Positions 1-64,000 of a DNA stretch of 64,000 nucleotides are shown in pieces (the first letter of the stretch is position 1; every line of letters starts with the position of its first letter). The notes under the pieces are model-generated. The model ran no database searches. It worked only from the letters and a program-made list of their open reading frames with translations, and had not been told where the DNA came from. The translations under genes were made by a program, and so were the position numbers. This stretch comes from Mucor racemosus (taxonomy: Eukaryota; Mucoromycota; Mucoromycetes; Mucorales; Mucoraceae). Where the stretch lies: the NCBI GenBank assembly GCA_027405735.1, contig JAPEHQ010000001.1, positions 930,001-994,000 of the forward strand, in the 5' to 3' direction.

Positions 1-354
1 ACTATTGAACCATTAAGTTTTTTTGATAGTAATCTATGGATTGAAATAGATCAATCATAATTTAACAGTTTTTGCAGAGCTTGTGAGTTGTCTTGTTTTA
101 ATGCTGCACTAAATGCGCTTGTTGGATGTTGATTTGATAGCTACTTGATTGATTAACCGCTGGGATGAAATAATATGGTGTCATAATTAAGGCCCAAGCG
201 TTCTTGGTAATTACTAGATTAAACTTACTACGCTAGGAGTTTCTTATATACGATATCAAGTTTTTGCACTTCAATACATGTCGTAGTCAATAGATTGTAA
301 GATGTATTGATACTATAGAAGGTGATAACATATGGTACTTGGTGGAATACAACA
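1..354 (+). mobile_element. LTR of family A, cut by window start
   Basis: This is the 3' two thirds of a long terminal repeat whose full form is about 530 bp, seen complete at 31299-31830 and 62787-63315. Family A LTRs begin TGTCG and end GGAATACAACA. Here base 1 aligns with about position 180 of the full LTR and the 3' end is at 354. The left target duplication lies outside the window. No open reading frame of note is present. Confidence 0.8.
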
Positions 355-728
355 TAGTATATGATTCATACTTTTTCCAATGGTCACTTTTCCAAAATAA
401 AAAAAAAAAAAGCTGAACAATCTCCGGAAGCGGCCATCTAATGATATTTCCAAGCTTTAAATCTCTAGAAAGAACCACCGGACAGCCCGGACGCGGCTGT
501 TTAAACATTCCAAGCAGCTATAAAATGCAGGTATCGAAAATTTATACAAAAATCAAGGTTCGACTGTATTGCTATTAATTATTCAAAGGCTTATTTTAAG
601 TAAAGCATAAATACAACCTACAACATTATTAGCCTAATGACCGATTTAACTTGAAAAGTATAAGATGATACAACCGGATTCAAAAAAAGTCCATAAAATC
701 ACAAATTTAAAGGATCTATATATAAAAG
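355..728. repeat. Dispersed repeat module, second copy at 38543-38913
   Basis: This stretch, with landmarks such as CAATCTCCGGAAGCGGCCAT, is found again at 38543-38913. In both places it sits between a family A LTR and a CACTACGG terminus, so the LTR-module-CACTA arrangement was probably copied as a unit. No coding capacity is visible. Confidence 0.75.
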
Positions 729-3360
729 CACTACGGCCGACCTGTGCTGCACAAGATGATTTCGTTGTGCCCACCGAATATGACTAAAAAGATAGCAATG
801 TACACACGGGCACAACAAAAGAAACTGCACACAAGCACAACGTTAAACCTGTTGTATGTGCAAAATTATAGATTCTTTCCGTGTGCATGACATTAGTCTC
901 ATGTGTGCATAATATTAGAGTTGCGCATAAGCATAACATTATCCCTATTTGTGCATAATAATAAAATCTCACCATGAGCATAATGAGCTGATTTTATGGA
1001 CACAAATTGGTTTGTGCATGAGCATTGTGCCGTTCTCAAAATTCCATTGTATTTTTTACTGGAATGGGGTTTTAAACTACATTTGTTGCTTTTATTAATA
1101 TAGATTATAGACAATAATAATACAATTCAATACATTGTTGATGTAGAGCAATACATGCAGCAAGAGCAAATATATTTACGATTATCATCATTTGTAAATA
1201 TGTTTATAGCTATAATTTTTACAGCAACAATGGTTTTTGCTCGAGTATAAACTTAAATAACACGTACTGCTTAAATTTATATCGAAGCCAAATCTAAGTT
1301 TATAGATGTTACTTTATCACACATAAAATTTAAACAAATTAACCTTGTTTAAACTTACTAGTTTAGTTTACGATTGTTAGCTGTAAAAAGATTTGTTTTC
1401 AAGCATAGCTACAATCAAAACCATGGTTATTAGGCAAGACATCAGATTATTCTTTTTTTTTTTTGTTTCTATATCATTTAAAATTTTATCACTTTTCTGG
1501 AATATTTCGTGGGTTTTCAGCCAGTTCTAGCTTTTCATTGAGTAGATATAAATATCATTGCCTTCGATTTGATCTGGTAATCAAGACGTACGTACAACAA
1601 TACAGTAGTAAATAATGGTATTTGATCCTAAAATGCGGTTAAATAAAAATATCAGTCTCTAGTATAGACTGCTACTTATATTAAAAACATTAATCCTGTT
1701 GTATTCCACATACTAGTATCATACGTTATCACCTTCTACAGTATCAATACATCTTACAATCTATTGACTACGACATCATGTATTGAAGTGCAATTCTTGA
1801 TATCGGATATAAAAAACTCCTAGCGTATCAAGTTTAATCCAGTAATTACCAAGAACGCTTTGACCTCAATTATGACACCATATTATTTCATCCCAGCGGT
1901 CAATCAATCAAGTAGCTAACAAATCAACATCCAAGCATATTTAGCGCAGCATTGAAACAAGACAACTCACAAGCTCTGCAAAAACTGTTAAATTATGATT
2001 GATCTATTTCAATCCATAGATTACTATCAAAAAAACTTAATGGTTCAATAGTGCCTTAAGTTACAACTCAGGATCTCAATGTCAAATCAATATAAAAGGC
2101 TATACTTTTATATCTAAATAAACGATATCTTGTTTTTATTATACAGTTAAAGAACTGATTCATTACTCATTCTATTTTAATTGTATTCTTTTGTAAGTAT
2201 TATTTATCAATCCTGAAAATATACGACAAGTCCCATATATTAGCATGCGTATTCAGATGAAAGAAAAGAATATCAGCTTGATAGTTTAATATACCTTATC
2301 AAACGGTGAATATATTATCCTTGGAATGTGAAAACAAAAGGAGAGAAAAACGAAAAACACACGTAGATAAGGGTTATTTTCAAGGCTTTACATTATTTAG
2401 CGCAATTAAAACCCTGCTAAATTGCACATTTCATCCAATATAAAAGCAGCATTACAGCGCATAAACCATAGACTAAACGAAATAGGCAATATCTGTTATC
2501 ATAGTAACATACATTTTTCTACCGGAAAAACCGTCTGTCGTATCATACATTCATTAAAAAATTGCAAAAGCGAGCCCGTAGAGCGACGCCATAATTAAGC
2601 ATAGCAAGATTGAACGGCTAAGTCTCTTATACTATAATAGTATATCAGTTTTGAATAAAAAAGCGTTTTTTTAACTTTTCTTATATTTAACCATGTAGGG
2701 TCTGAAAATTTAGACTTTATAGCGGACATTTTCGGGAACTCATTTTATCCTTACCAACACTCATGGTTTTTATCAAAAAACAGAAAAATCAAATTTTGAT
2801 ACCAAAATTAACGTTTAAATATACTACATTATGAGAGAAACTTGTAGCCATAGCTAATATACATTTTATAAATGCTTAATATTAAATGTTAATTAATTAA
2901 ACTTTGCACTTTTGTCCCAAAAACGGTTTTTTGGTTAAAGGATTTTCATGTTATATTTTGCAATAAAAATGTTTGTTATTTTTTATTGAGCAAATAGAGC
3001 GCTAAATTCTGCATATGTGTATATTTTTTGTTTTTATAATTGGTAGTATAATTAACTCTAGATTTTCAAAAACAAAAAAAAAAAAATTAAAAAATGTCAA
3101 AATTGATGATCTGGACAAAAATAATTTTCTAAATTAATATTCCGCTTATAAGCTTTGTAAGTCTTAAAAATAAGAGGTTTTATAATACCTGAAAACTTTT
3201 TCAAGAATTTACGATGTTGTACCCACTTGATTCAAGCTTATTACTGTAAATCTTTATACATGTTAATATTGTGTGGTAGTTTATTTGATGATAATATAGT
3301 CTTACTTTATAATTATTGAGTTGGAGGTGATTTAAATTGAGTTTTAGTCTTACCTCTCCA
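729..3360 (+). mobile_element. Large repeat R, copy 1 (CACTA-like 5' end)
   Basis: The copy starts CACTACGGCCGACCTGTGC, the same terminus as at 26933, 38914 and 61268. Its first 350 bp are packed with short TGTGC/GCACA motifs in both orientations, which resemble the subterminal repeats of CACTA (CMC) DNA transposons. It is interrupted by a family A LTR at 1697-2228. The part from about 2640 to 3360 is the best conserved section across all copies. It encodes no recognisable transposase. Calling it CACTA-like is inference; membership in a repeat family is directly visible. Confidence 0.7.
1697..2228 (-). mobile_element. Solo LTR, family A, inserted in repeat R
   Basis: A complete 532 bp LTR in reverse orientation, starting TGTTGTATTCC and ending ATACGACA. 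The flanks AATCC (1692-1696) and AGTCC (2229-2233) look like a 5-bp target duplication with one mismatch. R copies at 29.27 kb, 41.06 kb and 62.40 kb lack the insertion and serve as empty sites. Confidence 0.82.
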
Positions 3361-4449
3361 CTACCATAAACATCCCATTATTGCCACTGTTATAAGCTAT
3401 GAAAAGTTTGATTTTTATATTTTTAATAATACAGCAATTAAATAAAAAACAAGATGATACTAGTGACATATGGTGAGTGTTTAACATATAAGTAAGTTTG
3501 ATGAAGTATGCTTTTAAACCCTTTTAAAAATCCTGAGGCAAACTCAACACATTGATCCTATAATTTCTATTCATCAAAATGTTGCGATTTCCACTACACA
3601 ATTAATGCATTTTTTGTCAACCTTAACCTCGATGTACGTTGTTGGGTATCAGTTTTTTACCAGCTGTATTTTCTCTAATTCATTAATATTCAGTCATATT
3701 GAACGATGATTTGTAGCATTGCCAAGAAAAAGAATAAATTCTTCAAGGGTTTTCTGCATATCAAATTATGCCATTTAGTGGCAATGATTGCACTTAACTA
3801 TGCCTTTTGAAGCTATTGATTTTAATTAGAATAATTAGTACTTTCATTCAAAAGTAAGCTGCGTTACTTTATACGATACATTTGACAATTAAATGGCTAA
3901 ATTATACGTGAACCATCAGCTCATCAGGTATCGCCACAAAAAAATGTCTACAGGTCGACGAAGCATCACAATTTGGGTCATTTTTTTATGTCAATATAGA
4001 TCTGAGCTTTCTCTCACATTCATAGATCTCTGCATAAACTATATTTCTATCTGTTCAATTTAACTGAAATACATTGAACGCCAACATCTTACTTGATAAA
4101 ACGCCTTACTTTATTGCGAGTCAACACAACTAATTTGATGCTACTAGTTTAGCATCAGCAGTTGAATCAAATAAATTTGAGATTAGACAACCCTTTTAAT
4201 AGTTTGCATATCATGAGCTAATAATGAACCGTTATTATTGATACGCTAATCAAGGATGATGAGTTAGCCTCTAATGGAGGAACGAGTTGATTAAAAGTAT
4301 AAACTAAATATTAAAATCGAATATAGCAGTTAAATGAGCAAGAGATGATAAATCATGTAAATTAGCATAATTGAATTATTTCAAGCGTTTTGAACTGAAT
4401 ACGCCTTTGCTTTTGACCTATAAAAATTAATTTATTAGTAAAATCCATT
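3361..4449. other. AT-rich non-coding stretch, partly repeated
   Basis: The first 350 bp continue the similarity to 30390-30960. The remainder shows no gene, RNA or repeat that I can support. Confidence 0.6.
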
Positions 4450-5182
4450 TGCAGGTAAATGACGAAGTTATTTACTAAAATAAAAAAAATATAAAAACAA
4501 AAGCAATAGAAATACAATTATAATCAGCTAAAGTTTTTATTATTACAAAAGATTTCTGAAGATTTAAAATAATTGAAAAAGTATGAGGGTATTTATTAGT
4601 AATTTAGAGAACTTGGATATCATCAGACTTGAATGGATGTATATTTAGTAATCTTCCAGTTTTGAGTACATTGTTATTGATTTGATATTTTAAGGGGTAA
4701 ATTGTGTAGAGCATTGACCATAAGGGATTGATGTCAAGTGTGACAATATCGACCTTTTGGGAAATGGTTGTTTTGTTTATTTCTATTATATCTATTTTAT
4801 GTAACCTTGATTTTTAAGGGGTAATTTTTATGTGCTTGAATCTTATTTATATTGATAGTGCAACTTCAATATAGATGAGCAGTTGACTAAATTGATATCT
4901 TTGTTTATTATTATTATTGATTTGGATAAAATCTTGTTTTGATATATATGTCATTTGTGTAATTGATTGCGCCGTGATCAAGGGTGCTGCTATCATCTAC
5001 ACGACATGTATGGTTCAAAATGGTATTTCATATTTTTAGCATGCGTTTGTTATTGTGTTCAATTGAAGCGTTTGTTTATTATTGTTGTTCACATTTCAAG
5101 TGGCATCATATTTTATGAGCGACACTTGGAATTTAGATTGCTTTATTTTTATCAAGCGTTTTTAGAATGTAATTCCACTGCA
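4450..5182 (-). mobile_element. Solo LTR, family B (TGCAG...CTGCA)
   Basis: A 733 bp element whose ends read TGCAGGTAAATGACG and AATTCCACTGCA, flanked on both sides by CCATT (4445-4449 and 5183-5187), a 5-bp target duplication. Two further copies at 27609-28651 and 41155-42136 have different flanking duplications. TG...CA ends plus 5-bp duplications fit a solo LTR, although the ends are also imperfect inverted repeats of about 13 bp. The short open frame inside (from 4967) occurs in all three copies and is treated as non-coding. Confidence 0.8.
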
Positions 5183-8100
5183 CCATTAACAAACTAATAA
5201 GTAATGGTTATGGTGTACTTTTGATAGTTGGTAGTGGTATACAAGACAACATCTTGTTTTTCTCTTCTTAGCTGTTGGCCACTAAATAGAAACGAATATT
5301 TTTAGAAATAAAATAAATTAAAAGGAGTTTATTCATTTATTCAAATCAAGTCAATACTATAATACATACGCTTATAACCACCAAGTTTTCTGCAGGTAGA
5401 TACCGACTTTAGACCAAAAAAGTATTGATTATAAAGTAGATGATGGAAAAAAATGACTAATAAGTCTTGGATGCTTTTTTTGTTCGATAAAAATATTTTA
5501 ACGCGTCCTAACATTAACAGTTAATAATTTATTTCCAAATAAACAATAGGAAAAACATGTACTTGTACCTGCTACTTGATTTCAGTTTATAAAAAATATT
5601 GGTCTTTTTGTTGTAGTTTTAAACATAAATAAAAGAGCTGAGGAAAGAGTAGTAGGGAAGAAAAAATATTTTGTCTGTTACAAACAGAAATTTACAAAGG
5701 CATAAATACTTTTAGTGTTGCCAAACAGGTTGTTGTCGTTATCCCCATTTGGTCCCCGAAAAAAGAAGAGCATGGGCAGAACTCTTTCAAACCCCAAATT
5801 CCAAATTGATATATCTCGTCAATAAGGCAATTCTGTTGGATTAGAGTAATTCACATCTGCTTTAAATCATTCAGATTATTTTCGTTATTAATTATATTAT
5901 TATGATTGATATACTTTAGTAAATTGATTAAAAAGCTTTGATCTCATTGCTCTGCTCATCTGGGCTGCTTGATCTGCATAAAAGTTTTTATTCTGCCTAT
6001 CTGTGCAGATTACTATGCCCATGGGAAGCATAGTTCGACCGTAGTGTTGGTTCTTTCTTTTACCATCATTAGTTTTTCTAGTAATAAAGTCTACGTTCTC
6101 CGTAATAAATTTTACTAGTTTTAATTATTATTCTTTCTATAAATAAGATTTGTATGTATCCTCAAACTTGCAGTAATCAATAAAAGTACGCAGTAAGCTG
6201 TAGATACACGTCAGCGATGGCTTTCTCAAAACACAGTAGGTTGTAGACGTTTCCCTTTAAAATCATCGTGTCAAAGAAAGTTATTCCTACTCTCATCATA
6301 TAAAGATGGAAGTTATTAGGATCGAAATTCACTGAAATAAGGTTTTTGTTATCAATTTTTTACGGTTGTAAAAAGTAGGATTCAGATGGTTTTAATGATT
6401 TTCGAATGTTTTCGTCCAATATTAAATCGAATCACGTAAAATTTTTAAAGAACATGTAACTTTACTCCATAAGCCTTTGATATCTCTTAAAAAATAGAAA
6501 CATTAACAACAGGATATAAGCGCACTGGCCAGACATTTCCCAAAATTGACCAAGTTTGACCTAAAATTAATTGTTAAAAATTGAACACCTAAATCGAGGT
6601 TTAATTTCTTATATTTACAAAATAGATCCAATTCTAAGCTAGTCTTTATTTTTTGTTTCGGCAAAAAATATTAACTTTTTGTCGAGATAATTAAAATAAT
6701 AATTCTCATCACAACTTAAACCCTATATTAACGGGGCTCCAAAATTGATCTAAAAAAATGAACGAAAAATGATTCAAAAAATAAAATCGTTTATGTGTTC
6801 ATGAACTGCAAAGTAAGTCGATCTAGCGGATTAAATGGTTTTTGTACAGTTTTAAATTTTGCATCTATCTAAATAAAAGTCAAAAATATGCTTCACGTAA
6901 AGTTTTGCGCAAAACGCAATTGAAATTTTGGTGATTTTTTGAAGATACAGAACGTATTTTATAATTATATTTTAAATTTAAATAAAGAAAATAATGCACA
7001 GCAAAATTATCTATTAATCGAGCTATTATTTAACCTTTTAGCTGCATTTTTCGTGGAGAAAACGAGATTTTTGTCCAATTTTTTTTTTTGAAATTTAGAA
7101 TTTGGGATGAGGGTATACAAGGGAAATTCGGAGGTAGAAGGAAAGGTATCTCTTTGCACACATTTTTGAGGATATCTCCACGAAAAATCAATATTTTGAA
7201 AAAAACTAAATTGAATCCAAGAGAGCTCAACGAAGTTAATGAAATGCATGTTAAAAAAATACCGCTCAATTTAACAAATATTTTGAAACCTACTGTAAAA
7301 AGGACAAAAAAAGTGAAAAAAAAATAAAAAGGCTCAGAATTTTTTTATATTAAAATATGTTATAGAGCACTTTAAAACAAGTAAGTTTTATTATTAAAAA
7401 AAGTTAGTATAACTTAATTTTTTCTGGAGATATGAAGCCTCAAAGTTTTCAATCCTTTAGCAGTGAAATACGCGTAAAAATTCTGAAACATTAGCACTAA
7501 AAAAGTTATACCAACTGCAAAAAATAGGATATTTACGGATACTTATTTTTGGATTAAAGTTGAGCATCTCAAGTACATGTATATATATTTTATTCTGTTG
7601 TTATTTAATGAAAAAAAAAAGTTGGATAGGAATGAAAAGTCGGACCTATTTTCATTGTAAAAAGCAGTAAATTCTTCTTTTCTCATGATAGAAAGCATTT
7701 ATTTAAGCAATCAGCATTATACAGCGATCCATATATTTAGTAGTGTCCGAGATATACCCAAAGCTTTTTTAATTTGGAATTGCTTTAGAAAAGATGTGAC
7801 ACTACGAGTTTCATACTAATTTTCAATGAGACTTTAACCAGATTTTTTTGTGCACATACAAATTAAATGTTTCATATTATCATTTGATATATGAAAGAAT
7901 GGTCTTCAAATGTACATTGTATGGATGGACAGATGGAATAGCAGGCTTTATAATTCACGCAACCCAGTTAATTATAATACACAAATCATCTTCATATACA
8001 ATTGTGTTTCATTTACTTGGAGAAGTATTGTTTTATACAAAATAGCAAAATTTGTGCAAGTAAGCTCGAGGTAATTTGTGTAATTCGAAGACCAAGTATT

Positions 8101-8231
8101 AATTGTTATGTATTTGTATCATGTACAGAAAATTATCCGACTTTATTTATTCTATGCATGAATTGTGAAATAATATATTGATTATCATTGATCAAGCTAG
8201 GTACATCATCTTGCAATCGATCATTTCCGCT
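5183..8231. other. Intergenic region with transposon scraps
   Basis: At 6035-6046 the sequence TCGACCGTAGTG is the inverted counterpart of the CACTACGG terminus of repeat R, a likely lone 3' end. Immediately after it, about 6047-6170 matches in reverse the LTR of the element at 32542-37699, truncated. The rest is AT-rich with no supported gene; overlapping small open frames on both strands around 7.0-7.3 kb look like chance. Confidence 0.6.
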
Positions 8232-8452
8232 CTATCCGCAATGACCGTAATCTCCTTCTTGCACAATACAAGTTTCATTATCAGGACAGTCGAATAATCC
8301 AACTATACATGCTCTGCCTTTCGAGGATCTGTTAGTTGAGAAATGTCAGGTTCATATTTCTGATCTGAATGTTTACCTGCTGCATCTGATGAGGATATCA
8401 AGCTATACAATAAAAACATGAATAAAAAAAACTTGTTTCTGCTGTAAATCAT
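8232..8452 (-). CDS. Small secreted cysteine-rich peptide, two exons
   Basis: Two exons, 8452-8377 and 8317-8232, joined across a 59-nt intron with a GTAAAC donor and an AAG acceptor, give 53 residues. Residues 1 to about 24 are a textbook signal peptide: a basic start (MIYSRNK), a hydrophobic core and SSSDA before the likely cleavage site. The mature part is only about 29 residues with four cysteines at 29, 36, 42 and 52 (spacing C-x6-C-x5-C-x9-C) and ends GHCG. A TATA box lies 63 bp upstream of the ATG. The gene is divergent from the Aurora kinase gene. The family is not recognised; a secreted disulfide-bonded peptide is inferred. The splice choice is the weak point: a nearer CAG acceptor would put the cysteine frame out of register. 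Confidence 0.6.
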
Positions 8453-8514
8453 TTTTATGAAAAATAGGGTTTGAATGAAGAATGAAAGAAGAAAAAAGAG
8501 AGATAAAGCAAGTG

Positions 8515-8522
8515 TTTATATA
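8515..8522 (-). promoter_or_regulatory. TATA box of the secreted peptide gene
   Basis: TATATAAA on the minus strand, 63 bp upstream of the ATG at 8452, in the 362-bp spacer shared with the divergent kinase gene. Confidence 0.5.
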
Positions 8523-8814
8523 GGCTGTATGAAAAAAGACGACTTCAAACCAAAAAAGAGTTCAATTTGTGTTAATTAAAGATGAGAAAAAACGAATCAG
8601 TTCCATCCTGAATTATGAACCCCCCGATGTTTATGCCAATCTTTCGGCCTTGGTTTATTGATTGATATTTCAACTGAAATAGTTGTTTAATGATGATACA
8701 TTACATACATTTTGCTTTGTTTGATACTTGGACACACTTCAAAAACGTCACAAAAAAATAAGAGAGATTGAGAGACATCTGGTGTTGCGCGTTGTCCTCT
8801 TGTGTTATATAATA

Positions 8815-10283
8815 ATGGAGATATTCAAATCACCTACTCGCCCCATCAGTCAAACGAATGCATCCTTATCAAATTATGTAGATTATACCCCAAGGCGCAT
8901 ACAGACATTATCATTCAACTTTGATAAACAACCAAGCTTGGAGGATATGCCAAACAGTATCACTTATGCTAAACAACGACGATCTAATTTCTATCATCGT
9001 TTAGCATTAGAAGACGACGAAAATTTTAATGAAAACTTGGATTATATGGACTCACCTGTAGTTAGACGTACCTTTTCTATTAATGAACATGTTATCGACG
9101 TAGAAAAGAATCAACCTATTCATGCACACCAATCAAAATTGCCATCATTAACAAAGTACGTAGTGAAAGCAAACAATTAGTTGTTTCTTAAATAACAAAT
9201 AAAGCTTGCTCAACTGACACCTTTTTACAAAGACGACCCAATTGGACAATCAATGACTTTATGGTTGGGCACAATTTAGGTACAGGAAAGTTTGGTACAG
9301 TTTACATTGCAAAAGAGAAACGATCTGGAGAAATTGTAGCACTCAAGATATTGAAAAAACAAGAATTAGAAGATGCTGGAGTTGTGCCATTCTTAAAACG
9401 GGAAATTGAAATCCAAGGGCACTTGAAGTAATTATATTTCATTACAAAAATGAAAGTATTTTTAACATGAAATCTCGGTAGTCATCCTAATATAACTCGT
9501 CTTTACGGTTATTTTCACAATCAAGAGAATATATACCTTGTGCTTGAATATGCCGGTGATAGTGATTTGTATACATGTCTAGAATCATTCAAAAGATTCA
9601 CTGAAGCCGAAACTGTAAATGTAAATATAACCTTTTTATCATGATTATATAAATGAGTGTTACTGATTTGATTTGGAAAGTATATAATTGAAATTGCTGA
9701 TGCTTTGTCCTATATGCATAAGCTTGGTGTATTTCACCGGGATATTAAATTGGAAAACAGTAAGCTTTTATTCTTGCAATTTTCGATATTATTTATTAAT
9801 TCCTTCTTGGCAAATCTCCCAAGTATTAATTAGTAAAACTGGTACACTAAAAATAGCAGATTTCGGCTGGGCAGTTTATGATCCAAAACCACGGTAAACT
9901 CAAATTATAACATTAATATCAAATTAATACATTAATATTTTATTAGACGAAACACATTTTGTGGTACATTAGATTATTTACCGCCTGAAATGATTAAAAA
10001 TCAAACTCATAATGAATCAGTGGATGCCTGGGCATTAGGTATTCTTTGCTATGAATTATTAGTGGGCAAACCGCCTTTTGAAAAAGAAAGAAGCGCAACT
10101 CAACATGATTTAGAAGAAACCTATAAACGAATCATTGAAGCCAAAGTTGAATATCCTGGTGATATAAGCGTTCGTGCTCAAAACTTTATTTCAAAACTAC
10201 TTCAAAAAGAACCTCTGTTTCGTATGAAAATGTCGGATATAGAATCTGACCCTTGGGTTAGATCATTCATGGAAAAAGTTTAA
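8815..10283 (+). CDS. IPL1: Aurora-family serine/threonine kinase
   Basis: Six exons (8815-9155, 9233-9427, 9482-9620, 9681-9759, 9824-9893, 9947-10283) close in frame to 386 residues. A low-complexity N-terminus of about 117 residues precedes the kinase domain, which opens WTINDF and a glycine loop GTGKFG (131-135). Catalytic residues visible are Lys152 (VALK), HRD with Asp246, Lys248 and Asn251 (HRDIKLEN, where the usual Pro is Leu), and DFG with Asp264. The Aurora hallmarks DFGWAV, activation loop RRNTFCGT with the phosphorylatable Thr278, and LDYLPPEM identify the family. Aurora kinases are the catalytic part of the chromosomal passenger complex, correcting kinetochore-microtubule attachment in mitosis. 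The ATG at 8815 is the first in frame after the divergent promoter. Fungi usually have a single Aurora kinase, hence the symbol. Confidence 0.92.
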
Positions 10284-10434
10284 TGTAACTTGAGGTGTTT
10301 ATTAGGTGGTTTTTTTATATTAAAAAAATAGGAAAAAAGATATATGCGATTGAATATAAGAGAAAAAGGAAAAAGATAGAACCAAAAAATAAAAATAAAA
10401 TAAAATGTGTGATTTTTTGTTGAAAAAGGGATAT

Positions 10435-11789
10435 TTACATGATAATTTGAGGTTCAGTAATGTTTGCTGAAATAGTCTTGTGAGGTAAAATGGAACCACC
10501 ATTGACATAGATTTCATCGCTAATTGTAACATCATCACCCAAGACAGAACAGCCTTCTAATCTTGACCAACGACCAATAGATGAATGCCATCCAACAATA
10601 CTAGATTGAACCCAAGCAAAATCTTTAACCTTAGCACCTTCCATAACAACACAACGTTGAAGACGAACGCCATCACCAATAACGACATTAGGGCCAATAA
10701 CTACATTGGGACCAATACGACAATCTTTGCCAATCTTGGCAGAAGGATGTACCATAACATTACCCTTATAAACATAATCAAGAGTAGGATTAGCAAGATC
10801 TTGAGGTTTAGACTTTGCCAAATGAGAAAGATAAAGACAAGTACCAGTCAAGTAATCTTTAGGTTGACCAACATCCATCCAGAAGCCATCTAAATCAAAT
10901 GTATGAAGTTGGCCATCTTTAGCGATAGAAGGGAAGATTTCCTTTTCGATTGAAGTAGGTTTCAACTGAGAAAAAGAAGCTCAAAGTTAAAATCACGCGA
11001 CTTTTGTATAAATAGAAACCAAAGCCTTACCTCAATACGTTCTAAAACGGAAGGATTGAAAATGTAAATACCAGCATTAATCTTGTTACTAATAAACTGT
11101 TGAGGCTTCTCGACAAATCTTTCAATCTTTGTTGAATCAGAGTGATTAACGACAACACCATACTTGGAAGGATCATCAACTTTAGTAACCTAATATAAGT
11201 AGAACAAAGCACGTGTTTAATGAATTTATTCGTATAAATATCCACACTAGCAAGAAGACACTTACAATAATTGTACCCTCGTTACCATGAGATTGATGGA
11301 AATCTCTGATTTGTTCAAATGGATAATCACAGATAACATCACTGTTCAATACAAAGAAAGGACTATCGTCTTTACCAAGAATCTCTCTGGCTAAAGCTAA
11401 AGGACCAGCAGTACCAAGAGGTTCAGTTTCAACAGAGAAAGTAATCTTTACGCCATATTCCTGTTCATATTCTTTTAAAGCAGCAACCATGATTTCAGGT
11501 CTGTAGTTTACAGCCAAGACAATATCGGTGACACCAGCCTAAAATGAGATTACTATTTAGAGACAATGGTAACGTTTTCTTCTTATATATTTAACATACC
11601 TTTGAAAGACTCTCAATTTGATGAAGAATCATAGGTCTGTTAGCGAACTCAACGAGGGGTTTAGGGAGAGTGAGGGTAAGAGGTCTAAGACGAGTACCAA
11701 AGCCTTTATAACATCAAATGTTAAGCTAAAGCAATATTCTAATATATATGCATGATACACTTACCACCAACAAGAATAAGAGCCTTCAT
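10435..11789 (-). CDS. PSA1: GDP-mannose pyrophosphorylase (mannose-1-P guanylyltransferase)
   Basis: Five exons (11789-11765, 11703-11600, 11538-11266, 11189-11031, 10965-10435) join to 363 residues, the usual fungal length. It makes GDP-mannose from mannose-1-phosphate and GTP in the cytosol, feeding glycosylation and wall mannan. The N-terminus [18 protein letters not shown] carries the nucleotidyltransferase signature, split by the first intron within the glycine loop. FVEKP and [10 protein letters not shown] follow in exon 4, and [16 protein letters not shown] in exon 5. The C-terminal third is a left-handed beta-helix of hexapeptide repeats (such as [14 protein letters not shown]), ending EPQIIM. 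The first exon is only 25 nt. The gene is divergent from the unknown gene at 12055 and convergent with the kinase gene, their stops 151 bp apart. Confidence 0.95.
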
Positions 11790-12054
11790 TTTAATATTTT
11801 GATTAGATAAAGATGAATAAAAGAAAAGAGGAAAAGAAAAAGAAGAAGAAAGAAAGGGAAAACCGGGAAAATGGATCTATTTTATACAAAAGCTGTAGCA
11901 CAGACCCTTCTTTAATCAATAAAACAAAGCTCAGAAAGAAACTAATATCATCCAATTACATAGTGTCACAACTCTCTTTATTGAGTATCCTCTCTAAAAC
12001 ACCTGCAGATCATTTCTTCTTTTTTATATATATATATATATATTTATTTTTGGA
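11790..12054. promoter_or_regulatory. Short divergent promoter region with TA tract
   Basis: 265 bp separate the start codons of the pyrophosphorylase (-) and the unknown gene (+). It contains a purine-rich stretch near 11820-11865 and a run of alternating TA at about 12026-12041. No specific binding site is claimed. Confidence 0.5.
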
Positions 12055-13276
12055 ATGGACACAAAAGAGCTGAAAAACACGTATAGAATTATACAAAGTA
12101 AATTGACATCTTGTCAAAATGAAAAGCGAAATATTGTATCAAAAGTAAGTTTTCAATAAAGAAAGAATCGCACTAAACAACCTCACGCGTTTCTATTCTA
12201 GAAAACAGCAAAAAGAACGTTGCTGCAAGAATCACAGCATGTATTACAAAACCATCTTGTTAATGCACTGACTGAAAATATGATGGAAAAAAAAAGAATC
12301 TCCATGGATAAGAATCAAGGAAATCTGAAATCAATCATCTCTTCTTCTGCTGATATCGAGAATGAATCAAAAGAAATCAGCCCTGCTAATCCACAATCAA
12401 TCAATGGGTTTGATATAGTAAAATGTCATGGTTGGATTATGGATAGAAGAGTGTGGATTCAAGTCCTAGGGCATGCTTTGTAAGTTTGTATATTATGCAT
12501 ATTTCAGCAGCATAAATTAACGTCCGTTCCAAAGAAATATCACAGAGGCGCATATTCGCTGCTTAACCAACAAATTTTCGTCTGAATCGACATGTCTTAA
12601 CAAATGTAACAATAATGAATACCAACATTTGTTTCTATGTTTTGACTTATTACCTGATATCCAAATCAATGAAATTCAATCAGAATTAAGGATCTATTGT
12701 AACTATAAACAAGGTTCACAAATATATTCATCAAAAACGTGTTTGGTTGAATGGTTTGATGAAAAGAATTTAATGTGGTTTGGTAAAGTGTGAAACTCTG
12801 ATTTTTTGGGCAATGTTACTAAAAATAACTGTAAAAAAAAGACTCGCTGTCGATCTCATCCAGCCAAATTGTACTGCAAGCTTATTTCCCCTGTTATATT
12901 AGTGTGAAAAATCTACAAAAGATCACAGATTCTTATCAATTAAATCAAATTATCAAACACAGCCAGGTAATTTCGTATCATCCAAAGAGATCTCTTTATT
13001 CTAATACATGATAAATAGCCTTTAAATCAAGAATTTTCATTCATTCAAAATCAATTTACACTAATTCAAATCGACGCAAAATCGATAAATATTTATGCTC
13101 TATCATCAACATCTATTTCTTTTATTTTAAACATTTTAAATAACATTGAATTAACATCAGTTTCTAAAGAAACTAGTCGAGATTTCATAGTGTCCACAAG
13201 CGAATATTATGTGTCACCAAACTACAAAACTCGTGCAAAAGTTTCTTTAATTACAAGCCAATTATTTGCTATTTAA
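12055..13276 (+). CDS. Unrecognised protein of 332 residues, five exons
   Basis: Exons 12055-12144, 12202-12479, 12535-12782, 12842-12966 and 13019-13276 all have GT donors and AG acceptors and close in frame. The first 60 residues are charged and probably coiled (MDTKELKNTYRIIQSKL...). The rest alternates short hydrophobic strands, for example GFDIVKCHGWIMDRRVWIQV and VLQAYFPCYISVKN, suggesting a beta-rich fold. A cysteine-containing stretch (ESTCLNKCNNNEYQ) lies in exon 3. There is no signal peptide or membrane segment. I do not recognise the family and assign no function. The ATG at 12055 is the first one after the TA tract. Its last 15 coding bases overlap the end of TRP4 on the other strand. 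Confidence 0.7.
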
Positions 13277-14423
13277 AGTCTCTTGTCTAAAAGCTTCTAA
13301 TACACTCTTTGCTTTACCGGTCTTGATTGAATCACGTGCTCTAGAAACACCATCTTTGAAATCCAAAGCAATACCAGATACAACTAATAAAGCTGCTGCG
13401 TTTAATAATACAAAATCCAAGATTGGATTATTTTCCTCCAATTCATCGTTTAACAATTTATCCAATGTTGCTGCATTTTCAAAGCAATCACCACCTTTCA
13501 CCTGGGATAAAGGATGTGTCTCTAATCCAAAATCACGAGTAGGATGTAACGATCCAACTGTGATTTCTCCTGAACCATGAATTCTCCAATACTATACATA
13601 CAATGTCAACTATAAATCCCCATCTATTAAAAATACACTTACACTAGTATTGCCTGCTGGACTAATCTCGTCTAATTTTTCTGATCCACAGACAACTAAT
13701 GCTTCCTTAACACCAGTTAATTTAAGTGCATTTGCCATTAATTCTCCAATCTCGGGTGAATGAACTCCAACCACCACACGTGTAGGACGAGCAGGATTTG
13801 ACATTGGACCCAACATGTTGAAAACGGTAGGTACTGCAATCTCTTTTCTTAATGATGCTACATGCTTCATTGCAGGGTGATATGTTTGTGAAAATAAAAA
13901 GCAGAAATTTGTTCTGTCTAAAATACCAGCAACTTGGTCAGGTTCGACAAGCGCAATTTGACATCCATGAGCTTCCATTAAATCTGCAGAACCTGATTTA
14001 GAAGAGGCAGCTCTATTACCATGCTATATCAATATGTGTTATTTTGTTGTATTAATACCCAACTTGTATATAAAATACCTTGGCTACTTTGGCACCTGCT
14101 CCAGCGGCAACTACAGATGCTGTTGTAGATACATTATATGTGTCATGACCATCACCACCTGTACCTACAATATCGACCACATTTCCAGTCAAGTGTTCAA
14201 AATTAGTGTAAGGTATAAGTCTAGCATGACTACGCATGGCAGTGGCACAAGCTGCCACAATACGAGGATCATTATCTTTGCCTTGTAATTTGAGTGATAC
14301 TAAAAAGGCAGAGATTTGACTAGGTGTGGCAGAACCTTTCATAATTTCGTTAATAGCGTGTTCAGCATCTTCTGGTGTAAATTGTGCTGGTTCGTGAACC
14401 AATTTCTTGATGGTATTCTTCAT
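13262..14423 (-). CDS. TRP4: Anthranilate phosphoribosyltransferase
   Basis: Three exons (14423-14079, 14023-13643, 13591-13262) give 351 residues. The enzyme transfers phosphoribose from PRPP to anthranilate, the second step of tryptophan synthesis from chorismate. The PRPP loop GTGGDG is at 87-92, followed by NVSTTAS and, across the first intron, the family signature KHGNRAASSKSGSADL. FNMLGPMSNPARP and the C-terminal region HPTRDFGLETHPL are also typical. The ATG at 14423 is the first ATG in frame. The coding end overlaps the convergent unknown gene by 15 nt. The gene stands alone as in most fungi, not fused to other TRP activities. Confidence 0.95.
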
Positions 14424-14865
14424 ATTTTTAAAGTTATTATACAAGAGAGAGCAGCAAAAAAAAATAAAAAAAATTTTAGTTACAAAAGGATATTAGCTTT
14501 TGGTTGAGGCGGAGAATTCAATGAAAGAAGTAGTGGTAGGATGAAAGGTGAGTCATTTTGCTTCATCGCTTCCCTATCATGGTACTACAATTTAATTTTT
14601 TTAGGTAAAAAAAAATATGCGCATAAAGCTAATGTAAGGAACTTACTAGTCATGTAAATACATTGCTTTTATTAGTGCTTATCATGGAATATAAACTGTT
14701 TAAAATATTTTATTTAATAAAAATTCACCAACATTTCACACTGTATTATTGACAATAACTTGTAATGAACGGGAATTTTTTGTTTCGTTTTATTATTGTT
14801 CAGGAGGATTAGTTAAACGTACTACAAACCATCATGATTTAGTCATCTAATCGTTATTTAATTAA
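14424..14865. other. Spacer between TRP4 and VTC1
   Basis: 442 bp between two minus-strand genes, holding the TRP4 promoter and the VTC1 3' flank. Nothing else is recognised. Confidence 0.6.
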
Positions 14866-15231
14866 TTACATAAACCACTTACAATAAAAGTTAAATGCAA
14901 CTGCAATGATCAAAAATATACATAAAACGGTAGGACCAACTCTATCGTCGTACGGTGCTGCTTCTCTATTTCTAATTTTAGTTGCTCTCCAATGAAAGGT
15001 ATATAATGCATAAAGCATGACAAACATAGCGGTAACTGTAAACAATATGGCTGATAAACGACTGATACGATCACCAAAATTTAATAAACCTATAGCAAGT
15101 CCACCGAGCACAACTGTAAAATTTAACCATGACAAAAATGTACGTTCATTGGCAAAAAATACTTTCGGTTCTACTCGAACTGGTAGCGCAATTCTTTTTC
15201 CTGTGGGTTCTAATAAAGGCTGTGAAGACAT
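14866..15231 (-). CDS. VTC1: Vacuolar transporter chaperone subunit Vtc1
   Basis: A single exon of 121 residues, the usual size of Vtc1 (DUF202 family). Vtc1 is the small membrane subunit of the VTC polyphosphate polymerase complex in the vacuolar membrane, with roles in phosphate storage and membrane trafficking. The N-terminus [19 protein letters not shown] and the following SWLNFTV are near-invariant in the family. Three membrane segments are visible: about 33-53, 60-82 and 102-119, the last after PYDDRVGPT. The start is fixed by [13 protein letters not shown]. It lacks the SPX and polymerase domains carried by Vtc2-4, as expected. Confidence 0.95.
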
Positions 15232-15611
15232 AAATGATGAAAATGTGCGAAGAAAGAAAAAAAAAAGATGGAAAAAAGATCAAATAATTCGACATTTCAT
15301 AGTAATATGTTCCGTGACTTAAACACAAATATGAGACATTAGATGTCAAATGAATGATAGCATCTTGCTCTCTATAAGCTAAACATATGTAATCTGGTTC
15401 TTGAATCTTTATTATTCATTGGTTTTCTCTTTCTATCACATGTATCGTCTGAAAATAGCAAGATATATACGTTGTGCAAATGAGCAAAAAAATTCCTTGT
15501 GTATTGTTCATTCTTGTAGTTTTCTAGTCAGACTGAAATGTAATGCTGTACAAACATAGCATTACTGATGGTTATTACATTTAGTTGATTTGACATTTAC
15601 CTTCTCAATTC

Positions 15612-15643
<32 letters not shown>

Positions 15644-18600
15644 ATTAAATATACATCCAAAGTGCATCATATATGCTGATTCAATGTCCAAATATCGTTT
15701 TTAATTCTGTTTAAATCAAAACAGATGCTTAAACTTTCATGGGACATATGCATCACTTTATCGGTTATGGCCTATATCGAAGTTTTACAATCTAATCTGG
15801 TGATAGAAAAGCCCCCAAATTCTCATTTTCAGTTGATAAAACTCATATCTAAGAGTAGTGTAAGTTTTCAAACTAACAAATTTTTTGTGTATTGATACTA
15901 TAGCCAAGTAGAATGTATTGAGACAATAATACTTTAATTTTGCTAAATATGCTCAGTTACTACTTTGATATTATTTTATTTAGTAGCTTTTTGTTTGTAA
16001 AGTGTTGTTATTTTCACGAAATTATAAACTTTTACACATCAAAAACTGAATTTGAATATACATATGCCATGTAAAATAGATGTGTGTAAAAGATTATTTT
16101 TTTTTTTTTTACAAAAAGCTACTGTTTGAAATATATGTAAATATATTAAAACCATCATATTGAATCCATATTCTTGAAAAGCCTTATTATATTTACAGTT
16201 CAATTGATCCAGACAAAAGGCATGGCAGGATGGTGTAAAAACGTTAATGTCTGTTCGAAATCGGAGCGTGCAATATTTTTAATAGGCAATATTAGAATAA
16301 GCACAGTAAAATGATTCAGCAGATGCTAGAAATTGTTCGAAAGTTTACCGGTTCAAAAAGCCTTCTGTTTTGGGTGCGTAACAATCATTTGAATACCTCA
16401 AAAAGGATCAAAATTCATCAAAGCTACTTTGAGTGTGGCGGACTTTTAACCACTAATTTTGAATTAATTCATTCTGGAACTTTTCGACATTTTGATAGGG
16501 AAAATGGTATTAAAGTTGCCTTAAGGCTCTAAGATTTTTGGTATATACTTTGATGCTCTATATAATAGTACTTAAATTACACGAATTGAATGCTTCTGTA
16601 AAATGTTATCTTTGAAAAACCTAAAATTGGTTTTTGCTACAAAAGTCTATTTTTAGAATATGTAACACTTTATCCAACGCTTGAAAACAAAAGACATGGT
16701 ATCTACAAACATTTTGTATTATGACTTACTTTAATAAAAAATGCTGATTTTTGGGAGAAAAATCACATTAACTGATTTTCTCAATTTTTCATGAGGTATA
16801 CCTCATGGAAAATTGGTCGAAATCACCGATTTTTTTATGATCGTAAAATTTTCTAAGAATTATACAGGATCATTGATAGATGTTTCTGCAATTAATTAGA
16901 ACTAATTTTGAGCGATTTCGGGCTACTTTTTGGGTTATAATTCGCAAAAATATTTAAGCTTGAAAGTAGGCATTTTTTGTAAAGCAGAGCATTTAGGTGC
17001 AAAATTATTGGAATGGAAACTAAAAAAAAAATTGAAGTGTGTTCTTCGTAATTTTTAGAGTACCCTCGGTTAAACAGATTAATTTAGTATTGAATTTAAG
17101 GCTGGGATAAAATCCTCGAAGTTTGAGTTTTTGTATTTTTGCATTAAATCATTTTGGTTTTGTTTCGTAATCAGATTGTAAAATAGCCTATCATATCAGG
17201 AAATGTATATCTTTATTATGCAATAGATCAAGAGCGATACATAGTGTACCGAACATTTGAGATATCAAGTACATTTGGTATCGGTTTCTGGCAATTAAAA
17301 CAATAGCAAACTTTTTAAAAGTATTTCTGACAGATTAAATTAATCCTTAAGAAAATATGTCTACTATGTACGGATATAATATATTTGAAGTGGCTAAATA
17401 ATACTGAATACTAACATTGCATTGCGGCTCAACTTTATTTCTAATACGAACCTTAGGATGTATACATAAGAGAATCTGGAGTGTATCTGGAACAGGAAAT
17501 TCGCTTGAGCTAGCTTTTCTCCATAAAAAATTGGTACTTTTTTAAACAATAAAAGAATAGATCAAACAGATATAAATTATCTCTATTTTATGAACGTAAA
17601 TAATGCAGTATTTTCATAACTTTATTATCATTTAAAGTGTGACAAAACATCGAAAAAAAAATAAAAAAGAAAACATAAAACATAAAAACTAGATACTCAA
17701 ATATACTATAAATCGATTCAAAATAAACAAATTTTATTATTAAACTTATGCTACATCTTGCCTTTTCATCAAGATATATTGAAATTAAACTTTGATCTAA
17801 AGCTGTAAAAATTACAAATCCGATTTTTAAAGGGTTTATTCTTACTATTAGTACATATAATGTATAAAATAAACTTATGTCCTTGTTTGTTAGCATCTTA
17901 AGTATGCTACCATATTTTTTACTTGAAAGTTTGTACCTCAATTTTCAAACGAACATTTCATTATCACAACGACTGGGAGATCGTATTTTACCTCCGCTAG
18001 TGTAGAAATAAAATCAATTCTTGTAGTTGGATGAACAATCAACCGTACACTTCTAATTGTGTATTACAAACATCAGATGTCGATACGTTGCTATTCTGTT
18101 GACGGTTTTAAGATATTAAGTAATTCAAAACAGAACTGTGAAGCTGGGATTGACAAGTGCAATCTTTAATAAGGCATTTTATTGTTTCGAAACTATTACG
18201 ATTTTTATATAATGGATGTCAGCGGTTGGTTTCTGGTATGATAAGTCTGCTACACAAGATTTCATAGGTTTAATTTGACTATGAGATTCAAGCTATTTCA
18301 ACGCTCATTTATATATTTCATTATTGTAAACTCCAACATAAGATTGAGTGTTACTTTAATTCCATCAACAAATTCATATTTAAGGATATCTAAAAGCCTC
18401 GATCTCTTCTGCATAATTGGTCTATTCGCCATATCGTTGGTTATATGCCATATACATATTTTGTATTTTTAAAAGGAGCGTTTGCATTACAGAAAACTTG
18501 ATTTAAAAATCCCCGTTTTCGATCAAAATGTATATTGCTCGCCAGAATAATGGGCTCAATATTGAACATCGTTGATGAACAAGTGATTTGAGGGATTAAA

Positions 18601-18775
18601 AGCAGTCTATCTGTATATCGTTCATTGTGCCTTTCAGGTAGATACGTACACTTCCATGCTCTACCATGTGGCTTTTTGTTGCATTCACACTCCTCTGGCC
18701 CTAGGAAAAGAAGCAACTACTTGGCCATCTTCACCTTCTCTTCTTCCTTTCGCTTTACTTTACGTTAATCTAGCT
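15232..18775. other. Gene-poor intergenic region
   Basis: About 3.5 kb of AT-rich DNA. There is a run of 28 A at 15612-15639. Small open frames (for example 16311-16532 and 17588-17941) show no domain, splice support or repeat copy, so none is called. The last 400 bp should contain the SIN3 promoter. Confidence 0.55.
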
Positions 18776-19925
18776 ATGTCATCCCCTATTCAACCGCCAC
18801 CAAATATACGGTAAATATATGCACTTTTATGAACATGTAGAAAAAAAGATAACTCAACATATTTTTTGCTTTCATAATCTATTTTGATCTTATTCTTCTT
18901 GGGGGGTTTTTTTTTTATATTACTTTGTTTACGTATTTAGGTCACCGTCTGTTGGTTCACAACAATCCTCTCAACCTACTTCTACTACTGTAGCTCCGGC
19001 AGTACCTTCACCTTATTCTCATCATCTTCCTCCACCGTCTAATTTAGCTCAAAACAGCGGCTCTTCTGTTGTTTCTCAACAACAACAGCAACAACAATCT
19101 TCATCAGCAGCAGTACAATCCATGAATAACGGTGGACCATTGCCTCCACCACCACGAGTAACTGAATTACCTTCAATACTGTCTCCTCCTCGTAACAGTG
19201 CTTCGCCTTCTTTTAATAATCATCACACATTGCCTCTCGCTAGTTCCCTTTCCAATGATCATTCAAACGGACCAAGCACTGTTTTACCACCTATTCCATC
19301 TCGTACAGCTACTCCACCTTTTAATGAACGTAGACCAAGTATTGTAAGACAACCTATTCAACAGCAGTCATCTCCTGCACAACAACATCATCAATCACAT
19401 CAGCAACAACAATCATCTCAACAAAACACTAATAATAATACTACTTCTTCCCCTTCTTCACAAGGAGGAGGAAGCGGAGGTGGAAGTAATGGTGGAGGTT
19501 ATCGACCTTTAAATGTTAGAGATGCTTTAACTTATCTTGATCAAGTAAAAATACGCTTCTCAGATGATCCTGATGTTTATAATCAATTCCTAGATATAAT
19601 GAAAGACTTTAAAAGTCAAGCGTAAGTTTTTATATTTATACTTGTTGTTCAATCTTATTTATATATTCTCATAGAATTGACACACCTGGTGTCATTGAAC
19701 GCGTATCTACTTTATTCAAAGGCCATCCTACTTTAATTTCGGGATTTAATACATTTTTACCTCCAGGTTATCGTATTGAATGTTCTACAGATCCTCGCGA
19801 ACCTGATTTGATTACTGTCACGACACCTAGTGGTATTACGACCACTACAGGTGGTTCTGCTAATAGAATGCATATGGATACGGAAAATTCTTCTTCCATG
19901 CATGGACACCAGCAACAACAACAGC

Positions 19926-19977
<52 letters not shown>

Positions 19978-22900
19978 GCAACATCATCATCATCACCATC
20001 AACCTCCCCCTCCTCCTCCTCCTCCTCAATCGTATTATCCCTATGGTCATATGCATCAACCTCCTCCTCCACAAAGCTCAATTCATCATCAACAGCAACA
20101 AAGCGCGTCTTCAGCTCATTCAATGCATTCTATTCCACCTCCACCTCCACCTCAACAACAAGCACAACAACAATCAATGGTGAATCAATCAATTTATCAT
20201 CAACCTCCTCCTCCACCAAGTCAACATAATCGTGCGCCTGTTCCTCCTCCTCTCCATCATAGTCCAACTCAACAATCTGCTCCAACTGAGAAACGTTCTC
20301 CTGTCGAATTCAATCATGCCATCAACTATGTCAATAAGATTAAAGTAAGTGAGGTTTCTTTTTTCTGATTTCCCTAGTAAATTAACTTTTTTTTTTTACT
20401 TGAATAGAACCGATTTTCTGGTGATCCTGAAGTATATAAACAATTTTTAGAGATACTTCAAACTTACCAAAAGGACCAAAAACCTATTCAAGAGGTAAAG
20501 CAATCTTTGAAATACATTTATTTATTTATTTTTACTCATTTATTCTTAAAAAGGTTTATGCACACGTCCAATTCCTATTCAATGGTGCACCTGATTTACT
20601 AGATGAATTCAAGCAATTCTTACCTGATATCACAGGCCAACCCGCAAGCGTATTATTTGATTCAATTTCACCAGCATATTATAGTGGTTCAAAACGTAGT
20701 GCTATTGATACACCTCCTAACAATAGCATGCTTCCTCCTGGAAAGAAGAAGAGAGTCAATAATACCGCATCTAAAAAGAACAAGCATTATCTTAAAGAAA
20801 ACGGTGATATCACCCCAACCAATATGCGTGATCCGTATAGCTACCCTAACTCTCCATTTGATCCTGTTCGCCCTTCTGTATCAACCGAAGAAATTGAATT
20901 ATTTGATCGTATTCGCAAGCACATTGGAAACAAGCCATCTTATGAAGAATTCCTCAAGACATTGAATTTATACACTCAACAAATTTTAGACTTGAATGCT
21001 TTGGTGGAACAAGTGGGCATCTTTATTGGCAACAATAAGGAATTGTTTGATTGGTTTAAAAGTATTGTCGGTTATGAACCAAAGGATCATCCTATTGAAA
21101 AACCTATGAACCCTATACCTAAACCTGATCTTGCTCATTGCAAAACAACGGTCGATAGTCCTAGCTATCGTTGTGTACCAAAGAATGTAAGTTTTCATAT
21201 TTATTCCAAATGAAAATACTAATTTACATTTCATTTAGTGGCAAAATCAACCCTGTTCCGGTAGAGATCAAATTGCTTGGGAAGTTTTGAATGATGAATA
21301 TGTATCACATCCTATTTGGGCAAGTGAAGATGATGGTTTTGTCGCATCTAAAAAAAGTCAATATGAAGAAGCTATGCATCGTTGTGAAGAAGAACGTTAT
21401 GATTACAATATGAATATTGAAGCTAATTTAAATGTTATTGCTTTACTGGAGCCAATTGCGCATCGCATTGATGCAATGTCAATGGAAGAACGTGCTAATT
21501 TCAAACTACGTCCAGGATTAGGTGGTCAATCCATTACTATTTACGAACGTATAATCAAAAAAGTGTATGACAAGGAACGTGGCATGGAAATCATTGAATT
21601 GTTGTACACAAATCCTGCTCAAGTTATTCCTATCCTCTTGAAACGTTTAAAGCAAAAAGACGAAGAATGGAAACGAGCTCAACGTGAATGGAACAAAATC
21701 TGGAGAGAATTGGATGCGAAGAATTTCTATAGAGCTTTGGATTATCAAGGTATTACGTTCAAGAGCAATGACCGTAAGGCTATGGCGCCAAAGGCTCTTG
21801 TGGCCGAAATTGAGAACTTGCAGCATGATAAAAAGATGAAAGAAGGAGGATCTGGAAAGGCAGTCCATAGCAAAGAAAGCTTTCAATTCAAGTTTCCGTT
21901 TGATGATAATGGCATTTTCAAAGATGTTACTCGTGTTATTTACTCTTTTATCGACAGACAAACCGGTTATACAAGCAGTGATCGAGAAAAAATTCGTACT
22001 TTTATTCAAACATTTATACCTCTTTGTTTCCAACTTGAAAACGTTGTGCCTGAGGGTATGTCCCATTATGCAGATGAGATTGAGGAAGATGATTTAGCCG
22101 AGGATGATGATGATAACAACTCAACAAATACCGAGGAATCGGAATCCGATGTAGCTCGTTCACCTCGTAAACGAAGTCAATCTCCTTCTCGTCGTAGATC
22201 TGGTAGAAGTCGCAACCATCATGAAGATGAACATACTATGGATTTATTGCGTGATGTGCTTACTAAAAATCAAAATGCTCTTGATGAAAGTAGTTTGACC
22301 GTCCGTTCTCGCTCTCGTTCTCCATCTGCTCCTTTGGAGGATGTCGGTGAAGGCGCTGTTAAAACTGAATCAGATTCCAATGTCATTTCCACCCTGGCTG
22401 CTGCTGAAGTTGGTAACGATAATGCTTCTCCTATGCAAATTAGCGAGGAACCTTCTGGTGATAAGTTGTTTGCTGCTGCTGCTGCTGCGATTGCTCCCGG
22501 TGTAAAGAAGAGAATTTTGTATAGTTTCTTTTGTAACACAACATTTTATTGTTTCTTTAGACTTTATGAAATGTTATATGAAAGACTTTCAAAATTGCGC
22601 ACACTCGATGAAGAAATGAAAAAGCATCCCAACATGGGTAAACGTGTAAATAAGGTTGCTCGTGATCTTGGTTTGTATAGCAGTCGATTTGATGGTAAGA
22701 AGAGTAATGCTTTTGCAAACAATGATCGACTAAATTCCTCCAATAGATGTCGATGTATCCAAGGGCTACTATGCCGCAATTTTGGAAATGATTGATCGTT
22801 TCTTTGACGGTGATATTGATCAACAAGTTTTCGAGGAACACACTCGTTACATTTTTACAACAGATGCATATTTGATCTTCACAATGGATAAACTTGTCCA

Positions 22901-23678
22901 TTCTATGGTTAAACAGGTAGGAAAATATGATGAATTACTATTTTAACGATGCATTAACACTTATTCTATTAGATTCAAGCCATTACTGTAGATCCAAAAT
23001 CGGTTGAGCTTATTCGACTATTCCGTAGTGACAAGGGACTGGAATCCATGTCACCTAGAATTCTATCAGTGTATCGATTAAGGGCAGAAGATATTGTTGG
23101 TTCTGAAGAAAACCTCTATAAACTAAATTTTGTAGGTTTTTGTCTGCTGAAACTGTCTAAATGTATATTAATATATTTTTGATTAGGATAACGATGCTAG
23201 AAATATGACAATTCAGCTCATTGGTAAAGATGATTACATGTTGGAACCTACAGCAGCAGATAAATACGAAGATTATGTTGCAAGCTACATGGACTGGGTA
23301 AATACCACTGAAGGTATTGATGCATCAAGTATGAAACCAACCTTCTTAACTCGGTAAGAATCATAGGATAAGAATATCTTAATTACGACGCTAACTTCAT
23401 TGTATAGAAACCTGCGACCCCAGGATGAACACTTGAACAAAATATTTGTTCGCTCCAAACTTCAATATAAAATTGACCAAGATACCTATCATATGTACTA
23501 TATTGTTGGCTCAGAAGATATATTTGTTCGTCCCCATGATAATAACAACGAAAGTGAATTACCGACAACAAACAAATGGAGCAACTGGGTTGAATCATCG
23601 GCCACAGGCTGGTCAAACGGATTAGATGAAACAACAAAGAATTCAATGGAAGATGAAGCAAGAAATTTACTATCATAA
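18776..23678 (+). CDS. SIN3: SIN3 transcriptional corepressor
   Basis: Ten exons (18776-18810, 18941-19621, 19675-20344, 20408-20494, 20554-21186, 21239-22694, 22747-22916, 22973-23131, 23187-23353, 23408-23678) close in frame to 1,442 residues. Sin3 is the scaffold of the Rpd3/HDAC corepressor. Three paired amphipathic helix domains are seen: PAH1 about 202-270 ([17 protein letters not shown]), PAH2 about 449-517 ([19 protein letters not shown], split by introns) and PAH3 about 602-668. The histone deacetylase interaction region follows ([20 protein letters not shown], then [10 protein letters not shown]). The C-terminal Sin3 domain starts near 1124 with [20 protein letters not shown]. Between PAH1 and PAH2 is a low-complexity stretch with 24 glutamines, six histidines and proline runs. 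An acidic then Ser/Arg-rich linker lies near 980-1010. An AT-rich segment at 22518-22560 mimics an intron but encodes the conserved FFxNTxFYxFFRLY motif. Confidence 0.95.
19910..19981 (+). repeat. CAA/CAG microsatellite encoding 24 Gln in SIN3
   Basis: 24 glutamine codons in a row, mostly CAA with CAG near both ends, then CAT codons for six histidines and CCT/CCC codons for eight prolines. It lies in the disordered linker between PAH1 and PAH2 and is a likely length-variable site. Confidence 0.9.
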
Positions 23679-25430
23679 GGTGCTATTGCTACCTCTATTC
23701 AGATTGATTAACCCGTTGCCTAATTTTTATAATTTAATTAATTCATTTTGTTGTAATTTTTTCTATAAAGTGCAAAGATATATAACCTTACGCTTCTTTT
23801 TTATATACTCACATACAGACACACACATATCTCAAGACAAACACCTTTATATTTACATGAATAATACGATGTTTTTTCTCGCTTTTAAATAAACACATCA
23901 CTTATACAAAGACTCATAATCGCCTCTGCTTTTTATCAACTATAATCGTCTTTTTAGTCTACTTTTTCAATGAAAGATAAAGATGGTAGATGTTTAAGCA
24001 ATGGAAAGCAAAATTACATACTCAATAGTGATTGCTGACAATTTTGCATTAATTAAAAAGCTTTTGGCATTTATAACACCAAAGAATATAAAAAATGACG
24101 TATTGACTTAATCAGTGAAACAGACAGCATTGAGTCTTCTTTATGTCAAAACTTTTAATACCATAACATGCAGGAGATGTCTAGCTTTCATTTGCGCTAT
24201 GGTATTTTGTTTGATTCCACTTGAAATTTTAATAAAGGGATATTTTATTGCATAATAGTTGATCTATCAGAATTACAATATTCCAAATATAGACAGATCT
24301 AGAAAGCCCTATTGTTCAGTAGCTGGTTCCTGTCATCCAGGAACTAATAAAGAAACATAACTTATAGCAGTATTTCTATATTGTCATACCTAATTGATTC
24401 CTGCCCATTAGATCTTATCACACAATCCCAATAACTATATAAACCCATATTTAATTCATTCTAATAAACGGTACTTTTTACGTTGATTTTAATTTACAAA
24501 ACCTCGATAAATCAATAGCTATTTAAATTAATATTTGAAATCACAACTTTTATATTCATAAATAGAACGTTTATTTGATGATTTCGGCAGTTTTCATTGC
24601 CATATATGCTGGTTTTGGCTGATTTAACACCATTTCAAATTTGAAATGTTCTATTGGGCTACAAACCCCCATTTTTTAAGTGTGATCCCTACAATTCCAT
24701 TAACAAATCAATGGAATGCTAAAATGTTAATTTTGGATACTGCTTCAACGCTAGTATATATCTTGAAACTTTCAGCCCATTTGGATCAATATTCATTGAT
24801 TACAAGCATTTTTCTAGTTATTTTATTTTTTTATACGGGAGGAAGAGAGATTTTTTTTACAAAACGTGTGCTAAACTCTTTCAAAAAAAGTTGTTAGTTA
24901 ACAAAATTAAGATATGTTATTTGCATAATTACTGCGCATAAAATGCAACTTCAAAATTCAATTTCTAATCATTAGTTGTTTTTCTAAAAAAGTTTAAAAA
25001 TATTTGAAACAACCTATATAAAATAGTTTCAAAGAGTGTGCATTTTCATTTCCCCATTTTCAAAGCAACTCGGGAAGGCTGCACCTTTTGCAATTATATA
25101 GGTAAACAGTACTAGACGTGTCTATCATTGCAATGGGAGCTCATTTGGATCCATATTCGGAGAAAACTGATGAGCTTGCTGACCTTAGTAAGTGTAAATA
25201 TCAGATAACCAACTTATTGTTCAAATTTACTGAATGCACAATGATCCATAGATTCTGATATCTGAAATACATATAGTATCTACTCATACCTATATTCACG
25301 TAGAGTAACAGTTTACTTGGATTAGCATTCAGTAGAAATTGTATTTTAATTGGTTTCAATAGAAGTATGCAGCAAGCTATTATAGGGGAAGTTTGGCTAT
25401 GATTTTCTCGACATACAATAGTTTGTAAAA
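23679..25430. other. Intergenic, entry to transposon compartment
   Basis: Apart from the solo LTR at 24260-24514 I see no gene. A short open stretch starting ATG at 25131 followed by GTAAGTG looks exon-like but has no continuation that I can support. Confidence 0.5.
24260..24514 (-). mobile_element. Solo LTR, family C, shortened copy
   Basis: Starts TGATCTATCAGAATTACAA and ends CCTCGATAAATCA, the reverse of the 310-bp LTR at 28012-28321. The flanks ATAGT and ATAGC match at four of five positions. At 255 bp it has internal deletions relative to the other copy. Confidence 0.72.
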
Positions 25431-25719
25431 GGTGCTCATCTTCATGCTAATACTGCTTCATTGTTCTTCTTATTTGTTTATTTACACATCGGTAGAGGAT
25501 TATACTACGGTTCATACAAAGCTCCTCGGGCTTTAATATGAAGTATTGGTGTTATCATCTTAATTTTAATGATGGCAACAGCATTCCTAGGTTATGTTTT
25601 ATCTTGGGGACAAATGTCTTTATGGGGAGAAACTTTAGTTACTAACTTATCATCTCCTATTCCTTGGATTGGTAAAGATTTAGTAGAGTTCATCTGGGGA
25701 GGTTTCTCTGTTGTTGAGA
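25431..25719 (+). pseudogene. cob: Mitochondrial cytochrome b fragment in nuclear DNA (NUMT)
   Basis: About 96 codons read through as the central part of cytochrome b: [33 protein letters not shown], then [20 protein letters not shown] and [18 protein letters not shown]. The HIGRG and WGQMSLWG blocks are diagnostic, and one heme-ligand histidine is included in HIGRG. A TGA stands at a conserved tryptophan position (after RALI), which would be Trp under the mold mitochondrial code or a TGG-to-TGA change. There are no start, introns or flanking cob sequence, so this is an inserted fragment and not a working gene. The frame is otherwise undisturbed, so the transfer looks fairly young. Confidence 0.9.
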
Positions 25720-25745
25720 TCATCGTGTCAAAGACGTGCGTCTAC

Positions 25746-26808
25746 TAGCGATCGCAATCGAGCAGTGCGAGCATAAGCAAGCGAGCAAGCCCTATTCTTG
25801 AACTCGCTTGAATTGCGCTTTTTTCAGGGTATTACTTGCTTTGGCTTGCTTGATTAATTTTTTTTTTTAGCAATTTCCTGCTTGGCGCTCGACAAAAACA
25901 TTGAAAGCTTGCTTGTATGATTACTTGTATGCTTGCTTGTATGCTTGCTCGAGGTGTTTCAAATTGAAATATGTTTACTTGCATGTAAACCTATTTGCTT
26001 ATTACCTGCTTTCAAATCAAGTAAGCAAGCGTGTAATACAGAAAAAATTTATTCAATTTACGTAATTGTTGCGTCCACAGGTTATTATAGTAATTTGTAA
26101 GATAATGAACCTTTTATATTGTAATCCTTATTGTGAAAGTCAGCTAACTCCTATGGGATGGCACTCCTAATTGTTTTCCGTTGAAGGATAATCCGGATTG
26201 TACAGGATATATGTATGAGACACCATATTTGATTGTATGAAATATGTGCCCCTCATGTATGCTATGTTATTGATGTAAATAAATACTGATTTAACGGATG
26301 AAATTGTAATATAGAATTTGTGTATAAAAAGGACAAATTATTGATATTAAATAAAGATTCTCTTCAGTTTTTCGTGTGTGATTTAATTTAATCAGTTTCT
26401 TTATTAAATTATACATTTTTTTCTTGCTACAATATTTATTCTAAATCTTGATTGTGCAATTTAGTAATTTTATTAGTTTTAAAAATGTCAAAATTTATCA
26501 TATTTTAAACCAATATTAGACTGAAAATATATAGTATAATACTTGCGCTTGCACTTGGATTTGCTCGCTTGCTTATACAGTATCCTCGTGCACAACTTGC
26601 TTGACTTTCTGGAAAATTAGTTAATGCTTGATTTATGCTTGGTTGCTTGCTTTCAAAACTGAAAATGTTTGATATATAGCTGCTCGACGAGCCATTGCTT
26701 AGGCTCAGGCTTGCTCCTCGAATAAATAACTTTCAAATATTTTATACTCGGAAAGTGCTTGCTGAAACTGCTTGTGCTCGCTTGGGCTCGGTCATTTTGC
26801 GAACGCTA
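25746..26808. mobile_element. Non-autonomous hAT-like element with GCTTGC subterminal repeats
   Basis: Inverted ends TAGCGATCGCAA (left) and TTGCGAACGCTA (right) differ at one position and fit the hAT-type TAGNG terminus. The outer 300 bp at each end carry many GCTTGC/GCAAGC/GCTCGC motifs in both orientations, as expected of transposase-binding subterminal repeats. The middle is plain AT-rich DNA without a transposase. The flanking 8-mers (GCGTCTAC and GTATTAAC) match at only four positions, so the target duplication is not convincing. Confidence 0.55.
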
Positions 26809-27608
26809 GTATTAACTGCTAAATGTTATTTAGTGTTGAATTTCAATGATCGACGTCGGATTTCAAGAATTGTTCCTGAATCCTGAATCTATAATTGTTG
26901 CATTTTTGACATTATCAACAACTTCAATTTAACACTACGGCCGACCTCTGCTGCACAACAAGATAATTTAGTTGTGCCCAGGTGGGCTGCACACTATACC
27001 CTGTGTTGTTGTACCCACTGAATATGGTTAAAAAGATAACAATATGCACATGGGTAAAACAAAAAAAGAAATTGCACACAAGCACAACGCTAAGCGTGTA
27101 TGTGCAGAATTATAGATTCTGTCCGTGTGCATAACATTAATCCCATGTGTGCACAATAGTAGAATTACCCATAAGCATATCATTGTCCCTATTTACACAT
27201 AATAATAAAATTTGTCCATGAGCATAATGAGCTGATAGTATGGGCACTATTATGTCAATATTATATCCTAGGTCGCACATTCAAGATCTCGGTCAATATT
27301 TGGTATTATAGTAAATCAACAGATCTCCATGTTGATTCACATGCGTTTTAATTAATTGGTGTAATGTTCTTAGATAGTGATTCTGTGTAATAGTTATAAT
27401 AAAACGTATATAAATACATCCTCTGGATGTATTGTTAATAAAAAGGGTGATATTTTGGCAAAATTATTTCCTGAGGCCGTTTTGATATTTTTGGCACAAA
27501 TTGGTTTGTACATGAGCATTGTGTTGCTCTCAAAATTCCATTGCATTTTCTACTTGAATGGGTTTTTAAATTACATTTGTTTTTATTAATATTGACGATA
27601 GACAATAC

Positions 27609-28651
27609 TGCAGTGGAATTACATACTAAAAACGCTTGATAAAAAATAAAACAACCTAAATTTCAAGTGTCGCTCATAAAATATGATGCCACTTGAAATG
27701 TGAACAACGATAATAAACAAACGCTTCAATTGATCACAATAACAAACGCATGCTAAAAATATGAAATACCCTTTTTGAACCATACATGTCGTGTAGATGA
27801 TAGCACCCTTGATCACGGCGCAATCAATTACACAAATGACATATATATCAAAACAGGATTCTATCCAAATCAATAATGATACTAAACAAAGATATCAATT
27901 TAGTCAACTACTCATCTATATCGTAGTTGCACTATCAATATAAATAAGATTCAAGCATATAAAAACTACCCCTTAAAAATCAAGGTTACATAAAATAGAT
28001 ATAACAGAAATTGATTTATCGAGACTTTATAAATTAAAATCAACGTAAAAAGTACCGTTTATTAGAATGAATTAAATATGGGTTTATATAGTTATTGGAA
28101 TTGTGTGATAAGATCTAATGGACAGGGATCCATTAGATGTGACAATAGATATTATTATTAATGTGTATGAATATAACATGTTATGTTTCAGTGGTAATAT
28201 TGCTATAAGTTATGTTTCATTGTTAGTTCCTGGGTGACAGGAACCAGTTACTGGATAGATAAGATCTGCTAGATTTGTCGGAGATCTTCTATATATCGAA
28301 TGTTGTAATTCTGATAGATCAGAAATAAACAAAAACAACCATTTCCCAAAAGGTCGATATTGTCACACTTGACATACAATCCCTTATGGTCAATACTCTA
28401 TAGAATTTACCCCTTAAAATATCAAATTAATAACAATGTACTCAAAACTGGAAGATTACTAAATATACATCCATTCAAGTCTGATGGTATCCAAGTTCTC
28501 CAAATCACTATAAATACCCTCATACTTTTTCAATTATTTTAACTCTTCAGAAATCTTTTGTAATAAAAACTTTAGCTGATTATAATTGTATTTCTACTGC
28601 TTTTATTTTTATATTTTTATATTTTAGTAAATAACTTCGTAATTTACTGCA
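27609..28651 (+). mobile_element. Solo LTR, family B, carrying a nested LTR
   Basis: Ends TGCAGTGGAATTACA and AATTTACTGCA are flanked by AATAC on both sides (27604-27608 and 28652-28656). Without the nested family C LTR and its duplication the length is about 728 bp, matching the 733 bp copy at 4450. An 84-codon open frame inside (27619-27873, minus) is identical in the copy at 41168-41422. This reflects LTR similarity, not a gene. Confidence 0.85.
28012..28321 (+). mobile_element. Solo LTR, family C, 310 bp
   Basis: Starts TGATTTATCGAGAC and ends TCTGATAGATCA, flanked by GAAAT on both sides (28007-28011 and 28322-28326). The sister LTR at 41.79 kb reads straight through AGAAATAAAC and is the empty site, so the insertion postdates the family B LTR. 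Confidence 0.88.
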
Positions 28652-30384
28652 AATACAATACAATACAATATGTTATTGATGTAGAGCAATACAATACAAT
28701 TTGTTATTGATGTAGAGCAATACATGCAAGAGCCGATATATTTATGATTATTATCATTTGTAAATATGTTTATAGCTGTAATATTTGCAGCAACAATGGT
28801 TTTTACTCGGGCATAAACTTAAATAGCACTTACTGCTTAAATTTATATGCAAGCCAAATCTAAGATTATATATGTTACTTTATTACTCATAAAATTCAAA
28901 CAAATTAACCTTCTTTAAACTTACTAGTTTAGTTTACGATTATTAGCTGTAAAAAGATTTGTTTTCAAGTATACAGTTACTACGATCAAAACTATGGTTA
29001 TTAGACAAGACATTAGATTATTCTTTTTTTTTGTTTCTATATCATTTGAAATTCTATCACTTTTCTGGAATATTTCTTGGGTTTGCAGCCAGTTTTAGCT
29101 TTTCATTGCATAGATATAAATATCGGTATTGCCTTCCATTTGATCCGGTAATCAAGAAGTACGTCCTACAATACAGTAGTAAATAATGATATTTGATCTT
29201 AGAGAATGCGGTTAAATGAAAATATCAGACTCTAATATACACTGCTATCTATAGTAAAAACATTAGTTCCTTATGTTAGCATGTATATTAACATTAAAGA
29301 AAAGAATACCAGCATAATAGTCTGATACACCTTATCAAACGGTGAATATATCCTTGGAATGTGAAAACAAAAAGAGAGAAACAACGCACATAGAAAAGGA
29401 TTTTCAAGGCTTTACATTATTTAGCAATTAAAAACCTGCTAAATTGCACATTTCAGCCAATGTAAAAGCAGCATTACAGCGCATCAACCATCATAAACTA
29501 ATAAACAAAATAATAGGCAATATCTGTTATCATAGAAACATAAATTTTTCTGCCAGAAAAACCGTCTGTCATATCACACATTCATTAAAAAGTTACAAAA
29601 GCAAACTCGTAGAGCGACGCCGTAATTGAGAATAGAAAGATTGAATAGCTACGTCTCTTACACTATGGTACAGTATATCTAAGATTTAAATAAAAAGGCG
29701 TCCTTTCAACTTTTTTGCATTTAAGCATGTATGGTCTGAAAATTCAGACTTTGTAGCGGACATTTTCGGGGCTCATTTTATCCTTACTAACACTCATGAT
29801 TTTGATCAAAAAACAGAAAAATCAAATTTTGATACCAAAATCAACGTTTAAATATACTACATTGAGAGAGAAAATTGTAGCTATAACTAATACAGATTTT
29901 ATGAAAGCTTAATATTAAATGTTAATTAATGAAACTTTGTACTTTTGCCCCAAAAACGGATTTTTGGTTAAAGGATTTTCATGTAATATTTTGCAATAAA
30001 AATGTTTGTTATTTATTATTGAGCAAATAGAGCGCTAAATTCTGCATATGTGTATATTTTTTGTTTCTATAATTGGTAGTATAATTAACTCTAGATTTTC
30101 AAAAACAAAAACAAAAATTAAAAAATGTCAAAATTGATGATCTGGACAAAAATAATTTTCTAAATTAATATTCCGCTTATAAGCCTTGTAAGTCTTAAAA
30201 ATAAGAGGTTTTATAATACCTGAAAACTTTTTCAAGAATTTACGATGTTGTACCCACTTGATTCAAGCTTATTACTGTAAATCTTTATAAATGTTAATAT
30301 TGTGTGGTAGTTTATTTGATGATAATATAGTCTTACTTTATAATTATTGTGTTGGAGGTAATTTAAATTGAGTTTTAGTCTTAC

Positions 30385-30489
30385 CTCTCCATTACCATAA
30401 ACATGAACATGGCCATCACTAGAATCTATTGCCACCTTTTTACCCTCTTTGTCCCTAGCCAATTTATTCAATACTTTACTAGAACCAGC
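30385..30489 (-). pseudogene. Exon-like coding fragment inside repeat R
   Basis: On the minus strand the sequence reads SKVLNKLARDKEGKKVAIDS and continues SDGHVHVYGNGE, ending exactly at a GAG|GTAAGAC splice donor. The donor and adjacent intron bases are kept in R copies 1 and 3, but the exon survives only here. It is probably a remnant of the element's own gene. The protein family is not recognised. Confidence 0.45.
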
Positions 30490-31298
30490 TTAAGTACTTA
30501 CAAACGGCTCCTTGGTATTTGCACTCAAATTCCATAAATTAAATTGACTGGTTTATTTACAGTAATACCAAACTTATCATCATCCCGCCTTATAATAAAT
30601 GTCAATCTAAAATCAGAAACATCCCATTGTCATTGATATACTGTAAGCTATGAAAAACTTGATTTTTAATAATACAACAATTAGATAAAAGACAAAATGA
30701 TACTAATCGCATATGGTAAGTATTCAACATTTAGTTGAGTTTAATGAAGAATGCTTTTGAACCCTTTTGAAAACCCTGAAGCAAACACAACATCTTGGTC
30801 CTGTAATTTCTATCCATCAAAATGTCGCGATTCCCACCTCACAATGAATGTACTTTTTATCAATCTTGGCCTCATTTTACATTGAGTATCAGTATTTTTT
30901 TACCAGTTGTATTTTCTCTAATTCATTAATATTTGGCCATATTTAACGATAGTGTATTAAATTACAATTTACTAGTCGTATACTGTTGGTAGTTTTTTGT
31001 TATTACTTTAAAAACTTGATCCTATTATTATTATTATTATTATTATCATTATTATCATTGATTATAATTGTCAAACTAATTGATTTATACAGTATATCAA
31101 ATTATTATTTTGATTTGGTACAGATTACAGTATACAACTGATATCTGTATTTAACACTGGTGGATTGGAAAGTTGGTGTTTGTATTTAGTTTGATGAATA
31201 ATGCGTACTTTGGTTATCTAATATAATTTATATTTTTAGGTGTTTCTGCTCCTAAAAACTGAATTTCCAAATGCACTGCATCTGTTGAATATCACTTG

Positions 31299-31830
31299 TG
31301 TCGCATATTTTCAGGATTGATAAATAGTACTTAAAAAAGAATACAATTATAAAAGAATGAGTAATTAATCAGTTCTTCAACTGTATAATAAAAACAAGAT
31401 ATCGTTTATTTAGATGTAAAAGTATGGTGGCCTTTTATATTGATTTGACATTGAGATCCTGAGATGTAATTTAAGGCACTATTGAACTATTGAATCTGTT
31501 TGATAGTAATCTATGGATTGAAATGGATCAATCATAATTTAACCGTTCTTGCAGAGCTTGTGAGTTGTCTTGTTTCAATGCTGCGCTAAATATGCTTGGA
31601 TGTTGATTTGATAACTACTTGATTGGTTAACTGCTGGGATAAAATAATATGGTGTCATAATTGAGGTCAAAGCGTTCTTGGTAATTACTGGATTAAACTT
31701 GATACGCTAGGAGTTTCTTATATCCGATATCAAGACTTGCACTTCAATACATGTTGTAGTCAATAGATTGTAAGATGTATTGATACTGTAGAAGGTGATA
31801 ATGTATGATACTAGTAGGTGGAATACAACA
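31299..31830 (+). mobile_element. Solo LTR, family A, complete
   Basis: Runs from TGTCGCATATTTTCAGG to GGTGGAATACAACA, 532 bp, flanked by ACTTG on both sides (31294-31298 and 31831-31835). The perfect 5-bp target duplication shows an independent insertion. Confidence 0.9.
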
Positions 31831-31835
31831 ACTTG

Positions 31836-32290
31836 AGTTTTTGTGCGTTGTAGCTCATGTTATACTAACTCCCATTTTGGCAAATATTGCCTTATATTCA
31901 TCCATATTCAATTTTTGTGTTACGTAGTTTAATATTAATGTACTAACATTGAGTTTTGTCTATTATATCTCTATCAAAAATTAGCATTTTTTCCAGATGA
32001 TGTCTACTACCAATTTCTGGAAAGATCTACTTGAAATGTCAAAACGGTCTTAAGAAATAATCTTGCCAAAATATTACACTTTTTATTAACAATACATCCA
32101 GAGGATGTATTTATATACTTTTCATTATAACTATTACACAGAATTACTATCTAAGAACATTACACCAATTTACTAAGACGCATGTGAATCAACGTGTACA
32201 CCTGTTGATTTACTATAATACCGAATATTGACTGCGACCTTGAATGTGCGACCTAGGATATGATATTGACGTAACACTACTATCATTTCC
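31836..32290 (-). repeat. Dispersed repeat F (copies at 27.25-27.49 and 60.84-60.99 kb)
   Basis: Recognised by the blocks CCTAGGTCGCACATTCAAG and the short palindrome ATACATCCTCTGGATGTAT. The three copies differ in extent and orientation. No termini are resolved and no protein is encoded. Confidence 0.6.
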
Positions 32291-32391
32291 AAAGAGAAAA
32301 AATACATTTTAATTTGCTGCATTTCCCAAAATAGTGAAGAACTGACAAATATATGTCCACAAATACGTAGATTAAATTTGTAGACCAAAGG

Positions 32392-32536
32392 AGAGTGACA
32401 AGCTTAACGGGTAGCGCATGCGCTACAAATTGAGTGCGACACACAAATTCGTGAGTTCAAACCCGCCAAAGGGGAAGCCCTTTGGTATTAGGATATGAAT
32501 TTTGAAAGAGAATCTCCGTTGACCTTGTTTCTCATC
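32392..32536 (+). repeat. Possible tRNA-derived SINE head
   Basis: GGGTAGCGCATGCGCTAC resembles a pol III A box and GAGTTCAAACCCGCC, about 40 bp on, a B box. The region between does not fold as a full tRNA cloverleaf by eye. Only one copy is in the window, so the SINE reading is tentative. The LTR element starts directly after it. Confidence 0.35.
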
Positions 32537-32541
32537 GAATA

Positions 32542-32773
32542 TGAGAGTTTATGGATACATACAATCTTATTTATAGAAAGAATAATAATAAAGACTAGTA
32601 ACATTTATCATGGAGAACGTAGGCTTTATTACTAGAAAAACTAATGGTAAAAGAAAGCACCAAGAGCTTCTAGGTCTTGGTTTAAAAGACTATTTATAAG
32701 AATTACATTTCAATGTGAGTTAGAAATGGAATTGGCTTCAAAATTGGCTGTTTAATATCCTCGAAAACCGACA
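32542..32773 (+). repeat. 5' LTR of family E element
   Basis: 232 bp, the same as 37468-37699 at a constant offset of 4,926. A truncated reverse relative is at about 6047-6170. Confidence 0.9.
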
Positions 32774-35700
32774 TTGTCCCCCACCAATCTGGCTTGCAGA
32801 TGAGAAAATAAAAGGTTTTCTTGTTGCTTGCTGTATACCAAGTTAAACAGCCTAATTATTACCCCTAAAATCTGTAATCTGTACCAGTTTTTTATACCCA
32901 CAATTAGAAGTAGTTAATTTGTACACATGATGATTTTATATTACTGCAATGATATATTCTGGATAATGCATATAAGACATGTATACATTATAAATGCCCC
33001 CAGTAACCTTTGGTTGGGTACGTTTTATCCATTGGGAAGTATTGTTATCATCTTTTTTTTAATGATAGGCGATACTTGGTTATTATTTTTGCAGTTTGAT
33101 CTTTTGGGCCATCATGGTCGTTTTTATGCTCCTCTTTGATGAGTGTTTATGCAATAAAGATTATATGATGAATGATGTTCATCTTGATACCTATTTCCAA
33201 CAATCGGTTTATAATTCCGTTCCTTCAAAAGTTAACGTATGATCAACAACAACTTTTGTCAAATCCCATTTTAATTGTCATCAGCCATTACGGATATTGG
33301 AATTCATATAATCCAATTGCATGTGTAGCGTTGGTATTGAAGTAATTGTCAATTTGCCTTGGCCGAATTTGGGAGAATTAATATCAGTTGGTTCATCATT
33401 CATAGTTAATTTGAATCACATTCATTGGTAATAATCAATACTTAATTTTGCTTCATAGTTATTTTTACGAATACGAATTCGTAGGCATAAATTGTGTTAT
33501 GATTACCCTTATGAAGCAAGCATGTATCTAAATTCGGATTAACCTTCATCTTCCTCACATTAATTTTGATTGTGAATGTAAGCTTGAAAATTAGAATCTC
33601 TCTTCACATGGCCATGGTATGAATACAGAATTTTAATCTGGCATTTTACTCCATTTATAATTTGCATAACAAATATGATGCCATTTTGTGAAAATAAGAC
33701 AATCCTTTAATACCAGTATGTTTGTGTATTGCGTATCCATATGAGGATAGCCTTTTGTTTAGCGGTATACAATACCATAGTTTTGTTAGGTTGTATTTAT
33801 CATTTTACGTAAATCAGAAATGTCAATAAACATCGTAGGTCTATTATTTATTCGTGAAACAGCATTTATGCCATTTATTCATTGTTGCCATGTTTATACA
33901 ACTCGTTTAAACCTTAAAATATCAATGGGCATAGTTGCACGCATATCAATTGGTCATTGGAAGCCGATATTGTGATCCTTTTATATTTCGTCTTTGTCAA
34001 CACTTGATGTACAGTGTGTATGAAAAGCGATATCCCAGATTATACATTTGATAATTTTTGTATTAAGTTTTCTAAACGCTCTCTTTCCCCCTGTCAGCGT
34101 GATCTGCAAGATAAGTGTGAAAATTATCAACACTTTAGAAACAAACGGCCAGCAGCAGTTGCTTCATTTATAATATGAGAGCTGCCGTGGTAATTGGGAA
34201 AAAAGCGGTAGAGATGTTATATATATGGGATGATTTTGAAATTGTCGTAACAATGTAGCACATGGCTAAGACAAAAAGGATGAAATGGATCAAGATTAAG
34301 ATTCATGGTAACCAATTCTTTTGATAAATTAAATCTGATTTATGCATTGCGATAAAGGAGGAGGTGGTTGTGGCGCTATTGTCATCACAACTCACCTAAC
34401 ACCAGGAGCTACCATTGCAAAATGCGGTAGGTCAGGACGGTTTATCGTCCGTAATCTACGCTTTGCTCTGTTGCTTGGCTTAGTTAAGTGGTTACACCCA
34501 CAAAAAGGTGAACCTAAACGTTGCTGTAACCGTTTAGTGTTATTACCTTTGTCCTGATTCAACCAACACATGTATGCTACATATGTCAATATGTTGAAGC
34601 AACTCTCTTTAATTAAGAAGGGTTGTCCAAATGTAATTGTCTTTTGTTGATTACAGAGATATTAATCCTTGCAAGGTAAATCTTATAAACGATAGAACAA
34701 TTGAATCTGGATTCAGATCATTAATCAAAAATCTTTGGATGGCGTACTAACATCAACATGGGTTATTATACAGATCTGAATGTGATAAGATCAACAATAA
34801 CATCATGAACATTTCAATCAAGTTAAAGTAGAATCATGTCGCAAATATCCATGGATAAGGATATCGTCAGAAGAGTGCTCTATTGACGAGATCATATTCG
34901 CGTATCACAGCATTAGCAATTATAGTTTTATCGCATATTTATGCCTAGTACAGAATACATGTATCATGAGGGCTACCATTATTGGATCTATACCCGAGAT
35001 TGTTGTTGTTAGAATGAGGAATGGTTGAGGACCAAAGATTCCATAGGATTTGTGTAATATCCTTGATTGGATTGATTAGATAATATCACTAGGATCAAAA
35101 CGGTAATATGGATGATGTTTTTTAAATGATTTTATGAGAGAGATATACATGGACTCACTCGATCGTTTTATGTCATGTTGTATGACATCTGGTTTCCCGT
35201 AGGTATATGGTTGAGAACATATCTGTTTCCTTGAAATAGGATCAATTTGACCATCTAGCAAGTGTTGTGTATGAACCTTTCATGTTATTTCATGTCATGT
35301 CGGGTCATTTCATTTCACTTGGGGATTTTTTTCGGCAGTGCGGTTGATATCAATCTTGCAATAAACATTAATTTAAACAAGTGTACATACATGATAGGGC
35401 ATTTTGAGTGTCATGAAAGACTTTACCGCTCTGAAAGCATCAAGCAATTTCGAATCACTTTGGTTTAAATTTGTGACCCATGCTGTAATAAATGCTTATG
35501 TACAGTACAGATATTAAGTTGTTTATGCCATTATCCAATTATGGATTATATTGCTTATCAGCGGTAGTTGCTTCAAAAGATACTACTAATCAAATTTGAT
35601 GTGAATTTGATAGGTCTCCTACAAGCAATCAACAGGTATATAATCATATACAGTTTACAAAGATCTTTAAGGGTAATACATCTTTACGGCGTCGAAATCA

Positions 35701-37467
35701 ATTTGATCGAGACGAGTAATTATTCAATCACGAAGCAAGGATTTGCAATGCTTTTGACTGCGTGGGGCTGATGCCATTGAATGTGTGCCACTGTTGAGTG
35801 CATCCAGTTGACAGTTATGTTTATGGTAGATGTATCATAGCGTCCAATAGGATCTTTATAAACTATGAGGGTTTATACTTCAATTGTGCATTGTATGGTA
35901 TTTCATATTCTATGATGGAAGCGATAGAGGCTTTGTTTCTAAAGCCTTACAGCTTTAAATATATTAAACTTGGTTTAACTTGAGTTCATAATAGTAATCT
36001 TGTGCAATATTCAGTACAATAAATAGTGCATTAGCAAAGGTATAAAACATGACTGTATGGAAACTGTCAACGTGGACGAGCCTCTCTAATCATTAACGGC
36101 ATTAACCTTGAATACATTTTTCGCTTTATAGCTTTGTTTCACCAATGGCAACTTTGGAGCTTTGTCCAAATTGTTGTATATTTCGGTTGTGTATAACAAT
36201 TCGTAATATACTTAATTGCTAATAAAACAATGCAAAGCTCCTTTACATGTTAATCCAACATGGTATTCAAGATTTTTGTTGCTTTGACCCAATGCTCCAT
36301 ACACTTTATATATACTTCCTTAGGGCATACCTTTTTTTTTTTTTTTTTCATTTGAATATTACCCTTTGGAATAATAATCAAATTGAGCTATCAGATTACT
36401 ATTTTGATTGCAAGTTTTGTTTAATTTGTAGGGCATTCTCTAGGAGAATGATATGTGTATAATATACTTAACTATACTGACTATCAGGACACACTATTGA
36501 ATTAACATCCAATGCGTTTGTAGTATGGTTGGATGTTTGGCCTATTTGTTTGTTTACATTGTGATGCGTAGTTTACCTCAACCAAAGATTACTTTACTTC
36601 GTCTCTCTGTACATCTAGATTTCTCTCTTCTTAATGTATCCATTGCTAACTTTTCAGAGTGCAGCAGAAATAAGAAGACCCATGTGGGCATGATGTATCT
36701 TTGGAAATCATCGTATTTCCATGTTGGTTGATAAAAGATGAAAAGATCTTTTCTTCAGGAATAACCTGATTTTTCTTTCTGAATCTTTTCATTTCTTTTA
36801 CGGTTGAATCTTCGAAATATTTATATTTCTAGATATATACGCAATATGTAAAAGCCATCTTTAATATAATGTGTCATGATCTGTTTTATTTCAAAACGAT
36901 GCTCTTTATATTATCTCATAGCTCGTGTACCTTATTTACTTACAGTTTCACAAGTGATGAAGCGGGATAAGCTTCATTAAATTGGGGATAGATATTTATT
37001 TAGTCAGAGCTCTATTCGAGGTAAAACTTTTATAGCAAGTTAATGATATCTTTCACTTTGATAAACCCTTTTGGTGGAGGTTATTCATCGTAGATTCAGA
37101 AGATGTTTTAAATAATTTAGATTACTCTTCCTACTTGAGGTTATTTCATCGTAAGTTTAAATATTGGTTGGGGTAATCATCATGAAAATATTTTCACTGT
37201 TGTACACAATAATCGAGGTTAACTCAACACTCTTTTGATTACTGAGTCGCGAAAGTTTTATATAATCAATCCGATTTGGTTTTATAAAGAATGAAATTTG
37301 TCCACCCATTTTCAGGATATGGAATCAATAAATCAGTGTCTTTGAGTTTGTTTAAAAACTTTTGCTACTTCCAATTTGGAATTTGTAGTAAGATAATTTT
37401 GGGTGGGGAGGGGGTTAACGAGGACGCGTAGAATAAAATCTATCGTTCGAGAACATTGATAAAAAAA

Positions 37468-37699
37468 TGAGAGTTTATGGATACATACAATCTTATTTAT
37501 AGAAAGAATAATAATAAAGACTAGTAACATTTATCATGGAGAACGTAGGCTTTATTACTAGAAAAACTAATGGTAAAAGAAAGCACCAAGAGCTTCTAGG
37601 TCTTGGTTTAAAAGACTATTTATAAGAATTACATTTCAATGTGAGTTAGAAATGGAATTGGCTTCAAAATTGGCTGTTTAATATCCTCGAAAACCGACA
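37468..37699 (+). repeat. 3' LTR of family E element
   Basis: Second copy of the 232-bp LTR, followed directly by the target duplication GAATA. Confidence 0.9.
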
Positions 37700-38017
37700 G
37701 AATATGATTCTCCTTTTTTTTTTCTTAGTAAGTTTTGCATATGTCCAGCAAATTTTTTCCTTTTTCATTAATGCATAATATGATATGCATACTAGTAAAC
37801 TTGGCTGGCAAAACCCGGCTCAACACCAATGCTACCAGTATCCATGGAACATTGTACGTTGAGCCAGTTTGAGCAACAAGTTGGTTACCTGCTACTTACA
37901 CCTACTAAGATCCGCAAGCCCACCAGTTCTTCTCAACGAATATGAATCCAAATGACCTCCCGTTGCAATGGCAAGTACTTCTAGCGCTGATCCGCAGAAT
38001 TGCAAAAGGTTTAGCCT

Positions 38018-38542
38018 TGTGGCATATTTTCAGGTTTCATGAATAATACTTAAAAAAGAATACAATTAAAAGAGAATGAGTAATGAATCAGTTCTTCGAC
38101 TGTATAATAAAAACAAAATATCGTTTTTTTAAATATAAAAGTACGGTCTTTTATATTGATTTGACATTGAGACCCTGAGATGTAATTTAAGGCACTATTG
38201 AACCATTAGATCTGTTTGATAGTAATCTTTGGATTGAAATGGATCAATTATAATTTAACCGTTCTTGCAAAGCTTGTGAGTTGCCTTGTTTTAATGCTGC
38301 GCTAAATGCGCTTGTTGGATGTTGATTTGATAGCTACTTGATTCACTGGGATGAAATAATATGATGTCATAATTGAGGCCCAGGCGTTCTTGGTAATTAC
38401 TAGATTAAACTTATTACGCTAGGAGTTTCTTATATACGATATCAAGACTTTGAACTTCAATACAACATGTCGTAGTTATAGATTGTAAGATGTATTGATA
38501 CTGTAGAAATAAATAACATATGGTACTTGATGGCATACAACT
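38018..38542 (+). mobile_element. Older LTR, family A
   Basis: Begins TGTGGCATATTTTCAGG and ends GGCATACAACT, both degenerate versions of the family A termini. No target duplication is visible. It is followed by the same module (38543-38913) as the LTR at the window start. Confidence 0.7.
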
Positions 38543-38913
38543 TAGTATATGTAACATATTTTTTCCAATAATGGTCACTCCTCTTCCAAAAAAAGCCGAA
38601 CAATCTCCGGAAGCGGCCATCTAATAATATTTCCAAGCTTTAAATCTCTAGAAAAAACCACCGGGCAGTCCGGACGCGGTTGTTTAAATATTCCAAGCAG
38701 CTATAAGATGCAGGTATCGAAATTTCATACAAAAATCAAGGTTCGACTGTATTGCTATTAATTATTCAAAGGCTTATTTTAAGTAAAGCATAAATACAAC
38801 CTACAACATTATTAGCCTGCCTAATGACCGATTTAACTTTAAAAGTATAATATGATACAATCGGATTCAAAAAGTCCATAAAATCACAAATTTAAAGGAT
38901 CTATATATAAAAG
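38543..38913. repeat. Dispersed repeat module, second copy of 355-728
   Basis: Shares the order and most bases of 355-728, including GGATCTATATATAAAAG directly before the CACTACGG terminus. Confidence 0.75.
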
Positions 38914-39055
38914 CACTACGGCCGACCTGTGCTGCACAAGATGATTTTGTTGTGCCCAGGTGGGCTGCACACTAGGGCCTGATGAGTTGTTGCGCCCATT
39001 GAATAATGGCTAAAAGGATAACAAGATGAACATGGGCACAACAAAAGAAACTACA

Positions 39056-39581
39056 TGTTGTATTCCACCTACTAGTATCATACATTATTACCTTCTACAG
39101 TATCAATACACCTTACAATCTATTGACTACATGTATTGAAGTGCAAGTCTTGATATCGGATATAAGAAACTCCTAGCGTACCAAGTTTAATCCAGTAATT
39201 ACCAAGAACGCTTGGACCTCAATTACGACTCCATATTATTTCATCCCAGCAGTTAACCAATCAAGTAATTATCAAATCAACATCCAAGCATATTTAGCGC
39301 AGCGTTGAAACAAGACAACTCACAAGCTCCGCAAGAACGGTTAAATTATGATTGATCCATTTCAATCCATAGATTACTATCAAACAGATCCAATGGTTCA
39401 ATAGTGCCTTAAATTACATCTCAGGATCTCAATGTCAAATCAATATAAAAGGCCATACTTTTACATCTAAATAAACGATATCTTGTTTTTATTATACAGT
39501 TCAAGAACTGATTAATTACTCATTCTTTTATAGTTGTATTCATTTTTAAGTAATATTTATCAATCCTGAAAATATACGACA
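39056..39581 (-). mobile_element. Solo LTR, family A
   Basis: Reverse orientation, TGTTGTATTCCACC to AATATACGACA, 526 bp. The flanks CTACA and CTATA differ at one of five positions, suggesting a slightly eroded target duplication. Confidence 0.82.
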
Positions 39582-39874
39582 CTATACATGAGCATAACGA
39601 AAATCCTGTATGTGTATAATAATAAAATCTGACCATGAGCATAACAATGAGCTAATCGCATAATAATGAGTTAATCGTATGGGCACAAATTGGTTTATAT
39701 ATCAGCATCGTGTCGTTCTCAAAATTCCATTGCATTGTTTACTGGAATGGGTTTTTAAATTACATTTGCTTTTATTAATTATTTAATAATATAGATTATA
39801 GACAATAATACAATTCAATACGTTGTTGATGTAGAGCAATGCATGCAAGAATCAATATATTTACGATTATCCTC

Positions 39875-40545
39875 TGTGCTGAACTAGGATACTACTATTT
39901 CCCCACATAAAAAATTAAATATCATCTCACATAAAACGATGCTCTAATATTCAAATAGAGATAACATGAATTTAACAGTAAATACAGAAAGTATTAGTAA
40001 TTTAACATAAATAAAATAGACCGAATCATAAACAAAGTAAATTGATTCACAAAATAAACTGAAGAAACACATAGACCAAAGTAAGGATTGCTCTATGTGG
40101 ATCATTAGCAAATATGCCAAAAACGGGCATTAAAAGACCGCCTTGATTATGTAAATCAAGAAGCTCAATATAAATTTTAAAATCACAAACAAACTAATTG
40201 ATTTACCAAAAAGAATAAACATATGGATATTGCATGAAGACAATGGAATCATGCTTCAATAATTTAATAAGTAGCATGATAATATATGTATGGAATGCAG
40301 CATTGTCTGATTCGCATGTTAAACATCACGGTTTGACAGAAGTCCTAAGTTGGTAATTCGATTATTCCTAATTCTGATAGATCACTGACAGTTACGGTGC
40401 AACTCCCAGATACAACAAAATCACAACTAATATAAATAGAGTAAAAATATAGACCTATTGCACACTATTCATTTTTTTTTTTTTTTGAATAAAGAAGGAT
40501 TTAAACTGTATCTTTTTCAAAACTTTTATTTTACATTTTACTGCA
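39875..40545 (+). mobile_element. Solo LTR, family D, 671 bp
   Basis: Starts TGTGCTGAACTAGGATAC and ends TTTTACTGCA, flanked by TCCTC on both sides (39870-39874 and 40546-40550). R copy 1 near 1.19 kb gives the empty site. A truncated relative is at about 60990-61160. The 3' end resembles that of family B LTRs. Confidence 0.85.
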
Positions 40546-41154
40546 TCCTCGTTTGTGAATATGTTTATAGCTATAATGTTTACAGCAACAATGGTTTTTG
40601 CTCGAGTATAAACTTAAATAACATCTACTGCTTATTAAATTTATATGCACGCAAGTCAAATCGAAGATTATATATGTTACTTTATCACACATAAAATTTA
40701 AACAAATTAATCTTCTTTAAACTTATTAGTTTAGTTTACGATTGTTAGCTGTAAAAAGATTTGTTTTCAAGCATAGCTACGATAAAAATTGTGGCTATTA
40801 TACAAAACATTAGATTATTCTTTTTTTGGCTTATATATCATTTGAAATTTTATCATTTTTCTGGAACATTTCGTGGGTTTGTAGCCAGTTCTAGCTTTTC
40901 ATTGAGTATATATAAATATCAATGCCTTTGATTTTTTGATCTGTTAATCAAGACGTACGTACAATATTATTACAATAGTAAATAATGATATTTGATCTTA
41001 GAATGCGGTTAAATGAAAGTATCAGTCTTTAATATAGACTGCTACTTATATTAAAAACATCAGTTCTATAGGTTAGCATGCGCATTCAGGTAAAAGAAAA
41101 GAATATAAGCTTGATAGTCTAATGTATCTTATCAAACGGTGAATATATCCTTGG

Positions 41155-42136
41155 TGCTGCAGTGGAATTACATACTAAAAACGCTTGATAAAAAATAAAA
41201 CAACCTAAATTTCAAGTGTCGCTCATAAAATATGATGCCACTTGAAATGTGAACAACGATAATAAACAAACGCTTCAATTGATCACAATAACAAACGCAT
41301 GCTAAAAATATGAAATACCCTTTTTGAACCATACATGTCGTGTAGATGATAGCACCCTTGATCACGGCGCAATCAATTACACAAATGACATATATATCAA
41401 AACAGGATTCTATCCAAATCAATAATGATACTAAACAAAGATATTAATTTAGTCAACTACTCATCTATATCGAAGTTGCACTATCAATATAAATAAGATT
41501 TAAGCATATAAAAACTACCCCTTATAGGGTGGCCAAAGTATTGTCGATTTTTTTTTGTCGATTTTTTTTTTTCCAAAAAATTACATTTTCTTGTATTCAT
41601 TAGATAGGCACAAATATCACCTTTTCATAAATTCGACAAATTTTTGAAAAAAACGACAACCTCAAGAGGTTGTCGTTTTTTCACATTTTTTGTCGCTTTA
41701 TTGACCAATCAAAATTGAGAAAAAAAACGACAAAAAAAAACCGACAATACTTTGGCCACCCTATTAAAAATCAATGTTACATAATAAAGTAGATATAACA
41801 GAAATAAACAAAGCAACCATTTCGCAAAAGGTCGATATTGTCACACTTGACATACAATCCCTTATGGTCAATGCTCTACACAATTTACCCCTTAAAATAT
41901 CAAATCAATAACAATGTACTCAAAACTGGAAGATTACTAAATATACACCCATTCAAGTCTGATGGTATCCAAGTTCTCCAAATCACTATAAATACCCTCA
42001 TACTTTTCAGTTATTTTAACTCTTCAGAAATCTTTTGTAATAAAACCTTTAGCTGATTATAATTGTATTTCTACTGCTTTTATTTTTATATTTTTATATT
42101 TTTTTATTTTAGTAAATAAAATCGTCATTTACTGCA
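41155..42136 (+). mobile_element. Solo LTR, family B, carrying a MITE
   Basis: Flanked by CTTGG on both sides (41150-41154 and 42137-42141). The left end reads TGCTGCAGTGG, three bases longer than in the sister copies. Without the MITE it is about 740 bp. Confidence 0.85.
41525..41763. mobile_element. 239-bp foldback MITE with TTA target duplication
   Basis: Terminal inverted repeats TAGGGTGGCCAAAGTATTGT and ACAATACTTTGGCCACCCTA are perfect over 20 bp, continue imperfectly through GTCG and T/A runs, and are flanked by TTA on both sides. The family B LTR at 27.97 kb shows the empty site CCCCTTAAAAATC. A second palindrome, CGACAACCTC/GAGGTTGTCG, lies in the centre. A 3-bp TWA-type duplication suggests a PIF/Harbinger-mobilised element (inference). 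Confidence 0.88.
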
Positions 42137-43570
42137 CTTGGAATGTGAAAACAAAAGGAGAGAAACAATACACGTATAAAAGGATTATTTTCAAGGCTTT
42201 ACATTATTTAGCGCAATTAAAACCCTGCTAAATTGCGCATTTCATCCAATATAAAAGCAGTATTGCAACGCATGAACCATTAACGAAACAAAATAGGCAA
42301 TATCTGTTATCATAGAAACATACATTTTTCTACCAGAAAAACCGTCTGTCATATCATGCATTCATTAAAAAATTGCAAAAGCGAGCCCGTAGAGCTACTC
42401 TGTAATTGAGCATAGCAAGATTGAACGACTAATAGGTCTCTTATACTATGGTATATATCTAAGTTTTAAATAAAAAATCGTTTTTTATAACTTTTCTTAT
42501 ATTTAACCACGTACAATCTGAAAATTCAGATTTTGTAGCGGACATTTCCAGGACTCATTTTCTCCTTACCAACACTCATGATTTTGATCAAAAATCAGAA
42601 AAATCAAATTTTGATACCAAAATCAACGTTCAAATATACCACATTGTGAGAGAAAATTGTAGCCATGACTAATACACATTTTATAAAAGCTTAATATTAA
42701 GTGTTAAGTAATGAAACTTTGCATTTTTGCCCCAAAAACGGTTTTTTGAGTAAAGGATTTTCATGTAATATTTTGCAATAAAAATGTTTGTTATTTTTTA
42801 TTGAGCAAATAGAGCGCTAAATTCTGTATATGTGTATATTTTTTGTTTTTATAGTTGGTAGTATAATTAACTCTAGATTTGCAAAATCAAAAAAAAAATT
42901 AAAAAATGTCAAAATTGATGATTTGGACAAAAATAATTTTTGAAATTAATATTCCGCTTATAAGCCTTGTAAGTCTTAAAAATAAGAGGTTTTATAATAC
43001 TTGAGAACCTTTTCAAGAATTTTTTACGATGATGAACCCACTTGATTCAAGCTTATTACTGTAAATCTTTATACATGTTAATATTGTGTGGTAGTTTATT
43101 TGATGATAATATAGTCTTACTTTATAATTATTGCGTTGGAGGTGATTTAAATTGAGTTTTAGTCTTACCTCTCCAATATGATTCTGGAATACAGTAGGTG
43201 GAGATATTCACGGAAAAAAAGTATAAAAAATAATAGGAATTCGACTACGTCTATCGTGAGATACATAATAAATTCAGTAACAGGTAGCATAATGCAACTA
43301 TTTATATCTATTTAGCAGTGTCTAAGTTGTATCCTGAAAAACGTTTTGCGTAAGGTTAGTTATAGAAAAGGTGGCACACTTAAGTTTTGGAATTTTTTAT
43401 TTTAAAAATCAACTTGTTTATAAGCATCTGTAAATGACTGCAGTGCTATATTATTACATAAATTCTTCATGATTTATTGTTCTTAATTATGTAGAAATAT
43501 AATATTAAATACATGAGATTGCATAGCAAATTGGTATATATATATAAATATTTTATGTGTATATATAGAT

Positions 43571-46500
43571 TTATTTCTTAGCAGTTAAAAGTTTTGATTT
43601 ACCCTGTACCATCATATGAGCAGATTGGGGAGCAAACTTTTTAATAGCTGCAATTAATTCGGGAAATCTTAAGGGTTTTGTTACATATTCATCCTATAAA
43701 AAATATACAAGTTAGTTACAAAAGTTGGAATCATTCAGTAGTTAATAATTACCATGCCAGCTTGTAAACATTTCTCACGATCACCAATCATAGCGTGAGC
43801 TGTTAAAGCAATAATAGGTATATGTGAATTATTATTCATACTATGTTCGATTTCACGAATCTTTTGAGTTGCCTCAAAACCTCCCATAACAGGCATTTGG
43901 ACATCCATCAAAATGAGATCAAAAGTTTGAGATTCATAGGCTTCTACGGCCAATTTACCATTTGCAACAACCTTGACATGATGACCAAACTTTTCTAAAA
44001 TACGAACAGCGAGCTTTTGATTTACATCATTGTCTTCTGCGAGTAAAACTTCTAAAGGTACTGTCTTGGACGCATCACTTGGTAGTGCAGCATGACTTTC
44101 TAATGCAGGTAACATAACTGCAGCCATGTCCGCAAGACTTGTTGGTGAATTAATATATCCAGTGATGCCTAAATCAATGCAAAGTTTCATATTCAATAAA
44201 TGAACTTCAGGAGCAATCAAGACAATAGGTGTGTATCGTAAGGGTACAATTTCTCGAATCTTTTCAGCTGATGTCATTTTATCTATGATTACAGTGTCAA
44301 AGAAGGGAGCATGCTTACTCTTACTAGAGTTTGCATTCGAAATTGCAGCAGCTTCTTCAATACTATCAACACGGTAAGGCTTCAATCCAAGCATGGTCAC
44401 CTTATCTAAGGCACCAGTTTGATCTTTCATAGTGTCTACAAACAAAATTCTTCTATTTCTATAACGACGAATTTTTTCTATCACTTCTTTCTGATCAAGA
44501 CTGAATTGGAAGAAATTAACAGTGAAATAAAATTCTGAACCACGGCCATATTTGGATTCAACCCATAAATCGCCACCCATCAATTGTACCAAATGTTTAG
44601 AGATTGATAGACCAAGACCGGTACCACCATACTCTCGACTAGACAGTTAAAATTAGTATCTGAAAGTTTGTATAAATATGATATTAAAAACTTACGTAGT
44701 ACTTCCATCAGCTTGACAGAAAGTATCAAAAATAACATTTAGCTTATCTTCTTGAATACCTATACCGGTATCGCTAACACAGAATTCAAGTCTAACTGTA
44801 CTATCTTGCATACGAATAGCTCTTGTACGAAGAACGACTTCACCTTGAGTAGTAAACTTAACAGCATTACCGATCAAGTTTGTAATAACTTGTCGCAAAC
44901 GAAGAGGATCACCAATTAACTGATCAGGAATTGATTGATCGACATGATAAATAAGGTCAAGTTTCTTTTGATTTGCTTTGACTGCAAGAGTCTTAAGAAC
45001 ACTAAATACGGCGGACCTCAATGAGAATGGGATCGATTCAATTGTCATTCGACCAGCTTCAATTTTTGAAATATCCAAAATGTCATCAATGATGGTGAGA
45101 AGACTATTAGCCAAGCTAGATACAATCATCAAATTTTCTCTTTGTTGTCTATTCAATTCTGTTTCTAATGTTAAAGAGGTCATACCAATAATACCATTCA
45201 TAGGTGTTCTGATTTCATGACTCATGTTGGCTAAGAATTCACTCTTGGATCGATTTGCTAATTCAGCAGCTTCTCTTGCTAATCTATTCTTTTGGATAGC
45301 GTCGCGGAGTGATCCCACCATTTGATTAATTTTAGTTTTGAGAGAATCCATTTCACCAGATGCTTCAACAGTAATTAAACGAGAGAAATCATTCTCAGTG
45401 GCAGCAGCAGAAATTTGAGCAAAAGCACGGACTTGAGTAGTAAGATTAGAAGCCATGGTATTAACGTTACTAGTAATGTCTCTCCAAAGACCTTCGATAT
45501 CTTCAACCTGTGCTTGAACGCCAAGCTTACCTTCTGTACCGACTTCCTTTGCGACCCTCGTAACTTCGGATGCGAATGAGCTAAGTTGATCAACCATAGT
45601 ATTGATAGTGTTCTTTAATTCAGCAATTTCACCGTGTACTTCAACTTCAATCTTCTTGCTAAGGTCACCTTGAGCTACTGCTTTACAGACTGCGGCAATA
45701 GCTCTCAATTGATCAGTCAAATTACTAGCCATGAGGTTTACATTATCAGTCAAATCTTTCCAGGTACCATCAACACCAATAATAGTAGCTTGACCACCAA
45801 GCATACCTTCGGTACCAACTTGTCTAGCTACTCTTGTTACTTCTGCGGCAAATACACGAAGTTGATCCACCATGTCATTTACTGTCTCTCTATGAAGTTT
45901 AATGAAAAATTAGTCAAGTGCCCTTTCAATAATCAAAGAAAATTATTACTTTAGTTCTCGTATTTCACCACGAGTCTCGACATCAATCTTTTTAGATAGA
46001 TCACCACTAGCTACAGCTTTAGTGACAACAGCAATTGAACGTACTTGGGTCGTAAGATTACTAGCCATAGTATTTACATTATCAGTTAGGTCTTTCCAAG
46101 TACCTGCAACACCTTGAACATTAGCTTGTCCACCAAGTTCACCTTCAGTGCCTACTTCTCTAGCAACACGAGTTACCTCAGAAGAAAATTCTCTTAATTG
46201 ATCTACCATAGAGTTAACTGTGATCTTTAATTCTAGAATTTCACCACGAGTTTCAACGTGAATTTTCTTGGACAAATCACCATTAGCAACAGCTTTAGTA
46301 ACTTCTGCAATCGAACGAACTTGAGATGTAAGATTGGCTGCCATAATATTGACGTTATCAGTGAGCTCATTCCAGGTACCAGCAACGCCTTGAACAACAG
46401 CTTGACCGCCTAGTTTACCTTCTGTACCTACTTCCTTCGATACACGAGTTACTTCAGAAGCAAAGATTCGAAGCTGATCCACCATGTTATTCACGATATT

Positions 46501-49500
46501 CTTTAGGTCAAGGATTTCTCCACCAGATTCAACTTCAATCTTCTTAGATAGATCACCTAATGCGACAGCTTTAGTCACCTCAGCAATGGATCTTACTTGA
46601 TTCGTAAGATTTGCAGCCATGATGTTGACATTATCCGTCAATTCATACCAAGTTCCAGCAACGCCTTGAACAAAAGCCTGCCCGCCTAGTTTACCTTCAG
46701 TTCCTACTTCTTTAGATACTCGAGTAACTTCAGACGCGAATATACGCAATTGATCCACCATGCCATTGACAATATCCTTCAATTCCAAGATTTCACCTCG
46801 AGTTTCAACCTCAATCTTCTTTGATAGATCACCCAATGCAACAGCCTTAGTAACCTGAGCGATAGAACGTACCTGCGTTGTCAAATTTGCGGCCATGGTA
46901 TTGACATTATCTGTCAAATCCATCCAGGTACCAGCAACGCCCTCCACCTTGGCCTGTCCGCCGAGTTTTCCTTCTGTGCCTACTTCTTTAGCAACACGCG
47001 TTACTTCTGCTGCAAACACATTTAATTGATCCACCATGTCATTTACTGTATCTTTTAGATCAAGGATTTCACCACGGGTTTCAACCTCAATCTTCTTGGA
47101 AAGATCACCATTTGCAACAGCTTTAGTAACTTGTGCAATAGAACGGACTTGAGTTGTTAGATTGGCTGCCATGGTATTGACATTATCTGTCAAATCCATC
47201 CAAGTACCAGCAACGCCTTCTACAGTAGCTTGACCGCCAAGTTTTCCTTCTGTACCGACTTCCTTTGCAACACGAGTTACTTCAGAGGCAAAGATACGAA
47301 GTTGATCCACCATGGAATTGACTATATTCTTCAAATCAAGTATTTCTCCTCCTGATTCTACTTCAATCTTCTTGGAAAGATCACCCAAAGCAACAGCTTT
47401 AGTAACTTCAGCAATGGAACGGACTTGATTTGTAAGATTGGTAGCCATAGTATTGACATTATCAGTTAGGTCTTTCCAAGTACCATCAACATTTGGTACA
47501 CGAGCTTGACCACCGAGTTTACCTTCGGTACCTACTTCACGAGCAACACGAGTTACTTCAGAAGCAAATACACGCAATTGATCTACCATAGAATTGACAA
47601 TATTCTTCAAATCAAGAATTTCGCCACGAGTCTCCACTTCGATTTTCTTTGATAAATCACCGCTAGCTACAGCTTTGGTTACTTCTGCAATTGATCTTAC
47701 TTGAGTAGTCAAATTTGCAGCCATGATGTTGACGTTATCAGTGAGCTCATTCCAGGTACCAGCAACGCCTTGAACAACAGCTTGACCGCCTAGTTTACCT
47801 TCTGTACCTACTTCCTTCGATACACGAGTTACTTCAGAAGCAAAGATTCGAAGCTGATCCACCATGTTATTCACGATATTCTTTAATTCAAGGATTTCTC
47901 CTCCTGATTCTACCTCGATCTTCTTTGATAGATCACCTAATGCGACAGCTTTAGTCACCTCGGCAATGGATCTTACTTGATTTGTCAAATTAGCGGCCAT
48001 GATATTTACATTATCTGTAAGCTCATACCAAGTACCAGCAACACCTTGAACAACAGCTTGTCCACCTAGCTTGCCTTCAGTACCTACTTCTTTAGATACT
48101 CGAGTAACTTCAGATGCAAATATACGTAGCTGATCCACCATGCCATTGACAATATCCTTTAGTTCTAGGATTTCGCCTCGAGTTTCTACCTCAATCTTTT
48201 TGGATAGATCACCTAAGGCTACCGCTTTGGTAACTTGAGCAATGGAACGCACTTGTGTCGTTAGATTTGCAGCCATTGTATTTACATTATCTGTAAGATC
48301 TAGCCAGGTACCTGCCACGCCTTCAACCATAGCTTGGCCACCAAGCTTTCCTTCTGTGCCTACTTCTTTAGATACACGAGTAACCTCTGCAGCAAATACT
48401 CGAAGTTGATCCACCATGTCATTTACTGTATCCTTCAAATCTAGGATTTCACCACGAGTCTCGACTTCAATCTTTTTCGATAAATCACCATTTGCAACAG
48501 CTTTAGTAACTTGTGCAATAGAACGGACTTGGGTCGTAAGATTAGCTGCCATTGTGTTTACATTGTCTGTAAGGTCCATCCAAGTACCAGCAACACCTTC
48601 TACAGTAGCTTGACCGCCAAGTTTTCCTTCTGTACCAACTTCCTTTGCAACACGAGTTACTTCAGAGGCAAAGATACGAAGTTGATCCACCATGGAATTC
48701 ACAGTAATCTTGAGATCAAGAATTTCACCACGAGTTTCTACTTCAATCTTCTTTGATAAATCACCACTAGCAACAGCTTTAGTAACTTCTGCAATCGAAC
48801 GAACTTGAGATGTAAGATTGGCTGCCATAATATTGACGTTATCAGTGAGCTCATTCCAGGTACCAGCAACGCCTTGAACAACAGCTTGACCGCCTAGTTT
48901 ACCTTCTGTACCTACTTCCTTCGATACACGAGTTACTTCAGAAGCAAAGATTCGAAGCTGATCCACCATGTTATTCACGATATTCTTTAGGTCAAGGATT
49001 TCTCCACCAGATTCAACTTCAATCTTCTTAGATAGATCACCTAATGCGACAGCTTTAGTCACCTCAGCAATGGATCTTACTTGATTCGTAAGATTTGCAG
49101 CCATGATGTTGACATTATCCGTCAATTCATACCAAGTTCCAGCAACGCCTTGAACAACGGCTTGTCCGCCTAGTTTACCTTCAGTACCAACTTCTTTGGA
49201 AACACGCGTTACTTCTGATGCAAATACACGAAGTTGGCCAACCATATCATTGATTGTATCCTTCAGATCTAACATTTCACCTCGAGTTTCAACCTCAATC
49301 TTCTTGGAAAGATCACCCTTCGCAACAGCTTTAGTAACTTGTGCAATAGAACGGACTTGAGTTGTTAGATTGGCTGCCATGGTATTGACATTATCTGTCA
49401 AATCCATCCAAGTACCAGCAACGCCTTCTACAGTAGCTTGACCGCCAAGTTTTCCTTCTGTACCGACTTCCTTTGCAACACGAGTTACTTCAGAGGCAAA

Positions 49501-52500
49501 GATACGAAGTTGATCCACCATGGAATTGACTATATTCTTCAAATCAAGTATTTCTCCTCCTGATTCTACTTCAATCTTCTTGGAAAGATCACCCAAAGCA
49601 ACAGCTTTAGTAACTTCAGCAATGGAACGGACTTGATTTGTAAGATTGGTAGCCATAGTATTGACATTATCAGTTAGGTCTTTCCAAGTACCATCAACAT
49701 TTGGTACACGAGCTTGACCACCGAGTTTACCTTCGGTACCTACTTCACGAGCAACACGAGTAACTTCAGAAGCAAATACCCGAAGCTGATCCACCATTTC
49801 ATTGACAGTATTTTTTAGATCTAGGATTTCTCCTCGAGTCTCCACCTCAATCTTCTTAGATAAATCACCACTTGCTACAGCTTTGGTTACTTCTGCAATG
49901 GATCTTACTTGAGTAGTTAGATTTGCAGCCATGATATTGACGTTATCAGTCAATTCATACCAAGTACCTGCTACATTTGGTACACTAGCTTGACCGCCTA
50001 GTTTACCATCAGTACCTACTTCTTTAGAAACACGAGTTACTTCAGAAGCAAAGATACGAAGCTGATCTACCATGCCATTGACAATATCTTTCAATTCTAA
50101 AATTTCGCCTTTAGTTTCAACTTCGATCTTTTTAGATAGATCACCTAGAGCAACAGCCTTGGTTACTTCTGCAATGGATCTTACTTGAGTAGTTAGATTT
50201 GCAGCCATGATATTGACATTATCAGTCAATTCATACCAAGTACCTGCAACATTTGGTACCATTGCTTGCCCACCTAGTTTACCTTCTGTACCTACTTCTT
50301 TGGATACACGAGTTACTTCTGATGCAAATATACGAAGTTGATCTACCATGTTATTGACAATGTTCTTTAATTCCAATATTTCACCGCCTGATTCTACTTC
50401 GATTTTCTTGGATAGATCACCATTAGCTACAGCTTTAGTTACTTCCGCGATAGATCTGACTTGATTTGTTAGATTGGCTGCCATGATGTTAACATTATCC
50501 GTGAGTTCATTCCAGGTACCAGCAACGCCTTGTACGACAGCTTGACCACCCAATTTACCCTCTGTGCCTACTTCTTTGGAGACACGAGTAACTTCAGATG
50601 CAAATACACGCAGCTGATCGACCATGTTATTAACAATATTTTTCAAATCTAAAATCTCGCCACCAGATTCCACTTCGATCTTCTTGGAAAGGTCACCCAA
50701 AGCAACAGCTTTAGTAACTTCGGCAATAGATCTAACCTGATTCGTAAGGTTTGTGGCCATATGATTGACATTATCAGTTAGATCCATCCAGGTACCATCT
50801 ACATTTGGAACTAGAGCCTGACCACCAAGCTTACCATCAGTTCCTACTTCTTTAGCGACTCTGGTGACCTCGGCAGCAAAAACATTTAATTGATCTACCA
50901 TACTATTTACTGTATTCTTTAGATCTAGGATTTCACCTTGTGTTTCAACGTCAATCTTCTTTGAAAGATCACCCTTCGCTACAGCCTTGGTTACAGTAGC
51001 AATTGATCTCACTTGAGTCGTTAGATTTGCTGCCATGGTATTCACATTGTCAGTTAGATCTTTCCATGTACCACTGACGCTAGGTACAATGGCCTCACCA
51101 CCAAGCTTGCCTTCGGTACCAACTTCTCGGGCTACACGAGTAACCTCGGAAGCAAATACTCTCAACTGATCTACCATGTTATTAACAGTATCTTTAAGAT
51201 CAGAGATTTCACCACTGACATTAACTTGGATTTTTTTAGATAAATCACCATTGGCAACAGCTTTAGTTACAACAGCAATTGACCGCACCTGGGTGGTTAG
51301 ATTGGTAGCCATTGTATTCACATTATCAGTTAGATCTTTCCAGGTACCATCTACATTCGGCACTCTCGCTTGCCCGCCTAGTTTTCCTTCTGTACCAACT
51401 TCACGCGCCACCCGTGTTACCTCGGAAGCAAACACACGGAGCTGGTCTACCATGTCATTCACTGTATTTTTCAGGTCCAAGATTTCACCACGTGTTTCAA
51501 CTTCGATCTTTTTAGACAGGTCTCCCATTGCTACTGCCTTGGTAACTTCGGCAATAGACCGCACTTGAGTTGTAAGATTTGCTGCCATAGTATTTACATT
51601 GTCTGTTAAGTCTTTCCATGCACCACCAACATCTTTAACTACAGCTTGCCCGCCTAGTTTGCCTTCTACCCCTACTTCCAATGATACACGCCGCACTTCA
51701 GCAGAGAATAGAATAAGCTGATCGACCTATAGATTTTCAATTATTAACATTTGTAGTTAATTTGCATCTCAATTTAATTCGTTTTTACCATTTGATTCAT
51801 TGTATTCTTCAACTCTAGCACCTCGCCCTGAGCATTTGCTTTCACTTTCTTTGATAAATCACCTCGAGCAACTGCTTTCGCAACTACAGCAATGTCTCGA
51901 ACTTGATTTGTAATCTTTGTTGCCATCATATTAACATTATCTGTTAGATCTTTCCATGTACCGCCCACATCTTTAACTATAGCTTGACCACCTAAAATGC
52001 CTTCTGTTCCAACCTCTAGAGATACCCTCGTTACTTCTGTAGCAAATATAGATAACTGTTTAAGCATTAGCATTGAATTATTATTATTATATATATATAT
52101 ATATTCTCTTACTTGATCCACCATCGTATTAATCGTATTTTTAAGATCCAGCATTTCACCTCTCACTTCTACAGTGACCTTTTTAGTCAAATCACCACGA
52201 GCAACAGATTTAGAAACTTGAGCAATATCTCGTACTTGGTTAGTTAAGTTTGCAGCCATTGTATTCACATTATCCGTAAGTTCTTTCCATATACCATCAG
52301 CGCCTTGTACCTTTGCTTGAGCACCTAATTTTCCTTCTGTACCAACTTCATGAGCTACTCTTGAGACTTCGGAAGCGAATAAATTCAATTGATTAACTGG
52401 TAAATTAAAGTTTGATGTTAATAAAAGGGTAGGAAACCATAACAGTGTTACATTTACCCATAGTATTAAATGTATTTTTAAGTAATAAAGTTTCACCCTT

Positions 52501-53737
52501 GACAGGTACAGTCATTGCTTTACTAAGATCACCTCGAGCAATTGCAGTTGAAACATCAGCAATATCTCTAACTTGCTCAAGATGATTTTGAGTCATACTG
52601 TTCAAATTCAAAACAAAATCATGCCATAATCCTTTCATATCATTTCCACAACGGGCTTGGACACCCAGTTTACCATTAACAGCTGTTTCATGAGCAACAA
52701 AACTAACTTCATCAGCAACAATTTGAAGCCTATCAGCCATGGCATTTACAGCATTTTTCAAAGTATTTATAGGTGCATTAGGTTCAACATCAGCTCCAGG
52801 AACAACACATCTTTCATGTTTACAAGTAATACGACGACCAAGATCACCATTAAAGACACAAGAGGCAACTTTAACAGCTTGAATAACACAATCAGGACAT
52901 ACGATATTATCAGAACTAGTTTGAACAGTAGCAGCAGGGAAAGCAATTATAGATGGTGACATTGTAGCACCAAAATAAACAGGGTAAGCAGTAGCAGCAG
53001 AAGAAATATTAAAGGGAGGAGTAGCAGTAGTAGTAGTAGACGATGATGAAGTAGCAGCAAGACCAGCAGCAGCATTATTGTTAGTAATAGAAGAAGTAGA
53101 TGTAGTAGATGTAGCATTGTCAACTATTAGTTGGAATTTTAGATGATTAATTTCAATATTGAAATACGTAACTTAACAACTTACCAAAGTAACTCTTTTG
53201 TTGATGTTGACGGTAAGAATTTTCCAATTTATCGAGCAATGATGAATCATGAATAGATGTCAGATTATCTTCAGGTGTAGTAGTATTTAAGCTACATTCA
53301 CCACCATTTTCTTTATTTTTACTCCTTTTCTCTCCTCCTCCACCTCCATCATCTTCTTCTTTTTTATGTTTATTATTATTATTTTCCATCTGCTGATGAT
53401 TTCGGCTCATGACCTTTTCCTCGTGACCATGTGCTGTAAGTAGTTGATGCTGCTGCTGGATCATAATGCGGCTTCTTAAATTTTCAGTTTCTAATTGCAG
53501 CTGACGTTGAGCTATTTTCTTTAGATTCAAGTCGAGTGCATTTAGTAAATCAGAATCTGTCTTGGATAATTCATCGAGATTAGACAAGTCTATGGCATTA
53601 GATAAACAGTGGTCGATATTTCCCTGTTCTAAATTATTTACAAGGTCATGAATATATTGAATAACTGACATTGTTGAATTATCACGAATTTTCTTTTTTA
53701 TAATGGGTGAATTATCTCCTGTACAAGAACGTTTCAT
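43571..53737 (-). CDS. NIK1: Giant group III hybrid histidine kinase with 27 HAMP-type units
   Basis: Eight exons (53737-53185, 53123-52458, 52396-52113, 52055-51789, 51726-45950, 45889-44696, 44638-43753, 43693-43571) close in frame to 3,249 residues. Group III kinases are cytosolic sensors upstream of the HOG MAP kinase and the target of phenylpyrrole and dicarboximide fungicides. The N-terminus (about 1-270) is low complexity with a Gln-rich helix and [12 protein letters not shown]. About 270-2710 is the poly-HAMP region. The kinase has H-box [10 protein letters not shown] (His2740), N-box [16 protein letters not shown] and [10 protein letters not shown]. The receiver has AEDNDVNQ, phospho-acceptor Asp3159 (LILMDVQMP) and [10 protein letters not shown] in the last exon. 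Family members usually have about 1,200-1,350 residues and five or six repeats, so the HAMP region is four- to five-fold expanded while catalytic parts are normal. The ATG at 53737 (MKRSCTGD) is the first in frame after an A-rich leader. Confidence 0.93.
45950..51726 (-). repeat. Coding tandem array: 21 periods of 276 nt (92 codons)
   Basis: This single exon holds 1,925 codons plus two bases, equal to 21 times 92 minus 7, so every period is exactly 92 codons with no indel. Each period contains GDLSKKI, then GEI.(D/E)LK..(V/I)N.MVDQL, EVTRVxxEVGT(E/D)GKLGG, GTWxxLTDNVN and A.NLTxQVRSIA. Periods fall into subtypes by the segment before GTW (VPNVD, VEGVA, VQGVA, VPNVA) and by GTW(K/M/Y/N)(D/E)L. 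Subtype order partly recurs. Further, more diverged units lie in the flanking exons, four upstream and two downstream. Confidence 0.95.
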
Positions 53738-55910
53738 TACCGCCCTTTTTTTCTTTTTTCCAAAACTGTTTTTTTTTTTTTTTATAGAAAAAAAACCAAA
53801 AAAGATGCAAATGTTATAAACTAATTTACAAGGATATAAAATAAACAAAAAAGAAACAAAAAGAATTCCAATAAAATTATATAAAAAAAATTCAAAAGGA
53901 ATAAAGGAAGGAAAGAAGGAAGGAAAAACAGAAAATTTTAGAGAAAAAGAGGGGTAAATAACGCACAGTGACGACCTTATTACTTTTTTAGACTTGATTC
54001 TTACAAAGTTTATTGTATTTCAACCTATAAACACATTCTAAATTGATTGAATTTCTGTTGTTTAGGAAGCTAAATTACTATTTAATGTATTACCGTTATA
54101 AACTAAGCTTCGTTGCCATGGAGACAACCTTTATTTTGGTTTCCATAGCAACTATATATGTAGTGTACATTTGTTTGTTGATTTTTTTAGTTTTAATATG
54201 TAACAAATCTTGGTAAAATGTATCATATTATACAAATTATACGTAATTTTAGACCCTAAATATATAGCCAGCAATAGAAGGAATGTGTTATATTTCTGAA
54301 GAAGTAAACACTTTTTGCTAATGTGATATGATTACACATCAACAGCATCAGCTGTTTTAGACTCTTTTCTTAATCTAAATCGCGATTCAATTTATTTTTG
54401 TACTATGTTTCTTTTCAGTCTTTTTGAATATTGAATTTATACACATGGAAAGATAAACGTTATATTACATTTACCAAGACAACAATCTTGTTTACACTGG
54501 GAATTATAGATCTAATAATTTACTAGTGATTAATCTATCCTTTTTATGATCATTATGAAACGTAAATGACACCCGCTTGAATACAAAAATATTGGCTCAG
54601 AGCCCTATCAGCACGTTGTTGATAGAATTCAGAAAATATAAAGCCATTGCATTCAGATAAATGTGTATATAAAAATAAACTTTTTTTCTTCTGAATTATA
54701 TACAATCGCTAGTTTAACAGTGATACTTGTGTGTAACTCGCCTATATTTAAAATGTTACCATTATATTTTTTTATTGTCAATTAAGTCCTTTGCATGTTG
54801 CTTTTTACATAAAATTGTTTAGCTTGAATGTAAGACTTTGAGTGGCCGTCATTAACTTTATTATCTTATGTATCAAAAGTTAATTTAAAATATAAACTTA
54901 ACCATTATCAGTTTATTAAAAAAAATATTGTATATATTTAAGATCATTTAATATTACAAAACAATCAAGTTGTCTTTTTAATGTTAAAATTTGAATTACA
55001 AGCCTTGTTTTTAATAACTCAACTATTAAAGCAGGCTATATACGAGTGCTAGTTAGATTGATATCATCGTATGCAATCTAAATTTTAGGTGCAAAGAAGT
55101 AGATGGAAATTTGGTAGGAAATTAAAATACTACACTACAGTTAAAGGATTTTAACTCAAAAACTGTATTCATAATTTTTGGTTTTTGGTTTTTAATACTT
55201 TGATGCTATGTTTTTAAATGCATTTTAGTTTTTTTTTCTTGTATATATACTTAATTACACTGTATTTAAGAGATTTTGTTGTGTCAATGACGCCCAAAAT
55301 TTGAGCTCAACGACTTTTGAATGCCGCTTTGTGCTTTGTTGAAATGAGTAAATATAAAAAAAAAACCTGATATATCCAAGATCTCTTTTGCTATTGAATT
55401 TGGCTACCATTCATTAAAATCTACTCATAGTAGACCTATGTTGCTATTGCTGCTTTTATTAGTTCCCAAAACTTTTTGGAAGGTTACCGTACTTGCTACA
55501 TCTTTATAAATCTCAGCTAATGATTCTACATTTGATGGAAGATCTCGGTAAAATACACTTGTCAATGAAGTCAAGTGATAAGCAGTTTTTCCATGATGTT
55601 TACATATAAGACACATAATTGATGTGACACAACCAACAGATCACAGCAAACAAAATTCATCAAAACTAAAAGGACCTGATTTCATGGGCTCGGCAGATAT
55701 CCCGATAAATAAATAATATACTAAACTCGTGTCCCTTCTTTCTTCTTTTCTTCATTTTCATATAATATTTTTATATCCCTGGATATATTAAAAAACGGCT
55801 CCTGAATTATATATATTACTTCTATTTAAAAAAGAAAAAAAAAAAAAAAAAAAAAAACTATCGTTTTTTAATTCTTCTTTTTACATCTTGTTTTATACAA
55901 TTTTGATACA
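53738..55910. other. Divergent intergenic region, kinase and homeodomain genes
   Basis: 2.2 kb between the two start codons. It contains A/T-rich leaders, the X-box pair at 54112-54152 and a run of about 23 A near 55835-55857. No other gene is supported; an open frame at 55425-55616 shows no family features. Confidence 0.55.
54112..54152. promoter_or_regulatory. Pair of X-box (RFX-type) sites
   Basis: GTTGCCATGGAGAC (54112-54125) and GTTTCCATAGCAAC (54139-54152) each match 12 of 14 positions of the X-box GTTGCCATGGCAAC. They are in the same orientation, 27 bp apart start to start. They lie 375-415 bp upstream of the giant kinase ATG and about 1.8 kb from the homeodomain gene. RFX proteins bind such sites in fungi and animals; binding here is inference. 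Confidence 0.5.
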
Positions 55911-56613
55911 ATGACAACCTTTAAATTATCAAACAATACCATAGATGAAGAGTCAGTACTACAACAGAAAATGAAACGCCAAAAGAAATCAATCCAAGAA
56001 GGTAATATTTTTAATTTATTGTTTATGTGTATAATGCATCTCTTTTTCTCATTCTTTTTATTAGATACTGATAAACCGAAAAGAAAAAGAATTACGCCCG
56101 AACAATTCTGTTTATTAACAGAACTATTTCAACAGACTGATACACCCAGCCATGATTTACGAGAAACACTAGCAAAAAAATTAAATATGACGAACCGTGA
56201 AGTTCAGGTAATTTAAAAAATAATATTGTGTAACAAACGAAAAACAAACTCTTAAATACAATCAGGTATGGTTTCAAAATCGTCGTGCTAAAGTTAACCG
56301 TATTCGCCTACAAGAACAAGAAGAACAAATTATGAATTCTAGTAATAATAAGAAAGTGAAATTCAATTATTGGTCTTCAAATACTATTGCCAATAATTCC
56401 TCTTCGTCTTCATCTTCCTCATTGACGTCTTCGCCTTCATTACCACATGAGCTCGTTTTTCATCCAGATGTAACTCCAATTGACATATTAGCAACTGCCG
56501 CTGCCTATGTTCAACAATGGGATGAAAATGAACTACAAAGAAAAAGAAAGCAGCAGCAAATTGAACAAGAAGAACAGCCAAAGAAATATAAAAGTTGGAG
56601 ACCATGGCTTTAA
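55911..56613 (+). CDS. Homeodomain transcription factor
   Basis: Three exons (55911-56001, 56065-56207, 56266-56613) give 193 residues. The homeodomain spans about 34-94: a basic arm KPKRKRITPEQ, then helices 1 and 2 (LLTELFQQ, LRETLAKKLNM). The recognition helix is VQVWFQNRRAKVNRI with Gln82 and Asn83 at homeodomain positions 50 and 51. The last intron splits this helix just before VWFQNRR, a common homeobox intron site. Loop length looks typical (non-TALE). After it come a serine-rich run, a stretch around TPIDILATAAAYVQQW, and a basic, Gln-rich C-terminus. A nuclear DNA-binding regulator; targets unknown. The A-rich leader ends at the first ATG. Confidence 0.92.
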
Positions 56614-58240
56614 AAATATACATATATGACAATGTTTATATGATCTGTACTGTATATATTTTACTCCTCAAAAAAGACAGACCCTTCTTTTCTTTTTTTT
56701 TTACTATTTATGAATAGTATTTTATTCATTTTTTATGCGTGTGTGCATGCCTTTTTTTTCTCATTTTCATCATTCACTTTATATTGTTGCTATAAAAATT
56801 TACCGCTTCATGTTGATACCCCTTTCCTTCTCTCTTTCTTTCTATCTTTTACACTTTAATCCCTCATTTTCTCAAAATTATCCAAGAATATCCCTCCCCT
56901 TTTTTTATATAATAATATTCATGAACATTTAATACAACATTTAATATTATAGTTTCATGTTTGTAGTAAATTGTATTAGTTTCTTGTCGATTAACAGCTA
57001 AAGCTTAGGTTAACTTCAAGAAAGAAAGGCCTTAAAATTGCAGGTGCATGAAAAAAAAAACCTAATGCATTGCACACATTTGCATTATTTTTCACATTTC
57101 GCACATTGTTTACGTTTACCATAATATAATACCTAGTGCATTCCCATTTTTGAGATTTGTTGCTCCTCTATACATGTTCTCAAGTATACTGTTTATGTAT
57201 ATCATTACCTCCTTCGGCAGCAAATGTTTAATATCTTTGAACTCTCCTTTTTAAAATAGTCGTTCATAATTTAAATATTAATAATATCGGGTTTAGCTTC
57301 CATTAAATTTAATATTCTGGGAAAAAAATCGAAAAAAAAATCCAACTACATAGCATCACTTCAGTTTTTTTTTTTTTTTTTGCTCTGAATATATTTTATT
57401 ATGTACAAATCATCATGGTTGTATGCTTGACGGGATCGAAACTTTAATGCATATATTGCTTCATTATTATGTGAGATAGCTCGAAATCAATAAAAGCTTT
57501 TTGAATATTTACATGAGAATCTGGAATTACAAAATATTGCCATTTGATGCTATGTATCTCCACAGCTTGATTAAACATACGGTACATACTATATGAATCT
57601 AAAGCAACAAAAATATTCAGGAACAGAGCTGTTATTGGCTTCTTTTAACCAATAAACTTGACTAAATTAATAAATTAAAACGCATTATCCAATCGACAGC
57701 ATAAGGGCGTCATGGGCGGATGCCTGTTCATTCAAAATACATTAAAAAACTTTTTAAAATATATGAAAACTACTTGTATTGTAGTCTATGAGAGAGAAAT
57801 ATTACATATGCTAAGTAAACAGAAAACTGTGCTCGGATCAAAGAAAATTCAGTTCTACATAAGGCTTTAACTCAAACTGGTGCGGATAAAACAACACCGG
57901 AACGACAGTATATTTTTTCCGTTTCGAATTATACAGATTGTCATTTTTTCGCTGATAATAATTATTGTCATAACTGTTATGTACCTATATACGAAGGCTA
58001 ATCGGTGTTTAATTATGTTTTATATGGTTAGTCTGTAAAGAACAACTATTAATAAATGTAGTAGTAATAAATTTATATTAGAAAGAAGTTCAGTTTATAT
58101 TATATTCATAACTAGTAGTGACTAAATACCGAACAGATCTATCGAACCGAACAAGCCGGAATGTACGTGTATATATCACGTGATTTAAATATATTTATTT
58201 TTTTATTTATTAATAATAATGATTAACAATATATATAGCA
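56614..58240. other. Intergenic, nothing recognised
   Basis: About 1.6 kb of AT-rich DNA with pyrimidine-rich stretches near 56.75-56.9 kb. No gene, RNA or repeat copy is supported. Confidence 0.55.
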
Positions 58241-58312
58241 TCCTTGATGGTCTAGTGGCTAGGATTCGTCGCTCTCACCGACGCGGCCGGGGTTCAATTC
58301 CCCGTCAGGGAA
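58241..58312 (+). tRNA. tRNA-Glu, anticodon CUC
   Basis: A full cloverleaf can be drawn. The acceptor stem is TCCTTGA/TCAGGGA with one G-T pair and discriminator A. The D arm has the A box TGGTCTAGTGGCTAGG. The anticodon stem CGTCG/CGACG is perfect around loop CTCTCAC (anticodon 58274-58276). The T arm is CGGGG-TTCAATT-CCCCG. There is no intron and no encoded CCA, as expected for a nuclear eukaryotic tRNA gene. Confidence 0.95.
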
Positions 58313-58363
58313 CATTTTGCACTTTCTTGAAATGAAAGTGTGTGTAGTCCTTGTCGTAGAAGT

Positions 58364-59560
58364 TTTAACTCTTTTGTTACACAGTAATAATAGTGTTGCA
58401 AATCGAACAGCAACTCTTCTTTTTTTTTCTTAAATAAATTATCTGTCAAAAATAAACAAACAATCTTGATCCCCAAAAGTTATATTATACTTCCAGATTC
58501 TAGTTCAGAAGTAACACAAATCATACACGAAATTCACCAAACCTTATATACTATTGATTTAATTTCCCATTGTATTATTTTACAACTCATACAAAAGAAC
58601 AACAGATTCAATTACCATAAATACAACATAACCGAATATTGACAGGATCAATATCTGAAATCTTTGTCTAATCTTTCCAAATTTTTACTCAGTGATTATA
58701 AATCAACACATATTCATGGAAATATACGGATGTAACAACATCTCATATCATTATAATCTACAAACTCAACTTTTTCTTTAGATGTCAGTAAAGACATTTT
58801 ATTATCAAATTCAAATAACATTATCAACATCAAGGATGTTCTAACAGACAAACATTAGTATAAATAACAACATTTCAAAAGAACAATTAATAAAGACATC
58901 TTATTTCTTACCTATATTTTGATTATATACTATTCTTCATATCGTTTTTGATATTCTTTACTTTACATTTACTATTTTATAAGATCCCTTGAACTATTTT
59001 CTATATATTTCATTGTACATTTCTTATTTTTCTTTATTCATTTCGTTTTATATATTTATATAAAACATTTATTATAGTTGGACAACTTAAAACCTGGTGC
59101 TCATTTAATAGATATAACTGCATTGGCTATACTCTATTCTCTTATTCTTTATTTCTTATTCACTTTACTACAATCTCAATTGTAACAATAGTATAAATAT
59201 TAGATCTTAAATGTCAAACTTAATAAACATTGTCTTTTAACTTATAACTGTATTTGTCTCATTACATTATTATTATCACGACAGCAGTTTAACTCTTTTG
59301 TTACATTGTCAGGTACACACAGACTTTGTGTGTAACCTTTTTAATTAGTATAAAATATCAAAACATATAATAATAATAAAGATCATCTTTTATCTCATAT
59401 ATAATCTTTTATATACATTTATTTGAATCTACTGTAAAACATATATCTCAGCACACGACAACATTAATAATAATAGTATAAATCTTAAATGTTAAACTAA
59501 ATAAACATTGTCTTTTAACTTATAGCTGTATTTGTCTAATTGCATTATTATTATCACGAC
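58364..59560. repeat. Direct repeats downstream of the tRNA gene
   Basis: An 18-mer, TTTAACTCTTTTGTTACA, occurs at 58364-58381 and 59288-59305. A repeat of about 90 bp occurs at 59187-59283 and 59472-59560, both ending TTATTATCACGACA. The intervening DNA is very AT-rich and non-coding. The arrangement may be the remains of an LTR element that inserted near the tRNA, but no clean termini are visible. Confidence 0.45.
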
Positions 59561-59703
59561 ATCTTTCTGCTGCCGAACACTGTGTCTTGTGTTGAGATAC
59601 TGTTGCAAAATACGAAAATAGACGCTTTGGCTGGCTTAATTAATTGATTCTAATGAAACATTATATTTTATCAGTTTCATCTTACTGGGTCTATTTTGCA
59701 ATA

Positions 59704-60830
59704 TATAGGGTACTAGCCGTTTGGTTTCGCTACGCTCAATTACGGTATCGCCCTGTGGGCTCGTTTTTTCAGTTTTTTAATGAAAGTTTGATTACTGCCA
59801 AGTGACAACTCTATCATCTCGTTACGCTCATCGATTACTATCTCTCTAGTCGAAAAATGTATGTTTTTATGACAAATAGTAGTGAGGTTTATGATCATCT
59901 GATCTTTGATTGGCCTGCCCCTTTTTTTTAAAAAATAACCCCATCCGCTATTCCTCCTTCTTTTTACTCATTTGAACACGTAGACAATTATATGTATAAT
60001 ATAAAATGGTCCCCTACACAACCCATCTTGTTTGGTACTGTAAATGAAACTGGACAATTTAATTTATGGAATTTTACAATAATAAACTTGAATCAAGTGG
60101 ATACAGTATCGTAGGTCCTTGAAAAGAGTTTTCAAATATCGTAAAATCTCTTATTTTTAAGACTTACAGTGCCTATAAGCGGAATATTAATTTCAAAAAT
60201 CATTCTTGTCCAGGCCACATCAATTTTGACATTTTTTTAAATTTTTTTTCTGATTTTGCAAATCTAGAGTTAGTTATACTACCAATTATAGAAACAAAAA
60301 ATATACACATATGCAGAATTTAGCGCTCTATTTGCTCAATAAAAAATAACAAACATTTTTATTGCAAAATATTACATGAAAATCCTTTAACCAAAAATCC
60401 GTTTTTGGGGCAAAAGTACAAAGTTTCATTAATTAACATTTAATATTAAGCTTTTATAAAATGTGTATTAGTCATGGCTACAGTTTTCTCTCACAATGTT
60501 GTATATTTAAATGTTAATTTTAGTATCAAAATTTGATTTTTCTGTTTTTTGATCAAAATCATGAGTGTTGGTAAGGATAAAATGAGCCCCGAAAATGTCC
60601 GCTACAAAAACTGAATTTTCAGACCACACATAGTTAAATACAAAAAAAAATCTTTTTTATTTAAAACTTGGAAATATCATAGTATAAGAGAGTTAGCAGT
60701 TCCACTTTGATACAGTACGCTCAATCACGGCGTTGTCCTGCAGCTAGATTTTGAAATTTCTTTAATAAATGTGTCATATAACAGACAGTTTTTCTAGTAG
60801 AAAAATGTAGGTTTTTTTTTGCTATGTCAG
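59704..60830 (-). mobile_element. Large repeat R, fragment 4, reversed
   Basis: From about 60085 to 60640 this is the reverse complement of the conserved 700-bp section of R (landmark GCGCTCTATTTGCTCAATAA). The stretch 59704-59880 is a more diverged reverse copy of the CGAGCCCGTAGAGCGACGCC segment. No ends are preserved. Confidence 0.65.
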
Positions 60831-60837
60831 TATAATA

Positions 60838-61265
60838 TCTTAGGTCGCACATTCAAGGTCTCAGTCAATATTCAGTATTATAGTAAATCAACAGGCGTCC
60901 ACGTTGATCTACATGCTTCCTAATTAATTGGTATAATGTCTTTAGATAATAATTCTGTGTAATAGTTATAATAAAAAGTATATAGATACATCCTGTGCTG
61001 AACTAGGATACTATTTCCCCTCATAAGAAATTAAATGTTATCTCATATAAAACCATGCTTTAATATTCAAATAGAGATAACATAAATTTAACAGTAAATA
61101 CAGAAGGTATTAGTAATTTGACATATAATAAAATAAACCGAATTATACACAAAACCAATTTGATTTATCGAAAGGTAAATCGTATGAAATCAACCAAATG
61201 AAAAAGTACCGTTTTATTATGAGCTTATAGAGAGAGGGTTTATATACTAATTAATTGGATGAGTG
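60838..61265 (+). repeat. Mosaic of repeat F, truncated LTR D and truncated LTR C
   Basis: Repeat F runs to about 60990 and breaks at GATACATCC, where a truncated family D LTR (TGTGCTGAACTAGG) takes over to about 61160. Sequence related to family C LTRs follows (GATTTATCGAAAGG, then AAAGTACCGTTTTATTA) up to the CACTACGG terminus at 61268. Confidence 0.55.
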
Positions 61266-62176
61266 TACACTACGGCCTACCTGTGCTGCACAAGATAATT
61301 TCGTTGTGCCCACTGAATACTGTATAGCTAAAAAGATAACACGATGCACACGTGTCATAACAAAAAAACTGCACACGAGCACAATGCTAAGCCTGTATAT
61401 GCAGAATTATAGATTTTGTCCGTGTGCATGACATTATTAATCTCATGTGTGCAAAATTGTAAAATTGCCCATAAGCATAACGTTATCCTTATTTGTGCAT
61501 CATAATGAAATCTAATCATGATCATAATGAGCTGATCGTATGGGCAAAAATTGGTTTGCACATGAGCATCGTGCCGTTCTCAAAATTCCATTGCATTTTT
61601 TACTGAAATGAGGTTTCAAATTACTTTTTTTCTTATTAATATAGATTACAGACGATACAATTCAATAAATTGTTGATGTCAAAGCACAGAGCATAAAGCA
61701 TTACGTGAAACAGCCAACATATTTACAATTATTATCATTTGTAAATATGTTTATAGCTATAATAATGTTTACAGCTACAATGATTTTTGCTCGAGCATAA
61801 ACTTAAATAACATTTACTGTTAATTTTTTTTTATGCAAGCCAAATCTACGATTATAGATGTTAATTTATCACACATGAAATATAAACAAATTAACCGTTT
61901 TTAACCTTACAATTTTAATTTACAATTTTCAGCTATTATAAAAAGATTTGTTTTCAAGTATAGCTACGATCAAAACTATGATTATTAGGCAAAACACTAA
62001 TTTTTCTTTCTTTGTTTTACAGTATATCATTCAAAATTTTATCACTTTTCTGGAATATTTCGTGTGTTTGTAGCTAGGTCTAGCTTTTCATTATTGAGTA
62101 GTAGATACTGCATAAATATTATTGCCTTCGTTTTGATCCGGTAATTAAGAAATACGTCCAACAATACAGCAATAAA

Positions 62177-62329
62177 TTTCACTATGAAGAAAAAATCTCT
62201 TAATTTTCTTAATTGTGCCACATTAAGGAAAATAAAAAACTTTTCATTGCTTATTTTTTTAAATTTTGCCTTATTTTCCTTAATATGGCATAATTTAGAG
62301 AATTAAGGAATTTTTTCTTCATAGTAAAA
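62177..62329. mobile_element. 153-bp foldback element
   Basis: Imperfect inverted ends TTTCACTATGAAGAAAAAAT and ATTTTTTCTTCATAGTAAAA, continuing with TTAATT(C/T)TC blocks. R copies 1 to 3 give the empty site GTAAATAATG. The target duplication cannot be placed uniquely because the site is T/A only. Confidence 0.65.
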
Positions 62330-62786
62330 TAATGAGATTTAACCTTAGAATTCGGTTAAATAAAAATATCAGTCTCTAATATTACGACTGCTACCAATAT
62401 TAAAATATTAGTCCCTTCTGCTAACATGCGTATTCAGATAAAAGAAAAAAATACCAGCTTGATAGTCTGATATGCTTTATCAAACGGTAAATGTATCCTT
62501 AGAATATGAAAACAACAAAAAGGGAGAAACAACATACATCGAAAAGGATTTTCAAGGCTTTACATTATTTAGCGCAATTAAAAACCTGCTAAATTGCTCA
62601 TTTCGACCAAGGAAAAAGCAGTATTACGGCGCATAATAAACCATAAACTAAACAAAACAGAAAATAGGCAGTAACTATTATCGTAGAAGCATACATTTTT
62701 CTACCAAAAAAACCGTCTGTCATATCATACATTCACTAAAAAATTGCAAAAGCGAGCCCGTAGAGCGATGCCATAATTGAGCATAG

Positions 62787-63315
62787 TGTCGTATATTTTC
62801 AGGATTGATAAATATTACTTAAAAAAGAATACAATTATAAAAGAATGAGTAATTAATCAGTTCTTCAACTGTATAATAAAAACAAGATATCGTTTATTTA
62901 GATGTAAAAGTATGGCCTTTTATATTGATTAGACATTGAGATCCTGAGATGTAATTTAAGGCACTATTGAACTATTGGATCTGTTTGATAGTAATCTATG
63001 GATTGAAATGGATCAATCATAATTTAACCGTTCTTGCAGAGCTTGTGAGTTGTGTTGTTTCAATGCTGCGCTAAATATGCTTGGATGTTGATTTGATAAC
63101 TACTTGATTGGTTAACTGCTGGGATGAAATAATGTGGTGTCATAATTGAGGTCCAAGCGTTCTTGGTAATTACTGGATTAAACTTGGTACGCTAGGAGTT
63201 TCTTATATCCGATATCAAGACTTGCACTTCAATACATGTCGTAGTCAATAGATTGTAAGATGTATTGATACTGTAGAAGGTGATAATGTATGATACTAGT
63301 AGGTGGAATACAACA
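62787..63315 (+). mobile_element. Solo LTR, family A, with perfect CATAG duplication
   Basis: 529 bp from TGTCGTATATTTTCAGG to GGTGGAATACAACA, flanked by CATAG at 62782-62786 and 63316-63320. R copies at 2.60 kb and 42.41 kb read straight through GCATAGCAAGATTGAACG, giving the empty site. Confidence 0.92.
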
Positions 63316-64000
63316 CATAGAAAGATTGAATTGCTAAGTCTCTTATAGTATGGTATATCTAAGTTTTAAATAAAAAAGCGTTTCTTTTTTTTAACTTTTC
63401 TTATATTTAACCATGTATAGTCTGAAAATTCAGTTTTTGTAGCGGACATTTTCGGGGCTCATTTCATCCTTACCAACACTCATGATTTTTATCAAAAAAC
63501 AGAAAAATCAAATTTTGATACCAAAATCAACGTTTAAATATACTACATTGTGAGAGAAAATTGTAGTTATAACTAATACTTATATTATAAAAGCTTAATA
63601 TTAAATGTTAAGTAATCAAAATTAGCATTTTTGGCCCAAAAACGGTTTTTTGATTAAAGGATTTTCATGTAATATTTTGCAATAAAAATGTTTATTATTT
63701 TTATCGAGCAAATAGAGCGCTAAATTCTGCATATGTGTATATTTTTTGTTTTTATGATTGATAGTATAATTAACTCTAGATTTGCAAAATCAAAAAAAAA
63801 AAATTAAAAAATGTCAAAATTGATGATCTGGACAAGAATAATTTTTAAAATTAATATTCCGCTTCTAAGCCTTGTTAGTCTTAAAAATAAGAGATTTTAT
63901 AATACTTTAGAACTTTTTCAAGGATTTACGATGCTGCACCTACTTGATCCAAGCTTATCAGTGTAAACCTTTATACATGTTAATATTGTGTGGTAGTGTA

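Follow-up and report, generated by a model that had tools for sequence, protein, structure and literature searches.

We find that Mucor racemosus encodes a group III (Nik1/Os-1-type) hybrid histidine kinase with 27 HAMP-type units, a real, long-array member of a known kinase family that is neither unique nor the largest. The gene lies in a 64,000-nucleotide stretch of contig JAPEHQ010000001.1 (assembly GCA_027405735.1, positions 930,001 to 994,000; hereafter the window). A splice-site search placed it on the minus strand (53737-43571) with eight exons, 3,249 encoded residues and GT-AG introns of 57-62 nt (Table 1). The splicing was inferred from genomic sequence, and the model used is one of four open models from the GT-AG search, chosen for its consistent unit register. 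An annotated protein of Helicostylum pulchrum (P0001) aligns across all seven splice junctions, the first of which is poorly conserved in sequence. The kinase and receiver boxes are intact (H-box, N, G1, G2 and the receiver D, T and K motifs), and Pfam matched HisKA, HATPase_c and Response_reg. An initial reading made from the letters alone (the sequence-only reading) had proposed eight exons closing at this length with all boxes intact, and the splice search, Pfam and the motifs bore it out.

Table 1. Features of the kinase gene, in window coordinates
Feature	Position	Strand	Basis
Kinase gene (group III hybrid histidine kinase; 3,249 aa in 8 exons)	43571..53737	-	splice model, Pfam
Exon 1: start codon, low-complexity N-terminus	53185..53737	-	splice model
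Exon 2: units 1 and 2, cysteine cluster	52458..53123	-	splice model, unit profile
Cysteine cluster CPDC-x21-C-x4-C (residues 260, 263, 285, 290), head of unit 1	52807..52899	-	motif scan
Exon 3: length of one unit, motif of unit 3	52113..52396	-	splice model, unit profile
Exon 4: length of one unit, motif of unit 4	51789..52055	-	splice model, unit profile
Exon 5: 5,777 bp without intron, 21 unit motifs (units 5-25)	45950..51726	-	ORF, TRF, Pfam, unit profile
440-nt tract, copy one	49322..49761	-	identical to 47114-47553
440-nt tract, copy two, eight units away	47114..47553	-	identical to 49322-49761
390-nt tract, copy one	48768..49157	-	identical to 46284-46673
390-nt tract, copy two, nine units away	46284..46673	-	identical to 48768-49157
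Exon 6: units 26-27, HisKA (H-box SHEIRTP, residue 2739), first part of HATPase_c	44696..45889	-	Pfam, motifs
Exon 7: remaining HATPase_c (GGTGLGL, residue 2918) and receiver (LLAEDN 3112, LILMDVQMP 3155)	43753..44638	-	Pfam, motifs
Exon 8: receiver end (VTKPL 3213) and stop	43571..43693	-	splice model, motifs

A profile of the 92-residue unit, derived from units 2-26 of this protein and then scanned over the protein and its relatives, found 27 units, the same 27 as the raw motif list. Four of these lie in exons 2-4, 21 in exon 5 and two in exon 6, which is the distribution first read from the sequence. Unit starts are 92 residues apart throughout except at the first step, and the two end units score lower (41 bits for unit 1, 47 bits for unit 27) than all others (142-171 bits). 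Exon 5 (51726-45950) is a single open frame of 1,926 codons, in which TRF reported a tandem array of 276-bp period and 20.7 copies (45962-51678). Pfam HAMP matched 21 stretches in exon 5 (E 3.4e-204), two in exon 6 and two plus one in the upstream pieces. Introns 2-4 (junctions at residues 406, 501 and 590; unit motifs 92 apart) sit at near-equivalent unit positions, within 3 residues, so that the upstream units take up roughly one exon each and the expanded middle is one exon. This one-unit-per-exon layout upstream (51789-52457) is a trace of the array's origin.

Two further Pfam families, HTH_6 (PF01418) and SpoIIID (PF12116), exceeded their whole-protein cut-offs on the exon-5 array (45949-51726, minus strand), with no single stretch passing alone. 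We regard these scores as an artefact of summed weak matches to HAMP helices. For the myxobacterial kinases AskA and AskB, the available part of one paper describes partial HTH_6_RpiR and SpoIIID-like domains that overlap the HAMPs and links them to DNA binding (PMC7643160); these may be the same artefact.

In a tree of the kinase core the protein was placed among fungal records, separate from bacterial ones, and among the matches listed for a C-terminal search (best 120 of ~8,000) were several entries bearing the name Nik1 or the name histidine kinase osmosensor. A simple Kyte-Doolittle scan found no transmembrane segment; the sole 19-residue window reaching 1.6 lies within HisKA. The repeat number of 27 is outside the 5-7 of characterised group III kinases, and close orthologues are likewise in excess; since 5-7 describes the characterised proteins, it is not a family criterion. 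The Pfam domains, the tree and the Nik1-named matches thus uphold the class assignment of the sequence-only reading, and we conclude that the protein is a group III hybrid histidine kinase. The whole genome gave one HPt match, which is compatible with a single Ypd1-type phosphotransfer hub.

If the array were an assembly artefact, its true length would be five or six units. We consider this very improbable. Silent sites between units are near saturation (median dS 1.28, dN/dS 0.089; 171 pairs, units 5-23); the units therefore differ at most silent sites and are not assembler duplicates, and the low dN/dS indicates strong constraint on the protein. An array of 27 units is also found in Helicostylum, and the M. 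racemosus genome itself (53.2 Mb, 54 contigs) has a diverged paralogue with 21 units and 2,619 residues at about C16:180,500-188,700, in six exons as modelled here and without two of the window gene's introns. The genome thus holds two Nik1/Os-1-type group III hybrid histidine kinases. What speaks for an artefact is a near-copy of the window gene at a contig end (C16:1-10809), whose 10.8-kb alignment shows 4 mismatches and 19 gap openings and whose frame is broken. It ends 36 nt before the stop codon and then runs into sequence 97% like C21:963037-964041, which makes that contig end doubtful. In our reading, either the contig end is chimeric or unpolished, or this is a broken copy of recent origin. 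Near-copy and window gene do not differ by any whole unit, which again argues against an artefact, though the support is weak as both may rest on the same reads.

A dispersed repeat adjoins the kinase gene (window 42444-43179) and recurs at about 2630, 29662, 60075-60648 and 63346; it is 89-91% identical to a copy at locus L012 and, judged by its sequence, is probably a transposable element.

We compared unit numbers in 280 proteins gathered from three protein searches with length limits, each returning the best 120 of ~8,000 scored, a sample that leans to long arrays. From their record names, 219 were assigned to a lineage by hand, and 126 of the 219 were full-length-like (kinase, receiver and >100 residues before unit 1). 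The 93 set aside include long arrays (P0005, 25 units) and many short Mortierellomycotina with 1-6 units, which may be fragments or genuine. The H-box of Kickxellomycotina is HEVRTP, so that a sorting by regular expressions left this lineage out in error; the later count given here includes it.

Among full-length-like records, all 56 Mucorales had 12-27 units (median 20). Mortierellomycotina had 22-31 units in seven of eight records and 3 in one, Kickxellomycotina 18-40 (n=7; the maximum in Coemansia), Mycena 18-21 (n=5) and Dacrymycetes 26 (n=1), with two more dacrymycete records lacking a clear N-terminus at 25 and 28. Umbelopsidales had 8, 8, 8 and 18 units, and Glomeromycotina with Endogonales 4-8 (n=5). 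Basidiomycota outside Mycena and Dacrymycetes had 6-7 units (34/34), and Saitoella, the only ascomycete in the sample, had 6. A partial Linderina record reached 42 units, and presumed-bacterial relatives had 13-19 (30 counted, of which 29 lack an N-terminal stretch or a kinase plus receiver match). The published 5-7, as given in the available part of PMC5159414, thus holds for the species studied, not for the family at large. The sequence-only reading had placed the repeat number far above the usual, which holds against the characterised proteins and fails against non-Dikarya relatives with similar or longer arrays. Its author also knew of no Nik1 protein of this size; many such records are public, some of them larger and most named 'hypothetical protein', and long arrays are common in early-branching fungi. 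Giant group III arrays were not found in the open-licence PMC literature, which omits most subscription papers.

On a kinase tree of 69 hand-picked rows, long (>=12) and short arrays are separated by seven changes, at least four of which are forced by well-supported branches, indicating that long arrays were gained or lost several times. Two joins in this tree, including that of Mycena with Dacrymycetes, were flagged as possible long-branch artefacts.

Neighbouring interior units follow one another at precisely 92 residues in 2,414 of 2,513 pairs where the protein is fungal or unassigned, and in 534 of 574 where it is presumed bacterial. In a unit-by-unit alignment, window units 2-12 are collinear with those of Mucor hiemalis, Helicostylum, Pilobolus, Benjaminiella and Mycotypha, and the last units are collinear again from window unit 23, 21, 21, 23 and 22 on, respectively; the middle of the array differs among these five proteins by whole-unit insertions and losses. 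Between the paralogues, too, the last units are the most position-conserved. The Mucor lusitanicus protein P0056 has no counterpart of window units 8-11 and 17-20; of the units that do align, most are 97-100% identical. As units 8-11 are present in the five other proteins, a block loss in M. lusitanicus is probable. Its gene model contains one odd step of 75 residues, and its count of 19 units may be off by one. An array eight units longer than that of a close relative speaks against a finely tuned count, as implied by the dosage-tuned sensor first suggested for this gene. The same reading also put forward, as a conjecture, altered signal transmission.

Within exon 5, two pairs of tracts of 440 and 390 nt are exact (Table 1), while DNA identity between units is otherwise ~76-80%. 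Judged by their sequence, gene conversion or local copying in the recent past is the best explanation of these tracts. Such exchange, the whole-unit block differences between species and the wide variation within one order (12-27 in Mucorales) would all fit a neutral drift of array length, with unequal recombination adding and removing units and selection purging only errors of frame or register. We nevertheless hold pure drift to be rather unlikely. Length is clustered on the kinase tree, where the seven changes compare with a shuffled mean of 16.1 and none of 500 shuffles was as low, but related rows cluster anyway and the searches favour long arrays. That no full-length-like member of the Mucorales has fewer than 12 units also speaks against drift, subject to the same two caveats.

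We lean towards a relay: a long two-chain HAMP rod that runs from a cysteine-headed cap to the kinase, with special ends and a near-interchangeable middle. By its family, the kinase would be the first member of a His-Asp-His-Asp phosphorelay in a HOG-type stress pathway. Each 92-residue unit would consist of two HAMP domains in series, and 27 units would form a long parallel rod of two chains, down which a signal may pass as alternating HAMP states. The ends are unit-specific, position-conserved modules, namely the cap at the head and the last units adjoining the kinase. The middle is made up of near-interchangeable units, the putative relay, which recombination adds or removes in whole steps while selection and gene conversion keep them similar.

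A predicted model of the last units and the kinase (405 residues, 41 aligned sequences, mean pLDDT 73.8, pTM only 0.35) has helices at 2-33, 49-79, 94-125, 141-171 and 186-248, the last of which continues into the HisKA helix. This amounts to two helices of 31-32 residues per unit, which fits two HAMP domains per unit. In the HAMP fold the halves overlap side by side, each helix forming the second half of one HAMP and the first half of the next. The predicted rise is then probably about 2 x 16 x 0.15 nm = 4.7 nm per unit, or ~125-130 nm for 27 units. The rod of roughly 250 nm in the sequence-only reading is, by these predicted helix lengths and the HAMP fold, probably about twofold too long. 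Foldseek and VIA-align matched only the kinase domains of the 405-residue model and barely tested its HAMP parts; PDB 9trk was not among the matches listed. An AlphaFold model of three central units, built with 18 segments from the window, reached a pLDDT of 40.8, and its geometry was discarded.

We counted the near-fixed 92-residue spacing in favour of a relay, as a floppy spacer would not need it; a conserved register would, however, be expected in a regular rod of any kind, whether or not it signals. It is conceivable, if doubtful, that the middle units serve purely as a mechanical spacer or scaffold and determine reach or placement, regulation of the kinase being left to the last few units beside it. 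This would agree with the eight-unit difference between close relatives (27 in the window, 19 in P0056), with the 6-7 units on which Dikarya manage (the 34 basidiomycete records above) and with the position conservation of the last units across paralogues. The strict step and the strong protein constraint argue against a spacer, but a rigid one would need both too. Against the relay stands the passage of a signal through 54 domains, which is without tested precedent here. According to the available part of PMC5159414, Debaryomyces Nik1 depends on the order of its HAMPs, and its kinase is regulated by the nearby HAMP4-HAMP5. The same part lists phenylpyrrole use against Rhizopus, and the Rhizopus records in our survey have long arrays, which suggests that long-array proteins may still serve the fungicide response. 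On the evidence taken as a whole, we judge the relay to be the probable reading.

The cysteine cluster at the head of the array (Table 1) is a possible metal (zinc) or redox cap, as judged from its sequence pattern. Of the 93 assigned non-Dikarya proteins that have an N-terminus, 89 carry the pattern CxxC-x19..23-C in that part: Mucorales 60/60 (including the window gene and its paralogue), Umbelopsidales 4/4, Mortierellomycotina 11/11, Kickxellomycotina 6/8, Dimargaris 1/1, Entomophthoromycotina and Basidiobolus 2/4, and Glomeromycotina and Endogonales 5/5. It was found in none of 41 Dikarya, which are mainly Basidiomycota (5 Mycena, 1 Dacryopinax, 34 other Basidiomycota and 1 Saitoella), and in neither of two presumed-bacterial records with a long N-terminus. 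The rows in these counts are related to one another and not independent. Of 156 proteins with an N-terminus, 96 have the motif in that part, and none has it anywhere in the other 296,118 residues. In 85 of the 89, another C or H comes within the next six residues, and in Kickxellomycotina the motif reads C-x2-C-x21-C-x2-C, resembling a zinc ribbon. The four of 93 non-Dikarya proteins without the three-cysteine pattern speak against a cap, and a fourth ligand is absent in some proteins, including three of five Glomeromycotina.

The window protein has no cysteine between residues 343 and 2584. Arrays are cysteine-poor with the motif (275 cysteines in 138,530 residues) or without it (22 in 18,953), and cysteine-poverty is therefore no evidence for a cap. 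For the stretch with the cluster no Pfam family was reported and no solved chain covers it, and the motif was not found for fungi in the open-licence PMC literature, which omits most subscription papers. The cluster heading non-Dikarya arrays is new here. Tentatively, and with low confidence, we suggest that in non-Dikarya the cap might clamp the start of the first HAMP helix and its connector through zinc or a disulphide and so take metal or redox input, with the long, cysteine-poor array as relay, and that Dikarya may have lost the cap and kept short arrays.

Among the closest known proteins is that of H. pulchrum (EDC94DRAFT_649616, P0001; 3,218 aa), which has the same architecture and number of units, collinear ends and 94% identity over the exon-5 query; its middle units are arranged differently and it is annotated only as a hypothetical protein. 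The nearest kinase core in the 69-row tree is that of M. lusitanicus (FB192DRAFT_1283970, P0056; 2,367 aa), which differs in its lower unit count. Os-1, DhNik1, CaNik1 and TcsC share HAMP repeats, HisKA, HATPase_c, one receiver and the lack of a membrane segment, and differ from the window protein in having the 5-7 repeats of characterised group III kinases (PMC5159414, available part); for TcsC, the title of a paper cited in the part of PMC11253588 available gives six. Myxobacterial AskA, AskB and Amb07 are likewise soluble hybrid kinases with an extended poly-HAMP region, but they are bacterial and are likened to the window protein by description only, from the part of PMC7643160 available. 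Bacterial GAF/poly-HAMP hybrid kinases (e.g. P0087, P0117, P0140 and P0157) have the 92-residue unit, in 16-18 copies in these four, ~67-69% identical, but split off in the kinase tree (100/100) and show GAF domains in Pfam lists. The nearest solved chains to three central units are HAMP-array pieces of a histidine kinase fused to Gcn4p, PDB 9trk (E 8.2e-92) and 9trj, although these are short (356 and 264 residues).

No fungal stress kinases are better studied than those of group III, on which phenylpyrrole fungicides depend for their action, and experiments on their HAMP arrays have used proteins with 5-7 repeats. The cysteine motif is a concrete candidate for the input site of non-Dikarya group III kinases. 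Natural proteins with 12-40 repeats, a near-fixed 92-residue step and whole-block differences between close relatives form a natural length series, which serves to ask how far a HAMP signal travels and which units matter.
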